From an uncultured Fodinibius sp. (GTDB lineage: Bacteria > Bacteroidota > Rhodothermia > Balneolales > Balneolaceae), in contig CAJXMW010000002.1 in NCBI GenBank assembly GCA_913056235.1, positions 186,001 to 250,000 on the forward strand: 64,000 nt of DNA, written 5' to 3'. How positions within the stretch are numbered: position 1 is the first letter of the stretch; every line of letters begins with the position of its first letter. A model generated the notes under the pieces. That model was not told the origin of the DNA. It saw only the letters and a list, made by a program, of their open reading frames with translations, and ran no database searches. A program made the translations under genes and the position numbers. Below, one piece after another: positions 1 through 64,000 of the stretch.

Positions 1-2
1 AG

Positions 3-722
3 GATCTGCTTCTCGTGGGGCGATCGATGAGTGCAGTGAATCCGCCGCAGAGTTTGGTAATGATCCGTCGCTCGGATATGACGGTTCAGAAAAAAGTCGA
101 TACCTTCTTTGCGCGTCCGCATGCTCTTACGACTACTCCCGACGGTACCTGGTCCTATATAGCGAGTCTGGCAGAAAATCAGATTCTATCCATTAATAAC
201 GACAGCGGAGAAACAAATCTTACAACCATGGGCGGCCAAACACATGTATTTGTAGATTTTACCATGTCACCCGACGGCAAGACGATGGTTGTTACCGGTC
301 AGGTTACGGGTAAAGCACTTGTCTTTGATCTCAGTGATCCATCGTCGCCTGCGGTAACTGATACCATCGATGTAAATGCCCAGCCTTGGCATCCCGTGTA
401 CTCACCGGATGGACGGTATGTCTATTTTGGAAATAAAGAGGCCCATACGATCACGAAGCTGGATATGAAGACGCGTACGGTGGATGCCGTATTTGAAGGA
501 GAGGGCATTGCCCAGCCTCATGGCAGCGCGTTGTCGGCGGATGGAAAATACCTCTACATTTCGAATAACAATCGGAAGGGGACATATATGGCAGATCAGT
601 CTGCACCTGCCAGTGAACAGCCGGGTACTGTCACGGTGATTAACACAGAAAGCGGGGTAATCGAAAAGGTGATTGAAGTTGATAGTTATCCGTCCGGTAT
701 TGGTACCAATGCCCGCTGGTAA
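3..722 (+). CDS. YVTN/YncE-type beta-propeller protein, 5'-truncated by window edge
   Basis: The frame is open to the left edge, so the gene begins outside the window; a GTG at 15 is an internal valine rather than a convincing start. The visible 239 codons hold repeated propeller blades with motifs such as SPDGKTMVV, SPDGRYVYFGN and SADGKYLYISNN, spaced about 45 residues apart, as in YVTN/YncE-like seven-bladed propellers. Such proteins are usually periplasmic or surface-bound and act in binding or as oxidoreductase partners; the substrate cannot be read here. It ends 92 bp before the FG-GAP lipoprotein on the same strand, so the two could be co-transcribed. Family is fairly sure, function unknown. 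Confidence 0.75.
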   Translation, partial: DLLLVGRSMSAVNPPQSLVMIRRSDMTVQKKVDTFFARPHALTTTPDGTWSYIASLAENQILSINNDSGETNLTTMGGQTHVFVDFTMSPDGKTMVVTGQVTGKALVFDLSDPSSPAVTDTIDVNAQPWHPVYSPDGRYVYFGNKEAHTITKLDMKTRTVDAVFEGEGIAQPHGSALSADGKYLYISNNNRKGTYMADQSAPASEQPGTVTVINTESGVIEKVIEVDSYPSGIGTNARW

Positions 723-814
723 TATCCATTCAACATCAGGCAGATATCTGACAAAAGTACCGGATCTGTCGGTCATTCAAATCCCTAACAGCTATCTTTT
801 TATCCTTAGAGAAC

Positions 815-2632
815 ATGCCTGATATGCGCTTTATTCTATTTACTATTACTGCACTAATGACTGTGGGATGTCAAAGCCCGCGATCCATAACGGGAAGTAC
901 AAAGCAAAAGCCGAGTAATTTTGAGCGTGAGATAACCCCATTCCCCGTACATGATGCCCAGGAGCAGTTAATCGAATATCCATTTCTCGGTGGATTTAAT
1001 ACGCCGCGTCCCCAGTTTGTGGATATCGATGCCGACAAGGATCCGGATCTGTTTGTCCAGGAGAATTCGGATGAACTTATGTTTTTTGAAAACAAAGCAG
1101 GGGAATCGAAGTCTGAGTTGACCTGGAGAACGGATCGTTATCGTGATCTGGCGATAGGAGAATGGTTCCGTTTTGCCGATTTGGATCAGGATGGAGATTT
1201 CGACCTATTAACGGAACAGCCCTACAGCTATATCCGTTATTATCGCAATGACGGTTCGCCTGAGAATCCTGACTTTACGCTTGTTTCCGATTCACTGAAG
1301 GATGTCAATGGCAAACCCATTTTTTCGGATCGACAGAATATACCCAATGTCACAGATATTGATTGTGACGGCAAGCTCGACCTTTTTATTGGTCGGTTGG
1401 ATGGCACCGTAATGCGGTATGAATCAACAGGCTTGGATGATCGGGAAGTGCCAAAATTTAAGCTGGTCAGTAAGCAGTTTGAAGGCATTGAGATTGTTAA
1501 ACAGATTGGGACCATGCACGGGGCCAACACGCTAACTTTCGCTGATATCGATAACGACAATGACCAAGATCTTTTCTGGGGCGATTTCTTTGAGCCGAGC
1601 CTCTTACTTATCAGAAATGAAGGTTCCTGCAGTAACCCTGAGCTCCAGGGAGAACCGGAATCTTTCCCCTTGTCTGATCCCATAAAGTCGAGCGGTTATA
1701 ATGCTCCTGCCTTTGCAGATTGGGGACAGGATGGTGATCTGGATCTTTTTGTCGGTGTATTGGGCGGCGCCTATAATGCCAATCAGACACTTGCTGAGAA
1801 CTTCTACTTTTATGAGCAGACGGAAAACGGAAACTTTAAACAGCGATCAAAGCAATTTTTGAGCAACGTAGATATTGGCAATGAAAGCATTCCGGCCTCG
1901 GGAGATCTCGATGGCGATGGTGACAACGATCTACTTCTTGCCAACAAGATTGATCCCGGAAACGGAAACACCTCCCTCGTCTATAAGTTCGAAAACCGCG
2001 GCACTGCCAGTGAACCGTCCCTGCATAAGTCTGAAGCCCTGGAATTGCCCAATGCCTACCATTATGCACCGGCTCTGGGTGATCTGAACAATGACGGACG
2101 CGATGATCTGTTGCTCGGCACATGGAAAGGACGAATTGCCTATTACCGCAATACGGATGATGGGTTTAAATCAGTGAGTGAGTCGTTTGTGGAATTAGCT
2201 CGTGGAAGTAACAGCGTACCGGCGCTTGGCGATTTGGATGATGACGGTGATTTAGATTTACTGGTCGGCGAATCGGGGGGAGGCATATTTTTCTATCGTA
2301 ATAATGGGTCCACAGAATCTCCGGATTTTGTGTTGCAAGAAAATGCGTTTCCAAATGTGAAGGCAGATCACCGGAGTGTGCCTGCACTTTATGATGTGGA
2401 TGCAGACGGAGATCTGGACTTGTTTTTAGGGACTAAAAGCCAGGGACTCTTGTTTTATCGCAATACGGGGTCTGTACAGCAACCGACGTTTGAGCAGCAA
2501 TCACTTCCCGTAGCTATTGATGTGCCCAAACTGGCTAGCCCTAACTTTGTAGATATGGATGCTGACGCCCTCGTTGATTTTTGGTCCGGAGGGAAAAGTG
2601 GGGGACTTATTTACTATAGTGGTTCGAAGTAA
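815..2632 (+). CDS. FG-GAP/VCBS-repeat lipoprotein
   Basis: A 605-residue secreted protein. The N-terminus has a short hydrophobic signal ending in the lipobox TVGC (Cys about residue 19), so it is probably a lipoprotein. The rest is a string of FG-GAP/VCBS repeats with calcium-binding-like acidic loops (DIDADKDPDLF, DLDQDGDFDLL, DLDGDGDNDLL, DLDDDGDLDLL), roughly every 55-60 residues, consistent with an integrin-alpha-like propeller. A second Met three codons in (position 824) is an alternative start. There is no catalytic domain. A strong hairpin terminator follows about 115 bp downstream. Likely role is surface adhesion or ligand binding, inferred from the fold only. Confidence 0.8.
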   Translation: MPDMRFILFTITALMTVGCQSPRSITGSTKQKPSNFEREITPFPVHDAQEQLIEYPFLGGFNTPRPQFVDIDADKDPDLFVQENSDELMFFENKAGESKSELTWRTDRYRDLAIGEWFRFADLDQDGDFDLLTEQPYSYIRYYRNDGSPENPDFTLVSDSLKDVNGKPIFSDRQNIPNVTDIDCDGKLDLFIGRLDGTVMRYESTGLDDREVPKFKLVSKQFEGIEIVKQIGTMHGANTLTFADIDNDNDQDLFWGDFFEPSLLLIRNEGSCSNPELQGEPESFPLSDPIKSSGYNAPAFADWGQDGDLDLFVGVLGGAYNANQTLAENFYFYEQTENGNFKQRSKQFLSNVDIGNESIPASGDLDGDGDNDLLLANKIDPGNGNTSLVYKFENRGTASEPSLHKSEALELPNAYHYAPALGDLNNDGRDDLLLGTWKGRIAYYRNTDDGFKSVSESFVELARGSNSVPALGDLDDDGDLDLLVGESGGGIFFYRNNGSTESPDFVLQENAFPNVKADHRSVPALYDVDADGDLDLFLGTKSQGLLFYRNTGSVQQPTFEQQSLPVAIDVPKLASPNFVDMDADALVDFWSGGKSGGLIYYSGSK

Positions 2633-2987
2633 ATAAGTAAGTGATTAGTAGATCCTCTAACTTAATTAAAAACAAATAGTTATATCCAATTATTTGTCGT
2701 GAATTGAAAATACGCTCAAGTAGCGTCTCTCTTAATGAATAGTAAGGGCCTCACATTTGAACGTGTGGGGTCTTTGTTTTTTTTAAATGTGTGGAAAAAA
2801 TGAGTGGTATTACCGACTATTACACCTTCCGTTTCACAACTCTAACTCCAAATCTAAATAAGAAAAATATTTCAAGACCTTACCAAGGGTTAAACACCAA
2901 CACTTTTGTAGTGTTAATTCTTACCCACTTGCTGAATTACGCTCATAGTTTAGATGAGGTTATTTATTACAAGCAACCAATTTTTTC
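2633..2987. other. intergenic stretch between converging genes
   Basis: About 355 bp without a convincing gene. It holds the terminator of the FG-GAP lipoprotein. An open frame of 80 codons at 2791-3033 overlaps the 3' end of the RND permease, resembles nothing known to me and is probably chance. Confidence 0.6.
2746..2784 (+). terminator. rho-independent terminator after the FG-GAP lipoprotein
   Basis: Nine-base-pair stem (2747-2755 with 2764-2772, two G-U pairs), eight-base loop, then a run of T ending near 2784. It sits between the plus-strand lipoprotein and the minus-strand RND gene and points in the plus direction. Confidence 0.8.
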
Positions 2988-5900
2988 TTATGTCGTTTGG
3001 AAAAAGGGAAGGATATCCTCCAGGATCATATAAAGGCATGGGACGATGACAAGAATGATTGAGGTGGCAAAAATAATCCCGAAACCAAGAGAAATAGCCA
3101 TCGGTATCAGGTGATAAGCCTGTCGAGAGGTTTCCATGATTATGGGCATGAGACCGCCAAAGGTGGTTAGCGTAGTAAGGATGATGGGGCGAAAGCGGCG
3201 CAGTCCTGCTTCATGGATCGCATCAAAAGCTGACAACTTGCCCCGCTTTTTATTTGCCAGATCAATCATAATCAGGGAGTCGTTCAATACTACTCCGGAT
3301 AGAGCAATAATACCCATCAAGCTGACTAATGAGAGATTATATCCCAACAGGATGTGGCCAATGACGGCACCAACTACTCCAAAGGGAATGGCTCCCATCA
3401 CGATCAACGGTTGGATGTAGCTGCCAAAGGCCACAGCTAGTAGTGCGTAGATGACGACCATAGCCAGCGCAAATCCACCCCAGAGGGCCTGCGTGGACTC
3501 TCGCATTTCGGCCTGACTTCCTTCAAAGCTCCATGTGATGCCGGGGAAGTCATCCCGAAGACTAGGCAAGACTTCCGCTTTCAACGATTCAAGTACGCGA
3601 CCGACTGCATCAGAAGGCTCGGCATCCATGCTTACCGAAACCACACGTCGGCCGTCGCGCCGGTTGATAGAAGTAAAAGCTTCGCCCTGCTTAACTTCTA
3701 CAACATCCATCAGGGGAACTTCGGTGCCGTTTGGCGTTTGAATAACAAAGTTTTCAAGGTGATGGATATCTTTGCGTTGCTCATATGGCAGTTTTACCCG
3801 CACTTCAATCTCATTGGTACCACGGAGCTGACGCATAGCCAAGGCGCCATAAAAGGCATTGCGCAACTGTTCCCCAACCATAGAGGGGGTGAGACCCAGC
3901 TGGCGTCCTTCTGGTAACAGCTTAAAATCAAATTGCGCTTTACCGCGGTTGTAGTTGTCATTGACATCTCGGGTGGCATCAAAGGATTCTACCCGCTCTA
4001 CAAAGGAGGTACTTGCCTTTTCAAGCACGTCGATGTTCGAATGGCTGAGATCGACGCTGATATCCGGAAGATAGCCCGCGGGCCCGCGCTCGGCCTCAAA
4101 ATTGATCTGATCCACGCCTTCTATATCCCCGATCTCATCACGCCATAGCTCAATGACCTGCTGGGCCGTCATATCGCGTTTACTTGGTGGTTTCATGACG
4201 ATTTCAACATCAATAAAGCTTTGTCCCCGTACATTGGTTTTGATGCCCTCAGCTACGCGATCCAGGTTATGTTCGTCAAACATGCGTTGCGTAGAATTTG
4301 AAATTTCGCGAGCGACTTTTGCCGCCTGGGCTGGTGTGGTACCAACAGGCAGAGAGACGCCCGATTCAATCTCATCGGCTGAAGATTCAGGCATCATCAC
4401 CATCCCCATGTGGCCGCTGTAGCCGTATCCCCCAACTACCAGGAGTACTGCAATAGCAATGCTAAGGGTGATATACCGGTTCTGAAGACAAAGATCGAGA
4501 AAGGCACGATAGTAAGTGTTAATAAAGTGACTGACTCGCTTAGCAAAAGCTTGCTGCCACCGATGCAGGTTCTTGCCAATTTTGAATCTGCTCTCTTTTT
4601 TGGAGCTGTGCGCCAGGTGAGCCGGCAGAATAAATAAAGCTTCCAACAGGGAGACAGCCAGTACGATAATGACTACAGCAGGCAGAGGCCACCAGTATTT
4701 ACCGGTTGTTCCAGGAATGAACAGGAGCGGTATAAAAGCGATAATATTTGTGATTATTGCAAAGGTAACCGGCTTGCTCATGTCTTTGGCACCGGCGATT
4801 GCTGCTTCAATAAAATTCATGCCCTGCTGGCGGTACTCGTAGACATTCTCACCCACCACAATGGCATCGTCAACAACAATGCCCAGGACAACCAAAAAGC
4901 CAAACATCGAAATCATATTGATGCTGAGTCCAAATATAGGTAAGAACAATAGCCCACCTACAAAGGAGATAGTCATACCCATCATCACCCAAAAGGCCAG
5001 CCGGTATTCCAGGAAAAGGGCCAGGATAAACAGGACGATTAGGATGGCGATGACACCATTTTCAGTCAGAAGTGACAGTCGTTCACGGTAATCCTGGGCA
5101 CTGCTGCTGTCAATACGGTATTTGATACCCGGCGGCAATGTTGATTCTGACTCTTCGAGAATCTGTTTCACGGTAGCGGCAATATCCAGCGGCGACTGAT
5201 CACCTACGCGGTAAATCTGAAGGTCAACAGTTGGTTGTTGATTAAAGGTGCCATGAAAGCCGGTCTCTTCGAAACCGTCGGTTATGCTGGCAAGATCCGC
5301 CAGCCTGATGGAGCCGCCTGTCTCGGAGGGTATAATTTCAATATTGCTATATTCATCAGCCCACTGTTTGCGCTCCTGCATCCGCAAAAGGATTTCACCG
5401 GCATTGGTTTCTATGGCCCCGGCCGGGATATCTTCGCTTGATTGAGCAATGATATCAGCAATCTCTCCCAGCGTCATATTGTACTCGCGCAGGCGTTTTC
5501 GGGGAATTTCGATATGAGTAACATAGTCGGGCACATTGCCGATTTCTACCTGCGTAATTTCTTCGCTGTTCAACAGCCGGTCGCGCATATTTTCGGCCAG
5601 CTTGCGAAGTGTCCAGATATCCGTATCCCCATAGAGACCGATGGACATCACTTCCTGCTGATTAGACTGCAGCCGTACTTCGGGCTCTTCAATATCGTCA
5701 GGAAAGGTGTTAATCCGATTTACCGCCTGATCGATATCCTGGAAGGTTTTCATGCGATCGGTGCCGCTTACCAGCTCAATAGATACATCTCCCGAGCCTT
5801 CGTAGGCGGTAGAAGTCACTTCCTTGATGCCTTCCACACCGCGGATGGCCTCCTCTACAGGACGCAAAATTCCCTGTTCCACTTCGGCCGGAGCAGCTCC

Positions 5901-6095
5901 GGGATACGTTACACTTACTTCAACCACATCCAGTTGGTATTGGGGGAATACTTCTTTTTGGATATTGAAGACCGTCCAGATACCGCCGCCGAGCAGGATA
6001 ATCATCAGGAGGTTGGCGGCAATGGGATTTCGAGCCATGTAGGCGATGAGTCCCGTGTTGTTGGTATTGCCGGAATGTTTATCAGAATTACTCAT
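2988..6095 (-). CDS. RND-family efflux permease (AcrB/MdtB-like)
   Basis: A 1035-residue inner-membrane transporter, the usual length for a hydrophobe/amphiphile efflux RND permease. It has a first membrane helix near residues 20-40, two large periplasmic loops and two blocks of transmembrane helices. The fourth-helix motif [14 protein letters not shown] carries the paired Asp (about 409-410) used in proton relay in this superfamily, and the second half has the matching [12 protein letters not shown]. It lies 36 bp downstream of the membrane-fusion adaptor on the same strand, so the two form an operon. No TolC-like outer-membrane factor is next to it, so that partner must be elsewhere. Substrate is unknown; heavy-metal CzcA-type is less likely than drug or lipid type. 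Confidence 0.93.
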
Positions 6096-6131
6096 TGACT
6101 GCTGTCTTAAGCCTTTCGTTCAATTCAGGTG

Positions 6132-7325
6132 TTACTGCGCAGATAGCGAATCTTGTTCTGAGCTACTGTCTGATCCTTCCAGGCGTAACGGGGCACCATC
6201 GGTCACCGTTGATAGATTGGTGGTTACCACTTTGTCGTTTTCATTTAAGCCGTTGTTGATATAAGCATACTGCGAATCACGAAAAAGGATCGACACATCT
6301 CGAATGTCCAGCTGCCCGTCTTGCATGACCCACACCGTTTCGTTCTCTCGTATATAATCACGGTTCAGACGGATTACATCGGCAAGTTGTTCTGCCCTGA
6401 TATTGGCCTCTACAAATGATCCAATCATCAAGCGGGGCACGTCGGCATCGGAGTGATATCCCTGAGGGTCTGGAACAGAGATTAAGATTCGCGCCATGCG
6501 GGTTTGCTGGCCCAGTGATCCCAGAAGCTTATGAATAGATCCAGTACGGTAGGTATCGTCCGGCCATGCCGTTCGATTTTGCAGCCGAACTTTGGCCCCT
6601 TCCGAATTATTATCGGGAATGGAAATCCATTGAAGAGAAGATACCGGTACGGTTGCTTCCACCCAGTATTCATCCAGACCAACAAGCCGTCCAAGGTTAT
6701 CGCCAGCAGCTACCTGGGATCCTACATTGACGTTGCGACTCAGAATATGGGCATCAAAAGGAGCTCGTACTGTTGTACGCCTGAGGTTCAGCTTTGCTTG
6801 CTCAACTGCTGCCTCAGCCGACTGAACGCGGGCTTTTGCAGCTTTGAGCTGCGGTTTGCGAAGTACTCGCGCCCTGTTTTCTTCGGAAAGGCTGTCGCCA
6901 TAGGTTTTAAATTCTTTTTGGGCTGCTTCTTGGAGCCCCATTTCGAGCGTAAGATCGGATGAGGCCTGGCTCAATTCGCTCTGGCGTTGCTGCAAGGTAT
7001 GTCGATAGTCAGATGGATCAATCTGTAGCAACGTGTCGCCCTTTTCGACATATCCACCAGGTGTAAAGCTTTTCGAAAGCTCTAGGACCTCACCATTCAC
7101 TCGGGCACTCAAATTGATATCCTGTGCAGGTTCAACCGTGCCCATTGCCTGAATAGTGGGGTGGTAGGTTCCCCTTTCAGCTGTGGTGACATCCACAAGC
7201 ATAGCTGTTTGTTGGGTAGCTCCGGCCCGTTTGGCCGTTGGTTCAGTAGAAAAGATCAGCGTTATAAGCAAAGCCCCAGCCCCTAGAATTCCTAAACTGA
7301 TAAGAAGCGTTTTTTTCCAGCTCAT
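6132..7325 (-). CDS. RND efflux periplasmic adaptor (membrane fusion protein)
   Basis: A 397-residue HlyD/AcrA-type adaptor. It begins with an uncleaved or signal-anchor hydrophobic helix (about residues 5-25), followed by the barrel-sandwich/lipoyl half motif around NGEVLELSKSF and GDTLLQIDPSDY, a helical hairpin rich in Gln/Glu/Ala (about 105-180), the second half-lipoyl motif TTVRAPFDAHILSRNVNVGS, and a beta-barrel region. These adaptors bridge the inner-membrane RND pump and an outer-membrane channel. It is the promoter-proximal gene of a two-gene operon with the downstream RND permease. The 389 bp upstream is intergenic and shared with a divergent STAS gene. Confidence 0.92.
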   Translation of the reverse strand: MSWKKTLLISLGILGAGALLITLIFSTEPTAKRAGATQQTAMLVDVTTAERGTYHPTIQAMGTVEPAQDINLSARVNGEVLELSKSFTPGGYVEKGDTLLQIDPSDYRHTLQQRQSELSQASSDLTLEMGLQEAAQKEFKTYGDSLSEENRARVLRKPQLKAAKARVQSAEAAVEQAKLNLRRTTVRAPFDAHILSRNVNVGSQVAAGDNLGRLVGLDEYWVEATVPVSSLQWISIPDNNSEGAKVRLQNRTAWPDDTYRTGSIHKLLGSLGQQTRMARILISVPDPQGYHSDADVPRLMIGSFVEANIRAEQLADVIRLNRDYIRENETVWVMQDGQLDIRDVSILFRDSQYAYINNGLNENDKVVTTNLSTVTDGAPLRLEGSDSSSEQDSLSAQ

Positions 7326-7714
7326 GTAAAATTGCTCTTAGGTTAAACCTCAGCTTTATTATCAAGTACGGTAATGAAGCAAAGAATTTATAAAGAAAAT
7401 CTATTGGAAATTTGAAGCAACGCAAATGCCTGCAATCAGGTACATTTCTAACAGTGGTTATTCAGATAAAGTTTATTGGACTTTTATATTTTTAAAAAGG
7501 GTTGTTTACACCAAAAAGGTCGGGCAGGTTAGACATCCCTTTTGATAACGATAAGCGTGATGTCATTGTACTGTTTATTAGATTCACTGCATACCTTCCA
7601 GGTCCTCGATAAATAGCTCTTTAGTTTTTTTAATCAAATTCGCATTAATCAGTAAGTCTTTTATATTTAGGCATCAAATTTAACCAGAGAGGCAACTAAT
7701 GTGAGGTTGTTTTT
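7326..7714. other. 389-bp divergent intergenic region
   Basis: It separates the efflux operon (minus) from the STAS gene (plus) and must carry promoters for both. I see no gene, no tRNA and no strong hairpin. A TATATTTA element at 7662-7669 resembles the -7 box of Bacteroidota promoters and lies about 45 bp before the STAS start. Confidence 0.5.
7662..7669 (+). promoter_or_regulatory. possible Bacteroidota-type -7 element (TATATTTA)
   Basis: It matches seven of eight positions of the TAnnTTTG consensus upstream of the STAS gene. No clear TTTG at the expected -33 spacing, so this is only a candidate. Confidence 0.25.
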
Positions 7715-8083
7715 ATGAATTACTCGATAAAAGAGCGTTATAACTGCATTGTAATTGAATTTAGCGGTAACCTGATGGGAGGGCCCGATGCAACGAAATT
7801 TAATGATGAGTTGCATGACTTTATTGACAAGGGGCGCCTGGAAGTTGTTGCTGATTTGAGCAATGTTAAATTTATGAATTCCTCGGGTCTCGGAATTTTG
7901 ATCGGCGGACTCACAACGATGCGCAATGCCGGTGGAGATCTGCGTATTGCGGGTGCCAATCAGCGTATTGAAAGTCTGCTGATGGTTACCAAGTTGATTA
8001 CCGTATTTAACCATTATCGCACTGTTGATGAAGCCGTTGAATCTTTTGAAGAGGATCCGGTAGGAGAGGACGAGCAGGAGTAA
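7715..8083 (+). CDS. STAS-domain anti-sigma-factor antagonist (SpoIIAA/RsbV-like)
   Basis: A 122-residue protein that is essentially one STAS domain. The conserved phosphoacceptor loop reads MNSSGLGILIGG, with Ser56/Ser57 in the place of the serine phosphorylated by anti-sigma kinases in SpoIIAA/RsbV. In that family the unphosphorylated protein binds the kinase and frees a sigma factor or another partner. No RsbW-type kinase or PP2C phosphatase is adjacent, so the partner is elsewhere. The C-terminus has an acidic tail (EEDPVGEDEQE). A weak GAGG lies about 10 bp before the ATG. Transcription appears monocistronic, ending at a strong hairpin directly downstream. Confidence 0.9.
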   Translation: MNYSIKERYNCIVIEFSGNLMGGPDATKFNDELHDFIDKGRLEVVADLSNVKFMNSSGLGILIGGLTTMRNAGGDLRIAGANQRIESLLMVTKLITVFNHYRTVDEAVESFEEDPVGEDEQE

Positions 8084-8117
8084 TCTTAGTTTGTAGTTAA
8101 GTTATTGAGTTTGAATT

Positions 8118-8146
8118 GCCGCGGTCTTTTAGATCGCGGCTTTTTT
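8118..8146 (+). terminator. rho-independent terminator after the STAS gene
   Basis: Stem 8118-8126 with 8132-8140 (nine pairs, one G-U), loop of five, then six T. A very similar hairpin, with similar flanking bases, follows the ankyrin pseudogene at 8835. Confidence 0.9.
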
Positions 8147-8261
8147 ATATTTGGTAAGGTTCACAGGACTGACTGAATAGGAGTCACCACAAGCTGACGG
8201 ATGTTCATCACAAAATGAAGGCATGTTAGTTACTTTCTCATGAACTCATATATGTAATCTC

Positions 8262-8280
8262 CGTAACGGGTAGATAACTC
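8262..8280 (+). promoter_or_regulatory. upstream element shared by the two ankyrin paralogues (copy 1)
   Basis: The sequence CGTAACGGGTAGATAACTC lies 24 bp before the first ankyrin start; a near copy lies at 8965-8982, 31 bp before the second. The conservation is better than in the surrounding leader, which suggests a shared promoter or operator, or simply a duplicated leader. Confidence 0.4.
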
Positions 8281-8304
8281 AAATATGAACCAAACGGAGA
8301 TCAT

Positions 8305-8800
8305 ATGAAATCCCCTAAACTCTCTATATTCGGATCTGTATTAGTACTGACTGTAATGCTGCCTGCTGCCTATTCTTCCGAACCAGGGCTGGATGCGGAT
8401 GTTAAACTAGCTATTCAAACGAGTGATGTTTCTTCGCTGGCGTCATGGTTTGCCAATGGTGGCGATATAAATCGAACGGACAAAAATGGCAATACCTTGC
8501 TAATGCTCCCGTCTAAAAATTGGAGACAGGCCAACGCTTGACTACTTGTTCGAGCAGTCCCCCGATGTAAATGTCCAGAATAATGCGGGTGCTACGGCGC
8601 TGATGATTGCTGCCAAATATGGTCATTCTTTTGTGGTTGATTTGCTGTTGGAAAAGGGAGCCGATCTCAGAATAACAAATAATTACGGCGTGTTAGCTTC
8701 TCGTTTTGCTCTTGCTTATGACCATCCGGACGTCTATTAACAACTTCAGCGAGCAACCATAGAGCAGTATCGTCAAAAAACCACCCAAAAGCTGAATTAG
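8305..8800 (+). pseudogene. secreted ankyrin-repeat protein, frameshifted and with an in-frame stop
   Basis: Reading from the ATG at 8305 (GGAGA just upstream) gives a signal peptide ending near AAYSS and the first ankyrin repeat, then the frame breaks. One extra A in the run 8515-8519 shifts it: with four A instead of five, the sequence continues SKIGDRPTLDYLFEQ and joins the frame that encodes two more repeats (DVNVQNNAGATALMIAAKYG). The restored frame then meets TAA at 8738-8740, after which it stays open to TAG at 8798 and encodes QLQRATIEQYRQ, a tail also found after the stop of the neighbouring paralogue. About 50 percent identical to the gene at 9014. Either a pseudogene or a sequencing error in a homopolymer; the frameshift itself is clear. 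Confidence 0.8.
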
Positions 8801-8834
8801 ATCAATCATGCAATTAAACAACATTGAGTGTTAA

Positions 8835-8866
8835 ATGTCGCGGTTTTTAGAATCACGGCATTTTTC
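8835..8866 (+). terminator. terminator after the ankyrin pseudogene
   Basis: Imperfect eleven-pair stem (8835-8845 with 8851-8861, one mismatch and two G-U pairs) followed by T-rich sequence. It resembles the STAS-gene terminator in stem, loop (TTTTAGA) and the preceding ATTGAGT, so the two may be copies. Confidence 0.65.
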
Positions 8867-8964
8867 ATTTTAAAGAGGTATTTGTACCAATTATCACATC
8901 TTATGTGGTTTCACAACAACATATTGCGGTAAGTCACTTTCAGTTAACCTCGGCAGTCGATGGT

Positions 8965-8982
8965 CGTAACGGTAGATAAATC
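8965..8982 (+). promoter_or_regulatory. upstream element shared by the two ankyrin paralogues (copy 2)
   Basis: CGTAACGGTAGATAAATC, one base shorter than copy 1 at 8262. Both are followed by an ATGAA(C/T)CC-like stretch about ten bases further on. Confidence 0.4.
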
Positions 8983-9013
8983 TGATCATGAATCCCTAAT
9001 AGCAGGAGGCTTT

Positions 9014-9445
9014 ATGAAACTTTCAAAACTATCAATTTCATTGTCGGTACTGATGTTGATGCTGGTATCGTCTTCACTGGCTTCGCAACAATCAAAATTG
9101 GATGACAAGGCTAAAAAAGCGATTCGGAATAGTAATGTCACCATGTTAGCCAATTGGCTTGAGAACGGTGGTGATATCAATGAAACGACCAAGAATGGCA
9201 ATTCGTTGCTGATCTTGGCTTCTAAAATTGGTGACAAGCCAACCATCGATTTTCTGCTGTCAAAGCAGATCAAAGTTAATTACCAAAATGAGGTTGGTGC
9301 CACCGCTCTCATGTTAGCAGCCAAATATGGACACGATCACGTGGTAGAAATGTTGTTGGATGAAGGGGCCGATCCCACGCTAACTAATAATTCGGGGGTA
9401 TCTGCCGCACAATTTGCAAAAGCTTATGGGCATTACGATCTATGA
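9014..9445 (+). CDS. secreted ankyrin-repeat protein
   Basis: Start chosen at 9014 because a strong AGGAGG lies five bases upstream and a clean signal peptide follows (MKLSKLSISLSVLMLML, cleavage near SLAS). The mature part of about 120 residues holds three ankyrin repeats (NGNSLLILASKIGD, VGATALMLAAKYGHDHVVEML, NSGVSAAQFAKAYGH). Ankyrin repeats bind protein partners; here the site would be periplasmic. The gene ends at TGA 9443-9445, but the frame stays open for another 21 codons to TGA 9509, encoding QQLQDAAMEHYRDD, which matches the post-stop tail of the pseudogene upstream. So the ancestral protein was probably longer, or the UGA (followed by C, a leaky context) is sometimes read through. 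Confidence 0.85.
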   Translation: MKLSKLSISLSVLMLMLVSSSLASQQSKLDDKAKKAIRNSNVTMLANWLENGGDINETTKNGNSLLILASKIGDKPTIDFLLSKQIKVNYQNEVGATALMLAAKYGHDHVVEMLLDEGADPTLTNNSGVSAAQFAKAYGHYDL

Positions 9446-9534
9446 CAACAATTGCAGGATGCCGCAATGGAGCACTACCGAGATGATGAACAACCGGCTC
9501 CCACTAGTTGAATTAGAATAATTAAATAATCATT

Positions 9535-9573
9535 AAAAAAGGCCGCTTACTGATGAAGTAAGCGGCCTTTCCT
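9535..9573. terminator. bidirectional terminator between ankyrin gene and mini-histone
   Basis: Perfect ten-pair GC-rich stem (9541-9550 with 9558-9567), A-run on the left and T-run on the right, so it can stop transcription from both sides. On the minus strand the U-tract is longer, making it the terminator of the mini-histone gene. Confidence 0.9.
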
Positions 9574-9594
9574 AATAAAATAATAAAGTAGTAA

Positions 9595-9795
9595 TTATGA
9601 GTTTTTAATCTCGTCTACTTTGCCAGTGTTCTTCCACTCTTGAATTTCCATTCGGATATCTTGTGCTTTCTTCTTCATTTCCTGAAGAGTTTTGCGTGCA
9701 CGAGTACCGGCAGCTTTGTTACCTTTGTTATAGAACTTGTTAATATCTGGTTCTAGCTGTTCTAACAGTTCGTTCATTTCATCGTATCGGCTCAT
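9595..9795 (-). CDS. histone H1/Hc1-like DNA-binding protein
   Basis: A 66-residue, mostly helical, highly charged protein. It matches the short Hc1-like histone family widespread in Bacteroidota, with the core NKFYNKGNKAAGTRARKTL followed by an amphipathic helix (KKKAQDIRMEIQEWK). The basic central segment (about residues 21-43) is the part expected to contact DNA or RNA; the N-terminal 20 residues are acidic. It probably acts as an abundant nucleoid-associated protein. It stands alone between a strong terminator and its own promoter region, where an inverted repeat with sigma-70-like spacing is visible. Confidence 0.85.
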   Translation of the reverse strand: MSRYDEMNELLEQLEPDINKFYNKGNKAAGTRARKTLQEMKKKAQDIRMEIQEWKNTGKVDEIKNS

Positions 9796-9852
9796 TATAT
9801 GACTCCGTTTGATTAGTGTTTATTTTAATAAATTCTTGTCGATGTAGTTCAT

Positions 9853-9900
9853 TTGACACATCGAATGGTCGAATCTAGGTATATGCGAGTGATGTGTCAA
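9853..9900 (-). promoter_or_regulatory. candidate promoter and operator palindrome for the mini-histone gene
   Basis: On the minus strand TTGACA (9900-9895), a 17-base spacer and TAGATT (9877-9872) form a near-consensus sigma-70 promoter about 77 bp before the start codon. The decamer TTGACACATC containing the -35 box recurs as a perfect inverted copy at 9853-9862, close to the predicted transcription start, so a dimeric regulator could bind both arms. Confidence 0.45.
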
Positions 9901-9985
9901 GTAAAAAAGGCCTTTTTAATGCGATAAGTAGGTTTTTTGTGTAAAAAATGGACCTTCGGCGGATATATTAGACTAGTCTGACTGG

Positions 9986-10651
9986 TTATGCGGGCGAATC
10001 GATCAGTATTGAGTGATCTAGATTGGGAATTTGGTTAAAGTCACGGGCTGAAGTTAGCCGAACCGGCTCATTAAAAGTCGAAAAGTCTTTGGGTATTTGC
10101 TTTGCCCGAAATTCGTCGTCCAGCGTATCCCAGCGATACTCATCTGCCTCGATGGTGTCAGTAAAGATTTCCGACTCATCCGATTTCGAAAAGATAAAAA
10201 GCTGATCAGTTTCCAGTTTAGCATTGAGAAAACTCAGCAAGCGCGACAACTCTATAACAACTGTTTGGTCATTCTCCAGATCTTGAACCAACGTGGAAAG
10301 CAGCAGCACCGGACGTGAGGGCAGCGACTCTAGGAAAGAGTGATCCAGCTGTAGTTCGTCATTCTTAAGTGTGATAAAGTTTCGCTGGTAGGGATTAATG
10401 CCGATGGTGGATACGCCCTGATCCGCAAAAAGAGCCACCAATCGCTTGTTGAGATCTTTTACACTGCGCACGGTTGCCTCATCCCGCATGACGCCCGTTT
10501 GTATGATGCGCTCGGTGTATTCGCTGTCGGTGTGGATGATGATAGGGCGTATATCCTCGTTATCCTGCTGCTCAGAAAGCGAACGGGCCAGGGAGGTAAG
10601 AAAGACTCCATTGTCAAGATGTTCATAGTCAAGTGCTGCGATATAGTGCAT
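9986..10651 (-). CDS. divergent amino-acid-kinase-fold (acetylglutamate-kinase-like) protein, probably not catalytic
   Basis: A 221-residue cytoplasmic protein that I recognise only distantly. The order of segments resembles N-acetylglutamate kinase: a beta strand then helix (FLTSLARSLSEQ), strand PIIIHTDSEYTERIIQTG, a VRSVKDLNKRLVALFADQG helix, the STIGINPYQRNFI strand-turn, and a later helix-strand LLSFLNAKLETDQLFIFSKSD like the kinase AD..A..iA..L.A..li.lTD region. The glycine-rich GG of the substrate loop is replaced by HTD and no nucleotide-binding lysine is evident. It lies 12 bp after the cytidine deaminase gene and looks like the last gene of that operon. The kinase-fold call is inference; a wholly different fold is possible. 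Confidence 0.45.
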   Translation of the reverse strand: MHYIAALDYEHLDNGVFLTSLARSLSEQQDNEDIRPIIIHTDSEYTERIIQTGVMRDEATVRSVKDLNKRLVALFADQGVSTIGINPYQRNFITLKNDELQLDHSFLESLPSRPVLLLSTLVQDLENDQTVVIELSRLLSFLNAKLETDQLFIFSKSDESEIFTDTIEADEYRWDTLDDEFRAKQIPKDFSTFNEPVRLTSARDFNQIPNLDHSILIDSPA

Positions 10652-10663
10652 AGTTGAAAATAC

Positions 10664-11380
10664 TCAGGTAGTTTTGTGCTTAGAAAGTGATGATGATTGA
10701 AAACTGTGCGGTAGTAAATCATTGCTAAAATGCACCGACTCAGAACCGTCGGCGTGGTGCAGGTGTACTTGGCAGTTTGGCAAATGTTCGATAATTACCT
10801 GCCGGCACGCCCCGCAGGGACTGCTAAATTCGCCTTCCCGCGTATGGAGGTGTAGCCCAGTAATTGCCGAAGCACCATACGAGAATGCTTTTGCGATGGC
10901 AATACGTTCGGCACAAAGCCCCAAACTCCAGGATTGGCACTCTACGTTAACGCCGGAATAGAAACCCCGATCGGTTTCAACTAATGCCGAAACCGGAAAG
11001 TTGGATTCTTCAACCACCGCTTGATCCAGCAAATCATGTAACGTTTTTTTGATATGGAGATCTTCGTCCAGTCCAAGATTGCCAACATGTTGTGTGGGTG
11101 GATCCGCTTTCTTGAGCAGCTCTATGGATATGTTTAACTCTTTTTCCCAGCATTGCAAAGTGCTCTCGTCAGGATGATCCGTAAACAGCACATCAGGTTG
11201 ATGTGCTTCGCTTAGGCAGCAAAAAAGCGCATTTTGCACAGCACTTATAGTTAGCGGATACGAGATATTTTCGATGCGTGTACCGGCAAACCAAGAGCCC
11301 TGTTTGCTTTGCACCAAGGCAACTGATGCTTCATTCGAATAGGGGACATAGTTTCGGTCGTAGAGATCGTTGATATTCAT
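10664..11380 (-). CDS. cytidine deaminase with degenerate N-terminal second domain
   Basis: A 238-residue protein with two deaminase-fold halves. The C-terminal half has the intact zinc site: Cys156-Ala-Glu158 in LGLCAERIAIAK and the PCGACRQ pair Cys189/Cys192. The N-terminal half keeps the family pattern (RIENISYPLTISAVQNALF) but Ser46 and Val48 replace the zinc cysteine and catalytic glutamate, so it is dead. This is the reverse order of the E. coli Cdd enzyme, where the inactive domain is C-terminal. Expected reaction is cytidine/deoxycytidine to uridine/deoxyuridine in pyrimidine salvage. The start codon follows the stop of the NagZ fusion with no spacer (TAA then ATG), implying translational coupling. 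Confidence 0.85.
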   Translation of the reverse strand: MNINDLYDRNYVPYSNEASVALVQSKQGSWFAGTRIENISYPLTISAVQNALFCCLSEAHQPDVLFTDHPDESTLQCWEKELNISIELLKKADPPTQHVGNLGLDEDLHIKKTLHDLLDQAVVEESNFPVSALVETDRGFYSGVNVECQSWSLGLCAERIAIAKAFSYGASAITGLHLHTREGEFSSPCGACRQVIIEHLPNCQVHLHHADGSESVHFSNDLLPHSFQSSSLSKHKTT

Positions 11381-14365
11381 TTATTCAATAATTGATGAAA
11401 CCACCGCATCGGCCACCATGGCACGTATCTTGCTAATTTTATCGCCGTACGAGCGATACGGATGGACGCGATTCGTTAATATTATGATAGCTAGATTCTT
11501 CTCAGGATCAATCCAGTAGCTTGTACCGGTAAAGCCGGTGTGTCCAAACGTTTTGTCGCTGGTAAGCGATCCAGCAGTACTGAATCCTTGGCTTTTGCGA
11601 TCAAAGCCATAGCCGCGATTGACCAAGTCTGATTGCCGTTGTGTGAACTGTTCCACTACCGAGGCATCGATATAGCGTTTGCCGGCGTAGGAGCCCTTGC
11701 TTAGTAACATCTGGCAATATGTGGCAAGGTCGCCAGCGCTGGAAAACAGTCCCGCGTGGCCAGCTACACCGTTCAAATAATAAGCTCGTTCGTCGTGGAC
11801 TTCTGCCTGCATCAGCTTGTGGCGATAGGTGGTATCTTGTTCCGTAGGTGGAATGCGATCTGAAAGATATTTTCCTCTGCGCTTGGGATTAAACATTGTA
11901 GCATTCATGCCGAGCGGTCCATAAAGTGTATCTTGCAGATAGCTATCCAACGACTGCCCGGTAACTTTTTCCACAATTTCGCCGAGCAAGATAAAGCCGA
12001 GATCACTGTACTTGTACTCAGTACCGGGCTTGTAGGTCAGCGGCTCATTTTTAACGGCCTCAATAATCTTTTCTTCGGTTTTGATGGAGTCGATATAGAC
12101 CCGAAAAGGGGGCAGTCCCGAATTGTGTAGCAAAAGATTACGGATAGTAATTTTACTTTTCTGTCCTTCGCTAAACTCGTCAAAATATGTGCTCACTTTG
12201 TTATCAAGACTGATTTTTCCATCACTAACCAGCTTCATGATGGCCGGGGTGGTGGCCGTAACTTTAGTCAGCGAAGCCAGATCATAAATAGCATCCTCTT
12301 TAATGGGATTCAGTTTTTTATAAGTCTCGTAGCCGAAGCCGCGCTGATAGGCAATTACACCATCCTTGACAACAGCAACCACGCCACCGGGAAAGGTAGA
12401 GTCAAATACCGCTTGGTGCATAATCTCTTCCACTTGGTCTAAAGAATCGCGTGATATGCCCACCACTTCGGGCTCGTCGTATCGAAGCATGGTTTGAGGT
12501 AGAGTGATTCCGTGTCCAATCTTATACATTCCCGGGATTTCGATAGGCAGGCGACCGCCAATTTTTGCGCCTCCAAATAGAGCGGGCACGCTACTTTTGA
12601 CTTGACGCCAGTTCGCTGACCAAGCCATCAGCTGAGCATCGGTTTCGGGCAGATCCTGTACTACATATGGGTTACCGAAAGCAATTAGAGCACTGGGAGT
12701 ATCTTTATATAATTTCTTTAAAAATGTCTGATGTTCATCACTGAACTGTACTTTTTGTCCAGATCGCACGTAGATAAACGAGCCAATCACAATCAGGTCG
12801 GCTTTTCGTGCATCCTCCAGCATTTCAATTTTATCTTCTTCGCTGGTTCGCTTGTCGAGCACATGGGAGGTTATGTTGGGATGATATTTTTTCATCCTCG
12901 AGACAAGTGAAAAGCCCGCATCACCGGACGAACCATCCGAGACCGATACAACCATTACATTTGGATACTTCGACGCCGAGATCGGCAGAATATCATCGTT
13001 GTTTTTAACCAGGGTTAGCGACTTTCGGCTAATCTCATCTGCAATAAGCTTGTGTTCACGCTTGTTGATGCGTGAGCTGAGCGAATCGATGTAAACCTGG
13101 TTGTTTTCAAAAAGACCTTTGCGCTTCTTCCATGTCAGTAATTTGCGCACCGAGTTGTTAATCCGCGTCTCGGCAATTTTCCCGCGCTCAACCGCCTGCT
13201 CAATTTCATGGATGGCGGTCAGCTCATCGGGACTCAGCAGCATTAGGTCAACGCCTGCTTTGAGCGCATTGATAACCGCTTCGCCGGGAGAAAAGTGAGA
13301 TGAAATACCCCGCATTTCGAGCCCATCTGTGACGACCATACCATCAAAACGCAAGCTGTCCATCAAAATTCGGTTTAAGACGGACGGATCCATCGTAGCC
13401 GGCAGGGCTGTATCGGCGCTGATTTTTGGGAAGGCAATATGCGCGCTCATCACGCTACCCAGACTATCGCCTACGGCCGATCGAAAGGGAACAAGTTCCA
13501 CCGAGTCGATTCCGGCAAAATCTTTGTTGATGATCGGCAGGGAGAGGTGCGAATCGGTGTCGGTATCGCCATGGCCGGGAAAATGTTTAGCCGTTGCCAG
13601 TACGCCCTGCGACTGCACGCCATCAATAAACTGCTTGCCGTAGCTTGCAACGGTATCCGGATTTCCAGAAAACGACCGCACATTGATAACGGGATTGTTG
13701 GGGTTGTTGTTGACATCCAGCACCGGAGCAAACACCTGGTTGACACCCAGCGCTTTAGCCTCTTGGCCGGTAATTTTTCCCATCCAATAGGCGTATTGCG
13801 GGTTCTGCGTTGCCGCAACACCCATCGCAGGGACAAAGCGGGTAGCTCCATCCACACGCATGGCGGCGCCATATTCCATATCCTGCGTAATCCACAGGGG
13901 GATTTTGCTGGCCTGTTGCAGCTTATTGGTAAGCACCGTTTGCCCATAGACATTTCCCTTAAAGAAAATGAGTCCACCTACGTGATAACGCTTGATTTGA
14001 GTGAGAAGCTCTTGGTAGTCTTTCTCATCATTACTCTTGTAGTAGCCGTAGGCCGGTACAAAAAATAGCTGCCCGATTTTTTCGCGCAGTGACATTTTAT
14101 CCAGCATAGTGTCCACATTAATTTCGCCACTTGTTTGGGCTGAAACTTTCTCCGCTTTTTCGGAATGAGCATCTGCACTGTCAGCAGTAATGGCCTCAAT
14201 ATTATTGAGTACACTTTCTTGTTCGGTGATAGCACCAGGCGTTGATGTCTGTTCGGTTTTAGCCGTTTCTTTGCTCGTTGAACAAGCTAGTAGGAGTAAT
14301 GCAATGGCAAACAGGTTGAGGGAGGAAGAAAATATACGGTCAAATAATTTTGAGCGGGTAATCAT
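11381..14365 (-). CDS. NagZ-type GH3 beta-N-acetylglucosaminidase fused to a serine beta-lactamase-like hydrolase (lipoprotein)
   Basis: A 994-residue lipoprotein: hydrophobic signal ending LLLLACSTS, then a Ser/Thr/Glu-rich linker to about residue 80. The GH3 domain (about 85-420) has the KHFPGHGDT-DSH loop typical of NagZ (about residue 260) and the nucleophile motif VVTDGLEMRGI. A GH3 C-terminal-like domain follows (about 440-620). The last 350 residues are a class C beta-lactamase/esterase fold with SLTK (Ser about 697, Lys about 700), YSD and HTG (about 940). This fusion is known in Bacteroidota. It probably trims peptidoglycan amino sugars in the periplasm or at the outer membrane; the second domain could be a peptidase or esterase. 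First gene of a run with the deaminase. Confidence 0.9.
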   Translation of the reverse strand: MITRSKLFDRIFSSSLNLFAIALLLLACSTSKETAKTEQTSTPGAITEQESVLNNIEAITADSADAHSEKAEKVSAQTSGEINVDTMLDKMSLREKIGQLFFVPAYGYYKSNDEKDYQELLTQIKRYHVGGLIFFKGNVYGQTVLTNKLQQASKIPLWITQDMEYGAAMRVDGATRFVPAMGVAATQNPQYAYWMGKITGQEAKALGVNQVFAPVLDVNNNPNNPVINVRSFSGNPDTVASYGKQFIDGVQSQGVLATAKHFPGHGDTDTDSHLSLPIINKDFAGIDSVELVPFRSAVGDSLGSVMSAHIAFPKISADTALPATMDPSVLNRILMDSLRFDGMVVTDGLEMRGISSHFSPGEAVINALKAGVDLMLLSPDELTAIHEIEQAVERGKIAETRINNSVRKLLTWKKRKGLFENNQVYIDSLSSRINKREHKLIADEISRKSLTLVKNNDDILPISASKYPNVMVVSVSDGSSGDAGFSLVSRMKKYHPNITSHVLDKRTSEEDKIEMLEDARKADLIVIGSFIYVRSGQKVQFSDEHQTFLKKLYKDTPSALIAFGNPYVVQDLPETDAQLMAWSANWRQVKSSVPALFGGAKIGGRLPIEIPGMYKIGHGITLPQTMLRYDEPEVVGISRDSLDQVEEIMHQAVFDSTFPGGVVAVVKDGVIAYQRGFGYETYKKLNPIKEDAIYDLASLTKVTATTPAIMKLVSDGKISLDNKVSTYFDEFSEGQKSKITIRNLLLHNSGLPPFRVYIDSIKTEEKIIEAVKNEPLTYKPGTEYKYSDLGFILLGEIVEKVTGQSLDSYLQDTLYGPLGMNATMFNPKRRGKYLSDRIPPTEQDTTYRHKLMQAEVHDERAYYLNGVAGHAGLFSSAGDLATYCQMLLSKGSYAGKRYIDASVVEQFTQRQSDLVNRGYGFDRKSQGFSTAGSLTSDKTFGHTGFTGTSYWIDPEKNLAIIILTNRVHPYRSYGDKISKIRAMVADAVVSSIIE

Positions 14366-14468
14366 TTATGTGATGACGTAAAATTGTAATAACTCAAAAG
14401 TGAAGCACAACATAGTTCAAACAACGAGCTGAATCAACTGTGAAACGGCTCAGCAACATGTTTTCATA

Positions 14469-16916
14469 TTAATTTTCATTTTTGGGAAGCAGTTCCATCG
14501 TGTGGTATTGGACCTCTTCAAAGAAGGTACTATCCTGGTACAGGAATTTGTACTGCCCATTGAGCCAGCTTTCGGTTTGATCTCCGTAATATTCTGAAAT
14601 GGGATTCCCGGATTGGCCGGTTGGCAGAATGGAGTAGGTGCGATTCAGATTCGAAAAATCAACGATGCGTCGGATCGAGGGACCCAGTATCATTCCAAAA
14701 GGATCATTCCAGCTATATTCCCCATTGTTGACGCTCATGCCATGTCCGGGCGCGGGATAAGGTCCCTTACTCAACAGGTTGTTAACGATGAGCTTCAGTG
14801 CCGCCGGTGCGTTGGGATCGTTGGCTGCACGACCAAACAATGAGGGCTCCAGGGTAATGGTGTGGAGCTGTTCCCAACGCCACTCGAAGGGTTCATTACC
14901 ATAATTGGTTTGCAGGTAATCGATGGCCTCGTTCATGCTTTGCAGGATGATATCGTTGCGCGTTTCGGTGCGGTCGGATGTTTTTACATTATCAAAGAAT
15001 GAGCTACCGTTTTGCAGAAATCGCATCAGGCTGCGGGCTGGCATAGCCGAGAAATCCACGAAATTCGTATAGACCTCTTCGCCCATCTCGTCCTGGAAAG
15101 TATTTTTTGAGAGCTGCAGCAAAAACACATCCATTATAGAAGCGGCGGTTTCCGACTGTTCGTAGGCGTAATTCCAGTTTTCGAGATAGGAGATAGCCGT
15201 TTGGAAATTGTACTCTTTGCTGTTTTTGAGCACGGGCAGAATAAGCTGCGTTACATCTCGGGAGTATAGCGAATAGGTATCGTTTTGCATCTGCTGGAAT
15301 ACCTGTGGTGACAACTGATTTTCCTGTGTTAGGTACTGTTTGATGCGTTCATAGCGAGCATCAGGTTCCCAGTAGATTGAAAGGTACTGGTTGTAGTTGC
15401 CATCACTGGGATGGGTGTTGGCGTTGGCTACCCAGCCGCGGTCGGGATTTATAATGGAGGGCAGCTCCTCAAAAGGCACGTAGCCCTGCCAGTTTTGTGA
15501 CGGGTCCCAGCCGTCTCTAAGCATTACTGGATTGGGATCGCGAATTGGAATGTTAGCCAGCGAGAGTTGGGCAATGTTACCGGCTTTATCCGCATAAATA
15601 AAATTCTGTCCGGGTACTTTAAAGTTTCGGGCTCCCTGCTTGAATTCTTCGAATGATTGTGCCCAGTTCATTTTAAGCAGCGCCTCAACCTCATTGCTTA
15701 TCTCATGGCCCGTCCACTTCATCGTGATGACACGGTCGTTGATATATTTTTGCTCGGGAAACACATCTGAAATCACCGGGCCGTGATTTGTAAGTCGGCG
15801 GGTAAAGGTGGTGTCGTCGGCATTTTTGATTTTGATGACCTCTTTTTGAATTTGAAACTTTTCGTACACCGGTTCGCCCGCCAGAGAATCCAGCACATAC
15901 TGGTTGGAGTTTTGCGGATTTATGGCCTCCCGGAAAAAGTCGGTGTCGTCGAGCATAATGTTAGTCAGCGACCATGCCAGATGATCGTTTTGGCCAAGCA
16001 CGACGAGGGGGGCGCCGGCCAGTGTGGCTCCTGATAGATTTTGCCCATTCACATGCAGATGTGCCTCGTACCATTTGCCCGGCATGTTGAGCCCAAGGTG
16101 CGGATCACCCGCCAGCAGTGGCGCTTCTGTTGCAGATTTTTTCGCACTTACGGCCCAGGCATTGCTACCTACATGTGAGCCTTCTTGCCCCAGCAGCTTA
16201 TTTAGCTGTTGATCTTTCTCAAGCAAAGGCATCAGCGACTGAGCCCAAGTGCCAGATTGCTTGGGATTAGCTTCCGCAATAAGATTGTTGTTTGGCAGTA
16301 GTTCCGAAAATTTCTGCTGTGCAAGATTTTCGGACAGATAGGCGTAGGTGAGTTCAGATTTCCAGGCTAAGTTTAGTTCCCACGCCATCAGCCGGGCCAT
16401 TGCTATCGAGTGGGTAACAGTCCATGGAATAGGTTCCATATCGGCCAGTGTAAACTGTATGGGTAGACTCTGGGGATGTTCTTCGACATATGCATTGACC
16501 CCGTTGGTGTAGGCCTGCAGTTGTCGGCGGGTAGAATCAGCAATCGTTTTTTCAATTTTTTGGGCGATGCGCCAAAATCCCAGCGTGCGCTGCAGCTGAT
16601 CATAGGGGAGTAGTTCCTTACCCAGAAATTCTGCAAATCGTCCTTGCGCGGCCATTTGGCTCAGGGTCATCTGCCAGAGACGATCCTGCGCATGCACGTA
16701 GCCGAGGCTGTAGTATAGATCGTGTTTATCCTTGGCATAAATATGCGGCACGCCATGAGTATTCCAGTGGATGTCTACCTGCTCATGTAGTTCGGGCTGT
16801 TCCAGCGTGGCATTATAATCGGGTAAGGGACGATAGAAAGTCCAGTAAATAGCAATTCCTGCAATACCGCCCAACAGGATCAGGAAGAATAGAAAGTAGC
16901 GAAAGAAGGTTCTCAT
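14469..16916 (-). CDS. penicillin acylase family hydrolase (Ntn hydrolase)
   Basis: An 815-residue precursor. After an N-terminal membrane helix (about residues 5-28) comes the alpha-chain region, a spacer, and the autoprocessing site GSNAWAV near residue 248, where the serine becomes the N-terminal nucleophile of the beta chain. The downstream LLAGDPHLGLNMPGKWYE and the FIYADKAGNIA motif are family hallmarks. Members hydrolyse amide bonds of beta-lactams, acyl-homoserine lactones or other N-acyl compounds, so quorum-signal degradation or peptidoglycan/lipid side-chain release are possible; the substrate cannot be inferred. It lies 103 bp upstream of the NagZ fusion on the same strand without an obvious terminator between, so co-transcription is plausible. 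Confidence 0.9.
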   Translation of the reverse strand: MRTFFRYFLFFLILLGGIAGIAIYWTFYRPLPDYNATLEQPELHEQVDIHWNTHGVPHIYAKDKHDLYYSLGYVHAQDRLWQMTLSQMAAQGRFAEFLGKELLPYDQLQRTLGFWRIAQKIEKTIADSTRRQLQAYTNGVNAYVEEHPQSLPIQFTLADMEPIPWTVTHSIAMARLMAWELNLAWKSELTYAYLSENLAQQKFSELLPNNNLIAEANPKQSGTWAQSLMPLLEKDQQLNKLLGQEGSHVGSNAWAVSAKKSATEAPLLAGDPHLGLNMPGKWYEAHLHVNGQNLSGATLAGAPLVVLGQNDHLAWSLTNIMLDDTDFFREAINPQNSNQYVLDSLAGEPVYEKFQIQKEVIKIKNADDTTFTRRLTNHGPVISDVFPEQKYINDRVITMKWTGHEISNEVEALLKMNWAQSFEEFKQGARNFKVPGQNFIYADKAGNIAQLSLANIPIRDPNPVMLRDGWDPSQNWQGYVPFEELPSIINPDRGWVANANTHPSDGNYNQYLSIYWEPDARYERIKQYLTQENQLSPQVFQQMQNDTYSLYSRDVTQLILPVLKNSKEYNFQTAISYLENWNYAYEQSETAASIMDVFLLQLSKNTFQDEMGEEVYTNFVDFSAMPARSLMRFLQNGSSFFDNVKTSDRTETRNDIILQSMNEAIDYLQTNYGNEPFEWRWEQLHTITLEPSLFGRAANDPNAPAALKLIVNNLLSKGPYPAPGHGMSVNNGEYSWNDPFGMILGPSIRRIVDFSNLNRTYSILPTGQSGNPISEYYGDQTESWLNGQYKFLYQDSTFFEEVQYHTMELLPKNEN

Positions 16917-17305
16917 GAGTAGCGTAATTATTTTTAGTCACCCAAAAAGGTAGCAAACATAGCGATGAAAAAGTAACCTGAAAAGAAGGTGCTGCATAAA
17001 GTTCTGCAAGAGGAGATAAGGAAGAATGCTAGAGCTATTCTTACATTTTTAAAAAATATTTTCCGTCTCGTATGTTGAAAATGGCACTAGCAGATTGAGT
17101 GAAATGTCAGGATATTACCACAAGCTAATTGTGGAGGTGAGGGAGGATTTCTGCCTAAAGAATCCGAAAGTGTATGTTCGTGAAAAGAATTTCTTCACCT
17201 CTTTTTATATAATATTATCTCCTCACTAAATTGATAATGCCCCATAATTTCGATACTCTCAGCCATGATATCATAAACAGATAATCTTAATAAAATTGTA
17301 GTGCT
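16917..17305. other. 389-bp divergent intergenic region
   Basis: It separates the acylase gene (minus) from the 3-hydroxyacyl-CoA dehydrogenase (plus). It holds A/T-rich tracts that may include promoters, but I see no RNA gene, coding frame or strong hairpin. Confidence 0.5.
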
Positions 17306-18160
17306 ATGAATATCAAGAAAGTAGCCGTTATTGGCGGCGGTACGATGGGCAACGGCATTTGTCACGTATTTGCCATGCACGGAATCCCTGTAAATCTGGT
17401 AGAGACCAAACAGGAGCTGGCCGATAAAGCTCTTGAGACCATCGATAAAAACCTTGAGCGGATGGTCAAAAAGGAAAAAATTGACTCCGAGCAGAAGGTG
17501 CAGACCCTCGAAAATATTGAAACGCACACCAACACCATTAATGCCGTAAAGGAAGTGGATCTGGTGATTGAGGCAGTGCCTGAGAATCTTGAGCTCAAGA
17601 AAAAAGTCTTTGCTGATGTAGATAAAGCGGCGCCCGAGGAAGCTATCTTAGCTACCAACACCTCTTCAATATCTATTACTAAGCTGGCGGCTACGACCTC
17701 GCGGCCTGAGCAGTTTGTCGGGATGCACTTTTTTAATCCCGTACCGATGATGAAGCTGGTAGAGGTGGTTCGTGGTTTTGAGACCAGCGACGAGGTTGTT
17801 GACACGGTAAACAAGACGGCGCGGTTACTTAATAAGAACCCGGTTCCAGTGTCTGATTATCCCGGATTTGTCTCCAATCGCGTGTTGATGCCGATGATTA
17901 ATGAGGCAATCTTTTGCGTGCATGAGGGCGTGGCCGATCCCGAAGATATCGATGATGTAATGAAGTTGGGCATGGCTCATCCGATGGGGCCGTTGCGACT
18001 GGCCGATTTTATTGGACTTGACGTATGTCTGGACATTATGAACGTACTTTATGAAGGGTTTAAGGACCCGAAATATCGTCCGTGTCCGTTATTGGTCAAG
18101 ATGGTGGATGCCGGCAAGCTCGGTGACAAGACGGGCGAAGGATTCTATACCTACGATTAA
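17306..18160 (+). CDS. 3-hydroxyacyl-CoA (3-hydroxybutyryl-CoA) dehydrogenase
   Basis: A 284-residue single-function dehydrogenase, the usual length of Hbd/PaaH-type enzymes. It begins with an NAD-binding Rossmann motif (VIGGGTMGNGICHVF), has the NTSSISITKLA segment and the catalytic His in MHFFNPVPMMKLVEVV, and the C-terminal dimer domain with LADFIGLDVCLDIM. It oxidises 3-hydroxyacyl-CoA (or reduces acetoacetyl-CoA) with NAD(P) in beta-oxidation or short-chain fatty acid metabolism. No thiolase or enoyl-CoA hydratase lies next to it, so it is a stand-alone gene, ended by the bidirectional hairpin at 18257. Confidence 0.92.
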   Translation: MNIKKVAVIGGGTMGNGICHVFAMHGIPVNLVETKQELADKALETIDKNLERMVKKEKIDSEQKVQTLENIETHTNTINAVKEVDLVIEAVPENLELKKKVFADVDKAAPEEAILATNTSSISITKLAATTSRPEQFVGMHFFNPVPMMKLVEVVRGFETSDEVVDTVNKTARLLNKNPVPVSDYPGFVSNRVLMPMINEAIFCVHEGVADPEDIDDVMKLGMAHPMGPLRLADFIGLDVCLDIMNVLYEGFKDPKYRPCPLLVKMVDAGKLGDKTGEGFYTYD

Positions 18161-18256
18161 AACTCGTATTCCAGTATCGCTGTTTGAAGTATTCGCGCTT
18201 CAAACAATATCAAATCTATAAAGAGTCTTACTCTCTTTAGTTAGAGAAATTAAAAG

Positions 18257-18286
18257 AGGCGACTTCCAGACCGGAGGTCGCCTTTC
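18257..18286. terminator. bidirectional terminator
   Basis: Eleven-pair stem (18257-18267 with 18273-18283, one G-U) with a five-base loop, AAAAG on the left and TTT on the right. It serves the converging dehydrogenase (plus) and small membrane protein (minus) genes. Confidence 0.85.
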
Positions 18287-18290
18287 GTAT

Positions 18291-18626
18291 TTACCAAAAC
18301 TTCCACCACTTCAAGTATCCCATCAACCGATCGGTGAAGTACTTGCCTTTGAACCATCCGAAGACGCCACAGACCGCCATAACAGTGAACATTACGACAT
18401 TTGTCAGATCGCTTACAAAGGCCACCGTTGAATGAGCAGCGGAAAACATATATAGGCCGCCGATACCAACACCGGGAAACATCCAGAAACCAATAAGCTG
18501 GATGAGAGCAAAACTAAAAAGCAGGGAGAGCAATGCGTATTTCAGCCGTTCCGTAGTGGAAGGAACGCGCGTGTGGTTGCTGACATCAATTTGCAGTTTG
18601 TCCTCACTCATGATTTTAATCTTCAT
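18291..18626 (-). CDS. small membrane protein of unknown function
   Basis: A 111-residue protein that I do not recognise. A polar N-terminus (about 28 residues) is followed by two or three hydrophobic segments (about residues 30-55, 58-75 and 75-93) and a basic, aromatic C-terminus (GYLKWWKFW). The second in-frame Met (position 18611, MSEDKLQIDV) is a better-looking start than the first. It begins only a few bases from the bidirectional terminator and is transcribed alone toward it. No motif suggests a function. Confidence 0.6.
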   Translation of the reverse strand: MKIKIMSEDKLQIDVSNHTRVPSTTERLKYALLSLLFSFALIQLIGFWMFPGVGIGGLYMFSAAHSTVAFVSDLTNVVMFTVMAVCGVFGWFKGKYFTDRLMGYLKWWKFW

Positions 18627-18820
18627 TGAAAGTGCTACAAACTAAAAAGTTTGGCGATAAATGAAATCTTGGGACTGACTCATATCAATACAAATCCTAT
18701 TTTTAAATGCCAGCGTTGGTCAAAGCTCACAAGTAAAAACATTTTACCCCATTTCCATTTCATTGATATTCTTTTTATTTCTTGAATGTAATAGGATTAT
18801 GATATAAGAAAAGTAAATTT

Positions 18821-19807
18821 ATGGAGACGATTCAGATTCCAACACCCCGGCAGATCGAACAAGCCCGCGAAAAACTTGGCAAACGGGTCCGAAGAACCCC
18901 TGTCTGGCAATGGAAAAGTGATATTACCAGCAAACTATTGTCGGATGATACCAACCTGTTTTTAAAACTTGAGCTATTACAGTATGCCGGCAGCTTTAAG
19001 CCGCGCGGTGCCCTGATGAATATGCTTGATTTGTCTGATGAGCAGCTTCAAAATGGAGTTACCGCTGTCAGTGCTGGGAATCACGCTATCGCGGTGGCCT
19101 ATGCGGCTAAATCGCTCGGGACCACCGCCAAGGTGGTGATGCCGAAGACAGCCAATAAGTTTCGTGTAGAGAAATGTCGTTCGCATGGTGCCGACGTCGA
19201 ACTAGTCGATGATGTGCATATTGCATTTGAACGCGTCAAAGAGATCGAAGAGCAGGAAAACCGTGCCTTTATTCATCCTTTTGAGGGAGAAGAGACAGCA
19301 CTTGGTACGGCCACGGTAGGATTGGAACTGCACCAGGATGCACCGGATCTGGATGCCGTGGTGGTACCCATTGGTGGCGGCGGGCTGTGTGCCGGCATTT
19401 CGGCAGCCATCAAGCAGATGAATCCCGACTGCAAGGTGTATGGCGTTGAACCTGTGGGCGCCGATAGCATGAGTAAAAGCCGAGCTGCTGGTGAGCCGGT
19501 AGAAATCGAGAAAGTGGATACTATTGCTGACAGCCTGGGGGCCCCGCACGCTGCTCCCTACAGCTTTGGATTGTGTCAGCGTTTTGTGGATGAGGTGGTC
19601 ACGATCACCGATCTGCAAATGGCACAGATGATGCGCGTACTGTTTGAAGAGCTCAAGCTGGCGGTAGAGCCAGCCGGTGCATCGGCCATGGCGGGAGCCG
19701 TAGGGCCGCTTGCTGAAAAAGTCGTCGGCAAGAATTTGGGCATTATTGTCTGCGGCACCAACATCAATACCGAGAGTTTCCAGAAGATACTGGACGAGAC
19801 AAAATAA
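18821..19807 (+). CDS. PLP-dependent threonine/serine dehydratase, catabolic type
   Basis: A 328-residue fold-type II PLP enzyme. The cofactor lysine is Lys60 in GSFKPRGA, and the phosphate-binding glycine loop is IGGGGLCAGIS. The SAGNHAIAVAYAA stretch is the usual substrate-binding motif. There is no C-terminal ACT-like regulatory domain, so it resembles TdcB or serine racemase rather than the feedback-controlled biosynthetic IlvA. The expected reaction is L-threonine to 2-oxobutyrate plus ammonia, or L-serine to pyruvate. It is followed 29 bp later by a threonine aldolase gene, which supports a threonine-degrading pair. Confidence 0.9.
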   Translation: METIQIPTPRQIEQAREKLGKRVRRTPVWQWKSDITSKLLSDDTNLFLKLELLQYAGSFKPRGALMNMLDLSDEQLQNGVTAVSAGNHAIAVAYAAKSLGTTAKVVMPKTANKFRVEKCRSHGADVELVDDVHIAFERVKEIEEQENRAFIHPFEGEETALGTATVGLELHQDAPDLDAVVVPIGGGGLCAGISAAIKQMNPDCKVYGVEPVGADSMSKSRAAGEPVEIEKVDTIADSLGAPHAAPYSFGLCQRFVDEVVTITDLQMAQMMRVLFEELKLAVEPAGASAMAGAVGPLAEKVVGKNLGIIVCGTNINTESFQKILDETK

Positions 19808-19836
19808 TTGCGAAATAAGAGTAGGTAATATTTTTT

Positions 19837-20856
19837 ATGATTGACCTTAGAAGTGATACGGTTACCAAGCCCACCCCAGAAATGCGCAAAGTGATGGCGG
19901 AGGCGGAAGTGGGCGATGATGTTTTTCAGGAAGATCCTACTGTAAATAAGTTGGAGTCCAAAGTGGCCGACCTGTTTGGATTTGAGTCCGGACTGTTTGT
20001 CCCAAGCGGTACGATGGCCAATCAGCTGAGCGTCAACGTATTAACTAAACCGGGATTTGAGGTGCTGATTGACGAGACGGGACATATTTTCAATTACGAA
20101 TCCACTGCGGCTGCTCACCTTTCATCTGTGCAGCTCAGACCTTTGGCTGGCACAAAAGGCAAGCTTTCTGCCGATCAGCTTCGGGATACCGTTCGCGGGG
20201 AGCACGACTGGGAGCCACAGACAAAAGTTATTGCCATTGAAAACTCGACCAACAAGGGTGGAGGCTGCTGTTATACTGAAAACGAGCTCTCGGAGATCTG
20301 TTCTTTTGCTGATAGCCATGACTTATTCCTGCATCTCGACGGCGCTCGTATTTGGAATGCCATGACTGCTACGGAAACCAATCCCGAATTCTTTGGTACA
20401 GTAGCTGATACGTTGTCGGTCTGTTTCAGCAAGGGTTTGGGAGCGCCGATTGGCTCGATGGTGCTATCATCTAACGAAAATATCAAGCAGGCCCGCCGGA
20501 TGCGTAAAATGTGGGGCGGGGGAATGCGTCAGATTGGGATTCTGGCTGCGGCCGCTGATTATGCGCTCGAATATCATTATCCATTGCTAGAAGATGACCA
20601 CAGAAGGGCAGCGGAACTGGCATCGACTATTGAAGAATGCGAGGGATTGTCTATTGATTCAAGCTCTGTAGAGACCAATATTTTGATTTTTGACGTTAAG
20701 GATGAGTCGGCCGAATCGGCTATTGCTAAGCTTGGCGACCGGGATATTCAATTGGTGCCGTTTGGACCCAAGACGTTGCGTGCTACTTTCCATTTTGAGA
20801 TTACAGATGAAGATCTGAAAGAGGTGCAAACAGCCTTTAGGGAGCTTTTTGATTAG
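19837..20856 (+). CDS. low-specificity L-threonine aldolase
   Basis: A 339-residue fold-type I PLP enzyme. It opens with the diagnostic MIDLRSDTVTKPTPEMR and GDDVFQEDPTVNKLE; the PLP lysine is Lys199 in CFSKGLGAPIGS. It cleaves L-threonine (or allo-threonine) to glycine and acetaldehyde. Transcribed with the preceding threonine dehydratase (29-bp gap), giving two alternative ways to break down threonine. Length and motifs are normal for the family. No terminator hairpin with a U-tract follows directly; a palindromic repeat does. Confidence 0.92.
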   Translation: MIDLRSDTVTKPTPEMRKVMAEAEVGDDVFQEDPTVNKLESKVADLFGFESGLFVPSGTMANQLSVNVLTKPGFEVLIDETGHIFNYESTAAAHLSSVQLRPLAGTKGKLSADQLRDTVRGEHDWEPQTKVIAIENSTNKGGGCCYTENELSEICSFADSHDLFLHLDGARIWNAMTATETNPEFFGTVADTLSVCFSKGLGAPIGSMVLSSNENIKQARRMRKMWGGGMRQIGILAAAADYALEYHYPLLEDDHRRAAELASTIEECEGLSIDSSSVETNILIFDVKDESAESAIAKLGDRDIQLVPFGPKTLRATFHFEITDEDLKEVQTAFRELFD

Positions 20857-20880
20857 TAACATTCTACCTGCTTAGCTATT

Positions 20881-21051
20881 CTAGAGGGGGCTTTGCAAAA
20901 TCCATCCGTGTCATGCTGAACTTGCCGTGTTCCGACCATTCGGAGTTTCAGCATCTACTGCTTTATCTTTTTAAAATCTATTAAGGGGCTTTTAGCAAAA
21001 GACCTTTAACTAAATTCCGGGTGACACCGGGTTCTGCAATGTCCTCTCTAG
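20881..21051. repeat. palindromic REP/MITE-like intergenic element
   Basis: A 171-bp stretch bounded by imperfect 20-base inverted ends (20881-20900 and 21032-21051, about 14 of 20 matching, both with CTAG and TGCA cores). Inside are further palindromes: ATGCTGAACT at 20913 with its complement at 20944-20954, CTTTT-AGC-AAAAG near 20990-21002, and CCGG-GTGACA-CCGG near 21018. The GTCATGCTGAACTT motif looks like dispersed intergenic repeats of this bacterial group. No coding capacity. Copy number elsewhere is not visible from here. Confidence 0.45.
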
Positions 21052-21119
21052 AGTAATTTCCTTTACCTCTCGAACGTTGCACTTATTTGGCCAGCCGGTC
21101 GTTTTTCTCAATGGGCAGC

Positions 21120-21587
21120 CTACTGTTTCTTGCTGTCATCCGTGTACGATTTCCAAAGCGGGTTATCCCGATCCGGAAATTGCATTGCCGGTCCGTCCAA
21201 AGGGGCAAACTGTACCCTGACATACGGACTCACAGATCTCAAGAAGTTCCAGAACCAACCGCCTCCCATTTCCTCCAGTTCTTCACGATAAGCTTCCACC
21301 GCCTTATCAAGATATTTCTGACCCATAAAGGGAGGATGATAGTACTGACCTTCACTCGGAATATCGTAGGTACCCATCTTGGTCATCATACCCCCCGACA
21401 TTGAACGTTCGGTGTTTTGCTGCAGATCCAGTGAACGTTGTTTGCGTTTTTCGAGCTCAAGTTTCTGGAGGGTAGTATCGGTTTCCTGGGCAAAGGAGAC
21501 CCCGGGAGCAGACAATAGCAAAAAAAGCAATGCGTTTATCCCGGCAAATAAGAGACTAGAATAGAAATTGTTTTGTTGATTCATCAT
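21120..21587 (-). CDS. secreted protein of unknown function
   Basis: A 155-residue protein with a long hydrophobic signal (about residues 10-32, cleavage after VSFAQ). The mature part begins with a charged helical stretch (TLQKLELEKRKQRSLDLQQ), then contains a Met/Gly-rich patch (MSGGMMTKMG), a Tyr/Pro-rich patch and aromatic residues (GGGWFWNFLRSVSPYVRV). I recognise no domain. It is encoded 23 bp upstream (in plus coordinates) of the ArgD gene end but downstream in transcription order: the transaminase at 21611-22804 is transcribed first on the same strand, so the two may share an mRNA. Confidence 0.6.
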   Translation of the reverse strand: MMNQQNNFYSSLLFAGINALLFLLLSAPGVSFAQETDTTLQKLELEKRKQRSLDLQQNTERSMSGGMMTKMGTYDIPSEGQYYHPPFMGQKYLDKAVEAYREELEEMGGGWFWNFLRSVSPYVRVQFAPLDGPAMQFPDRDNPLWKSYTDDSKKQ

Positions 21588-21610
21588 TAGCTATTATAAC
21601 ACCCGAGCCG

Positions 21611-22804
21611 TCAATTTGTTTTATGCGCAGGGGTGGTTTTTTTGATCGCATGAACCAAGACTCGTGCCAGGGTCTCAAGGTCGTCTTTGCTGGTGACAAG
21701 TGGAGGCACCAGTCGTATCACATTACCTTGGGTACAGTTAGAGAGTACGCCATTTCTCATCATCTTTTCAACTACTGGACGTCCTTCGACCGAGAGCTCC
21801 ACGCCAATCATGAGCCCGCGTCCCCGGATGTCGGTAACAGCATCAAGTTCGCCGGCCAGTTCCGCAATTTTGCCCTTCAAGAAAGCTCCTTTTTCAGCAG
21901 CCTGTTTTGATAAATCTTCATCTACCACAACATTGAGAGCTGCAAGGGATGCCGCGCAGGCTAGGGGATTACCGCCATAGGTACTGCCATGGTCACCATA
22001 ACTCATCGTTTCAGCAACCTTGTTTTTGCAAACCATTGCGCCAATAGGGAATCCTCCGCCCATGGCTTTGGCAATACCAATGATATCGGGCTGTACATTA
22101 TAATGTTCATAACTGAACATCTTGCCCGTGCGGGCAATGCCCGTTTGGACCTCATCGACGATCAGCAGGGCATTGTGGGTGTCACACAGCTTTTGGATGG
22201 TATCAATAAAAGACTGCGATGCTACATGTAGCCCGCCCGAGCCCTGGATAGTTTCGATCACTACGCCAAGAGTATTCTCATCAAATTTTGAGGCGAGTGC
22301 TTCCTCGTTATTCATAGGTACCTCCTGAAAGCCCTGGAGCAGCGGATCATAGCCTTTGGAGTATTTTTCCATGCCCATTGATATGGTACCCATCGTTCGC
22401 CCGTGAAAAGCGTTGCTGATAGTAATGAGATTACCCTTCTTATCATGTGCCTGGGCATATTTTCGAGCTGCTTTAAGACAGGCTTCCATGGCTTCGCCGC
22501 CACTGTTGCAGAGAAAACCGCGATCTAAGCCCGATAGTTCGGCCAGTGATTTAAGAAGCTTGGCTTGCGGTTTGCTATAGTAGAAGTTAGAGATATGCAT
22601 CAATTGGGATACTTGTTCCTGGACGGCTTCAACCACCTTGGGATGGCAGTGTCCCAAACTGTTGACGGCGATGCCGGCCAGTGCATCGAGATACTTATTG
22701 TCATCTTCATCCCAGACATACGCACCTTTACCCTTGACCAAAGTGATGGGATAACGGTTGTAAACGGGCAGGTGATACTGTTCCGTAAGCTGCTGATAAT
22801 CCAT
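21611..22804 (-). CDS. argD: acetylornithine/ornithine-type class III aminotransferase
   Basis: A 397-residue class III PLP aminotransferase with the usual length for ArgD. It has the LDALAGIAVNSLGHCHPKV opening, SNAFHGRTMGT, the DEVQTGIARTGKMF segment with the PLP aspartate, and the cofactor lysine Lys246 in GIAKAMGGGFPIGAM. The family transfers the delta-amino group of N-acetylornithine in arginine synthesis, but related enzymes act on succinyldiaminopimelate or 4-aminobutyrate. No other arg genes are beside it, so the precise substrate is less certain than the family. A secreted protein gene follows 23 bp downstream. Confidence 0.85.
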   Translation of the reverse strand: MDYQQLTEQYHLPVYNRYPITLVKGKGAYVWDEDDNKYLDALAGIAVNSLGHCHPKVVEAVQEQVSQLMHISNFYYSKPQAKLLKSLAELSGLDRGFLCNSGGEAMEACLKAARKYAQAHDKKGNLITISNAFHGRTMGTISMGMEKYSKGYDPLLQGFQEVPMNNEEALASKFDENTLGVVIETIQGSGGLHVASQSFIDTIQKLCDTHNALLIVDEVQTGIARTGKMFSYEHYNVQPDIIGIAKAMGGGFPIGAMVCKNKVAETMSYGDHGSTYGGNPLACAASLAALNVVVDEDLSKQAAEKGAFLKGKIAELAGELDAVTDIRGRGLMIGVELSVEGRPVVEKMMRNGVLSNCTQGNVIRLVPPLVTSKDDLETLARVLVHAIKKTTPAHKTN

Positions 22805-22912
22805 GGAATAATCTGTTTAGCGCTAGTCGTAATTGAGGTGTAACATTGAATGTTATTTTTCGCAAAAAAACTGTTTTAGTCTGATCAATAGTAACAAAAA
22901 TTTAAGGAAACT

Positions 22913-24178
22913 ATGAAAATTACCCACTTTCTTATTGTAACTGTTTTGTGTCTGGGAATGTTCAATTTAACCACAGTTCAGGCACAGGATACAGCCAAAG
23001 CTGATACTTCAGTATCGCTGAAGAAGGTTTTGAGGGTAAACCGGTACCCGATCGGTTATGATACCGAAGGTCTCACAGGAAAAGGAGGGCAATGGCTGCG
23101 CAGGCAGGCAAAGGAAGCCACGATAGTGACACTCGGAGAAACCCACCTGTCACAGGAGATTCCGGCCCTCATGACCGCACTTATCAAGGATCTTCAGCAG
23201 GCTGATGAGTTTGACCACTTGGCTATTGAAGTGAGTCCATGGACAACCGAGCTGATGACGAAGCAATTGCAACAAGGAAATGGGGCTTACAACGAACTTA
23301 TTAAACAGCATCCGTTTGCGGTTCCTTTTTACAACTTCCAAACCGAACGAAAGTTGCTGCAACAAGCTGTTAAGGGTAGCGATGCAGAGCAGCCACTCTG
23401 GGGTCTTGATCAAATATTTGCGTTTTCATTAGACTTGGCGCTGGATCGACTTAAAGCGTTGGCTCCTTCCAAGCAGGCACAGAGAGCTATACACAAAATA
23501 CGAAAGGCAGGTCGGTCAAAATCAGCCGACCATCTTCAACTGCAGAAGTTGGCGGAGGCGGTTCCAACTCCCATTAGCGTGTACCAACCAGTGACATTTG
23601 ATACGCTTCGCTCGCATTTCGAAGGGAACAGGGAAGCCCAGCAAATACTGGCTGAGCTCTCAAAAAGTGTTGAAATATACCGGTTAAATGATACCAATAA
23701 CTACGTTTCCAATCAGATTCGAGCAAGGTACATGCGCGATAATTTGCGTAACTCTTTGCAGTATGCGCAACGCACAGCTGATGAAAATCCCCAGGTTGTT
23801 GTCAAGGTAGGTGCCAGACATGCTTACCGCGGTATGACTCCCAATAATACATTGGACGTGGACAATCTCTCCGTAGCGCTTGCCCGTGCAATGGATGGTG
23901 AGGCTTTAAACGTTGCGGTATTGTGCGGTGCTAACTCAAAAATGTCGGCTTTCCCCACCAGAGAAGCCCAATGTACGGCCGGCAATTTTGGAAAAACTTT
24001 CAAATCATTAGCTAAGAAGCGCTCTGTTGTATTTGATCTGTCAAAGGTTCATCTGATGCTTCATGAGGGGGCCTTACATCCCGACCGGGATCTTGAAAAA
24101 TTCCTTTGGGCATTTGACGCAGTGGTGATCATCCCAAATACAACACCTGCAGAGCCTATCTTTACGTCAGGCAAATAA
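22913..24178 (+). CDS. secreted EreA/ChaN/TIKI-superfamily-like protein
   Basis: A 421-residue protein with a clear signal peptide (cleavage after VQAQ near residue 24). The mature domain has TIVTLGETHLSQEIP (about residues 72-86) and HLAIEVSPWTTELM, which match the G-E-x-H and VAxE motifs at the metal/active site of the erythromycin-esterase/ChaN/TIKI-like superfamily, and later KVGARHAYRGM with the second conserved His. I place it in that superfamily by these motifs only. Substrate is unknown; macrolide hydrolysis is not implied. It is monocistronic between the divergent argD gene and an aldo/keto reductase. Confidence 0.6.
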   Translation: MKITHFLIVTVLCLGMFNLTTVQAQDTAKADTSVSLKKVLRVNRYPIGYDTEGLTGKGGQWLRRQAKEATIVTLGETHLSQEIPALMTALIKDLQQADEFDHLAIEVSPWTTELMTKQLQQGNGAYNELIKQHPFAVPFYNFQTERKLLQQAVKGSDAEQPLWGLDQIFAFSLDLALDRLKALAPSKQAQRAIHKIRKAGRSKSADHLQLQKLAEAVPTPISVYQPVTFDTLRSHFEGNREAQQILAELSKSVEIYRLNDTNNYVSNQIRARYMRDNLRNSLQYAQRTADENPQVVVKVGARHAYRGMTPNNTLDVDNLSVALARAMDGEALNVAVLCGANSKMSAFPTREAQCTAGNFGKTFKSLAKKRSVVFDLSKVHLMLHEGALHPDRDLEKFLWAFDAVVIIPNTTPAEPIFTSGK

Positions 24179-24266
24179 AAGATAATGAACGGTTGAACGT
24201 GTTGTAGAGAGGCCTTGTTTGTGGAATAGATTTTAAATTCATGAACACTAATTAAGTTGGGAAACT

Positions 24267-25292
24267 ATGAAGTATAAAAGATTAGGCAATACTGGATTAA
24301 AGGTGTCGGAGATTTGCCTTGGTACGATGACCTTTGGCTCATCATTTTATAATATTGGTGAAGTGGATCTGGATCTTGCAAAAGATATCATAAAAACCTC
24401 TTGGGAGGCCGGTGTCAACTTTTTTGATACCGCTGATGTCTATTCCTTCGGAGAATCAGAGCGAATTCTTGGAAAAGCTATCAAAGATCTAGGCATCGAC
24501 CGGCGCAAAGCCGTTATCGCTACTAAAGTACGTGGCCCGATGAGCGAAGAGGCCGCCGAGGGTACCGGTGATGCCAACAATGTGGGTTTATCTCGTAAAC
24601 ATATTATGGAATCGGTCGACGCCAGTCTCGAACGTCTAGGCACTGATTACATTGATCTTTATCAAATTCACGGCGTAGATAAAACCACACCGATCGAAGA
24701 AACACTGGCTGCGCTCAACGACCTGGTCCGCCAGGGGAAGGTGCATTACATCGGATGTTCAAACCTGAGCGTTCGGCAATTGGCAAAAGCGATAGAAATT
24801 TCGAAAGCCAACGGGTGGGCCACCTTCTCTTCACTGCAGGCATATTACAATGTGGAAGGGCGTGACCTGGAGTATGAACTCTTGCCGCTTTGCCGCGAAG
24901 AAGGACTCGGCGTGTTGCCATGGTCACCCTTGGCTGGTGGATTTTTGACTGGCAAATATCGGCGCGATCAAGAGGAGCCAGAAGGGGCGCGAAGAACCGA
25001 TTTTGATTTCCCTCCTGTGGACAAAAAACAGGCCTATGATGTGGTCGAAGTCATGGAAGAAATTGCCGACTCAAAAGGGACCTCAATTCCACAGATAGCA
25101 TTGGCCTGGTTGCTCCATCGTGAAGGGGTTACTTCGGTCATCATAGGGGCTAAGAAAATGTCGCAACTAGAGGACAATTTAGGAGCTGCCGAGGTTCAGT
25201 TGACCGGTGATGAAATTGCCCGGATTTCGGAGGTTACTGAACCTCGTGATATCTATCCAAACTGGATGGTGGATCGAATGAATGGGGAGTGA
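24267..25292 (+). CDS. aldo/keto reductase
   Basis: A 341-residue NADPH-dependent oxidoreductase with a TIM-barrel fold. The catalytic tetrad can be read: Asp54 and Tyr59 in FFDTADVYSFGE, Lys87 in IATKVRG, His135 in YQIHGVD. The C-terminal VIIGAKKMSQLEDNLGA motif binds the cofactor phosphate. The opening KYKRLGNTGLKVSEICLGTM is typical of the AKR11/AKR14-like group. Such enzymes reduce aldehydes and ketones, often in detoxification. It stands alone, 88 bp after the EreA-like gene, and ends at a hairpin terminator 65 bp downstream. Confidence 0.93.
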   Translation: MKYKRLGNTGLKVSEICLGTMTFGSSFYNIGEVDLDLAKDIIKTSWEAGVNFFDTADVYSFGESERILGKAIKDLGIDRRKAVIATKVRGPMSEEAAEGTGDANNVGLSRKHIMESVDASLERLGTDYIDLYQIHGVDKTTPIEETLAALNDLVRQGKVHYIGCSNLSVRQLAKAIEISKANGWATFSSLQAYYNVEGRDLEYELLPLCREEGLGVLPWSPLAGGFLTGKYRRDQEEPEGARRTDFDFPPVDKKQAYDVVEVMEEIADSKGTSIPQIALAWLLHREGVTSVIIGAKKMSQLEDNLGAAEVQLTGDEIARISEVTEPRDIYPNWMVDRMNGE

Positions 25293-25355
25293 GATTTGGG
25301 CTGATATGTTGTAACCTGGCAGTTTAAAAATCGACTCCATAAAATTTCATTTTGG

Positions 25356-25390
25356 CGGTCATCTGTTAGTCTCAGGTGGCCGTTTTTTTT
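25356..25390 (+). terminator. terminator of the aldo/keto reductase gene
   Basis: Ten-pair stem (25356-25365 with 25373-25382, two G-U pairs), seven-base loop, eight T residues. Confidence 0.85.
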
Positions 25391-26030
25391 ATGGATTGAC
25401 AAAACTTGAGAAAATCCAATGTCAAGCAAAAACGTTGAAAATGATAGGGGAGTGGCATTTTGACATAAAAAAAGGAGAAAGCTTATATAGCAGGTAAATA
25501 AGAGGGTAGTTAATTGCTAGCCAATAACTTACAGCGATTGCTTCCAGTTTGTTGATATTTAGCTTGTACAGGCATGAAAAATGCAGAAATAAAATAAGTC
25601 AAATAATAATATTGCATATTAATTTTATGTATAAATATATGCGACGCATTGTATTATGGACTTTATATAAAGTGAATTATCCAATCTTATTGGGGATAGT
25701 ATTGTGCGGCACTTAAATTATTTAGGCAAGAAAATAGGTACAACGGTTTCTTTTTGGATAAAGGCAATTAAATATTTGTCTATCTATATTATAATCAATG
25801 ACTTATGTAAATATTTATTCTCTCTTGAGATAGAACTTTAAAATAAATATTTACGCCTTAATTATTTAGGAAGATTGGCTACCAGACTAATTCAGACAAT
25901 TTATCATAGTATTTTGGTATATTTAACTATATGTATACCATATATTAAATGTGATTATCTATAAAATACTTTAAGTAAAATACATATTCTTTAGTCATTA
26001 TTAGGGGTAAACCGACTAAAATTGTCCAAA

Positions 26031-26067
26031 AGAAAAGGCTGCCGATTATGAAATCCGCAGCCTTTTT
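26031..26067. terminator. terminator downstream of tex
   Basis: Thirteen-position stem (26035-26047 with 26052-26064, one mismatch), AAAAGAAAA on one side and TTTTT on the other, so functional on both strands. It lies about 70 bp past the tex stop codon in the direction of tex transcription. Confidence 0.75.
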
Positions 26068-26136
26068 AATTGAGAAGGGAAAGAGAATGTACGTCAAGTG
26101 ATGACGTTAAAATGAGAACTTAGCTAACCAAAATTG

Positions 26137-28311
26137 TTAGTCGACCAGCGATAGTCCAATGCGTCCGCGCTCCAGATCCAGCGACACAATTTTGAGTTCT
26201 AAGATGTCGCCAACCGATACAATATCGTGGGGATCATCAACTCTTCGATCAGCCATTTTTGAGATGTGCAGAAGGCCGTCTTGCTTGACGCCAATATCTA
26301 CAAAAGCGCCGAAGTCAACAACGTTGCGAACGGTGCCTTCGACCCCCTGCCCAACACTCAAATCTTCCATCTTCATGATGTCTTCTCTGAGCACTGGTTT
26401 GGGTAGAGATTCCCGCGGGTCGCGACCTGGCTTTTGAAGGTTCTCAATGATCAGTTCAAGGGTCGGAATTCCCACCCCTATTTGGTCGGCAACCTGCTCT
26501 TTGTCGATGTTCTCAAACTTCTTGGCAATGGCCTCAGTTTGGTCGTTCAAATTGTCGAGATTAATGTCGAAAAGATTGCACAATTTTTCGGTGGCTTCAT
26601 AGCTTTCCGGGTGGATAGCTGTGTTGTCGAGCGGATTATCGGATTCCGGTATTCGCATAAATCCGGCCGCCTGTTGGAAGCGAAAATCCCCAACGCCGCT
26701 AATTTCTTTGATTTGCTTGCGATCTGAGAAGATACCGTCGGTCTCCCGACGTTCAACTATGTTCTTGGCCACCCGGCTGCTCAGACCGGAAATACGAGCC
26801 AATAACGGCGCGCTTGCCGTGTTTAGGTTAACGCCCACCTGGTTTACGCAGCTTTCGACCACATCATCAAGTGATTGTGCCAGCTGGTTCTGATTCACAT
26901 CGTGCTGGTATAATCCCACGCCAATTGATTTTGGGTCGATCTTGACGAGTTCGGCCAGCGGATCCTGCACGCGGCGAGCAATGGAGATGTTGCCGCGCTG
27001 AGCTGCTTCCAAATCAGGAAATTCTTCAGCTGCCACTTTTGATGCCGAATAAACGGAAGCCCCGGCCTCGTTCACAATCATGTAGCTGAGTTCTTCGTCG
27101 GGATGCTTCTCTTTTCGTTTCTGGATAAAGTTGGCAATAATCTGCTCGGTCTCGCGGCTGGCTGTACCGTTTCCGATGGCGATGAGGTTGACGTCGTATT
27201 TGTCAATTAATGCACTATACACTTTTTCGGCTTCTGCCACTTTCTTCTGCGGAGGGGTAGGATAGGTGGTCGTGCCTTCGAGATACTTACCTGTTTCGTC
27301 AACCACGGCTACTTTGCATCCTGATTTATAAGCCGGATCGATTCCCATCACTACTTTATGATCCAGTGGTGGCTGCATCAGTAGATTAGACAGATTCTTA
27401 GCAAAGGTCTCGATGGCATGCTGGTCGGCCTTCTCGGTGAGCTGGTTGCGCAGCTCGCGCTCCAGCGAAGGAAACAGCAATCGTTTGTAGGCATCTTCCA
27501 CAGCATCCTGCAACTTGGGGACAAAAATGCTCATCTCGTTCTCAATGACCACATCATCGATATTCTCCAGTGTGATGTCATCCCAAAGCTCAACGTTTAC
27601 AAATAGTACGTTTTCGCGCTCCCCACGATTGATGGCCAGGATCTGGTACGGCTTCAGGTTTTTTGCTTTCTGGGAAAACTCGTAATAATCCTCAAAATTG
27701 GTACGTTCATCCACTGCCGGATTTTTCTCCGTCTTGATGACCGCGTGTTCCTGGAAGATATCACGCAGTTTTTCGCGCACCTCGGCCGACTCATTAATCC
27801 ATTCGGCAACGATATCCAGTGCGCCGTCCATGGCATCTTCGGCAGATTCCACTTCCTTTTCTTCATCCACAAACTTTGCGGCATGCTCCATGGGATCGCC
27901 CTTTTCGATCTCCTGTTCCCAGATGAGCTCAGCCAGCGGCTCCAATCCTTTCTCCTTTGCCATATCGCCCTTGGTGCGACGTTTGGGTTTGTAGGGCAGA
28001 TAAAGATCTTCGAGCGTGTTCAGGTCGGTGCACGATTTGATTTTTTCTTCCAGCTCCTCCGTTAGCTTGTCCTGCTCGTCAATGGTTTTCAGGATAGTCT
28101 GCTTGCGGTCTTCGAGGGTGCGATGGAATTCCAGCTTATCGCGCACGCTGCGGATTTGCTCTTCATCCAACCCACCTGTGGCTTCCTGTCGGTACCGAGC
28201 CAAAAAAGGCACTGTAGCCCCGTCATCCAAAAAATCAGCAACGCTGCTAACCTGTTTTGGTCGTAGATCTAGTTCTTGCGCAATACTTTTGTAAATCTGT
28301 GCGTCGGTCAT
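26137..28311 (-). CDS. tex: Tex family S1 RNA-binding transcription accessory protein
   Basis: 724 residues from the start chosen at 28311 (MTDAQIYKSIAQELDLRP); an in-frame upstream ATG at 28398 would add 29 residues that do not look like Tex and would overlap the divergent gene's leader. Domains in order: helical Tex N-terminal (about 1-190), central region, YqgF/RNase-H-like (VVMGIDPAYKSGCKVAVVDE, about 320-450), helix-hairpin-helix repeats (LLARISGLSSRVAKNIVERR), and a C-terminal S1 domain (GVEGTVRNVVDFGAFVDIG). Tex binds nucleic acids and associates with transcription and translation machinery in other bacteria. Length and domain order are normal. Confidence 0.93.
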   Translation of the reverse strand: MTDAQIYKSIAQELDLRPKQVSSVADFLDDGATVPFLARYRQEATGGLDEEQIRSVRDKLEFHRTLEDRKQTILKTIDEQDKLTEELEEKIKSCTDLNTLEDLYLPYKPKRRTKGDMAKEKGLEPLAELIWEQEIEKGDPMEHAAKFVDEEKEVESAEDAMDGALDIVAEWINESAEVREKLRDIFQEHAVIKTEKNPAVDERTNFEDYYEFSQKAKNLKPYQILAINRGERENVLFVNVELWDDITLENIDDVVIENEMSIFVPKLQDAVEDAYKRLLFPSLERELRNQLTEKADQHAIETFAKNLSNLLMQPPLDHKVVMGIDPAYKSGCKVAVVDETGKYLEGTTTYPTPPQKKVAEAEKVYSALIDKYDVNLIAIGNGTASRETEQIIANFIQKRKEKHPDEELSYMIVNEAGASVYSASKVAAEEFPDLEAAQRGNISIARRVQDPLAELVKIDPKSIGVGLYQHDVNQNQLAQSLDDVVESCVNQVGVNLNTASAPLLARISGLSSRVAKNIVERRETDGIFSDRKQIKEISGVGDFRFQQAAGFMRIPESDNPLDNTAIHPESYEATEKLCNLFDINLDNLNDQTEAIAKKFENIDKEQVADQIGVGIPTLELIIENLQKPGRDPRESLPKPVLREDIMKMEDLSVGQGVEGTVRNVVDFGAFVDIGVKQDGLLHISKMADRRVDDPHDIVSVGDILELKIVSLDLERGRIGLSLVD

Positions 28312-28417
28312 GTCGAGGTTTAAAACTAAAAGATTGGTATTACTTGATTCTGAATTTTGTCGTCTTAACTCTATATTTCGACTGCTGAAAATAGTCACCT
28401 TAGAACTTTATGTACAC

Positions 28418-29194
28418 ATGAATTTTGATCTAGATGCAATCCACCAATCGGCGATTAATATTGCAAAGCAAGGTGGAGCTCATACCCTCAAATATTTTAA
28501 CAAGTCATTTGATGTTGAACGTAAATCAGATGATTCGCCGGTAACTGTGGCCGATCGTGAAACCGAGTCAAAGATGCGGGATGCGATCTCGGAGCTGTTT
28601 CCCGATCACGGTATTGTAGGCGAAGAATTTGATGATCTGAATCCCGACAGCCCGGTGCAGTGGATTCTGGATCCCATTGACGGTACAAAATCTTTTATCC
28701 ACGGCGTGCCGCTATATACCACGCTTATTGGTGTGGTTGTGAATGGTGTGCCACAAGTGGGTATAATTTATGCGCCGGCACTGGATGAGCTCTGTGATGC
28801 CGCCAGGAACAAAGGGGCGCGCCTAAATGGGGAATCTTGCAGTGTACGTTCTTGTGATGATCTGGCCAGCGCAAGCTTTATGAGTACCGATTGTTACACC
28901 TCTGTAAAGTTTAATTACGGCGATGCCTTTGATACATTGGTCGAGAAAACCCGCATTCATCGTACGTGGGGGGACGCGTATGGACATATGCTCGTGGCTA
29001 CCGGGCGGGCCGACCTGATGTTTGATCCCATACTGAATATCTGGGATGCGGCGCCATTGCTTACCGTGATGAGGGAAGCTGGTGGCGTGTTTTGTGATAC
29101 GGAGGGGAACGAGACCATTGAATCGGGCAACGGCTTTTCTTGTAGTCGTGAACTTTTACCAGAGGTGCTTCAGGTATTCGCCGAAAATAGCTAG
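28418..29194 (+). CDS. hisN: inositol-monophosphatase-family phosphatase, HisN (histidinol-phosphatase) type
   Basis: 258 residues from the ATG at 28418 (MNFDLDAIHQSA); the frame is open upstream to 28310 but that part overlaps the tex start and has no family similarity. Metal-binding motifs are present: GIVGEEFD, the diagnostic WILDPIDGTKSFIHGVP and the C-terminal WDAAPLLTVMREAGG. The KSF after DPIDGT is typical of HisN, which removes phosphate from L-histidinol phosphate; inositol-phosphatase or 3'-phosphoadenosine activity are the alternatives. No other histidine genes are nearby. Transcribed divergently from tex with about 100 bp between the start codons. Confidence 0.85.
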   Translation: MNFDLDAIHQSAINIAKQGGAHTLKYFNKSFDVERKSDDSPVTVADRETESKMRDAISELFPDHGIVGEEFDDLNPDSPVQWILDPIDGTKSFIHGVPLYTTLIGVVVNGVPQVGIIYAPALDELCDAARNKGARLNGESCSVRSCDDLASASFMSTDCYTSVKFNYGDAFDTLVEKTRIHRTWGDAYGHMLVATGRADLMFDPILNIWDAAPLLTVMREAGGVFCDTEGNETIESGNGFSCSRELLPEVLQVFAENS

Positions 29195-29221
29195 TACAAA
29201 ACTTGCAGGATGTTATTCAAT

Positions 29222-29258
29222 AAAAAAGTGCAGTACACTTTGCAAGTATACTGCACTT
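29222..29258 (-). terminator. terminator of the alcohol dehydrogenase gene
   Basis: Perfect ten-pair stem (29226-29235 with 29249-29258). The A-run at 29222-29227 becomes a U-tract on the minus strand, so it stops the minus-strand gene ending at 29284; on the plus strand the T-tail is poor. Confidence 0.8.
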
Positions 29259-29283
29259 ATGAACGATTGAGCTGAAAGTTAAA

Positions 29284-30297
29284 TCACATTTCGAGTACGA
29301 CCCGAAAGCGAGCCTCATTGTTGATCATTCGATCGTAAGCTTCGTTGGCTTCTTCGAGTGGAAAGGCCTCGATCTTTGGCGTGATGTTGGTCATAGCGCT
29401 GAAATCGAGGGTATCCTCGGAATCTTTGGCGTCACCGCTGGGCCATCCGGTGATGGATTTACGTCCCATGATAAGCTGCATCGGTGCCACTTCGATAGGT
29501 TCAGTAGTTGCGCCAACAACCATCACCGTACCATTGCGGCCAAGTCCATTAACGACGGACGAAATCGCATCGCTGTTCGGTGCAGTTGCCAGTATCACAT
29601 CAGCACCGCCCATGGCCTGTAGTTCTTCAGCAGGATCGTTGGTTTCGGTATCAATATATTCATGAGCACCAAGGCCATAAGCGAGCTCCTCTTTTTCGGT
29701 GCCGCGCGATAGTGCAACCACCTTGCATCCAAATTTATTGGCATATTGCACGCCCAGGTGTCCGAGTCCGCCAATACCTTGCACGGCTACTACGTCTCCC
29801 GGCTCAAGATCACTGTTGCGGAGTGCATTAAAAGTGGTAATACCAGCACAGAGTAAAGGTGCTGCTTCACTTGAATCAAGTTCTTCAGGGATGCCAGCCA
29901 GCGCATTCTGTGGCGCCGTCATATATTCGGCATAGCCGCCATCAAAATGGATGCCAGTGATCTGTGCGTTTTCGCAGTTGATGAAATCGCCATTGCGGCA
30001 CGCTTCGCACTCGTAGCAATGTCCGCCGTGCCAGCCTACGCCTACGCGCTGACCTTCGTTCCAGCTGGTTACATCGCTGCCGACTTCTTCGATGGTTCCG
30101 ATCACTTCGTGTCCTGGTGTCCGGGGATATTCGATGCCCGGCATCAAACCATCTTTGACAAATGCATCGCTGTGACAGATTCCACAGGCTTGCACGTTGA
30201 TTAAAACCTCATCCTCAGAAGGAGAGGGGATTTCTGTTTCAACGGGCTCAAAATCAGCGCCCGGTTCAGGTACTTGCATTGCTTTCATGGAAGCCAT
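29284..30297 (-). CDS. zinc-dependent alcohol dehydrogenase (MDR superfamily)
   Basis: A 337-residue medium-chain dehydrogenase. The catalytic zinc site is shown by Cys41 in CGICHSDAF and His63/Glu64 in TPGHEVIG; the structural zinc lobe has Cys94, Cys97, Cys100 and Cys108 (CYECEACRNGDFINC). The NAD(P)-binding Rossmann motif is VQGIGGLGHLGVQYAN. It interconverts alcohols and aldehydes; the short length and motif spacing fit the AdhP/YahK-like group. It is a single gene between a 3' terminator and a promoter region shared with the divergent M1-like gene. Confidence 0.92.
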   Translation of the reverse strand: MASMKAMQVPEPGADFEPVETEIPSPSEDEVLINVQACGICHSDAFVKDGLMPGIEYPRTPGHEVIGTIEEVGSDVTSWNEGQRVGVGWHGGHCYECEACRNGDFINCENAQITGIHFDGGYAEYMTAPQNALAGIPEELDSSEAAPLLCAGITTFNALRNSDLEPGDVVAVQGIGGLGHLGVQYANKFGCKVVALSRGTEKEELAYGLGAHEYIDTETNDPAEELQAMGGADVILATAPNSDAISSVVNGLGRNGTVMVVGATTEPIEVAPMQLIMGRKSITGWPSGDAKDSEDTLDFSAMTNITPKIEAFPLEEANEAYDRMINNEARFRVVLEM

Positions 30298-30422
30298 AAC
30301 TGTTTATTTTGATGTTAAACTTTTCGATATGTTGGTAACAGAATTTGGGCTGTAATCATTTGGGAATCGTGGAACAAAAATAAATTGACTAACTAAAATT
30401 TATCGGAAAGCATAAGACTCCT

Positions 30423-30430
30423 TATATTTG
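30423..30430 (+). promoter_or_regulatory. Bacteroidota-type -7 box TATATTTG
   Basis: Perfect match to TAnnTTTG, 60 bp before the M1-like gene start. No TTG box is found at the expected -33 spacing, so the call rests on the -7 box alone. Confidence 0.35.
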
Positions 30431-30490
30431 GTCGTTTCAACGGTAGGTTTTCAGTAAATAAGGAAGCGACAGTTAATCACACATTATTAT

Positions 30491-32842
30491 ATGTTCAGAT
30501 TTAGCATTACCAAAAAATTATTTCGCATTGGCATTGCCGCTATACTCACCCTGGCTTTTTCAATAAACTTCAGCACGTTACAGGCCCAGTCATTTGATCA
30601 TGAATCATATCCAAAGCTGGATTTTGATTTCAAGAGTTTAACACTGGATCTGGGGATACAACCCCAAAATCTACGTATCGACGGAGCCGCCACTTACCAG
30701 ATTGAGGCTAATGTAAATCAAGCCGATACCGTAATACTCTATACCGCGCATATGGATATTAGCACTGTATCGGTTGATGGCAACAACGTGGATTACAGCT
30801 TACACAACGACTCGCTTTTTGTGTCACTTGCCGAGCCGTCCAAAGTGGGCGAACAACACGAGCTGTTTATCCGCTATTCGGGGAATACCAAGTTTGGACT
30901 GCTAAAAGATGTCCATGGCACAGTATGGACATCCCAACTTCCCAAAGCACAGCGACACTGGGTGCCTATTGTTGACAATCCTCATGTTGAGCTGACCACC
31001 ACGTTTAATATTTCAGTTCCGGCCGGTTACCAAGTGTGGGCTACAGGGAAGAAGACGAACCAAGAGGCCACCTCGGTGGATGTGATGAAGTATCGGTTCA
31101 AATCAGATGAGCAAGTGCCGGCTTCCAGCCTGGCAATGGCTGTCGGTAAGTTCGATACGAAATCAACCTCGTTTGGTGCAAAAAAGATCAACCTGGCGGT
31201 AGAGAAAGCCCTCTCAGATTCGGTTGATGCCCAGCAGTTGTTGCAGGATGCCTATGGTTTTGCAAAAATAGCAGAAGATAGTCTGCAGCATGAATTTCCG
31301 TTTTCGCGGTTAAATATTTTAGTGCTTGGTGATCACATGGGTGAAACCAAGCAGTGGGGGGCTGCGACTGTTGTTGTGTATGAAAATTTAGGGAACCTGA
31401 ATGCCCAAATTCGGCGCGGAATCCTGGCCCAGTGGTTTGGAATATATCAGCGTGAAGCCCAGTGGAGCCAGGGTGATGCTATCTCGCTATACCAGAGCCA
31501 AAGTTACCACTCTCTGACTGATAGCACTATGTTCTTGAAGAGAACTCAGATACCAGATATGCCGGCAAGTGTGTACGATGCATTTGGGGTTAAAACCTGG
31601 AACGGTTGGCTCAAGAGCTGGGATGACAAGCAACAGGGTCGCCGCAGAAGTGTTATGGCTGAGGCTCGGAACCAGATTCTAGCTAGCGGTGCTTCGGTAA
31701 TCACATGGCATGATTATGCCGAGTTTTGGTATCGCCAAAGCGGCCAACCCCTGTTTGATATCCCAGAGATGAGTTTCACCAAGAAAACCCCTAGTGGTGA
31801 TTCCGAAACCGCGGATTCGGTGGCTTACCGGGTGGTATACCGGTTAAATCAGGCCGAAGGAGAGCTTAAGCTCAAGTTTGAGGCCAAACACGGCATGTAT
31901 AAAGAGCTTACCACCATAGATGCCTATGAAGTGCATCCCAATAAAACCGATACGGTGGAGGTGACCTTTACGGGCCGCAAGGATTCTGTGATGTTGCAAG
32001 TAGATCCTATGATCAGCACGCTGCGTTTGGATGCACCGGATCACCCAGAATTGTATTTGGATGAATACAAGCCGGCCCCATTTTTGATCCATGAGCTTCG
32101 GAATGCACAAACTGTTGAGCAACGAGCTTCTGCAGCCGCGAAGCTGGGTTTTCATACTAATAATCCTGATCTGCAGTTGGCGATCAAGGATTTTATGAAT
32201 AAAGAGACTGATCCGACAGTGAGGGCGGCACTGCTTAGTTCGCTGGCTGATATCACCAATGGTGCGGCGGGAACGGAGGAGACGTTTTTGCAAGTCCTAG
32301 ACTCAGAACATCTGCCGATTAGAAATTCTGCATTGATGGCTTTGCAGAATTATAAAAATAACGCCACTGTACGTGAGCGTGTGCAGCAGTTTGCTGAAAA
32401 TACGGCTTCGTTGCAGCAATTTCGTAAAGCAGTGCAAGTCTATTCGACTATTGTTTCGCCTGAACAATTCCGCAACTTTACCGAGACCACCACGCAACAG
32501 GATTCGGCGGGCCATCGCTCGATATTTGTTATTCAGCAGCTAGCCAACATGGGCGAAGTTGAGCAGGCGGTTGCTCAGGCGGGGCTGTTTACAAGTGATG
32601 AATATGATTATGATGTGCGTAGCACGGCCTTGAAAATGTTAATTCAGTACGATCATACGCCCGCTGATTGGTTGTCGAGAGCGGAAACATTGCTAAATAC
32701 TTCTGATCCAAGAATTCGTTTTTTGGTAATTAAAGGACTGGCACGAAATCAGAATAAGGAAGTCCAGGATTTCTTGTCGTCCTATGAGCAGGACGAGTAT
32801 GACGCTCGAGTTCAAAAGCAGATTAAGAGTATTCTGCAATAA
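30491..32842 (+). CDS. secreted M1 aminopeptidase-like protein lacking the zinc-binding motif
   Basis: A 783-residue protein with a signal peptide (cleavage after LQAQ, about residue 33). The layout is that of M1 peptidases: N-terminal beta-sandwich (about 40-230), a peptidase-like domain, then HEAT-like helices (about 550-780). But where M1 enzymes have HExxH followed by QWFG, this one reads RGILA-QWFG (residues 309-317), so both zinc histidines and the catalytic glutamate are gone. The GAMEN loop is replaced by WGAATVVVYEN (289-299). It is therefore probably a non-enzymatic binding or scaffold protein in the periplasm. Followed by a long hairpin. The M1 relation is an inference from segment order and the QWFG anchor. 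Confidence 0.75.
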   Translation: MFRFSITKKLFRIGIAAILTLAFSINFSTLQAQSFDHESYPKLDFDFKSLTLDLGIQPQNLRIDGAATYQIEANVNQADTVILYTAHMDISTVSVDGNNVDYSLHNDSLFVSLAEPSKVGEQHELFIRYSGNTKFGLLKDVHGTVWTSQLPKAQRHWVPIVDNPHVELTTTFNISVPAGYQVWATGKKTNQEATSVDVMKYRFKSDEQVPASSLAMAVGKFDTKSTSFGAKKINLAVEKALSDSVDAQQLLQDAYGFAKIAEDSLQHEFPFSRLNILVLGDHMGETKQWGAATVVVYENLGNLNAQIRRGILAQWFGIYQREAQWSQGDAISLYQSQSYHSLTDSTMFLKRTQIPDMPASVYDAFGVKTWNGWLKSWDDKQQGRRRSVMAEARNQILASGASVITWHDYAEFWYRQSGQPLFDIPEMSFTKKTPSGDSETADSVAYRVVYRLNQAEGELKLKFEAKHGMYKELTTIDAYEVHPNKTDTVEVTFTGRKDSVMLQVDPMISTLRLDAPDHPELYLDEYKPAPFLIHELRNAQTVEQRASAAAKLGFHTNNPDLQLAIKDFMNKETDPTVRAALLSSLADITNGAAGTEETFLQVLDSEHLPIRNSALMALQNYKNNATVRERVQQFAENTASLQQFRKAVQVYSTIVSPEQFRNFTETTTQQDSAGHRSIFVIQQLANMGEVEQAVAQAGLFTSDEYDYDVRSTALKMLIQYDHTPADWLSRAETLLNTSDPRIRFLVIKGLARNQNKEVQDFLSSYEQDEYDARVQKQIKSILQ

Positions 32843-32890
32843 TTAAGTAATCTGGACCGACTGCAAGGTGGTCTATGATATGTATTCCAT

Positions 32891-32936
32891 ATGAGAAACG
32901 CTGTCAGGTCCTGTGGATGCTGACAGCGTTTCTCAT
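32891..32936. terminator. long perfect hairpin between converging genes
   Basis: Seventeen perfect base pairs (32891-32907 with 32920-32936) around a twelve-base loop. There is no T-run, so it may be a bidirectional stop or mRNA-stabilising structure between the M1-like gene and the ABC exporter operon. Confidence 0.6.
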
Positions 32937-32957
32937 TACTCACTACTCATTACTAGC

Positions 32958-34262
32958 TTACTCCTTAATCCACTTCATAAGTTCTTTCCAGTTGGCGCTC
33001 TTGCCGTAACTGAGAATACCTACACTATAAATTTTGGCGCTCAGCCACATCGTACCAATAAAGGTGCCAATCATCAACAATATGGATAACCCAATTTGCC
33101 AAAAGGGCACATCGGTTATTGCAATGCGTGTAATCATCACGATGGGAGTACAAAAGGGAATAAGCGAGCCCACAATCGAGAGCATGCCGTCAGGATTTTC
33201 CATCGCACGGAACATGATGAAATACCCGATAAAAATGGGCACCATAATTGGGAACATGTACTGCTGGGTATCAGCTTCGGAATCAACCGCGGAGCCCAGA
33301 GCAGCAAAGATGGCGCTGTAAATCAGGTAGCCCAGCAGGAAGAAAATGATAAAATAGATGATCAGTGATGCGTCGATTGGCGGTATAGAAAATATTTCAG
33401 GATCTAGGGCAGGCGAAGCCTGGGCAGCTTGGTCGGCATTGGCCAGGTTTTCTTTCATATCGGGCGTCATAAACATCTGTGCCACCGGACCGGCCGCCAT
33501 GCCCAGACCTATTAGTGTGGTAATCCAGATGGTGAGTTGCGTAAGTGCTAAAGCACCAATGCCGCCCATCTTGCCCAAAAGTAGTTCAATGGGTTTAACA
33601 GATGAGGCAATGACCTCGATAATACGGTTGGTTTTTTCCTCGATAACACTGCGGGTGATGAGTCCACCATAGCCCGATATTGAGCCAAAAATAATGAAGC
33701 CCATGGCAAGGCCAACGACCGTCATAAAGCCGGTATCAGAATCCGTTTCCTTACCTTCTTTGGTGAGCTTGCGCATCTCGAGGGTGATCTGACTTTCGTA
33801 AATTTTTTGCACATCATCCGAGACGTTGGCCCGCGCCAGCCGTTCATTTCGTATGACCTCTCGCAGATCCGATTTGATGGTTTGTTGCAGGCCTAATCCG
33901 CCCGATCCGCCGGAGACAAACTCGGGGTTGGCATTGCCGGTGATGTGATCCTCATTCAGGATGACATAGCCGTCGACTTCCTGTTCTTGAACCAGCGCAC
34001 GTAGCGAGTCCTGCGGAATTTTAGAAAAATCCTCATATCGTTCCGGGGAAATTTCTGTCAGCCGCGGATACAGCACTTCGGTTTGATCCACAATACCGAT
34101 GGTCCGATCGGTGTCAGAATCCCAAACGCTTATGCCAATGACAATACCGATAAAAGCGATCATCCCCACAGGTATGAGAATGGTAGCCAAAATAAATGCT
34201 TTCGAACGGATGCGGGTCATGTATTCCCGCTTGAGAACGAGTAAAATTTGGTGCAAACTCAT
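32958..34262 (-). CDS. ABC-2 type transporter permease (NatB-like)
   Basis: A 434-residue inner-membrane protein. One hydrophobic helix near residues 22-48 precedes a large extracytoplasmic domain (about 50-175) and five or six clustered helices follow (about 180-420), the pattern of ABC-2/NatB-type permeases. The YMTRIRSKAFILATILIPV start is characteristic. It sits five bp downstream of the ATPase gene, forming a two-gene exporter. NatAB of Bacillus extrudes sodium, which would suit a halophile, but many homologues move other substrates; the assignment to sodium is inference. Confidence 0.87.
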   Translation of the reverse strand: MSLHQILLVLKREYMTRIRSKAFILATILIPVGMIAFIGIVIGISVWDSDTDRTIGIVDQTEVLYPRLTEISPERYEDFSKIPQDSLRALVQEQEVDGYVILNEDHITGNANPEFVSGGSGGLGLQQTIKSDLREVIRNERLARANVSDDVQKIYESQITLEMRKLTKEGKETDSDTGFMTVVGLAMGFIIFGSISGYGGLITRSVIEEKTNRIIEVIASSVKPIELLLGKMGGIGALALTQLTIWITTLIGLGMAAGPVAQMFMTPDMKENLANADQAAQASPALDPEIFSIPPIDASLIIYFIIFFLLGYLIYSAIFAALGSAVDSEADTQQYMFPIMVPIFIGYFIMFRAMENPDGMLSIVGSLIPFCTPIVMITRIAITDVPFWQIGLSILLMIGTFIGTMWLSAKIYSVGILSYGKSANWKELMKWIKE

Positions 34263-34267
34263 ATTTC

Positions 34268-35188
34268 TTATCCTAATTCATTTGGATTAATATTATCTTC
34301 TCCGACGGTAGAGATGAAAATCTCGGTGAGAGAGGGTTCGACGCGCTCAAACTTGTAGATTTCAGCGTGATCCATGGCTGTTTTCAAGATATCCTGCATG
34401 TGTTGACCATTGAGAACACGTATTTCGGCAAAATTAGTCGAGCGATTGTTGATACGTACATCCTCGAGCTTGTCCAGGAAGCTGGCGTCTCCTTCGAACT
34501 CAATATTAATCGTGTTTTTGCCAAACTTCTGTTTAATATTGCGCAAATTCCCCTTTAATACTGCTCTGCCTTTATTAAACAGGCAGATTTCGTCGCACAT
34601 CTGTTCGACCTGTTCCATGCGGTGAGTCGAGAACAAGATCGTATTTCCCTTGTCCCTGAGTTCAATTACAATCTCTTTAAGCATTTCGCTGTTGATGGGA
34701 TCAAGTCCACTAAATGGCTCATCAAAAATATAAATATCAGGATTGTGAGCGATGGTGGCGATAAACTGGATTTTTTGCGACATTCCCTTCGAGAGCTCTC
34801 CAATTTCTTTGTGATACCAGTCAGTAGCTTCAAAGCGGTCGAGCCAATAGCGCGTTTTTTCCTTGGCTTCGGCATGCGAGAGTCCCTTGAGTTGGGCCAG
34901 GTAAATAAGTTGTTCGCCAACCTTCATTTTTTTATACAGCCCGCGCTCTTCCGGCATGTAGCCGATCATACTCTGCGTCTCTGAGCTTACTTTCATCCCA
35001 TTGATGGTTACCGTGCCACTGTCAGCAATCAAAATATGATTGATGATGCGAATTGCGGTTGTTTTACCCGCACCATTGGGCCCAAGCAGACCAAAAATAC
35101 GTCCCTTGGGGATCTCAAAACTCACATCGCGTACCGCTTGAGTATCCCCAAATGATTTGTTGATATTTTGAACTTCAATAACAGCCAT
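34268..35188 (-). CDS. ABC transporter ATP-binding protein (NatA-like)
   Basis: A 306-residue ATPase with Walker A LLGPNGAGKTTAIRII, the signature LSKGMSQKIQF, Walker B YIFDEPFSGLDP and the switch His in FSTHRMEQ. Beyond residue 215 is the C-terminal domain common in NatA/DrrA-type exporters. Its stop lies five bp before the permease start, so the two are translated from one mRNA. Promoter is in the 178 bp shared with divergent glgA. Confidence 0.92.
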   Translation of the reverse strand: MAVIEVQNINKSFGDTQAVRDVSFEIPKGRIFGLLGPNGAGKTTAIRIINHILIADSGTVTINGMKVSSETQSMIGYMPEERGLYKKMKVGEQLIYLAQLKGLSHAEAKEKTRYWLDRFEATDWYHKEIGELSKGMSQKIQFIATIAHNPDIYIFDEPFSGLDPINSEMLKEIVIELRDKGNTILFSTHRMEQVEQMCDEICLFNKGRAVLKGNLRNIKQKFGKNTINIEFEGDASFLDKLEDVRINNRSTNFAEIRVLNGQHMQDILKTAMDHAEIYKFERVEPSLTEIFISTVGEDNINPNELG

Positions 35189-35366
35189 AAAAAAGAGTTT
35201 TATATTTTTAACTGATACCAGAAACTAGGACAAACTTCCCGATAAAGAAAGATTTTGATTGATGCTTAAAGTTTTGATTATTTCAATTTAATATTTCTTC
35301 GGTAATTTATTGTCACAAAAAGAATTATACTGATACGCTTTAATTTAAAATGAGTTGCATAACAAA

Positions 35367-36803
35367 ATGAAAATAGTCCATCTTAGTGCCGAGTGTTATC
35401 CGGTTGCCAAGGTTGGGGGGTTAGCAGATGTCGTGGGGGCTTTGCCGCGGTATTTAAATAAGCAATCCGCTAATGCCTCGGTGGTGATGCCCAAGTACGC
35501 TAATGAATGGGTGAGTGAACATGAGTTCGAAACGGTGTTATCCGGAAGCGCGCCCTTGGGCCACTGGCAATTTGACTATCGTATTCAGCGCGAAACTGCA
35601 GATACACTTGGCTTTCCGCTATATGTGATCGATATTCCGGGCCGTTTTGATCGCCCTGGTGTGTACACTGATGAAGAATCAGGCGGCAGTTACTGGGATG
35701 ATTTTGAGCGCTTTGCCAGTTTCCAGATTGTGGCTCTCGATTGGTTCAACAGGATGGAGGAGAAGCCTGAAATCATTCACTGCCACGACCATCATACAGC
35801 GCTGGTACCGTTTATGATTACCCAGAGCTATCGGTATATGGATTTAAAGCACATCCCAACTGTTTTGACCGTTCACAATGCCGAGTATCACGGTGTCTAC
35901 GATAAGGAAAAAGCTTATTTGTTACCCCATTTTGACGAGCGAGATATGGGGCTTCTCGATTGGGACGGCAGGCTCAACTGCTTGGCCGCGGGACTCAAAA
36001 CCTGCTGGGAAATTACGACGGTATCGCATTCGTATATGAATGAACTGGCTTATAACAGTAATGGACTTGAATGGCTTTTTCAGAATGAGACTCAAAAGTC
36101 GCGTGGTATCATCAATGGTATTGATACTGATGTATGGGATCCCGAGACCGACCCCATGATTGCCGAGCATTACAGCCAGCGCAAGATGGCGGCCGGCAAG
36201 CGAGAAAATAAACGAGTGCTATGCGACCGATTTGGCCTGGATCCGCAATACCCAACGATTTCATTTATTGGGCGGCTGGTTCACGAAAAGGGCGCTGATA
36301 TGTTGCCTGATTTATTCCGAACGTATCTTGAATCACCACAAAGTGTTAATTTTATTGTGTTGGGCACTGGTGATCGTTCTTTGCACCATCAATTCCAGGC
36401 GATGAGTGATCGTTTTGTGGGGTACTTTGACGCCACGCTGGATTACAACGAATCATTGGCTCACCAAATTTATGCCGGCAGTGATTTTATGATTATGCCC
36501 TCGCGCGTTGAGCCTTGTGGACTCAATCAGATGTATAGTATGCGCTATGGCACCGTGCCCATCGTGCGTAACATCGGTGGACTAAAAGACACGGTTGTAG
36601 ATATTGGCACGTCCGATGGATATGGAATTACGTTTAACGATTTTACATTACATGCAGCGCAGGATGCTGTCCAGAGAGCGATTGATTTGTTCCAGGACGG
36701 TCGTAAAATGGCGGGGATTCGCAAGCGGATTATGAATCTCGATTTTTCTTGGAATGCCTCAGCCAAAGAGTATATTAATATGTATAAACAACTGTCAGAA
36801 TAA
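35367..36803 (+). CDS. glgA: glycogen (starch) synthase, GT5 family
   Basis: 478 residues from the ATG at 35367 (MKIVHLSAECYPVAK); a TTG at 35355 in frame would add four residues. The ADP-glucose-binding KVGGLADVVGALP motif is at the N-terminus, and the C-terminal GT-B half has SFIGRLVHEKGAD, DFMIMPSRVEPCGLNQMYSMRYG and IVRNIGGLKDTV. It extends alpha-1,4-glucan chains from ADP-glucose. glgC, which makes ADP-glucose, follows 25 bp downstream, so the pair is a glycogen-synthesis operon. Branching enzyme and phosphorylase genes are not in the window. Confidence 0.95.
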   Translation: MKIVHLSAECYPVAKVGGLADVVGALPRYLNKQSANASVVMPKYANEWVSEHEFETVLSGSAPLGHWQFDYRIQRETADTLGFPLYVIDIPGRFDRPGVYTDEESGGSYWDDFERFASFQIVALDWFNRMEEKPEIIHCHDHHTALVPFMITQSYRYMDLKHIPTVLTVHNAEYHGVYDKEKAYLLPHFDERDMGLLDWDGRLNCLAAGLKTCWEITTVSHSYMNELAYNSNGLEWLFQNETQKSRGIINGIDTDVWDPETDPMIAEHYSQRKMAAGKRENKRVLCDRFGLDPQYPTISFIGRLVHEKGADMLPDLFRTYLESPQSVNFIVLGTGDRSLHHQFQAMSDRFVGYFDATLDYNESLAHQIYAGSDFMIMPSRVEPCGLNQMYSMRYGTVPIVRNIGGLKDTVVDIGTSDGYGITFNDFTLHAAQDAVQRAIDLFQDGRKMAGIRKRIMNLDFSWNASAKEYINMYKQLSE

Positions 36804-36828
36804 CTGAAACCGACAAAAGATACTATTT

Positions 36829-38100
36829 ATGCGTAGAAAAGCAATTGCAGTAATTTTAGGTGGTGGACAGGGCACAAGGTTATTTCCATTAACGAAATTA
36901 CGGTCGAAGCCAGCCGTCCCTATTGCCGGGAAGTATCGACTGGTTGATATCCCAATTTCGAACTGTTTGAACTCGGATATTCGCCGCATTTATGTGCTTA
37001 CGCAATTTAACTCGGCCTCGTTAAACCGACACATCAAAAATACCTACAATTTTGATGTTTTCAGTAGTGGTTTTGTAGATATTCTGGCAGCGGAGCAGAC
37101 GCCTCAAAGCAAGAACTGGTACCAGGGCACGGCCGATGCGGTTCGGCAGTCCATCCATCACATGGAAAACCATCGCCATGAGCATGTGTTTGTGTTGTCT
37201 GGCGACCAGCTCTACCAAATGGATTACCGTAACATGATCGAAAAGCATGAGAAAAATGATGCCGACCTGACAGTGGCCACCATTCCCGTAGTAGCTGAAG
37301 ATGCTACCGGTTTTGGGATCATGAAAACCAATGACGAGGGCTTTATAGAGAATTTTGTTGAAAAGCCTAGCTACGATGAACTTGATCAATGGAAGTCGGA
37401 TACGCCTGAGAAATTTAAAAAAGAGGGACGTGAATACCTGGCGTCTATGGGGATTTATATCTTCAAAAAAGAGGCCCTCAACAAGTTACTTGATGAGTAC
37501 CAAGATGCCATTGATTTCGGAAAAGAAATAATACCACAGGCCATCTCCAAGGACTACAATGTTCAGAGCTTTGAATTTGATGGCTACTGGACGGACATCG
37601 GAACAATCAAATCATTTTTCGATGCGAATCTGGCCCTGACTGACGATCTGCCTGAATTCAATCTCTATGACAACGAAGATTTCATTTATACACATGCCCG
37701 TATGCTGCCGGCTTCAAAACTGTCAGGTACTACTTTTGACCACTCGGTGCTGGCAGAGGGTTGCCTGATTCAAGCAAGTCGTATTGAGCGCTCAGTGATT
37801 GGAATTCGGTCGCGGATAGGCAAAGGCACCACAATTGAGCACTCTATCATCATGGGTAACGATTTCTTCCAATCAAGGGAGGAGATCGAGGAAAGTAATA
37901 ATGAGAATCCGATGATGGGGATTGGTGAGCGCTGCTTTATCAGCAATGCTATTATTGACAAGGACGTCAAAATCGGTAATGATGTGCGCATCGCCGGTGG
38001 GGATCACCTCGAAGACGGTGAATACGAAAATTACCACGTGGTTGACGGCATTGTAATTGTGCCAAAAGGCGAAGTTATAGAAGATGGCACGAAGATCTAG
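36829..38100 (+). CDS. glgC: glucose-1-phosphate adenylyltransferase (ADP-glucose pyrophosphorylase)
   Basis: A 423-residue nucleotidyltransferase. The N-terminal domain has VILGGGQGTRLFPLTKLR, SKPAVPIAGKYRLVDIPISN and the QGTADAVRQ loop; SGDQLYQMDY holds the metal-binding Asp. The C-terminal third is a left-handed beta-helix of hexapeptide repeats. It converts glucose-1-phosphate and ATP to ADP-glucose, the committed and usually allosterically controlled step of glycogen synthesis. Second gene of the glgA-glgC operon. The sequence style (KLRSKPAVPIAG, long beta-helix) is nearer cyanobacterial/plant forms than the enterobacterial one. Confidence 0.95.
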   Translation: MRRKAIAVILGGGQGTRLFPLTKLRSKPAVPIAGKYRLVDIPISNCLNSDIRRIYVLTQFNSASLNRHIKNTYNFDVFSSGFVDILAAEQTPQSKNWYQGTADAVRQSIHHMENHRHEHVFVLSGDQLYQMDYRNMIEKHEKNDADLTVATIPVVAEDATGFGIMKTNDEGFIENFVEKPSYDELDQWKSDTPEKFKKEGREYLASMGIYIFKKEALNKLLDEYQDAIDFGKEIIPQAISKDYNVQSFEFDGYWTDIGTIKSFFDANLALTDDLPEFNLYDNEDFIYTHARMLPASKLSGTTFDHSVLAEGCLIQASRIERSVIGIRSRIGKGTTIEHSIIMGNDFFQSREEIEESNNENPMMGIGERCFISNAIIDKDVKIGNDVRIAGGDHLEDGEYENYHVVDGIVIVPKGEVIEDGTKI

Positions 38101-38110
38101 TTATGAGTTT

Positions 38111-38141
38111 TGAGTCGTGAGTATTGAGTGCTCACGACTCA
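38111..38141. terminator. hairpin after glgC within a TGAGT-rich repeat
   Basis: Perfect eleven-pair stem (38111-38121 with 38131-38141). The surrounding TGAGTTTTGAGTCGTGAGTATTGAG is composed of GAGT-type units like those seen, inverted, at 32931-32952. No T-run, so termination is uncertain. A second hairpin of thirteen pairs with G-U (38150-38162 with 38166-38178) follows. Confidence 0.5.
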
Positions 38142-38190
38142 CCTTTGATCTGGTTTCGTTGCTTTGCGGCGGAACCAGGTCAATAGTTTA

Positions 38191-38898
38191 CTAATCACCT
38201 TGAATCTCTGTCAATTTATTCATCGCTCGGTCATTTAGGTTGTCGAATAGCTCTTTGGTAATGTCGCCGACGGTATATTTCAGATGCAGCCACACAACAT
38301 AAGTACCCATGACATCCTCATAGCAGTAGTGCTCGATTTCAGCCAACTTATCATCGCGGAACATATCGAGCACTTCGTTACCTTCGCCTGTCTGTTTAAA
38401 GGGGATGCCGATGAGGTGTCCCAAATGTTTTAGCTTGGGCCATGAGCTTGCCCCGTAATTGCTGAATTCATCGAGCAGATCCACGTTATCGTCGCTGTAG
38501 CGATATTTGATATCATAGTGATTGAGTCGCTTGGGCATTTGCAGTCCATGTTTGAGGGCACGATAAGTGAGCAGCGGCAGGTCGAAACCGCGACCGTTGT
38601 GATGGACGAGTCCAAAATCTTTGTAGGTGCTGAGGGCATCAAAAAGCTTTTCCAGTCCCTCGTTTTCATCGGTGCCGTGCCAACTTACTTTTTGCTTAGG
38701 CACCCCATTGTTTTCGATCCAGAGGCCCACCCACGAGATCATCTGGTGATACATTGGCGGCAGAAAGCCGGAGGAATTTCGTGCCAGCTCTTCGCTAGCC
38801 TGTATCAACAGGTCATCCTCATTTTCCTCGGGATTTTTGATGACCTTGCGTACAAATTCAAAATCGGGGATGGTCTCTACATCAAAAACAAAAAACAT
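38191..38898 (-). CDS. DnaQ-like 3'-5' exonuclease (PolB exo2 family)
   Basis: A 235-residue protein with all three exonuclease motifs of the DEDD superfamily: Exo I FDVETIP (Asp6, Glu8), Exo II VHHNGRGFDLPLL and Exo III HYCYEDVMGTYVVW. The layout fits the predicted PolB-like exonuclease family (PF10108-type), which are free-standing nucleases without a polymerase domain. Likely role in DNA or RNA processing or repair. Its start is two bp after the asparaginase stop on the same strand, so they are co-transcribed, though the functional link is not obvious. Confidence 0.85.
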   Translation of the reverse strand: MFFVFDVETIPDFEFVRKVIKNPEENEDDLLIQASEELARNSSGFLPPMYHQMISWVGLWIENNGVPKQKVSWHGTDENEGLEKLFDALSTYKDFGLVHHNGRGFDLPLLTYRALKHGLQMPKRLNHYDIKYRYSDDNVDLLDEFSNYGASSWPKLKHLGHLIGIPFKQTGEGNEVLDMFRDDKLAEIEHYCYEDVMGTYVVWLHLKYTVGDITKELFDNLNDRAMNKLTEIQGD

Positions 38899-38900
38899 AC

Positions 38901-39899
38901 TTACTCCGTAACTTCTCCAACTAGATTACAGTTAAATTGAGTGCTGACTTTTTTGTTGCTGTCATATTTTGCCAAAAGATACATTATTTTTGTCAGCGTT
39001 GCTTCAGTGGTCATATCTTTTGCACTGTTGGCGCCGAGCTCCTGCGCCTTGCGTCCGCTTTCGTAATTGCTGAGATTCACGGCATCATAGGCAGCCTGCG
39101 AGGTGATGATCAGCAGAATATCATTTTGGATACATTTTTTAAAAAATGGCAACAGGTTCTGGTCGCCACGGATGGGAAAGTTGCCGCTGCCGAAGGCTTC
39201 GATAATCAAGGCGCGCATATCCCCAAAATTTATTTGTTCCAGGAAGCCGGGATTAAGGTTGGGATAGATTTTAAGCAGAAACGCCTGATCCGAAAAATCG
39301 GTAGCGACCTCCAGCTTATTCGAAGCCGCCCGAATGTGGTTGCGCATCTCTATATTAAGACCAATCTCGGCCAGCGGTGGGAAGTTTGGTGAAGCAAAGG
39401 CATCAAAATCGCCAATGCTCATCTTGGTCGCGCGGTTACCACGGTACACAAAATCGTTGAAACAGATTGCTACTTCGGGCAAAGGCAGGGTGGCCATCTC
39501 AATGGCGTTAACCAGGTTGCGCCGTGCGTCGCTGCGAATATTGCTCATAGGGACCTGGCTACCGGTTAAGATAACGGGCTTGTCCAATCCCTGCAGGGCA
39601 AAGGAGAGGGCCGAGGCTGTGTAGGCCATGGTATCGGTGCCGTGCAGAATTACAAAGCCGTCATAATCCTCATACTTATCGCAAATAAATCCAGCGAGTT
39701 TGCCCCAGTGTTTCTTGTTGATATCCGAGCTGTCTTCGAAAAAGAGTCGCTCCATCTTGATCTGGGCAATTTTCGAGAGCTCTGGGATGGCCTCGTACAT
39801 CAGTTCCGTCCACTTTTTAGGATTCAGTGTGGGACGCTGACCCTCACTCATATCCATCGCAATGGTACCGCCCGTCTGTATGAGTAATATTTTTTTCAT
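38901..39899 (-). CDS. ansA: type I L-asparaginase (cytoplasmic)
   Basis: 332 residues from the start at 39899 (MKKILLIQTGGTIAM); an in-frame extension to 40031 is unlike asparaginases. Both catalytic threonine motifs are present: TGGTIAM (Thr12) and HGTDTMAYTAS (Thr88, Asp89). No signal peptide, which agrees with the cytoplasmic type I enzyme. It hydrolyses L-asparagine to aspartate and ammonia. First gene of a two-gene unit with the exonuclease; divergent from the EF-G-like gene. Confidence 0.92.
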   Translation of the reverse strand: MKKILLIQTGGTIAMDMSEGQRPTLNPKKWTELMYEAIPELSKIAQIKMERLFFEDSSDINKKHWGKLAGFICDKYEDYDGFVILHGTDTMAYTASALSFALQGLDKPVILTGSQVPMSNIRSDARRNLVNAIEMATLPLPEVAICFNDFVYRGNRATKMSIGDFDAFASPNFPPLAEIGLNIEMRNHIRAASNKLEVATDFSDQAFLLKIYPNLNPGFLEQINFGDMRALIIEAFGSGNFPIRGDQNLLPFFKKCIQNDILLIITSQAAYDAVNLSNYESGRKAQELGANSAKDMTTEATLTKIMYLLAKYDSNKKVSTQFNCNLVGEVTE

Positions 39900-40118
39900 G
39901 AATAGGCTTGATCTGCAATTAAATCTCGGGCTAATGTTACCAAATTTGCGGCAAAGTATTGAGTTCAAATCTTTTTTTGCCTTACTTGTCTGATACACTA
40001 ACAAAAGCACTGGGGGAGTGATGGTAAGCAAACCATCCTACATATCAGCTTTTCTTCAGACATGCTACTGCCATTCTTCAATGACAGCCTGCCCCGGTAC
40101 GCCCCACATCTTTAAAAA

Positions 40119-40125
40119 AGGAGGA
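40119..40125 (+). promoter_or_regulatory. strong Shine-Dalgarno (AAGGAGG)
   Basis: Near-perfect anti-16S match ahead of the EF-G-like gene; most genes here have weak or no such site, so high translation is suggested. Confidence 0.6.
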
Positions 40126-40130
40126 AGCCT

Positions 40131-42260
40131 ATGAATGTCTATTCACCATCTAATATTAGAAACGTTGTGCTGCTTGGCCACGCAGGATCAGGAAAGACGA
40201 CCTTGTCGGAAACAATGCTCTTTGAATCCGGAAGTAAAAAACGCCGTGGTTCTATTGAGCAGAACTCAACCTCATCAGATTATCATGATATTGAGCACGA
40301 AAAGGAAAAATCAGTTTTTGGTACATTATTAAATCTCGACTGGAGGGGAAGCAAGATTAATCTCGTTGATACGCCTGGTACGGCGGATTATATCGGAGAG
40401 GTTGTTGGAGCGCTTCGCGTGGCGGATACAGCTATTTTTACCCTGAATGCGGAGTATGGGGTAGAAGTTGGAACCGAGCTGCACTGGAAATATACCCAGA
40501 AGTATAACATCCCATCGCTGTTTATCGTCAACAAGCCGGATAACGAATATTCTAAATTTCAGCGTACGGTAGATATGGCCAAGGAGCGCTTTGGCCGTGG
40601 GGTGGTTGTGGTGCAATATCCCTATAGCGAGGGCGAAGATTTCCACGCCATTATCGACGTACTTAAAATGACAATGTACGAGTTCCCGGAAGATGGTGGC
40701 AAGCCGGATAAGCTGCCTATTCCCGATTCCCACAAAGCGCAGGCTGATCTGTTGCACAACGAGCTGGTGGAAGCGGTTGCTGAAAACGATGAAACGCTGT
40801 TGGATCTCTATCTTGAGCAGGGCGAACTCACCGAAAGTCAGATGAGAGAAGGCTTGCAGCAGTCCCTTTTAAATCGAGATATATTTCCGCTTTTCTGCTG
40901 TTGTGCCAAGCGTAATATGGGCACCGGTCGCGTGATGGGATTCTTGGGCAATGTGGCGCCAAATCCACTTGAGGCTAATCCGCCGAAGACGGTAGAAGGC
41001 GAAGAAATCGAGCTGGATCCAGAGGGATATCCACTGATGTTTATCTGTAAGAACAGCCCAGAGTCGCACGTGGGAGATATGCTCTATTTTAAAATGTATG
41101 GTGGCGAAGCCAAAGCGGGACTTGATCTCGTTAACCAGACCACCGGCAACGGAGTACGGCTGTCGGGGTTGTACTGGATTAACGGGCAAAAGAGGCTGGA
41201 GGCTATTAAAGTTCCTACGGGTGATATTGGAGCAGCGGTAAAGCTAAAGAATACAGGCGTTAATGACACGCTGCATGCCAAAGGCAAGGAAGTTGAGATC
41301 GAGCCCATCCATTTTCCCGAGCCCATTATTCGAACTGCTATTAAGCTTGAGCACGAAGGAGAAGAGGATAAATTGGGCAATGCTTTGCATCAGCTCCAGC
41401 GCGAAGATCCGTCACTGCAAGTAGAGCATAGCCAAGAGCTCAAACAGGTGATTATTCACGGTCAGGGAGAAGAACATCTGGCGGTGATTGAACATGCGTT
41501 ACGAAATCGTTTTAACCTCGAGTTCGATTTTGTACAGCCGCGCATTCCCTATCGCGAGACTATCACCAAAGCCGTGCGTACCGAGTACAAGCATAAGAAG
41601 CAGTCTGGTGGAGCGGGGCAGTTTGGGGAGGTTTCGTTGTTACTAGAACCGATCACTGACAATATGCCCGAGCACAGTGATCTGAAAGTACGGGATGAAA
41701 AGGTGATTGAGCTCGATTGGGGTGGCAAGCTCATTTTCCGAAACTGCATTGTGGGCGGGGTGATCGACAACCGGTTTATGCCAGCCATTCTTAAAGGCAT
41801 CATGGAAAAGATGGAAAATGGACCGCTCAGTGATTGCCGGGTCCGCGATATTCGCGTGTCGGTGTATGACGGTTCCATGCATTCCGTAGATTCCAATGAT
41901 GCAGCTTTCCGGACGGCTGCCCTGATGGCTTTTCGCAAAGGATTCTTGGATGCTAGTCCCAAGTTGTTAGAGCCGGTGTATACTATTGAAGTAGATGTGC
42001 CGGCCGACTACATGGGCGATGTGATGAGCGATATCAGCACGCGACGCGGACAAATACTGGGAATGGACTCGGAGGGATCGATCCAGAAAATAAAGGCACA
42101 GGTTCCTCTCGAAGAGCTGGATCACTACGCCACGCGCTTGAAGTCTATCACACAAGGCAGTGCCCGATATGCGCGCGAATTCTCGCACTATGCGCAAGTA
42201 CCGCATGATATCCAACAGCGTGTAATGGAACAGAACATGGAACTGGAGGAGGCAGGGTGA
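40131..42260 (+). CDS. elongation factor G-like translational GTPase (EF-G2 type)
   Basis: A 709-residue GTPase with the five EF-G domains. The P-loop GHAGSGKT spans residues 16-23, G3 is VDTPG and G4 is NKPD. Switch I reads SDYHDIEHEKEKS instead of the canonical ERGITI, which marks the EF-G-like paralogue group (EF-G2), not housekeeping FusA. Domain IV keeps GGAGQFGEVSLL and GSMHSVDSNDAAF. Function of such paralogues is debated: ribosome recycling, stress or specialised translocation. A strong AAGGAGG lies six bp before the ATG, unusually good for this window. Single gene, ended by a GC-rich terminator. Confidence 0.9.
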   Translation: MNVYSPSNIRNVVLLGHAGSGKTTLSETMLFESGSKKRRGSIEQNSTSSDYHDIEHEKEKSVFGTLLNLDWRGSKINLVDTPGTADYIGEVVGALRVADTAIFTLNAEYGVEVGTELHWKYTQKYNIPSLFIVNKPDNEYSKFQRTVDMAKERFGRGVVVVQYPYSEGEDFHAIIDVLKMTMYEFPEDGGKPDKLPIPDSHKAQADLLHNELVEAVAENDETLLDLYLEQGELTESQMREGLQQSLLNRDIFPLFCCCAKRNMGTGRVMGFLGNVAPNPLEANPPKTVEGEEIELDPEGYPLMFICKNSPESHVGDMLYFKMYGGEAKAGLDLVNQTTGNGVRLSGLYWINGQKRLEAIKVPTGDIGAAVKLKNTGVNDTLHAKGKEVEIEPIHFPEPIIRTAIKLEHEGEEDKLGNALHQLQREDPSLQVEHSQELKQVIIHGQGEEHLAVIEHALRNRFNLEFDFVQPRIPYRETITKAVRTEYKHKKQSGGAGQFGEVSLLLEPITDNMPEHSDLKVRDEKVIELDWGGKLIFRNCIVGGVIDNRFMPAILKGIMEKMENGPLSDCRVRDIRVSVYDGSMHSVDSNDAAFRTAALMAFRKGFLDASPKLLEPVYTIEVDVPADYMGDVMSDISTRRGQILGMDSEGSIQKIKAQVPLEELDHYATRLKSITQGSARYAREFSHYAQVPHDIQQRVMEQNMELEEAG

Positions 42261-42267
42261 TTTCAAA

Positions 42268-42305
42268 AGTCCCCGGCACTTTAGAGGTGCCGGGGATATA
42301 TTTAT
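42268..42305 (+). terminator. terminator of the EF-G-like gene
   Basis: Ten perfect GC-rich pairs (42270-42279 with 42287-42296), seven-base loop, then a T/A-rich tail. Confidence 0.8.
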
Positions 42306-42363
42306 AAACTTAAATCTCGTTTCGTAGCTCTGCTGTGGGAGGGCTTACTTTGTATAATATTCA

Positions 42364-43863
42364 CTACTTGGATTTTTGGGTATGGGATTCCAGCTTTTCA
42401 CTTTCGGGATGTTCTTCTCTCAAATGCTCGAGATAGCGGCGTGGTAATTCAAAAAACAGATCATCGGTGACCGGTGGGAATCGCCGCTGCATCGGCTTGC
42501 GGGGACGCTGAGGCCTAAGTTTGGGATTCCACGTAAATCCATCGAGCCGGCGACTAGCTGTTTTTTCTGATTCGGGTAGGTAGGAACCATTGACTGGTCC
42601 CATAGCTTTCATCTCTGTGAGCTCTCCTTTTTTAAAAAAGATGCGAATGCTGGGTGCAGTCAAGTCTACGCCGCCATCTGATTTTCCCTGATCATTTTTG
42701 GTAAACCGCAGCAGATGCGAGCTTCCCCATACATAGATTTGTTTGAGGGAGCCGTCTTGGAAATTGGCATGAAGGGTGTCACCAGTTATTTGATTAAGCC
42801 GGTCAATAGAGGTGTCCTGTTGTACCGAAAAGGGACGGGGATAGGATTTGAGGCTGTCAATATCTCCATCCTTGAGTTTTGCCTCAATATATGGCCCGGT
42901 TAGCTGCACCTGTTGATACCAGGTTTTGGCCTTTCCCCAGAGCTTAAAAGTGTCGGTTCTGTCGTTGTACTTCGAACTATCGGAAACCGAAGAAAAATCG
43001 GGCGACCAGATGCGTACGCTGTCGTAGCCAAACACAATGGCAGTGGTATCTTTGAACGTGCGTTCTTCCAGGGAAAGAATCCTTTTCGCGCGGATATGTG
43101 TAGTATCAGCTTGTGTTGAATCCGTAGTATCGGTCTTAAAACTTTTGAGCCAGGCATCATTGCCGGTCAGCAGGCGTCGGCCTGTAGAGTCGGTCTCGAG
43201 ATAATCGCCCTGGATCTGACTGTCGTTCTCCCTGTCATTGCCGTAGATATCACCATAAAGTTCATAATATTTCGTCTTCCGGTTACTAAACAGGGAGTCG
43301 CCTTCGATATACTGCATGGAATCGGTAAGCTGTACCTTGCCGCGAAATACTGCACTATCGGCCTGGCGGTAGTAAAAACCCGAATTGGCCAGCAGTGTTC
43401 CACGCTGATCTTCGAGGCGAATTTCGTCTAGGAAATGTGCGATTTTTGTCGTGAAACGGTAGTCAACTTTGTTGCCGAAAAGGGTAGTGCTGTCGGCCTC
43501 AATAATCACACGTCCCCGCAGCTGGCTGAAATCAACATCCGTAAAATACGTAAGCGAATCAGTCCATATTTTCTCGGTCTCGGTATTAACCTGAATATTG
43601 CCGTAAGCGCGAATTTCGCTCTTGTTTACAAACTTGTAGGCACTGTCGCAGTACATTTCCAGGTTTTTGCTCTCCAGGTGAACATTACCCAGAATTTTTT
43701 GTACCCGATCTCCCTGAAAGCTACCACCCTCGATGCGGTCAGCCTCCAGAATATTAACCTGGCTTTGTCCCTGTGTTTCTTGAACACCCACTACGATCAG
43801 GAAGCTCAGAACCAATATGATTATGCTCGGGCTATATATTTTATAATGATTCATTGTCTTCAT
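42364..43863 (-). CDS. OstA/LptA-like LPS transport protein (OstA_2 family)
   Basis: A 499-residue secreted protein; the signal helix lies at about residues 11-30 and cleavage is near TQGQ. Repeated beta-rich units (VQKILGNVHLESKNLEMYCD, AYGNIQVNTETEKIWTD, FRGKVQLTDSMQYIEGD) are the OstA/LptA jellyroll, extended here to several copies. OstA_2 proteins of Bacteroidota act as the periplasmic bridge of lipopolysaccharide between LptC and LptD. The C-terminus is Pro/Arg-rich (QRPRKPMQRRFPP). It follows the lptC-like gene without a spacer, supporting a role in LPS export. Confidence 0.82.
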   Translation of the reverse strand: MKTMNHYKIYSPSIIILVLSFLIVVGVQETQGQSQVNILEADRIEGGSFQGDRVQKILGNVHLESKNLEMYCDSAYKFVNKSEIRAYGNIQVNTETEKIWTDSLTYFTDVDFSQLRGRVIIEADSTTLFGNKVDYRFTTKIAHFLDEIRLEDQRGTLLANSGFYYRQADSAVFRGKVQLTDSMQYIEGDSLFSNRKTKYYELYGDIYGNDRENDSQIQGDYLETDSTGRRLLTGNDAWLKSFKTDTTDSTQADTTHIRAKRILSLEERTFKDTTAIVFGYDSVRIWSPDFSSVSDSSKYNDRTDTFKLWGKAKTWYQQVQLTGPYIEAKLKDGDIDSLKSYPRPFSVQQDTSIDRLNQITGDTLHANFQDGSLKQIYVWGSSHLLRFTKNDQGKSDGGVDLTAPSIRIFFKKGELTEMKAMGPVNGSYLPESEKTASRRLDGFTWNPKLRPQRPRKPMQRRFPPVTDDLFFELPRRYLEHLREEHPESEKLESHTQKSK

Positions 43864-44451
43864 TTAATCGACAATTACGCGCCCTTTGGGTTCTTTTATG
43901 GTATAGTCTGTTAGGTCGGTGTTTCCTTCGAAACCAGTGCCGGCAATGCTGTCTGTAGGGGTAGTAATAATGATAAATTTTGGAGTTGAGATTTGATTGG
44001 TTCCCTGTTGCCATTTGAGAAACTCCGATTCCAGGTGACGTCTATCCCTGGTATTGACTCTGACATTGCCAAAAAATTCAAAAATGGCATCCTGTGGTTC
44101 ATATACGGCGCTATCGGAAAATACACGGGTTTTGACGGTACCTGTTGAATCAAACACATGAATTTTAACAGGCCCTTTTATGCGTGTCTCATTTTTGTTG
44201 TTTTTGCTGGTGAAGGTTGCAGCATACGATCCCCAGAGCTGTACTTTTTTTGATCCCTCCTCGATAATTTCCATATCCATATCCCACGTTTCGGTGGACG
44301 AGGTCAGGGAATCTCTGAGCGCTTCGTCAATTTGTTCGGATTGTTTTTGGGATAACTCTCCACAGGCGGATAGGCTTGACGTAATCAGCAAGGTGGCAAA
44401 AAGTGCCAAAAGTGTATTATGTAGTTCCAAAGTAGCGGTCACCAGCATCAC
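43864..44451 (-). CDS. lptC: LptC-like LPS export lipoprotein
   Basis: A 195-residue protein. The N-terminus has a lipoprotein-like signal (LLALFATLLITSSLSAC). The mature part matches the LptC beta-jellyroll, with LWGSYAATFTSKNNKNETRIKG, VKIHVFDSTGTVKTRVFSDS and NVRVNTRDRRHLESEFLKW. LptC passes LPS from the LptB2FG complex to LptA/OstA. Start is uncertain: the ATG at 44451 makes the gene overlap upp by 35 bp; a TTG near 44433 would shorten the overlap. The stop is immediately followed by the OstA-like gene. E. coli LptC has a membrane helix; here a lipobox suggests acyl anchoring. Confidence 0.8.
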   Translation of the reverse strand: MMLVTATLELHNTLLALFATLLITSSLSACGELSQKQSEQIDEALRDSLTSSTETWDMDMEIIEEGSKKVQLWGSYAATFTSKNNKNETRIKGPVKIHVFDSTGTVKTRVFSDSAVYEPQDAIFEFFGNVRVNTRDRRHLESEFLKWQQGTNQISTPKFIIITTPTDSIAGTGFEGNTDLTDYTIKEPKGRVIVD

Positions 44452-45058
44452 CTAAACCAGGGACGATAAAGGCATCGTCATTAAGTTTTTTATCTATCGC
44501 AGCCGTAATGGTGTGCACGTCAGGATGCTTTTCTTCCAAACGCTGCAACCCTTCCGGTGCACAAATTAACGATACAAACCGCAGATGTTGTGCTCCCTGT
44601 TCTTTGAGAAAAGAGAGGGCGTCGTCAGCACTTCCGCCCGTAGCCAGCATCGGATCGACCACCAACACCATATCCTTTTCTACGCCATCAGGTATATTGG
44701 AATAATAATCCACCGGTTCATGTGTTTCCTCATCCCGGTACATTCCCAGGTGACCGACTTTGGCATTGGGTATAAATTGGAGCAACGAATCCGAGAGTCC
44801 AAGCCCAGCTCGTAAAATAGGGACCACCATCACATCCTGGTCAATATCGTAGCCCGTTGTTTTCTCAATGGGCGTTTCGATCTCAAATGTTTTTTGGGGC
44901 AAATCTTTCAGGGCGTGATACGCCAGGATTACCGCAATACGTTTGAGTGCTCCTCTGAATTCGGCCGTTTTGGTCGAAACATCCCGCAGAATTGTGAGAT
45001 CCCTATTAATGACGGGATGTTCGATCAAAGTTACATTCTCGAAGTTTTGAGAAACCAT
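44417..45058 (-). CDS. upp: uracil phosphoribosyltransferase
   Basis: A 213-residue enzyme, the family's usual size. The PRPP-binding motif is VVDPMLATGGSADDAL, with VVPILRAGLGLSD and the C-terminal uracil-binding FIVPGLGDAGDRYFGT. It converts uracil plus PRPP to UMP in pyrimidine salvage. It follows the amino-acid symporter by 17 bp and overlaps the downstream lptC-like gene by up to 35 bp, so all four genes of this strand (symporter, upp, lptC, ostA-like) may form one transcript. Confidence 0.95.
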   Translation of the reverse strand: MVSQNFENVTLIEHPVINRDLTILRDVSTKTAEFRGALKRIAVILAYHALKDLPQKTFEIETPIEKTTGYDIDQDVMVVPILRAGLGLSDSLLQFIPNAKVGHLGMYRDEETHEPVDYYSNIPDGVEKDMVLVVDPMLATGGSADDALSFLKEQGAQHLRFVSLICAPEGLQRLEEKHPDVHTITAAIDKKLNDDAFIVPGLGDAGDRYFGTT

Positions 45059-45075
45059 GCGACTGCGATTATAGA

Positions 45076-46737
45076 TTATGATTCAGGTGTATCGTGTTCT
45101 TTGTTGAAATATTTTTGAGTAATGTTGTAAGCTACTCCGGACAGTGCAAATAGTGCAATGATGTTGAAGAAGGCCATCAGTCCCAGCATCACGTCGCCAA
45201 ATGCCCAGACGGTAGCAAGACTCACAATAGCACCTAAAAAGTGCATAGCTACGTAAGTCAATCGATAGTAGAATATTGATTTAAAGCCAAACAGATATTG
45301 AGCGGCGCGGTCGCCGTAGTAGCTCCAGCTGATGGAGGTGGACACCGCAAACAGAAATATCGCAATGGTTACGATATATCCACCGCCGGGTACAATGGGA
45401 GCTAATCCTTTTTCAAATGCCGCCGAGGTCAGAGGTGCACCGTTCTGTACTACGCCTCCATACAGGGTCGATAATTGGGACCCATTTTCGCTGTAAGCGA
45501 TCACTCCCTCGTCGGTAATTTCCACACGACCAGAGAAAGGATGGGAGTAGCCTGCATCCGTAAACATAGTATCAACGGGGGCTTTGTAGTGTTGCATATT
45601 CCCGTTTTGGGCCAGTCCATGTTCGAAATAGAGTACTTCCGCACCAGGATTGGCCGTTTCACCGGTCATTTGTGAGCTTACATCATAGGTTACTACATCA
45701 GCTGCAGGATCTATGGGAGATTTGTGTTGCGAATCCCAAGAACCGGTAGAAACAATAACAAGCCCTGTCATGGTACAGATGATGAGTGTATCAATAAAAG
45801 GTTCGAGCAGTGCCACTACGCCTTCGCGAACCGGTTCATCTGTTTTGGCTGCAGAGTGGGCGATAGGAGCCGATCCCTGTCCTGCCTCGTTGGAGAAAAT
45901 TCCTCGTTGAACACCGTAGCTCAAAGTGAAAATCAAGGCACCTGAGCCAACGCCAAGTGCTCCGGCCTGTGGATTAAATGCGTTAAAGACAATTGCCTGT
46001 AAAGAGGGAATAATTGATTCGTAGTTAAGAAGCAAAATAGTGATGGCCCCCAATACATAAATAACTCCCATGAACGGAACCAGCTTTGAGGTCACTTTAC
46101 CTATTCGCTTAATTCCCCCAAGTACAACAGCGGCAACCAAACTGGCCGTAATTAAGCCCGTTATCCATAGCGGAATTTGAAAGTCGGTGTTCATCATATC
46201 GGCCACCGAGTTCGCCTGAACCGCATTCCCGGTCAGGAAGGCACAAATAGCCGCTGAAGTAGCGAATGCCACGGCTAGCCATTTCCAATTTTCGCCGAGA
46301 CCACGTTCGATATAATACATGGGGCCACCGGATACGCTACCGTCGGGATTCGTCCCTCGATATTCCTGAGCAAGAGTGACCTCGGTGTATTTAATAGCCA
46401 TCCCAAAAATAGCTGTAACCCACATCCAGAATAAGGCGCCGGGCCCACCATAGTGAATAGCGAGTGCCACACCTACAATATTACCGGTACCAACCGTGGC
46501 AGAGAGAGCTGTCGTGAGTGCCTGAAAGTGGTTGATGTCGCCTTCGTCTTCCGGATCATCATAGAAACCGGTAACAACCTTTAATCCGTGTTTAAATTTT
46601 CTTATTTGGATAAAACCCATACGGATGGTGATATAAAGTCCAAAGACCAAAAGGATGGCCACCATCGCCGGGAAAGATTCGGGGAAATTCCAGATGTAGT
46701 GTTCGAGAGTGGTAATTATCGAATCAAATGTCTCCAT
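45076..46737 (-). CDS. alanine/glycine:cation symporter (AGCS family)
   Basis: A 553-residue inner-membrane transporter. Family motifs: TTALSATVGTGNIVGVALAI, GGPMYYIERGLG and FSNEAGQGSAPIAHSAAKT. About ten to eleven transmembrane segments are visible. Between residues about 330 and 440 is an extra soluble insertion (from SWDSQHKSPIDPAADV to the ITDEGVIAYSENG region), absent from the shortest AGCS members. It imports alanine or glycine with sodium or protons; sodium would suit a marine cell. First gene of the likely upp-lptC-ostA transcript, divergent from the HU gene. Confidence 0.9.
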   Translation of the reverse strand: METFDSIITTLEHYIWNFPESFPAMVAILLVFGLYITIRMGFIQIRKFKHGLKVVTGFYDDPEDEGDINHFQALTTALSATVGTGNIVGVALAIHYGGPGALFWMWVTAIFGMAIKYTEVTLAQEYRGTNPDGSVSGGPMYYIERGLGENWKWLAVAFATSAAICAFLTGNAVQANSVADMMNTDFQIPLWITGLITASLVAAVVLGGIKRIGKVTSKLVPFMGVIYVLGAITILLLNYESIIPSLQAIVFNAFNPQAGALGVGSGALIFTLSYGVQRGIFSNEAGQGSAPIAHSAAKTDEPVREGVVALLEPFIDTLIICTMTGLVIVSTGSWDSQHKSPIDPAADVVTYDVSSQMTGETANPGAEVLYFEHGLAQNGNMQHYKAPVDTMFTDAGYSHPFSGRVEITDEGVIAYSENGSQLSTLYGGVVQNGAPLTSAAFEKGLAPIVPGGGYIVTIAIFLFAVSTSISWSYYGDRAAQYLFGFKSIFYYRLTYVAMHFLGAIVSLATVWAFGDVMLGLMAFFNIIALFALSGVAYNITQKYFNKEHDTPES

Positions 46738-46901
46738 GTATCAGGGTCTACTTAAGTTATGTTGAGGACGAATCAGGCGGAATGTATAAAAAGATTTTCG
46801 AATTTTTTAGATTTAATTAAGAAAATGACTATGACAAACCATTAAAAAACGTTAAAATGAAATAAGTAGCACCAATGATCGTCATAATTTCTTAACGAAC
46901 T

Positions 46902-46909
46902 TATATTTA
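46902..46909 (+). promoter_or_regulatory. possible -7 element (TATATTTA) of the HU gene
   Basis: One mismatch to TAnnTTTG, 50 bp before the HU start codon. No good -33 box. Confidence 0.25.
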
Positions 46910-46958
46910 AGGAAGGATATCGGTTTAATCTGATTTTTAAAATAAAGGGTGACGTTCT

Positions 46959-47255
46959 ATGACTAAAGCAGATATCGTTGATGTTATTGCATCATCAACA
47001 GGACTTACAAAAGTGGAGACTGAGGCGGTTGTCAATGGTTTTATGGAAACAGTCATTGACGCCATGAAGCGAGGCGAACATATCGAGCTCCGAGGTTTCG
47101 GAAGTTTTAAAGTTGTAAAACGGGCCCAACGTGTGGCTCGTAATCCTAAAACAAATGAAGAGGTTATTGTCCCGGAACAATATGTGCCGGTATTAAAAAT
47201 GTCGAAAGACTTTAAAGAAGCTGTCAACGAATCGATGATGGAAGAGGAGGATTAG
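46959..47255 (+). CDS. HU/IHF-family DNA-binding protein
   Basis: A 98-residue nucleoid protein. It has the helical base MTKADIVDVIASSTGLTK, IELRGFGSFKVV, and the beta-arm with the DNA-intercalating RNPKT (residues about 68-72). The C-terminal acidic tail (MMEEED) is an addition. It bends DNA as a dimer; IHF-like or HU-like cannot be separated by eye. It lies upstream of the tiny basic-peptide gene on the same strand, 125 bp apart, with a small hairpin (47334-47351) between. Confidence 0.93.
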   Translation: MTKADIVDVIASSTGLTKVETEAVVNGFMETVIDAMKRGEHIELRGFGSFKVVKRAQRVARNPKTNEEVIVPEQYVPVLKMSKDFKEAVNESMMEEED

Positions 47256-47380
47256 GAAGAATTAATCCTGTTTTTTCAAAAAGCTGGGATTCTCATGTAG
47301 GATATTCGTATCTTAGCAAGTTATATTACCCCAGATACCTACCAAGGTATCATCGAATTTTTAAAAAGAAGGTGAGTACT

Positions 47381-47470
47381 ATGCCAAGCGGAAAAAAGAG
47401 AAAGCGATCAAAAATTGCCAAGCACAAGCGCAAAAAGCGACTGCGTAAGAATCGCCACAAGAAGAAATAG
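47381..47470 (+). CDS. AURKAIP1/COX24-domain-like basic 29-residue peptide
   Basis: A complete small gene: AAGGTGAG lies five bp before the ATG, 29 codons, then TAG and a strong terminator. The product MPSGKKRKRSKIAKHK..., ending in KNRHKKK, is over half Lys/Arg and matches the tiny COX24/AURKAIP1-domain proteins annotated in many Bacteroidota, thought to be ribosome-associated. It is not a by-product of another frame: start, ribosome site and terminator all fit. The exact role is not established from this sequence; ribosomal small-subunit association is my inference from the family. Confidence 0.85.
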   Translation: MPSGKKRKRSKIAKHKRKKRLRKNRHKKK

Positions 47471-47494
47471 GTAGATTCCAGAGTATATCAAAAC

Positions 47495-47525
47495 AAAAAG
47501 GCCTTCAAATCTGAAGGCCTTTTTT
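47495..47525 (+). terminator. terminator of the COX24-like gene
   Basis: Thirteen-pair stem (47495-47507 with 47512-47524), four-base loop; the T-run at 47520-47525 forms the tail. Confidence 0.92.
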
Positions 47526-47643
47526 ATTGGCAAAAGTATATACGTGTTATCCTTGATTTATTTTTCGGAGCATAGTCTGCCTAGCCATAGCACTTTATTT
47601 GCTAAGAAGGATTGTCAGCTACTGCTTTTATAAGCAGGATCTG

Positions 47644-48294
47644 TCAGGCTGCCTGCGACTCCAGCGTTTTATCCGCAATATTCAGGACTTTTTGCGATTT
47701 AACCAACAGTTCTTGCAGGCATTTGATCACAAAGTCGTGTACATCATTCAGACTGTTGAGATCCGTCAGCGTATATTGAAAGTAGGAAATCAGGTTTATA
47801 GCGGTTAAATATTTGTTGCTTTCGGTGCCTTCCACTTCGATATGCCAGCGGGTAATTATATCATCATCAGCCAGCAATTGATTAACCTCTTTGCTGATTT
47901 CTTCCATCCATTCGCTTGCTGCTTCCATGCGGTGGTTACCATTATGGGCAGCCAGTTGCGGATGCGGAGCCTTCTCGTTGAAGAGCCAGGTAATTTCTAT
48001 ATCAATAACCGGAGTAATATTAGTGCTGACCATATTTTCTTCTTGTAGAAACGGATGTTCATCCATTCCTTCAAGCTGCTTGGCCAGCACCGTTTCCCGA
48101 AAACGATCCCAGTCGAAATTTAACGATAATGCTTTCAGAAAGTTAGACTGCCTACTCAGGTCAAATTCGATTTCCAGTCCCGTTGCATTTATTCTATCTT
48201 CATTCCATGTTCGAAAAGAATTGATCGTCAGGTCTCTCTCGCTTAGGTCACTTTCAATCCGGTTCACTACAGAGTTGAATATCGGATATGTCAT
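47644..48294 (-). CDS. conserved-looking soluble protein of unknown function
   Basis: A 216-residue protein that I do not recognise. It has no signal or membrane segment. The first 100 residues appear mixed alpha/beta (INATGLEIEFDLSRQ, PVIDIEITWLFN), the next part is helical with acidic residues (RMEAASEWMEEISKEVNQLL), and there is a second beta stretch (DIITRWHIEVEG) before a helical C-terminus. It stands alone between the COX24-like gene's terminator and the divergent NFACT gene. Confidence 0.6.
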   Translation of the reverse strand: MTYPIFNSVVNRIESDLSERDLTINSFRTWNEDRINATGLEIEFDLSRQSNFLKALSLNFDWDRFRETVLAKQLEGMDEHPFLQEENMVSTNITPVIDIEITWLFNEKAPHPQLAAHNGNHRMEAASEWMEEISKEVNQLLADDDIITRWHIEVEGTESNKYLTAINLISYFQYTLTDLNSLNDVHDFVIKCLQELLVKSQKVLNIADKTLESQAA

Positions 48295-48347
48295 TCGTTC
48301 AACCTAGTTTATTTTAGTTAGATTTAAAGAACGTCTCTAATAAAAGT

Positions 48348-49937
48348 ATGAATAACTTTTACACGCTAATATATTTAAACCACGAGATAAAAGAAAAAAT
48401 TGAGGGTGCCTTTTTTAGCTTTGCCATATCGCCGCATAAAGATGTGTTGCATCTGTATATCGATCGCGGTGATGAAACATCGCGGCTGATATTCAGTGCT
48501 AATTTTAAAGAAACAGCTTTATTCCTGGATTTTTATCGCCCGCCTAAAAAAAGCAATGTCATTGAATTTTTCCCGTCACTGGAGGAGCAAAAAGTTACGG
48601 GTATGAGATTGGCTGACAAAGATCGTCTTGTCTCTATTTTCTTTGAGAATGGGCAGCATCTGCTGTTTAAATTATTTAGCGGCCATCCGAATGTATTTTT
48701 AGTTGAGGATGATATGATCATTGATGCGTTCAAAAATCCTGAAGAAGTCAAAGGGGAGACTCCGCCCGAACCACAGGCGCCAACTTTTTTGGATGAGGTA
48801 AGTCCAAAGCGGACAGCTAAGAACCAGATGACCGAAGTAAATCCACTGTTGCCGCGAAACCTACTGCCATACCTAATCGATCAGCATAATGTGGATGAGA
48901 TGGAACCTGAGGAGGTCAAAGCCTTTACTAAAGAGGCCAGTCAGGCGCTGTTGGATGATCCACATCCGCGGGTATTGAAGACCGGCGATTTTACGCTTTG
49001 GTCAACGGAATGGTTGGACATTCCCAGCGAAAAAGAGTGTAGCGAAGTGAATGATTGTGTGGCTTTTGCCTATAAAAATGCGGTACACCTGCGCAGGCTT
49101 CATGACAAGAAGAAAGATGTTGTTGAGTTTTTGGAACGAAGTAAAGCACAAAAAGAGAGCCTAATTAATCAACTGCAGCAGGCGGACAAAAGCTTGGAGC
49201 GCTCTGATGAATACGAAAAATATGGTCACCTGCTGATGGCTCATGCACATGAAGAAATCACGGAGGGTACGACCGAAATTACGGTCGAGGATTTTTACGA
49301 AGAAGATGAAGAAGTTTCAATCCCACTGAAAGAAGACAAAGATATTGCGGGGAATGCCGAATATTATTACGAGAAAGCCAAGGATGCGAAGAAATCGTAT
49401 CAGAAGGCGAAGCAGCGGCTGCCTAAGGTGAAGAAGGATTTAAAGGAAGTGGAAACATTGCTGGATGAGATCAGCGAGATCGAACACCTTCCGGATTTAG
49501 ACAGCTGGATCAAAAACAACAAGGCGAAGCTCGAGGAGTTTGGATTTGGCAGCAGCGAGGATAAGCAGGCGTCCTCACCATACCGAAAATTCAAGGAGGG
49601 CAAGTACGAGATTTGGATAGGCAAAAATGCCAAGAGCAACGATAAGCTGACCAGCCATGCCCATAAGGAGGATGTGTGGCTGCATGCCCGCGGCGTGGGT
49701 GGGTCACATGTGGTGATTCGCATGGGGAACACCAAAGATTATCCGCCGCAGCGCGTGCTTTTGAAAGCTGCCAGTTATGCCGCGTACTACTCCAAGGCTC
49801 GTGGAATGAAAGCGGCCCCCGTCATGTACACAAAGGTTAAATATGTGCGCAAGCCCAAAGGGGCGGCCCCCGGTGCCGTGGTGGTAGAGCGCGAACAGGT
49901 TGAGATGGTCCCCCCAATGAAACCGAAAAGTAATTAA
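48348..49937 (+). CDS. NFACT-family ribosome quality-control protein (RqcH/Rqc2-like)
   Basis: A 529-residue protein with the NFACT architecture: an N-terminal FbpA/Rqc2-type domain (FYTLIYLNHEIKEKIEGAFF onward), helix-hairpin-helix, a long coiled coil rich in Lys/Glu (about 245-400), and the C-terminal NFACT-R domain with WLHARGVGGSHVVIR. RqcH binds stalled 50S subunits and adds alanine tails to nascent chains. It is somewhat shorter than Bacillus RqcH, mostly in the N-terminal half. Transcribed alone and divergent from the unknown gene at 47644. Confidence 0.88.
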   Translation: MNNFYTLIYLNHEIKEKIEGAFFSFAISPHKDVLHLYIDRGDETSRLIFSANFKETALFLDFYRPPKKSNVIEFFPSLEEQKVTGMRLADKDRLVSIFFENGQHLLFKLFSGHPNVFLVEDDMIIDAFKNPEEVKGETPPEPQAPTFLDEVSPKRTAKNQMTEVNPLLPRNLLPYLIDQHNVDEMEPEEVKAFTKEASQALLDDPHPRVLKTGDFTLWSTEWLDIPSEKECSEVNDCVAFAYKNAVHLRRLHDKKKDVVEFLERSKAQKESLINQLQQADKSLERSDEYEKYGHLLMAHAHEEITEGTTEITVEDFYEEDEEVSIPLKEDKDIAGNAEYYYEKAKDAKKSYQKAKQRLPKVKKDLKEVETLLDEISEIEHLPDLDSWIKNNKAKLEEFGFGSSEDKQASSPYRKFKEGKYEIWIGKNAKSNDKLTSHAHKEDVWLHARGVGGSHVVIRMGNTKDYPPQRVLLKAASYAAYYSKARGMKAAPVMYTKVKYVRKPKGAAPGAVVVEREQVEMVPPMKPKSN

Positions 49938-50070
49938 CGGTGATCTTTTATTTCCTGTCAAGGACTTGAGTCTCGTAGATTAATTTGGTGGCTCATTCTG
50001 AGTTTGGAACAGATTTATATTGAGAAATGATAATTTCGGATTCACAACAAGATCTAGCACCTAAGAAACA

Positions 50071-50628
50071 ATGATATCCAATTTACCAGATCGTATATTT
50101 TTGTGTGGCTTCATGGGAGCCGGAAAGTCGTTAATTGGTCATAAGCTGGCCGAGAAGCTGGAACGAACATTTTTGGATTTAGATGACAAAATTGAAGAAA
50201 AGGCCGGCCAGTCGATACCCGAAATATTTGACGAAACCGGAGAAGCCGGCTTCCGCACCCTCGAACGAAGAGCTCTGCAGGAAGTGATCCGAGAATTTGA
50301 GGGCGTTGTGGCACTGGGGGGCGGCAGCTTACAGAATCAACATATGGTAGATCATATCAAATTGAACGGTCTGCTTGTATTTATAGAAACGCCCATTTCT
50401 GTTATTTTAGACCGGATATCGGAGGACCAGAACAGGCCGCTGTTGTTGGATGAAGAAGGAAATCCCAAGGACCGTGCGCAGCTGAAAGAGGAATTGACGG
50501 CGTTGTACGAGCAACGGCTTCCGCTCTATCAACAGGCGGTGATTACGATATCAAACGAAGGACAGAATCCTGATAAGATAGTACAAACGTTATTGAAGAA
50601 GATTAGAAATCATGTCGAATATTATTGA
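50071..50628 (+). CDS. aroK: shikimate kinase
   Basis: A 185-residue kinase. The P-loop is GFMGAGKS (residues 13-20); the shikimate-binding LDLDDKIEEKAG, GEAGFRTLE and ALGGGSL motifs and the lid region NRPLL are all present. It makes shikimate-3-phosphate in aromatic amino-acid synthesis. Its last 17 bp overlap the start of aroB, so the two are translationally coupled. It begins the long plus-strand run to 62.0 kb. Confidence 0.95.
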   Translation: MISNLPDRIFLCGFMGAGKSLIGHKLAEKLERTFLDLDDKIEEKAGQSIPEIFDETGEAGFRTLERRALQEVIREFEGVVALGGGSLQNQHMVDHIKLNGLLVFIETPISVILDRISEDQNRPLLLDEEGNPKDRAQLKEELTALYEQRLPLYQQAVITISNEGQNPDKIVQTLLKKIRNHVEYY

Positions 50629-51700
50629 TGTACGCATTTCGCTGGAACAGCAGTATCAGATCGTTATTGGAGAGCACCTGCAGGAATCGTTTCGATCTTT
50701 CTGCGAGGAGCGATATTCAAGCGACAAGGTTTTTGTACTTGTTGATGAAAAAGTACATTCGCTGCATGCTGATCGGATCGAGAACCTGGTAGCATCATTT
50801 GCAAATCCTCATTTCATCAAAGTACCCGAGGGAGAAGCCTCAAAATCGGTTGCTCAGTGGAGCAGTATTGTTGATGAAATCCTGGCGGTTGGCTCCGAGC
50901 GTAGTACGCCACTGCTGGCCGTGGGCGGAGGCGTTACGGGTGATTTGGGCGGATTCGTGGCATCGACTGTGCTGCGAGGCATCCCGCTCATCCACATGCC
51001 AACCTCGTTGTTGGCCATGGTGGACAGTTCAATAGGGGGGAAAACAGGCGTCAATCATGGCACCGGCAAGAATTTGATTGGTGCGTTTTACCAACCTGAT
51101 GCTGTGTTCTCAGATATCGCATTCTTGGAAACGCTCGAACAAAAAGAGTGGGTTACGGGGCTGGCAGAGATTTTGAAATACGCCGCTATCCGCAATCCTG
51201 AGCTATTTGATGAGCTGGAAGAGCTTGTGCACCAGCCACTTACGCCCAAGCAACGGTGGGCCAAAGTAGTAGAGCAAAGTGCGCGCATCAAAACGGATAT
51301 CGTGGAGGAAGATACCCTGGAGGCGGGCACTCGAGCGTATCTGAATTTTGGTCACAGCTTTGGGCACGCCCTCGAAAAGGTATCCGGCTATGGAAAACTG
51401 TCGCATGGCGAAGCCGTATTCGTGGGGATGATTGCCGCTACTTATTTTTCCAGCGAGCTGGGGCATTCGGTGGATGATGCACGTTTTGATCCTTTCATTT
51501 CGTTATATCGACAACAGATGCAACAGCTGCCCAGCGATATCGATACACTCATCGAAGCAATGAAGACTGACAAGAAAATAAAGAATAACATCCTGCGATT
51601 AGTGTTATTGAATGGCTGGGGTTCCCCTTATATTTATGAATGTACTAATTATTCAAAATTAGAGGATGCCTGGGAATATGCTCTGGCTCAGTTCAACTAA
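50612..51700 (+). CDS. aroB: 3-dehydroquinate synthase
   Basis: A 362-residue NAD- and metal-dependent enzyme. Motifs include GGGVTGDLGGFVAST, LRGIPLIHMPTSLLAMVDSSIGGK (split by the active-site loop), GTGKNLIGAFYQP, and the metal-ligand segments ALEIL/AEILKYAAI and FGHSFGHALE. It cyclises DAHP to 3-dehydroquinate, the second step of the shikimate pathway, two steps before the product of the neighbouring aroK is used. Starts inside the 3' end of aroK. Confidence 0.96.
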   Translation: MSNIIDVRISLEQQYQIVIGEHLQESFRSFCEERYSSDKVFVLVDEKVHSLHADRIENLVASFANPHFIKVPEGEASKSVAQWSSIVDEILAVGSERSTPLLAVGGGVTGDLGGFVASTVLRGIPLIHMPTSLLAMVDSSIGGKTGVNHGTGKNLIGAFYQPDAVFSDIAFLETLEQKEWVTGLAEILKYAAIRNPELFDELEELVHQPLTPKQRWAKVVEQSARIKTDIVEEDTLEAGTRAYLNFGHSFGHALEKVSGYGKLSHGEAVFVGMIAATYFSSELGHSVDDARFDPFISLYRQQMQQLPSDIDTLIEAMKTDKKIKNNILRLVLLNGWGSPYIYECTNYSKLEDAWEYALAQFN

Positions 51701-51721
51701 AAATTATTAAGATACACGCAG

Positions 51722-54700
51722 GTGTTTTTCCGCTGGTTACATAAGAGCTGGAAGTATTTTTGGGGCATTGTCTTTTCGCTCCTGCTGACGATCCTTTTGG
51801 TCGTGGCAGCGGCTATTGGACTCCTACAGCTTGATGTTACCCAAGACTATATCACTGATCGCATTGAGCAGCAGGTTGAGCATACCTACAAAGCTGACCT
51901 TTCTATTGGTGATCTCGATGGTTTTTTGCCCTTTCAGTTGAATTTGCATGATGTAATGCTGACGCGAACCGATTCTGCTTCTTCAGATACCTTGCTCACT
52001 GTACAGCAGATGAGCAGCAAAATTGATGTCTGGGGGTTGCTTCAAAAGAAAGTTACGATAACTAGCTTTTCTGTAGATAAACCGAAGCTTAGGCTTCGGT
52101 CGGACGCCCAGGGGAAGATCCGTTTATTGGAGCGGAATCCGGAGCCATCGAAGGGGACGTCTAAGTCCGGCAGAGAGCCGTGGCTGAGCTCGGTGGAAAT
52201 TGTTGCTCCAGGCGTATCAGTTAAGGATGGGGCAGTATATCTTGAGTCTACAACTACGAAAAACCAAATCGGTAATCTTCCGCCCTCATTTTCATTATCA
52301 AATATCCAGACGGAACTATTTGTGGATTGGAGTAATCACCAACGCTATTTGGATATTGAGTCCTTTTCTGCGAAGACTAGTAACCTAAAGATGGGGCAAA
52401 TTGAATTTTCGGGACAGCTCTACAGCGACGATCGCTACCTGGAGTTCAACTCATTTTATCTGACGTTGGGAAACTCAAAATTTGTACTCAATGGAGAAAT
52501 CGATGGTTTAAATCTTTTACAGCCTGATTTTACTGGTCAGTTCATAAACGCCAAGTACAACTTGAATATTAATTCCGATGGATTTTACCTGCAGGATCTG
52601 AGTGATCTGCTTGGTGATCTACCGGAGGTTGAATCACCGTTGACGATGGATATTCGCACGGAGGGCACGACCGATTCGCTTTGGGTTGACCGGGCATCAT
52701 TTGAAATGGATGAAAGCATCGTCAATTTTAATGGTCTGCTAAAAAACCTGCAACATCAACAGACACTTGCTTACGAGATCAGACTTGATCAGCTGGATTT
52801 ACGGAAACCGGCGCTTGATCAGCTTTTTAGTGATTTTAAGGCCCCGCAATTTCGAGCCCTTGAAGATCTTACAGCCTCAGGCAAAGCAAATGGTAGTCTG
52901 GATTCAGTGAGTGTAAACCTGTCGTTTGAGAGTCCGCTCGGCCAATTGACGATGAAGGGACAAAGCCAACTTGCAAAGCCATATCGTTATCAGGGATCAA
53001 TGGAAGGCACAAACCTTGATGTGAGTTCGCTGCTTGATACTGCCGTGGATACCACTTCGCTTAATTTTTCGGCCGAGCTAAACGGCGCCGGTATAACATT
53101 GGAAGATGCTGTCTCTAATTTTGAGGCTGACTTCACAAACAGCAGGGTTAACAATATTAATTTTGAAAGTCTGACCCTTTCTTCTTCGTTGGATAAAGGC
53201 TACTGGAGCCATGAATACAACTATAAAAATGGGAGAGCCGCCATCAGCGGATCCGGATGGGTTGACTTTAGTCGCGACGAGCCGCCCATTTCGATGCAGG
53301 GAAACGCCCAGCATATCGATTTAGCTAACATTTTTAAGGGTTTGGGCGTAGCTTCGTCTGAGCTTAATTTCGATTACAATGTAGAGATGCAGGATCTTAC
53401 GCCGAACCGCATCCAGGGACGTGCTAATCTAGATGTAAAGCCATCGATAATTGGCGGCGACAGTGTACGAGCTCACCAGCTCTATATGGACTTGAATTCA
53501 CCCGATGAGCAGTCACGTACTTTTCGCCTGACAAGCTCCCTTTTTGATATGAATTTGACTGGACAGATTGTACCGGGTGATATCGTTGACCAGGCACAAT
53601 ACTGGGCGGCGTATTTGAGTAACAGGTTTAAGGCTGAGATACTTATGAATGCCCCGGCCAACTCGCAGGCGGCCGGTACACCACCAAGCCGCAATGTCGT
53701 GGTCGACGGTACAATAAAGGCCAAAGACCTTGGGCTCATCCAAAGGTATCTGCCCGACTTCCCTACGATAAATACAGATTCGCGCATTAATTTTAATGTT
53801 AATACTGATGGGACCCGGCTGCTGGTTTCGGCCGAAATGCAGGCTGATACGCTCTTTTATGATCAGCTTAACTTTAACAACACTCGTTCCCAGTTTACGG
53901 CCAGTTTTCGCAGTGATCAAACTTTCAGCGATTTTTCCTCCGTCGATTTCCAGGCCAACGTAGGCTCGCTCCAGACAGGGAAGGTTGATCTTGATTCAAT
54001 AAATGTAGACTTGTCGGTGAAAAAAGATTCGTTGCATTTAACCCAAAATATAGGCTCCATTTCTGACAATGCCCGTTTCCGAATGGCATTGAACTCCCAC
54101 AGGTCTGATTCTACGATTACGGTTGATGTGCAAAATTTCTTCTTGGGCAATACCGAATATGCCTGGACCAACGAGGAGATCCCTTCGCTAACGTACATGC
54201 GTAATGGCAACATAGAGTTCGATACGTTCAGTTTTCAAAACAGGAACGAGTATTTCCGGTTGCAGGGGACATTCAGTAAAAACCGTGCCGATTCACTCAC
54301 ATATATTCTTCGCGATATCAGCCTGGGTCGCATTTCTGACCTCATCAAAGGAGAGGTTAACTTTGGAGGGGTACTCAATGGCACGCTGGTAACGCGTTCC
54401 CTGACGCAGCAGCCGACTATACAGGGAGAGCTTGACGTTAACCGATTTGCTTTGAATCAGCGGATGATCGGCGACGTTCATTTTAATAGCAAATACAATC
54501 CCGACAAAGAACGTTTTGATACGCAGATAAATATTGTCACCGACTCGACCAAATATGAACAATACCTTGAATCCAACGATGATATCGGCCAGAATATCAG
54601 GCTGGATGGCTATTTCGTAACGCCCAAGCCCGAGGTAGAGCAAGATACAGTCTATTATTTTGATGCCGATTTCAAACAGATCGATATGTGGGTAATACCA

Positions 54701-56482
54701 CTGATTGTCAACAACGTGTTTTCCAAGATGGAGGGACAGGCATCGGGCGGAGGTTATATCACCGGTAACCTCGACGATTTCGATTTTCATGCGGATTTTC
54801 AGACCCAAAATGTGTATGCCAAGCCAAACTTCCTGAATACTAACTACTTTATAAGTGGCCATGTGGGATTCGACCGACAGGATGGGGTTATTCTGGATTC
54901 GTTAAACGTGATGGATACTAAAGGTGGTACCGGAGTTGTGAATGGGAAAGTTGATCTGAATGACTTTAAGCCCATTACATATCTTGATTTGACGCTTGAT
55001 ATGAACCGCTTGCAGTTTCTCAACAACAAGATGGATCGCGATGTACCTTTTTATGGTAATGTATCTGGATCGGGCGTAGTACGTCTCACAGGATCCAACC
55101 GAGATTTATATATGCGTACCGTCAATCCGGTGCAGCTAACCAGCGATTCGGAAGTATCGATTCCGCTGCTCGAAGAGACCGAGCTCCAACAAACAGGTAA
55201 ATTTATCCGTTTTGTTGATTCTTTTGATAATTTGGACAAGAAGACCACCCCACCCGGACAAGAGCTTTCGGCTGATAAGCCGTCGGAGGCCGAACAGCTA
55301 CAGGAAGCAATTGAAAGCATGACGTTTAGCGAGCGCTTTGATCTGGATCTGCAGTTTAAGGCCTCAAACAATGTTACCGTAAACTTGATTTTTGATCCCG
55401 TAACTGGTGAAGTGTTGACGGCACAGGGCACCGGGCAGCTACGTATCACCATGCAGGATCAGGACGTGCAGATGTTTGGTCGTTACAATATTAATGACGG
55501 GAATTACCAGTTTGTGACGGGCGAAATTATCAGCCGTCGCCTGGATTTGGAACCGGGGGGTACCATCATTTGGGAAGGTCCGCCCGATAATGCACGACTC
55601 AATATTAGTGCAATTTACCATGCCCGTCCTGATATTAGGCCACTCACGGCTGAAACAGCAGCGGGAGCGGGAGGCGATGCACAGCCGAATCAGAATGGAG
55701 GGCAGCGCGTTCCAATCGATCTTATTGTGGAAATAAATGGTACATTAAGTAGTGTGGAAAATAATTATTATTTTAGGCTGCCCACTTCTATTGACTTGTC
55801 TTCGAATTCGACGCTGCAATATACCATTAGCCAGATCAATCGAGACGAACAGCAAAAATTACTGCAGGCAACAAGTATATTGTTTACAGGTCAATTTATT
55901 GCTACACAAGGACTGGGAAGTGGAGCGGGCTCATCGAGCCTAAACCTGACGCGATCAACGGTGTTAAATCCGTTACTTTCAAATCAGGTTATAAGTCCAT
56001 TATTGTCGAACCAGATTAATGCATTGCTGAATAGTGATGTAAGCCGTCTGGATATTGATTTGAGCTTGAATGCTTATGATGAAGTTGATCTGGGGATTGC
56101 TCTGCGGTTGTATAATGATCGACTTATTTTGCGGCGCGAAGGACAAATTGCGGGAGGTAGTTCCCAAAGTTCACTGAGTGAGCGCATAGGTGATCTTAAC
56201 GCCACATATCGCATACGCCGCGGATTATCGCTGACGGCTTTTCACCGGCAAGATCAGGTGTTGAGCAGTTTGCGAACCACTGGCTCGCAAGCCGGTGATG
56301 TGACACCTACGGTTGACGGCATTGGTCTGGAAGCACAATTACAATTTAATACCTGGCAAGAATTGTTAGACAGAATTAGTAATACCTTCAGTCGCATTTT
56401 GGGCGGTAATAAGAAGGATGATAAAAAACAGAATGATGATAAACTGGCCGACCAGGAAGCGAAGAAAGAAGAACAGAACTAA
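51722..56482 (+). CDS. tamB: TamB-like translocation/assembly (DUF490) protein
   Basis: A 1586-residue protein with a GTG start at 51722, 22 bp after aroB. One N-terminal membrane anchor (about residues 15-40) is followed by a very long stretch of beta-rich AsmA/TamB repeats and the conserved C-terminal DUF490 region (FGRYNINDGNYQFVTGEIIS, LEPGGTIIWEGPPDNARLNI, LSSNSTLQYTISQINRDEQQ). The extreme C-terminus is a charged low-complexity tail (NKKDDKKQNDD...). TamB-type proteins span the periplasm and help insert outer-membrane proteins or move phospholipids. No TamA is directly adjacent, but a barrel-containing protein lies two genes downstream. Confidence 0.9.
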   Translation: MFFRWLHKSWKYFWGIVFSLLLTILLVVAAAIGLLQLDVTQDYITDRIEQQVEHTYKADLSIGDLDGFLPFQLNLHDVMLTRTDSASSDTLLTVQQMSSKIDVWGLLQKKVTITSFSVDKPKLRLRSDAQGKIRLLERNPEPSKGTSKSGREPWLSSVEIVAPGVSVKDGAVYLESTTTKNQIGNLPPSFSLSNIQTELFVDWSNHQRYLDIESFSAKTSNLKMGQIEFSGQLYSDDRYLEFNSFYLTLGNSKFVLNGEIDGLNLLQPDFTGQFINAKYNLNINSDGFYLQDLSDLLGDLPEVESPLTMDIRTEGTTDSLWVDRASFEMDESIVNFNGLLKNLQHQQTLAYEIRLDQLDLRKPALDQLFSDFKAPQFRALEDLTASGKANGSLDSVSVNLSFESPLGQLTMKGQSQLAKPYRYQGSMEGTNLDVSSLLDTAVDTTSLNFSAELNGAGITLEDAVSNFEADFTNSRVNNINFESLTLSSSLDKGYWSHEYNYKNGRAAISGSGWVDFSRDEPPISMQGNAQHIDLANIFKGLGVASSELNFDYNVEMQDLTPNRIQGRANLDVKPSIIGGDSVRAHQLYMDLNSPDEQSRTFRLTSSLFDMNLTGQIVPGDIVDQAQYWAAYLSNRFKAEILMNAPANSQAAGTPPSRNVVVDGTIKAKDLGLIQRYLPDFPTINTDSRINFNVNTDGTRLLVSAEMQADTLFYDQLNFNNTRSQFTASFRSDQTFSDFSSVDFQANVGSLQTGKVDLDSINVDLSVKKDSLHLTQNIGSISDNARFRMALNSHRSDSTITVDVQNFFLGNTEYAWTNEEIPSLTYMRNGNIEFDTFSFQNRNEYFRLQGTFSKNRADSLTYILRDISLGRISDLIKGEVNFGGVLNGTLVTRSLTQQPTIQGELDVNRFALNQRMIGDVHFNSKYNPDKERFDTQINIVTDSTKYEQYLESNDDIGQNIRLDGYFVTPKPEVEQDTVYYFDADFKQIDMWVIPLIVNNVFSKMEGQASGGGYITGNLDDFDFHADFQTQNVYAKPNFLNTNYFISGHVGFDRQDGVILDSLNVMDTKGGTGVVNGKVDLNDFKPITYLDLTLDMNRLQFLNNKMDRDVPFYGNVSGSGVVRLTGSNRDLYMRTVNPVQLTSDSEVSIPLLEETELQQTGKFIRFVDSFDNLDKKTTPPGQELSADKPSEAEQLQEAIESMTFSERFDLDLQFKASNNVTVNLIFDPVTGEVLTAQGTGQLRITMQDQDVQMFGRYNINDGNYQFVTGEIISRRLDLEPGGTIIWEGPPDNARLNISAIYHARPDIRPLTAETAAGAGGDAQPNQNGGQRVPIDLIVEINGTLSSVENNYYFRLPTSIDLSSNSTLQYTISQINRDEQQKLLQATSILFTGQFIATQGLGSGAGSSSLNLTRSTVLNPLLSNQVISPLLSNQINALLNSDVSRLDIDLSLNAYDEVDLGIALRLYNDRLILRREGQIAGGSSQSSLSERIGDLNATYRIRRGLSLTAFHRQDQVLSSLRTTGSQAGDVTPTVDGIGLEAQLQFNTWQELLDRISNTFSRILGGNKKDDKKQNDDKLADQEAKKEEQN

Positions 56483-56509
56483 GAATTTTTAAAGAATTAC
56501 AATTATTCA

Positions 56510-58675
56510 ATGAAGAAAAGTAAGAAAGAAACATTTGAGGATATCATCCTCGACATTTTACAGAAGAATCCGAATGCAAACCTGCCGTTTGATGTATTGC
56601 AGAATATTCTGCAGGTCAACAGCAAAAAAGATAATCAACGGTTAAAGGATGCTATTAACAGCCTCTACGACCGCAACCTGATTGTAAAGAGAAAGGGCGG
56701 AGCGATACAGCTTTCGTCCAACGGACAGGATGGCGGAGACAACAAAAATACCGTGGTTGGCAAGATGGATATCAGCCGCCGTGGAACCGGCTACCTGATT
56801 ACGGAGGCTTTTGATCAGGATGTGCGGGTGCCCTCGAAACACCTTGGTACTACACTCCAGAACGATGTGGTAAAGGTGGAGCTGTTGGGTAAAGGCAACA
56901 AAGGCCGGCGCGAAGGGAAAGTTATAGAAATACTGGAGCGCGGCAATAGCATTTTCGTTGGCAAGCTCAAAAAGCAGGGCAAGCAGAACTATCTGATTGA
57001 ACCGGATGAGAAGTCGGCCCATACCGACTTTTTTATCCTGCCCAATAACATCGGCGATGCCCAGCCGGGCGAAAAAGTGGTATTCGAGCTGGTAGATTGG
57101 GTGCACCCGCGTTCACTGCCGGAAGCCAAAATTGTTGAAGTTCTCGGTAAAGAGGGTACCAACGATGCCAATGTGCTGTCCATCCTAGCTGAGAACCAAA
57201 TAAAAGCGGGTTTTCCCGAGGAAGTCAAGGAATATGCCGAGCAGATTGATACTGAAATTACCCAAAAAGAAATTGCCCGGCGCCGCGACATGCGCGATGA
57301 GGTGGTGTTTACCATCGATCCGGATACGGCCAAGGATTTTGACGACGGCCTAAGCATCAAAATGCTCGATAATGGCAATTATTACCTGGGCGTCCACATT
57401 GCTGATGTGTCGCACTATATGCCTCAAAATACGGTGCTTGATGAAGAAGCTGAGAAGCGGGCTACAAGTGTCTATTTGGTAGATCGCGTGATCCCCATGC
57501 TGCCAGAGAAATTGAGCAATGATGTTTGTAGCTTGAAACCCAATGAGGATAAACTGGCATTTAGCTGCTTTATGGAGATTGCGCCCAACGGCAAGTTGGT
57601 AGATCACTCTATCGAGGAGACGGTCATCCACTCCGACAAGCGCTTTACTTATGAACAAGCGCAGGAAATTATTGATGGCAAGAATAGTGAGTTCTCCACT
57701 GAAATTGAAATGGCGGCCAAGCTGGCACATATCCTATTGGATAAGCGGTTCCGCGAGGGTAGTATCGACTTTGATACGCCAGAGCCTAAATTTGTGCTTG
57801 ATGAAAATGGCAAGCCCATCGATGTAAAGTTGAAGAAACGCCTGTTTGCGCACCGACTGATTGAGGAGTGCATGCTGATGGCCAACCGAACGGTGGCAAA
57901 ACATGTGGATCAACTGCGAAAAGAATCCAACAAAGAAACGACCAAAGATCTATATCCGTTCTTATATCGCATACATGACCAGCCAGATCTTGAAAAACTG
58001 AAGAATATTGAAGAAAATGTGAAGCCGATCGGCATTAACTTTCATATCGACAGTCCTACGGTGAGCTCCAAAGCCATTAACGTGCTGCTGGAGCAGATTA
58101 AAGATACTACACTGGAGCTGACGGTTAATGATCTGATGCTGCGCGCCATGGCAAAAGCAGAATACAGTCCGAATAATATTGGCCACTTTGGTCTCGGTTT
58201 TGATGATTATGCACATTTTACGAGTCCGATACGGCGTTATCCTGATGTGATCGTACACCGGCTGCTGAAGAACTATTTAGCAGGCAAGCCAGGATATACG
58301 TATAACGATCTGAAACAGCTTGGTTCTCATTGTAGTGAGCGGGAACGTTCCGCTATCGACGCTGAGCGTGATTCAGTAAAACTGAAACAAGTTGAATATC
58401 TTAGTCAACATCTCGGCGAAGAATTTGACGGCGTTATCAGCGGCGTGATGAGTAGTGGAGTCTTTGTGGATCTCGAAGATATTCATTGCGAAGGAATGGT
58501 ACGTGTAAGTGATCTAAATGATGATTATTATGAATATGATGAGCAGCGTCACTGCCTTGTTGGTAGAAATCACGGGAAAAAATATCAGCTTGGAAAAGAA
58601 ATTCGCGTTACCGTCGTTAATACTGACCTAAAGGCACGCCAAATCGACCTTAAACTTGTTGATGATGATCAATAA
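56510..58675 (+). CDS. rnr: ribonuclease R
   Basis: A 721-residue exoribonuclease. Domains: N-terminal winged helix (FEDIILDILQKNPNANL), cold-shock domains (about 85-245), the RNB catalytic domain with DPDTAKDFDDGLSI (metal Asp residues about 270-279) and YAHFTSPIRRYPDVIVHRLL, and a C-terminal S1 domain (DGVISGVMSSGVFVDLED). It degrades structured RNA 3' to 5' and takes part in rRNA quality control. It follows tamB by 27 bp and precedes the next gene by 15 bp, so it is within the same run. The highly basic C-tail of E. coli RNase R is missing. Confidence 0.95.
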   Translation: MKKSKKETFEDIILDILQKNPNANLPFDVLQNILQVNSKKDNQRLKDAINSLYDRNLIVKRKGGAIQLSSNGQDGGDNKNTVVGKMDISRRGTGYLITEAFDQDVRVPSKHLGTTLQNDVVKVELLGKGNKGRREGKVIEILERGNSIFVGKLKKQGKQNYLIEPDEKSAHTDFFILPNNIGDAQPGEKVVFELVDWVHPRSLPEAKIVEVLGKEGTNDANVLSILAENQIKAGFPEEVKEYAEQIDTEITQKEIARRRDMRDEVVFTIDPDTAKDFDDGLSIKMLDNGNYYLGVHIADVSHYMPQNTVLDEEAEKRATSVYLVDRVIPMLPEKLSNDVCSLKPNEDKLAFSCFMEIAPNGKLVDHSIEETVIHSDKRFTYEQAQEIIDGKNSEFSTEIEMAAKLAHILLDKRFREGSIDFDTPEPKFVLDENGKPIDVKLKKRLFAHRLIEECMLMANRTVAKHVDQLRKESNKETTKDLYPFLYRIHDQPDLEKLKNIEENVKPIGINFHIDSPTVSSKAINVLLEQIKDTTLELTVNDLMLRAMAKAEYSPNNIGHFGLGFDDYAHFTSPIRRYPDVIVHRLLKNYLAGKPGYTYNDLKQLGSHCSERERSAIDAERDSVKLKQVEYLSQHLGEEFDGVISGVMSSGVFVDLEDIHCEGMVRVSDLNDDYYEYDEQRHCLVGRNHGKKYQLGKEIRVTVVNTDLKARQIDLKLVDDDQ

Positions 58676-58690
58676 TTAAAACGTACATTT

Positions 58691-61600
58691 ATGAAAGCTT
58701 CTCAATTTCTCCGGCGACTTCTGACTTTCCTATTCATCACGGCTTTTATAGGCGGGGTAGTACAAGAAGCCAATGCCCAGTATTTTTCTTTTGGAAAAAA
58801 CAGGGTTCAGTACAAAGATTTTGGCTGGCGATATATCCAGTCAGAGCACTTTGATATCTTTTACTATGAAAGTAAAAACTACGATCTGGCCAATTTTGCT
58901 GCGTACACTTTGGAGTCATCACTCCAGCAGCTTCAGGAAGACTTCGATCACCAGATTGCCGATCGTATTCAAATCATCCTTTATGACTCGCATAATGATT
59001 TTGTGCAGACCAATGTGGTGCCGTTACCTGTTAGTTCTGAGGGCATAGGTGGGGTTACCGATCCCTGGAAAAACCGGGTAACCATGCCTTTTGATGGCGA
59101 CTATTCAAAATTCCGAAGTACACTGCATCATGAGCTTGTACATGCTGTTATGAACGATATGTTCTATGGTGGCAATGTGCAGTCGCGGTTAAGTGGCAAT
59201 GCCCTCCAAATTCCTAATTGGTTTAGCGAAGGGATGGCTGAATATACCTCTCTTGGATGGGATACCAACACAGATATGTACATCCGTGATGCTGTTATCA
59301 ACAATTATTTACCTCCGATTTCACGTCTCAGCGGATACTTTGCCTATCGCGGAGGACAGTCGGTATGGAATTTTGTTGCCGAAGAGTATGGCCGGCAGAA
59401 GATTACCGAGATTATGCAGGCCCTTTACACACGCCGGAGCATAGAAGGTGCTTTTACACGTGCACTGGGATTGAACCTTGAAGAATTTTCGAAACGCTGG
59501 CAAGATTATTACCGAAAACGGTACCTGCCCGAAGTAGCTAACCGCGAGAATATAAATGATTTTGCGGAGCTATTGACCGATAAATTCAATGCTTACAACA
59601 CAAGTCCGGCTGTTTCTCCGCAGGGTGATAAAATAGCCATGATCACGAACGAGCGTGGTTATTTTGATGTGGTCGTAATTAGCGCAATCACCGGCAAAAA
59701 AATAAAGACACTTATCAAAGGGCAAGATAATCTCAACTTTGAGGAACTGAATATTCTAAATCCGAATCTTACGTGGTCGCCCGACGGCGAAAAGCTTGCC
59801 CTCTCGGCCAAGTCCAAAGGATCGGACCACTTGGCTATTGTGGATTATGAGACCGGCAAAGTTCGGTTTGTTAAATTCCCAAAAGTTGATGCCATCGGTT
59901 CAGTTTCATGGTCGCCAGACGGTAATAAGATTGCATTCGACGGCAACATTGGTCCGTATCAGGATATTTATGTGTACAACTTGCAAACCAAGGACTTTAG
60001 CAATTTGACCAATGATGTGATAACAGATTATCAGCCGGCCTGGGGATCTGATTCCGAGACGGTATATTTTGTATCGCATCGTGGCAACGAAGTGCGTTTG
60101 AATAACGTAAAGAATACTTCGCGCTTACTCATAGATGATGATATATACAGTTCCGATATATATGCGGCTAAAGTGGGAGCAAATACAGCTCAGCGACTTA
60201 CGAAAACGCCCAAATGGAACGAAAAACAGCCTGCGACGAGTCGCGATGGTAAGTTGTTCTATATTTCCGATGAAAACGGAATTTCCAACATCTTCTTGAT
60301 GGATTTGAGTGACCGCACCTCGACTCCACTTACTGACCTACAGACGGGTGTTATGCAGATGTCCGTCAGTGCTGATGCCAGTCGTTTGGCTGTTAATTCG
60401 ATCAATGAGGGACGTCCGGATATCTTTTTGATTCGTTCGCCATTGAACCGCAAGAAAACCAAACCGCTCGAACCCAACGAATGGGCTCAGCGACGGGCCC
60501 GGGAGTCGGAGAGCGAGCGAGTACCTGCTACAGGGTACGTTCGACAAATGCTTACGAAACAATCACTCGGACAAACGAGCCTGACGCAAGCCGTGGCAGG
60601 GAAAGTGAATCCCGTGCCGCAAAGAGCTAAAGTTGATACTGTGGCCGAAACTACCGCTCAGCAGGATACGGCCCAGAAAGAGCAGGATTCAGACAAGGTA
60701 GATTTCCGCAACTATGTGTTTAATACTTCCGTTGAGGAAGATACTGTCTTCAAACAGAAATACCTTGATGAGTCAAAATTTGATATCGAAGGTAACGAAA
60801 CTGATGACGGTCGATATATTCCCAAAGATTACCGGCTGAAATTCAGTACCGATCTGGTTTATGCCGGTGGTAACTTTTCGACCTCTTATGGTACCTATGG
60901 TATCACGCAGATTCAAATCAGTGATCTTTTGGGGAACCATCAAATTGCATTTGGCAGTAATCTGAATCTTGATCTCAGGAATAGTACTTACTTCCTGCAG
61001 TACAGTTACCTCGAGAATCGTACCGACTGGATTGTTAGTTTTTTCCATAACTCCAATAACTTCCAGGATTTCTCAGGACGACTATACCGGTTCCGTTCGT
61101 ATGGTGGGGCCGTGAATGCACGTTATCCGATTGATAAATTCCGTCGTGTCGATATGGGACTCTCGGTTGTAGGATTGGCCCAGGACTACAGTATCGCTTA
61201 TGCTGATACCAGTGCCAACAGGAATTCTGCCTTTGCCTATCCACAATTGATTTATACCAGCGACAAAACATTGCCGGGATATATTACTCCCGTTTCGGGT
61301 TCCCGATATTCTGTAAGCCTGTCCGGTAGCCCTGGCATTGGATCACTGCAGTTTGGGTCAATACTCGGCGATTATCGCAAGTATTTTAACCTTGGCTCGC
61401 GCTATTCATTTGCTATTCGCGGTTCAGGGGCGGCCTCCTTTGGCAGAGACTCACAAACATTCTTCATGGGAGGTATGCAGGGTTGGATTAATTACAAATA
61501 TTCGTCTAACAGTTTTCCTATTAGCAGGCTTGGGGATACATTTTTCACCCAACCGGCTTTTCCGCTCCGTGGTCACCCATACAATGCTAGTTACGGGGAT

Positions 61601-62014
61601 AAGTTTGCCCTCCTAAATGCTGAATTTAGATTCCCATTGTTTGCCGCAATATTGCCTGGTCCAATACCGATACTTCCGCTCTACAACCTGACAGGTGTTG
61701 CATTTGTTGATGCTGGTATGGCATGGGGACAGGATGTGACCTATGAATTCTCTGATCCTTCAAGATCGCCGGAAGTATTGAACCCTAGTGAACTGGACTT
61801 CAAACTGAGCAAGCAAAGCCAACGCACCATAACCACGCCAAACGGCAATTTTAATGTTCCGGTTAATAATGGCGATATCCTGATGGGAGCCGGCTTCGGA
61901 TTGCGTACCATCGTATTTGGTTTCCCGCTGCGATATGATGTGGGCTGGCCCTACTATCGCGACGGTTTTGACAGCAAGCCTATTCACTACATTACGATTG
62001 GCATAGATTTTTAA
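58691..62014 (+). CDS. secreted zinc-metallopeptidase / TolB-like propeller / outer-membrane barrel fusion
   Basis: A 1107-residue protein with three parts. After a signal peptide (cleavage at ANAQ) is a peptidase-MA-like domain (about 30-280) with the zinc motif HELVH (147-151) and the third ligand in WFSEGMAEYTS (Glu180). The middle (about 290-570) has TolB/PD40-type propeller blades (TWSPDGEKLALSA, SWSPDGNKIAFDG). A charged linker (about 590-690) leads to a C-terminal beta-barrel (about 700-1107) with aromatic alternating strands, resembling the bacterial surface antigen/Omp85 barrel. Likely an outer-membrane-anchored protease or processing factor; no POTRA repeats are seen. Ends at a strong terminator. 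Confidence 0.82.
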   Translation: MKASQFLRRLLTFLFITAFIGGVVQEANAQYFSFGKNRVQYKDFGWRYIQSEHFDIFYYESKNYDLANFAAYTLESSLQQLQEDFDHQIADRIQIILYDSHNDFVQTNVVPLPVSSEGIGGVTDPWKNRVTMPFDGDYSKFRSTLHHELVHAVMNDMFYGGNVQSRLSGNALQIPNWFSEGMAEYTSLGWDTNTDMYIRDAVINNYLPPISRLSGYFAYRGGQSVWNFVAEEYGRQKITEIMQALYTRRSIEGAFTRALGLNLEEFSKRWQDYYRKRYLPEVANRENINDFAELLTDKFNAYNTSPAVSPQGDKIAMITNERGYFDVVVISAITGKKIKTLIKGQDNLNFEELNILNPNLTWSPDGEKLALSAKSKGSDHLAIVDYETGKVRFVKFPKVDAIGSVSWSPDGNKIAFDGNIGPYQDIYVYNLQTKDFSNLTNDVITDYQPAWGSDSETVYFVSHRGNEVRLNNVKNTSRLLIDDDIYSSDIYAAKVGANTAQRLTKTPKWNEKQPATSRDGKLFYISDENGISNIFLMDLSDRTSTPLTDLQTGVMQMSVSADASRLAVNSINEGRPDIFLIRSPLNRKKTKPLEPNEWAQRRARESESERVPATGYVRQMLTKQSLGQTSLTQAVAGKVNPVPQRAKVDTVAETTAQQDTAQKEQDSDKVDFRNYVFNTSVEEDTVFKQKYLDESKFDIEGNETDDGRYIPKDYRLKFSTDLVYAGGNFSTSYGTYGITQIQISDLLGNHQIAFGSNLNLDLRNSTYFLQYSYLENRTDWIVSFFHNSNNFQDFSGRLYRFRSYGGAVNARYPIDKFRRVDMGLSVVGLAQDYSIAYADTSANRNSAFAYPQLIYTSDKTLPGYITPVSGSRYSVSLSGSPGIGSLQFGSILGDYRKYFNLGSRYSFAIRGSGAASFGRDSQTFFMGGMQGWINYKYSSNSFPISRLGDTFFTQPAFPLRGHPYNASYGDKFALLNAEFRFPLFAAILPGPIPILPLYNLTGVAFVDAGMAWGQDVTYEFSDPSRSPEVLNPSELDFKLSKQSQRTITTPNGNFNVPVNNGDILMGAGFGLRTIVFGFPLRYDVGWPYYRDGFDSKPIHYITIGIDF

Positions 62015-62041
62015 GACTGGAAAACTTTATGACTAAGCTAC

Positions 62042-62074
62042 AAAGGAGGTCTCATTAGAGGCCTCCTTTTTTTT
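62042..62074 (+). terminator. terminator of the aroK-to-barrel run
   Basis: Eleven-pair stem (62042-62052 with 62059-62069, one G-U), six-base loop, and a long T-run to 62074. No comparable hairpin lies between aroK and this point, so the five genes may be read as one unit. Confidence 0.9.
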
Positions 62075-62187
62075 ATTCTGTTTGGAATGCTAATGGTTAA
62101 ATAACGTCAGAAATTGGAGGGTATTTGCGATGACCCAATGATTCATCGCCAGGTTAATTATTCTGGATCAATAAGCTTGTTGGAAGC

Positions 62188-63498
62188 TTACCGCTTGGTT
62201 ACCCGATTGACTTTCAGGATGCGATCAAAGTTTTGGTCGGGATCCTCGAAATAGATGAAGGTTAAATACTCCTGCTCAGACGATAAAAAACCCTGATCGA
62301 GGGAAAGGTCGTCGATAGTGTTGTTGGTAGCCAGAACGTACTTATAGGCGTATTGGCCCTGCTTTACAAATGTTCTTCCTTTCCACATGCCCGCTTCGGC
62401 ACTATAATTCATCTTGTTGAGATTGTTGACCATCCAGTTGTTAAAATGACCCACGATGTAGATGTTGGCTGAGGACGGGATCGAGTTTTCTGTTTCAAAG
62501 GAAAATTCGACTTCAGCGTACTCACTGCCGCGATCATCAAGCGGAATACCTAGGTTGACAGCTCCAAAAAGGCGGGGATTGGTATCCAGTTTTTGAACGT
62601 CGCGGCGCAGGATTATCCGTGGAGGCGTAATCCCGGACTGATATTCCAGGATTTGTTTTCCGTCTACATCAAAACTGCGCACATCCAAAAGTTTAAACTC
62701 GTAATTGCCAACAAAGGCATTGGCACGCTGTAAGTGACCATTCAGTTTGCCAGGCGATATCGTATCGAGGAATCCTGCTTCCCGCATACGTCCCCAGAAC
62801 TGATTCTGTACAAACGATATTGAAAGATCGAACTGCGGATATTCTACAAACTGTGGATAACGGTAGGTTGTAAATGGTTGTGCAAGCGGCCGGCCGTCAT
62901 CGCGCTTGGCATACAGCATTTCGATGCGCGTTTCGATATTGCCTTCATCTTCGGTAATAAAAAAAGGCGTTGAAAAGAGGAGTTTACCGCCGTCGTAAGA
63001 ATAGATTTCGAGCAGATAGTTTCCACTTACGACCGGCCGAAGCTGATCGTTGGGGAATTCATACTCTATGTGTTGGTAAGAGGGTCGGTTCGTAAAACTG
63101 GATTTCGAATTTTGGATATAGGTTTGAAAAAAACTGTCGAGGTAGGTCGATGGCCCAATGCTACTTTTCTGCCATTGTTGATTGCGGTGTGAGACCTCAA
63201 CTCGAAATTGTTTGCTCTGTTCCCCCAGATAATCGAAAGAGAGTACAAGATGTTCTCCAGACTTTAAACTAAGGACAGGAGCACGTCCGGGTTGTCCCTT
63301 GGGATGCAACTGAATGCTTTGAATACTGCTGGGAGGGGCTTTCTGCTGGGGCAGGGCAAAGGTACCGCTAAAATTCCCAGCTGAATTGTTTGGCATCTGC
63401 TGGTTGCCATTTTGGCTGGAAGAGGCACAACCCCATCCCCATAATATGAACAGCATTGCTGCAAATATGTTAAAGCTCGTACGTGCCTTTGAATACAA
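62188..63498 (-). CDS. type IX secretion plug-like lipoprotein (DUF5103)
   Basis: About 436 residues if a TTG at 63498 is used, which gives a lipoprotein signal with two basic residues and the lipobox GWGC; the frame stays open to 63558 but would then overlap dapF by 89 bp. The family pattern is visible: IQSIQLHPKGQPGRAPVLSL, LVLSFDYLGEQ, SYQHIEYEFPNDQLRPVVSGN, YLLEIYSYDGGKLLFSTPFF. In Flavobacterium such DUF5103 proteins plug the SprA translocon of the type IX system. Its presence suggests the organism has T9SS, though no por/spr genes are in the window. Translated from the dapF transcript by overlap. Confidence 0.8.
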   Translation of the reverse strand: MYSKARTSFNIFAAMLFILWGWGCASSSQNGNQQMPNNSAGNFSGTFALPQQKAPPSSIQSIQLHPKGQPGRAPVLSLKSGEHLVLSFDYLGEQSKQFRVEVSHRNQQWQKSSIGPSTYLDSFFQTYIQNSKSSFTNRPSYQHIEYEFPNDQLRPVVSGNYLLEIYSYDGGKLLFSTPFFITEDEGNIETRIEMLYAKRDDGRPLAQPFTTYRYPQFVEYPQFDLSISFVQNQFWGRMREAGFLDTISPGKLNGHLQRANAFVGNYEFKLLDVRSFDVDGKQILEYQSGITPPRIILRRDVQKLDTNPRLFGAVNLGIPLDDRGSEYAEVEFSFETENSIPSSANIYIVGHFNNWMVNNLNKMNYSAEAGMWKGRTFVKQGQYAYKYVLATNNTIDDLSLDQGFLSSEQEYLTFIYFEDPDQNFDRILKVNRVTKR

Positions 63499-64000
63499 AA
63501 TGGGCAGGTCCTTCAAGTTTAATATTTGTGAAATATTGATCTGAGGCATCATAATCAAAATAAACAGTAAGTTTGCCGCCCTTGGTTTTCACCGTAAACT
63601 TGTTTTGCTCAGGTTTGTTTTCCTGTATGTGATGCCAGATCAACGCCGAGGCGATAGCTCCGGTACCGCAAGCGAGCGTAAGGTCTTCAACACCACGCTC
63701 GTAAGTTTGTAGCTTTAATGTCGATTCATCTATCCCACAGATGAAGTTAACGTTTGTGCCTTTTGGCTGAAATTTGGAATGGTGTCGCAGTAACCGGCCT
63801 TCTTCCCTCAGATGTTTTTCATCGTCGAGCAATTCTTCACAAACAGTGGTTACAATGTGTTCGGTACCGGTGTGGATAGCATATAATTTTTGCTTGTCAA
63901 CAGTCAGTTCATGAGCAACAGTCTCCATCGGAAACGAAATGCACACATGCTTGGAGTCTCGTACTTCGGCCTCATAAAGCTGGTTATGAACATTGAAGTA
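63470..64000 (-). CDS. dapF: diaminopimelate epimerase, C-terminal part (start beyond right edge)
   Basis: The minus-strand frame is open to the window end, so about the first 100 residues are missing. The 176 visible residues include the second catalytic cysteine in TYERGVEDLTLACGTGAIA and the family segments LYAIHTGTEHIV and FQPKGTNVNFI. It interconverts LL- and meso-diaminopimelate for lysine and peptidoglycan synthesis. GTG at 63946 is internal, not the start. The 3' end overlaps the T9SS plug-like gene. Confidence 0.93.
   Translation of the reverse strand, partial: YFNVHNQLYEAEVRDSKHVCISFPMETVAHELTVDKQKLYAIHTGTEHIVTTVCEELLDDEKHLREEGRLLRHHSKFQPKGTNVNFICGIDESTLKLQTYERGVEDLTLACGTGAIASALIWHHIQENKPEQNKFTVKTKGGKLTVYFDYDASDQYFTNIKLEGPAHFVFKGTYEL

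What the first reader, a model, noticed from the sequence alone, without database searches (positions are those of the whole stretch)
8738..9511. Two tandem ankyrin genes both carry an in-frame stop, one codon apart, and stay similar beyond it
In the restored frame of the first gene the sequence after TAA (8738) reads QLQRATIEQYRQ; after TGA (9443) of the second it reads QQLQDAAMEHYRD. Lining up the His before each stop puts the two stop codons one position apart, and the tails match at most positions although the DNA differs at synonymous sites (Leu ctt/ttg, Tyr tat/tac, Arg cgt/cga). Such protein-level conservation is unexpected in true 3' UTR. Options: recent independent loss of the last 20 residues, or regulated readthrough; both stops are followed by C, a weak termination context, especially for UGA.
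Basis: partly seen in the sequence, partly recalled or inferred. Interest (0 to 1): 0.6.

Follow-up and report, generated by a model that had tools for sequence, protein, structure and literature searches.

The report
Two decaying ankyrin genes, independent stops
Two neighbouring copies of a small ankyrin-repeat gene in a bacterium have each picked up their own premature stop codon near the end, which looks like ordinary gene decay rather than a new way of reading stop codons.

Summary
Gene 1 (8305-8800) and gene 2 (9014-9511) are tandem duplicates. TAA (8738) and TGA (9443) lie one codon apart, and the first 12 tail codons are as protein-like as the body (dN 0.39 against 0.33; dS saturated in both). 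The explanation is ordinary. All 32 homologues aligned have a sense codon at both positions and continue 9-22 residues past gene 2's stop, so the longer protein is ancestral. Gene 1's TAA faces CAA in gene 2, and gene 2's TGA faces TAT in gene 1, so the stops arose separately, after the duplication. Gene 1 is also out of frame at an A5 run (A4 in gene 2), so it is a pseudogene. Gene 2 loses most of its last predicted helix. No stop-reading anticodon was found at 45 tRNA places, no selenocysteine tRNA passes its cut-off, and none of the 32 shares a stop. Readthrough is not excluded for gene 2 alone: its genus carries a tRNA-Trp with a G:A mismatch in the anticodon stem, a type reported to raise UGA readthrough in E. 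coli when overexpressed. Low interest.

The parts
8103..8160 (+). Terminator-like hairpin and T run after the STAS gene; first copy, upstream end of the duplicated unit
   Evidence: 44 of 54 aligned bases match 8822-8877, gapped, z 7.2 against shuffles
8161..8304 (+). Leader of gene 1, similar to the leader of gene 2 (8878-9013)
   Evidence: 89 of 124 aligned bases, gapped, z 3.9
8305..8541 (+). Gene 1, 5' part: signal-peptide-like start (my reading) and ankyrin sequence; frame lost at the A5 run, ends at TGA 8539
8515..8519 (+). A5 run where gene 1 leaves the family frame (A4 at 9224-9227 in gene 2)
   Evidence: sequence; frames
8516..8740 (+). Gene 1, 3' part in the other frame: ankyrin repeats, then TAA 8738-8740
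   Evidence: Pfam Ank matches for 8546-8737
8741..8800 (+). Tail of gene 1: 19 codons in frame with the 3' part, then TAG 8798-8800
8822..8877 (+). Second copy of the terminator-like hairpin, after gene 1
   Evidence: hairpin also in the fold
9014..9445 (+). Gene 2: 143-codon ankyrin-repeat protein with a signal-peptide-like start (my reading); ends at TGA 9443-9445
   Evidence: Pfam Ank_4 3.7e-16
9446..9511 (+). Tail of gene 2: 21 codons in the same frame, then TGA 9509-9511
   Evidence: aligns with the C-termini of 32 homologues
9535..9572 (+). Strong terminator-like hairpin after gene 2
   Evidence: z -4.78 for 9440-9580, fold dominated by this hairpin

Best explanation
An accessory gene for a small, probably exported ankyrin-repeat protein was duplicated in tandem together with its upstream terminator and leader. 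Both copies kept the ancestral frame of about 165 codons while they diverged. Later each copy was hit separately. Gene 1 gained a base in an A run, and a codon that is CAA in gene 2 became TAA. In gene 2 the codon that is Tyr or Phe in its nearest relatives is now TGA. The tails still look like protein because too little time has passed since the stops appeared. Gene 1 is a pseudogene. Gene 2 most likely gives a 143-residue product that lacks most of the last helix and is probably impaired. Shown: the alignment, the sense codons in 32 homologues, the sister relation, the separate codons, the frame loss. Inferred: recency, mutational route, loss of function.
For: 32 of 32 homologues have a residue at both stop columns and at least 9 residues beyond gene 2's stop. 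Genes 1 and 2 are sisters (95/90) and share similar upstream DNA, so the duplication came before the stops, which lie in different codons. The first 12 tail codons evolved like the body (pN 0.30 against 0.27; of 60 body blocks of 12 codons 43 have pN no higher and 18 no lower). AlphaFold2 puts the last helix at residues 141-158, and the stop is codon 144. The pair is accessory: none of the 11 congener stretches around orf66 holds an ankyrin match at E 1e-3, and in 6 of the 11 the STAS gene sits beside orf66. Five neighbouring genes (STAS, orf66, orf221, cdd, nagZ) are open and match congeners over nearly their whole length.
Against: dS is saturated, so recency cannot be dated, and 12 codons are few. 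Two stops one codon apart is a mild coincidence (0.13 if both had to fall in a 22-codon tail; 0.03 if one could fall anywhere in the 3' part). In the tree gene 2 has the longer branch (0.75 against 0.33) although gene 1 has more lesions. Each keeps 23 of 32 strongly conserved columns, at the low end of the homologues (21-32; 29 of 32 keep more), which fits either decay or a divergent branch. A more distant homologue (L026) has sense codons at both columns but ends 4 residues later, so a short C-terminus can exist in the wider family. No second strain was available.
Confidence: 0.82

Rival explanations
1. Leaky or regulated readthrough: some ribosomes read gene 2's UGA as Trp and make the full-length protein. 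Gene 1's UAA would need another mechanism.
For: Coding-like tail. UGA followed by C. The tRNA-Trp(CCA) of the genus has a G:A mismatch at 27:43: 7 of the 30 loci read, all from this genus. A C27A 4-bp-stem tRNA-Trp raised UGA readthrough about 2.5-fold when overexpressed in E. coli (PMC13092985, section 20). Gene 1 and the two nearest homologues have Tyr, Phe and Tyr at the codon, so Trp would be a mild change.
Against: No stop there in 32 of 32 homologues. No stop-reading anticodon at 45 tRNA places, no tRNA-Sec over cut-off. TGA ends 65 of 296 mechanically called genes of the 400-kb stretch. Such a tRNA would not read gene 1's UAA, and that part of gene 1 is behind a frameshift. The same paper cites an in vitro test in which C27A alone gave no UGA readthrough, and calls the native significance unassessed.
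Confidence: 0.08
2. Sequencing or assembly error: the A5 run and one or both stops are not in the organism.
For: Homopolymer indels are a usual error (general knowledge); only one assembly was available. Another gene on the contig (g174, G000:C2:30595-31118) also matches its congener in three different frames.
Against: Lesions are rare around: among 230 G009 genes with a match in the 400-kb stretch, 207 passed the filter and one of these (g287) has clear internal stops; of the 5 dropped for coverage one (g174) is split over frames. Two nonsense substitutions plus one indel in about 930 bases stand out, and the five neighbouring genes are open. This control holds conserved genes only.
Confidence: 0.07
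3. Gene 2 is a working shorter protein: the stop was accepted because the tail is dispensable, and only gene 1 is dead.
For: Most of the ankyrin repeats remain; the last residues vary in length and sequence across the family, and one distant homologue is nearly as short (L026); gene 2 has its own leader and strong terminator.
Against: 32 of 32 homologues of the closer set keep at least 9 residues beyond the point, and the cut falls 3 residues into the last predicted helix.
Confidence: 0.3

Closest known systems
In-frame stop codons in otherwise conserved bacterial genes (Belinky et al. 2021, PMC7918605; abstract, part 1 of Results and part 1 of Discussion read)
   Same: Stop inside a frame that stays protein-like beyond it; such stops are described there as widespread and mostly short-lived
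   Different: That paper concentrates on stops shared by two or more species; here none of 32 homologues shares the stop, and the two stops are in paralogues at neighbouring codons
Bacterial pseudogenes made by duplication followed by frameshift and nonsense mutation (general knowledge)
   Same: Tandem copies, frameshift in an A run, nonsense codons, accessory locus
   Different: Both copies are hit near the same spot, which chance allows
[quoted passage not shown] abstract and sections 6, 18, 20 read)
   Same: The tRNA-Trp of this genus lacks the 27:43 pair and, by my reading, keeps A9 and G24; one of the two stops is UGA
   Different: No reassignment seen: TGA is a common terminal stop; only one of the two stops is UGA; readthrough was not measured here
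Ankyrin-repeat proteins (Pfam Ank families)
   Same: Pfam Ank_2, Ank_4, Ank_5, Ank over cut-off
   Different: NCBIfam models that match, Dot/Icm effectors included, are far below their cut-offs: it shares only the repeat

Membership tests
Programmed or functional stop-codon readthrough | Protein-like sequence continues in frame past the stop | tested here: met
   12 codons like the body
Programmed or functional stop-codon readthrough | The stop itself is conserved between species | tested here: not met
   0 of 32 homologues has a stop at either column
Programmed or functional stop-codon readthrough | Stimulating context or structure, or a dedicated suppressor tRNA | tested here: inconclusive
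   C follows both stops; fold from gene 1's stop on z -1.46 (14 of 200 shuffles fold as well), that of gene 2 owed to the terminator; no stop-reading anticodon at 45 tRNA places, a list that may be incomplete; tRNA-Trp has a 27:43 mismatch
Programmed or functional stop-codon readthrough | Extended protein is made | not testable with these tools
   No proteome or ribosome profile
Selenoprotein (UGA as Sec) | tRNA-Sec gene present | tested here: not met
   Best score 45.1 against a gathering score of 47; the two best places read as tRNA-Ser (cga, tga)
Pseudogene | Frame-breaking lesions absent from intact homologues | tested here: met
   Gene 1: extra A plus TAA; gene 2: TGA; sense codons at both stop columns in 32 of 32 homologues
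Pseudogene | Loss of selective constraint | tested here: inconclusive
   Each keeps 23 of 32 conserved columns; 29 of 32 homologues keep more; dS saturated
Ankyrin-repeat protein | Ankyrin repeats over the curated cut-off | tested here: met
   Pfam

The most novel reading that the evidence does not exclude
In this genus the tRNA-Trp that lies before a secE-like gene lacks the top pair of its anticodon stem, so UGA is mildly leaky. Gene 2's TGA, at a codon that is aromatic in its closest relatives, is then a tolerated soft stop: a small fraction of chains gets Trp and the full C-terminal helix. That would be a natural case of tRNA-softened nonsense in a bacterium with the standard code.
Probability: 0.08. 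Interest if true: 0.5.

Novelty: new member of a known kind. Interest (0 to 1): 0.18.

Why it matters
As it stands it matters little: it is a clear example of how a tail past a stop can look selected because the stop is younger than the divergence, and it warns against calling readthrough from two paralogues alone. It would matter more if the mismatched tRNA-Trp of this genus made UGA leaky, because such tRNAs are said to be unassessed at native levels (PMC13092985).

Tried and rejected
A remnant of the ankyrin gene in congeners: in 4 of the 6 congeners with the STAS gene beside orf66 about 170-200 bases lie between the matches; the other two hold a 105-106-aa gene there; tblastn of the family against those two intervals gave nothing better than E 0.018. 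For the other 5 of 11 congeners the STAS gene was not in the stretch taken, and one search shows only 63-68% identical STAS genes elsewhere in them, apart from one 24% match; no ankyrin match lay in those stretches either.

Programmed frameshift at A5 in gene 1: it would need +1, the run is short and gene 2 has A4; not pursued.

A first survey for in-frame stops (232 stops) was swamped by antisense shadow frames and 5' overhangs and was replaced. One search gave 17 stop rows in 207 passing genes: 9 in six genes set aside as start-site or gap artefacts (within the first 14% of the query), 2 in the last codons, 4 in one 100-aa frame (g294) that I judge a shadow frame, and 2 in g287 (TGA at 9% facing Trp, TAA at 68% facing Gln). 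By the start-site rule alone g287's TGA would also go; I kept it because the same gene has the TAA. One search found no split frames, but its 60% coverage filter would hide them; one search looked at what it dropped: 296 queries, 230 with a match, 18 under 45% identity (not examined further), 5 under 60% coverage, of which g174 is split over three frames and g281 has one stop. The survey sees genes shared with G009 only, not accessory genes like this pair.

Genome-contig scan with gene 2 found no relative. A copy of the upstream DNA elsewhere in the genome: in the table only the query's own place and two chance-level matches (E 0.72); even the second leader did not show, so that search was not sensitive. 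Foldseek was not run: the ankyrin fold is not in doubt.

Note 1 of the notebook gives the A5 run as about 8518-8522 and the tail stop of gene 1 as 8799-8801; the sequence and say 8515-8519 and 8798-8800.

Full report
What is there. The window lies in a 3.97-Mb, 9-contig genome (G000:C2:186001-250000). The nearest named relatives of a neighbouring gene are Fodinibius/Aliifodinibius and other Balneolaceae, environmental bacteria (recalled). Two ankyrin genes follow a STAS gene. Gene 2 (9014-9445) encodes 143 residues with Pfam ankyrin repeats and a signal-peptide-like start (my reading; no signal-peptide tool was run). Gene 1 (8305-8800) is its relative in two frames: the first ends at TGA 8539, the second runs to TAA 8738. 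The switch is at an A5 run (8515-8519) that is A4 in gene 2.

The stops are one codon apart, both before C, and the next 12 codons are alike at the protein level: 7 identical residues, 9 of 14 base changes at third positions. Controls: 0 of 100,000 shuffles and 61 of 200,000 random post-stop pairs score as high. Nei-Gojobori gives dN 0.39 and dS 1.86 for these 12 codons, 0.33 and 2.12 for the 71-codon 3' body: the tail evolved like the body. The last 7 compared tail codons share no residue, and the family's C-termini also vary in sequence and length.

Homologues decide the direction. Searches of 58, 12 and 92 genomes (the sets overlap) found many relatives. I aligned 32: the 30 that laid as loci, one and one; one of the 32 is this genome's own distant paralogue (L068). 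All 32 have a residue at both stop columns and continue 9 to 22 residues beyond gene 2's stop. The long protein is therefore ancestral, and none of the 32 shares the truncations. These are the best full-length matches, not a random sample. One weaker relative aligned earlier but not in this set (L026) has residues at both columns and ends 4 residues later. Other weaker matches in the listings, some with stops somewhere in the matched stretch (for example G004:C78 and G028:C40), were not examined one by one.

Order of events. On an 88-column tree genes 1 and 2 are sisters with support 95/90; their grouping with G006 and G021 is weak (81/15), but these and one long-branched row stand apart from the other 29 with 99/98. 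Gene 2 has the longer branch (0.75 against 0.33). Their upstream DNA is also similar: 44 of 54 bases at a terminator-like hairpin and 89 of 124 in the leader (gapped). So the unit was duplicated first. The stops came later and separately: TAA in gene 1 faces CAA in gene 2, and TGA in gene 2 faces TAT in gene 1. That CAA changed to TAA is an inference from the paralogue; the codon before TGA is not known, but Tyr, Phe and Tyr stand there in gene 1, G006 and G021.

What is lost. AlphaFold2 on gene 2 read through (TGA as Tyr, two rows only, mean pLDDT 73.5 for the best of five models, 42.7 for the worst) puts the last helix at 141-158, with block means of 94 and 69 there. The native stop is codon 144. 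Gene 2 would lose most of that helix, which I read as the second helix of its last repeat. Whether it still works is open: it keeps 23 of 32 strongly conserved columns, as gene 1 does; homologues keep 21 to 32, and 29 of 32 keep more than 23.

The place is accessory. None of the 11 congener stretches taken around orf221 and orf66 has an ankyrin match at E 1e-3. In 6 of them the STAS gene sits beside orf66; two of these have a 105-106-aa gene between that shows no ankyrin match better than E 0.018. An intact, more distant paralogue lies at C1:787494-787964.

Readthrough was tested from several sides. No stop-reading anticodon appears in ARAGORN's output for the 45 tRNA places found; the list may be incomplete, since 150 of 222 first-look candidates were scored and no tRNA-Ile with GAT appears. 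tRNA-Sec does not reach its cut-off. Two genes with the release-factor domain, of 364 and 366 codons of open frame, are present. TGA ends 65 of 296 mechanically called genes in 400 kb. Of 296 genes of the congener G009, 230 have a match in that stretch; 207 passed the filter (82,688 aligned residues), and one of them has clear internal stops; among 5 dropped for coverage one is split over frames (rows set aside are told in Tried and rejected). So nothing points to a genome-wide use of stops as sense, though the survey holds conserved genes only. One fact leaves a small door open: the tRNA-Trp of this genus has G:A at 27:43. It was read in 30 loci, while 50 of 58 genomes had a match; 7 loci have the mismatch, all 7 from this genus (7 of the 8 genus members searched, this genome included; G009 gave no match), and the 23 from other genera do not. 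The paper on such tRNAs (PMC13092985) does not name Balneol-, Fodinibius, Bacteroidota or Rhodotherm- in its main text (supplements not seen), cites an in vitro test in which C27A alone did not give readthrough, and stresses that native significance is unassessed.

Compared with what is known. Stops inside conserved bacterial frames are described as widespread and mostly short-lived (PMC7918605: abstract, part 1 of Results and part 1 of Discussion). This case fits that picture. Three literature searches showed no paper on this gene pair among the 15, 12 and 12 rows listed; I did not search further.

Verdict. Confirmed observation, ordinary cause: two independent, probably young truncations in a decaying tandem pair, with gene 1 a pseudogene. 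The readthrough option is kept at 0.08.

Noticed in passing
G000:C9:63415-63487 (L152, L184); L182, L183, L185, L186, L188, L189: The tRNA-Trp(CCA) before a secE-like start (name recalled) has a G:A mismatch at 27:43 in all 7 genus members where it was found, and in none of the 23 loci read from other genera of the family.
   Followed up: partly
G000:C1:1399003-1399076 (L149): A second, divergent tRNA with anticodon CCA; by my reading its lowest anticodon-stem pair (31:39) is A:C.
   Followed up: no
G000:C2:38284-38491 (L213): A gene with internal stops, TGA facing Trp and TAA facing Gln of a 117-residue G009 protein at 46% identity.
   Followed up: no
G000:C2:30595-31118 (L213): Matches a 273-residue G009 protein in three overlapping pieces in three different frames, so it looks frameshifted twice.
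   Followed up: no
window 8084-9594; L161:6301-6621; L166:7074-7391: The interval between the STAS gene and orf66 is a variable spot: ankyrin pair here, a 105-106-aa gene in two congeners, about 170-200 bases in four.
   Followed up: partly
window 9595-9795, - strand: 66-residue ORF kept at 87-94% identity in 11 of 11 congeners, with only a weak NCBIfam match (histone H1-like HctA, 20.4 bits against a cut-off of 100).
   Followed up: no
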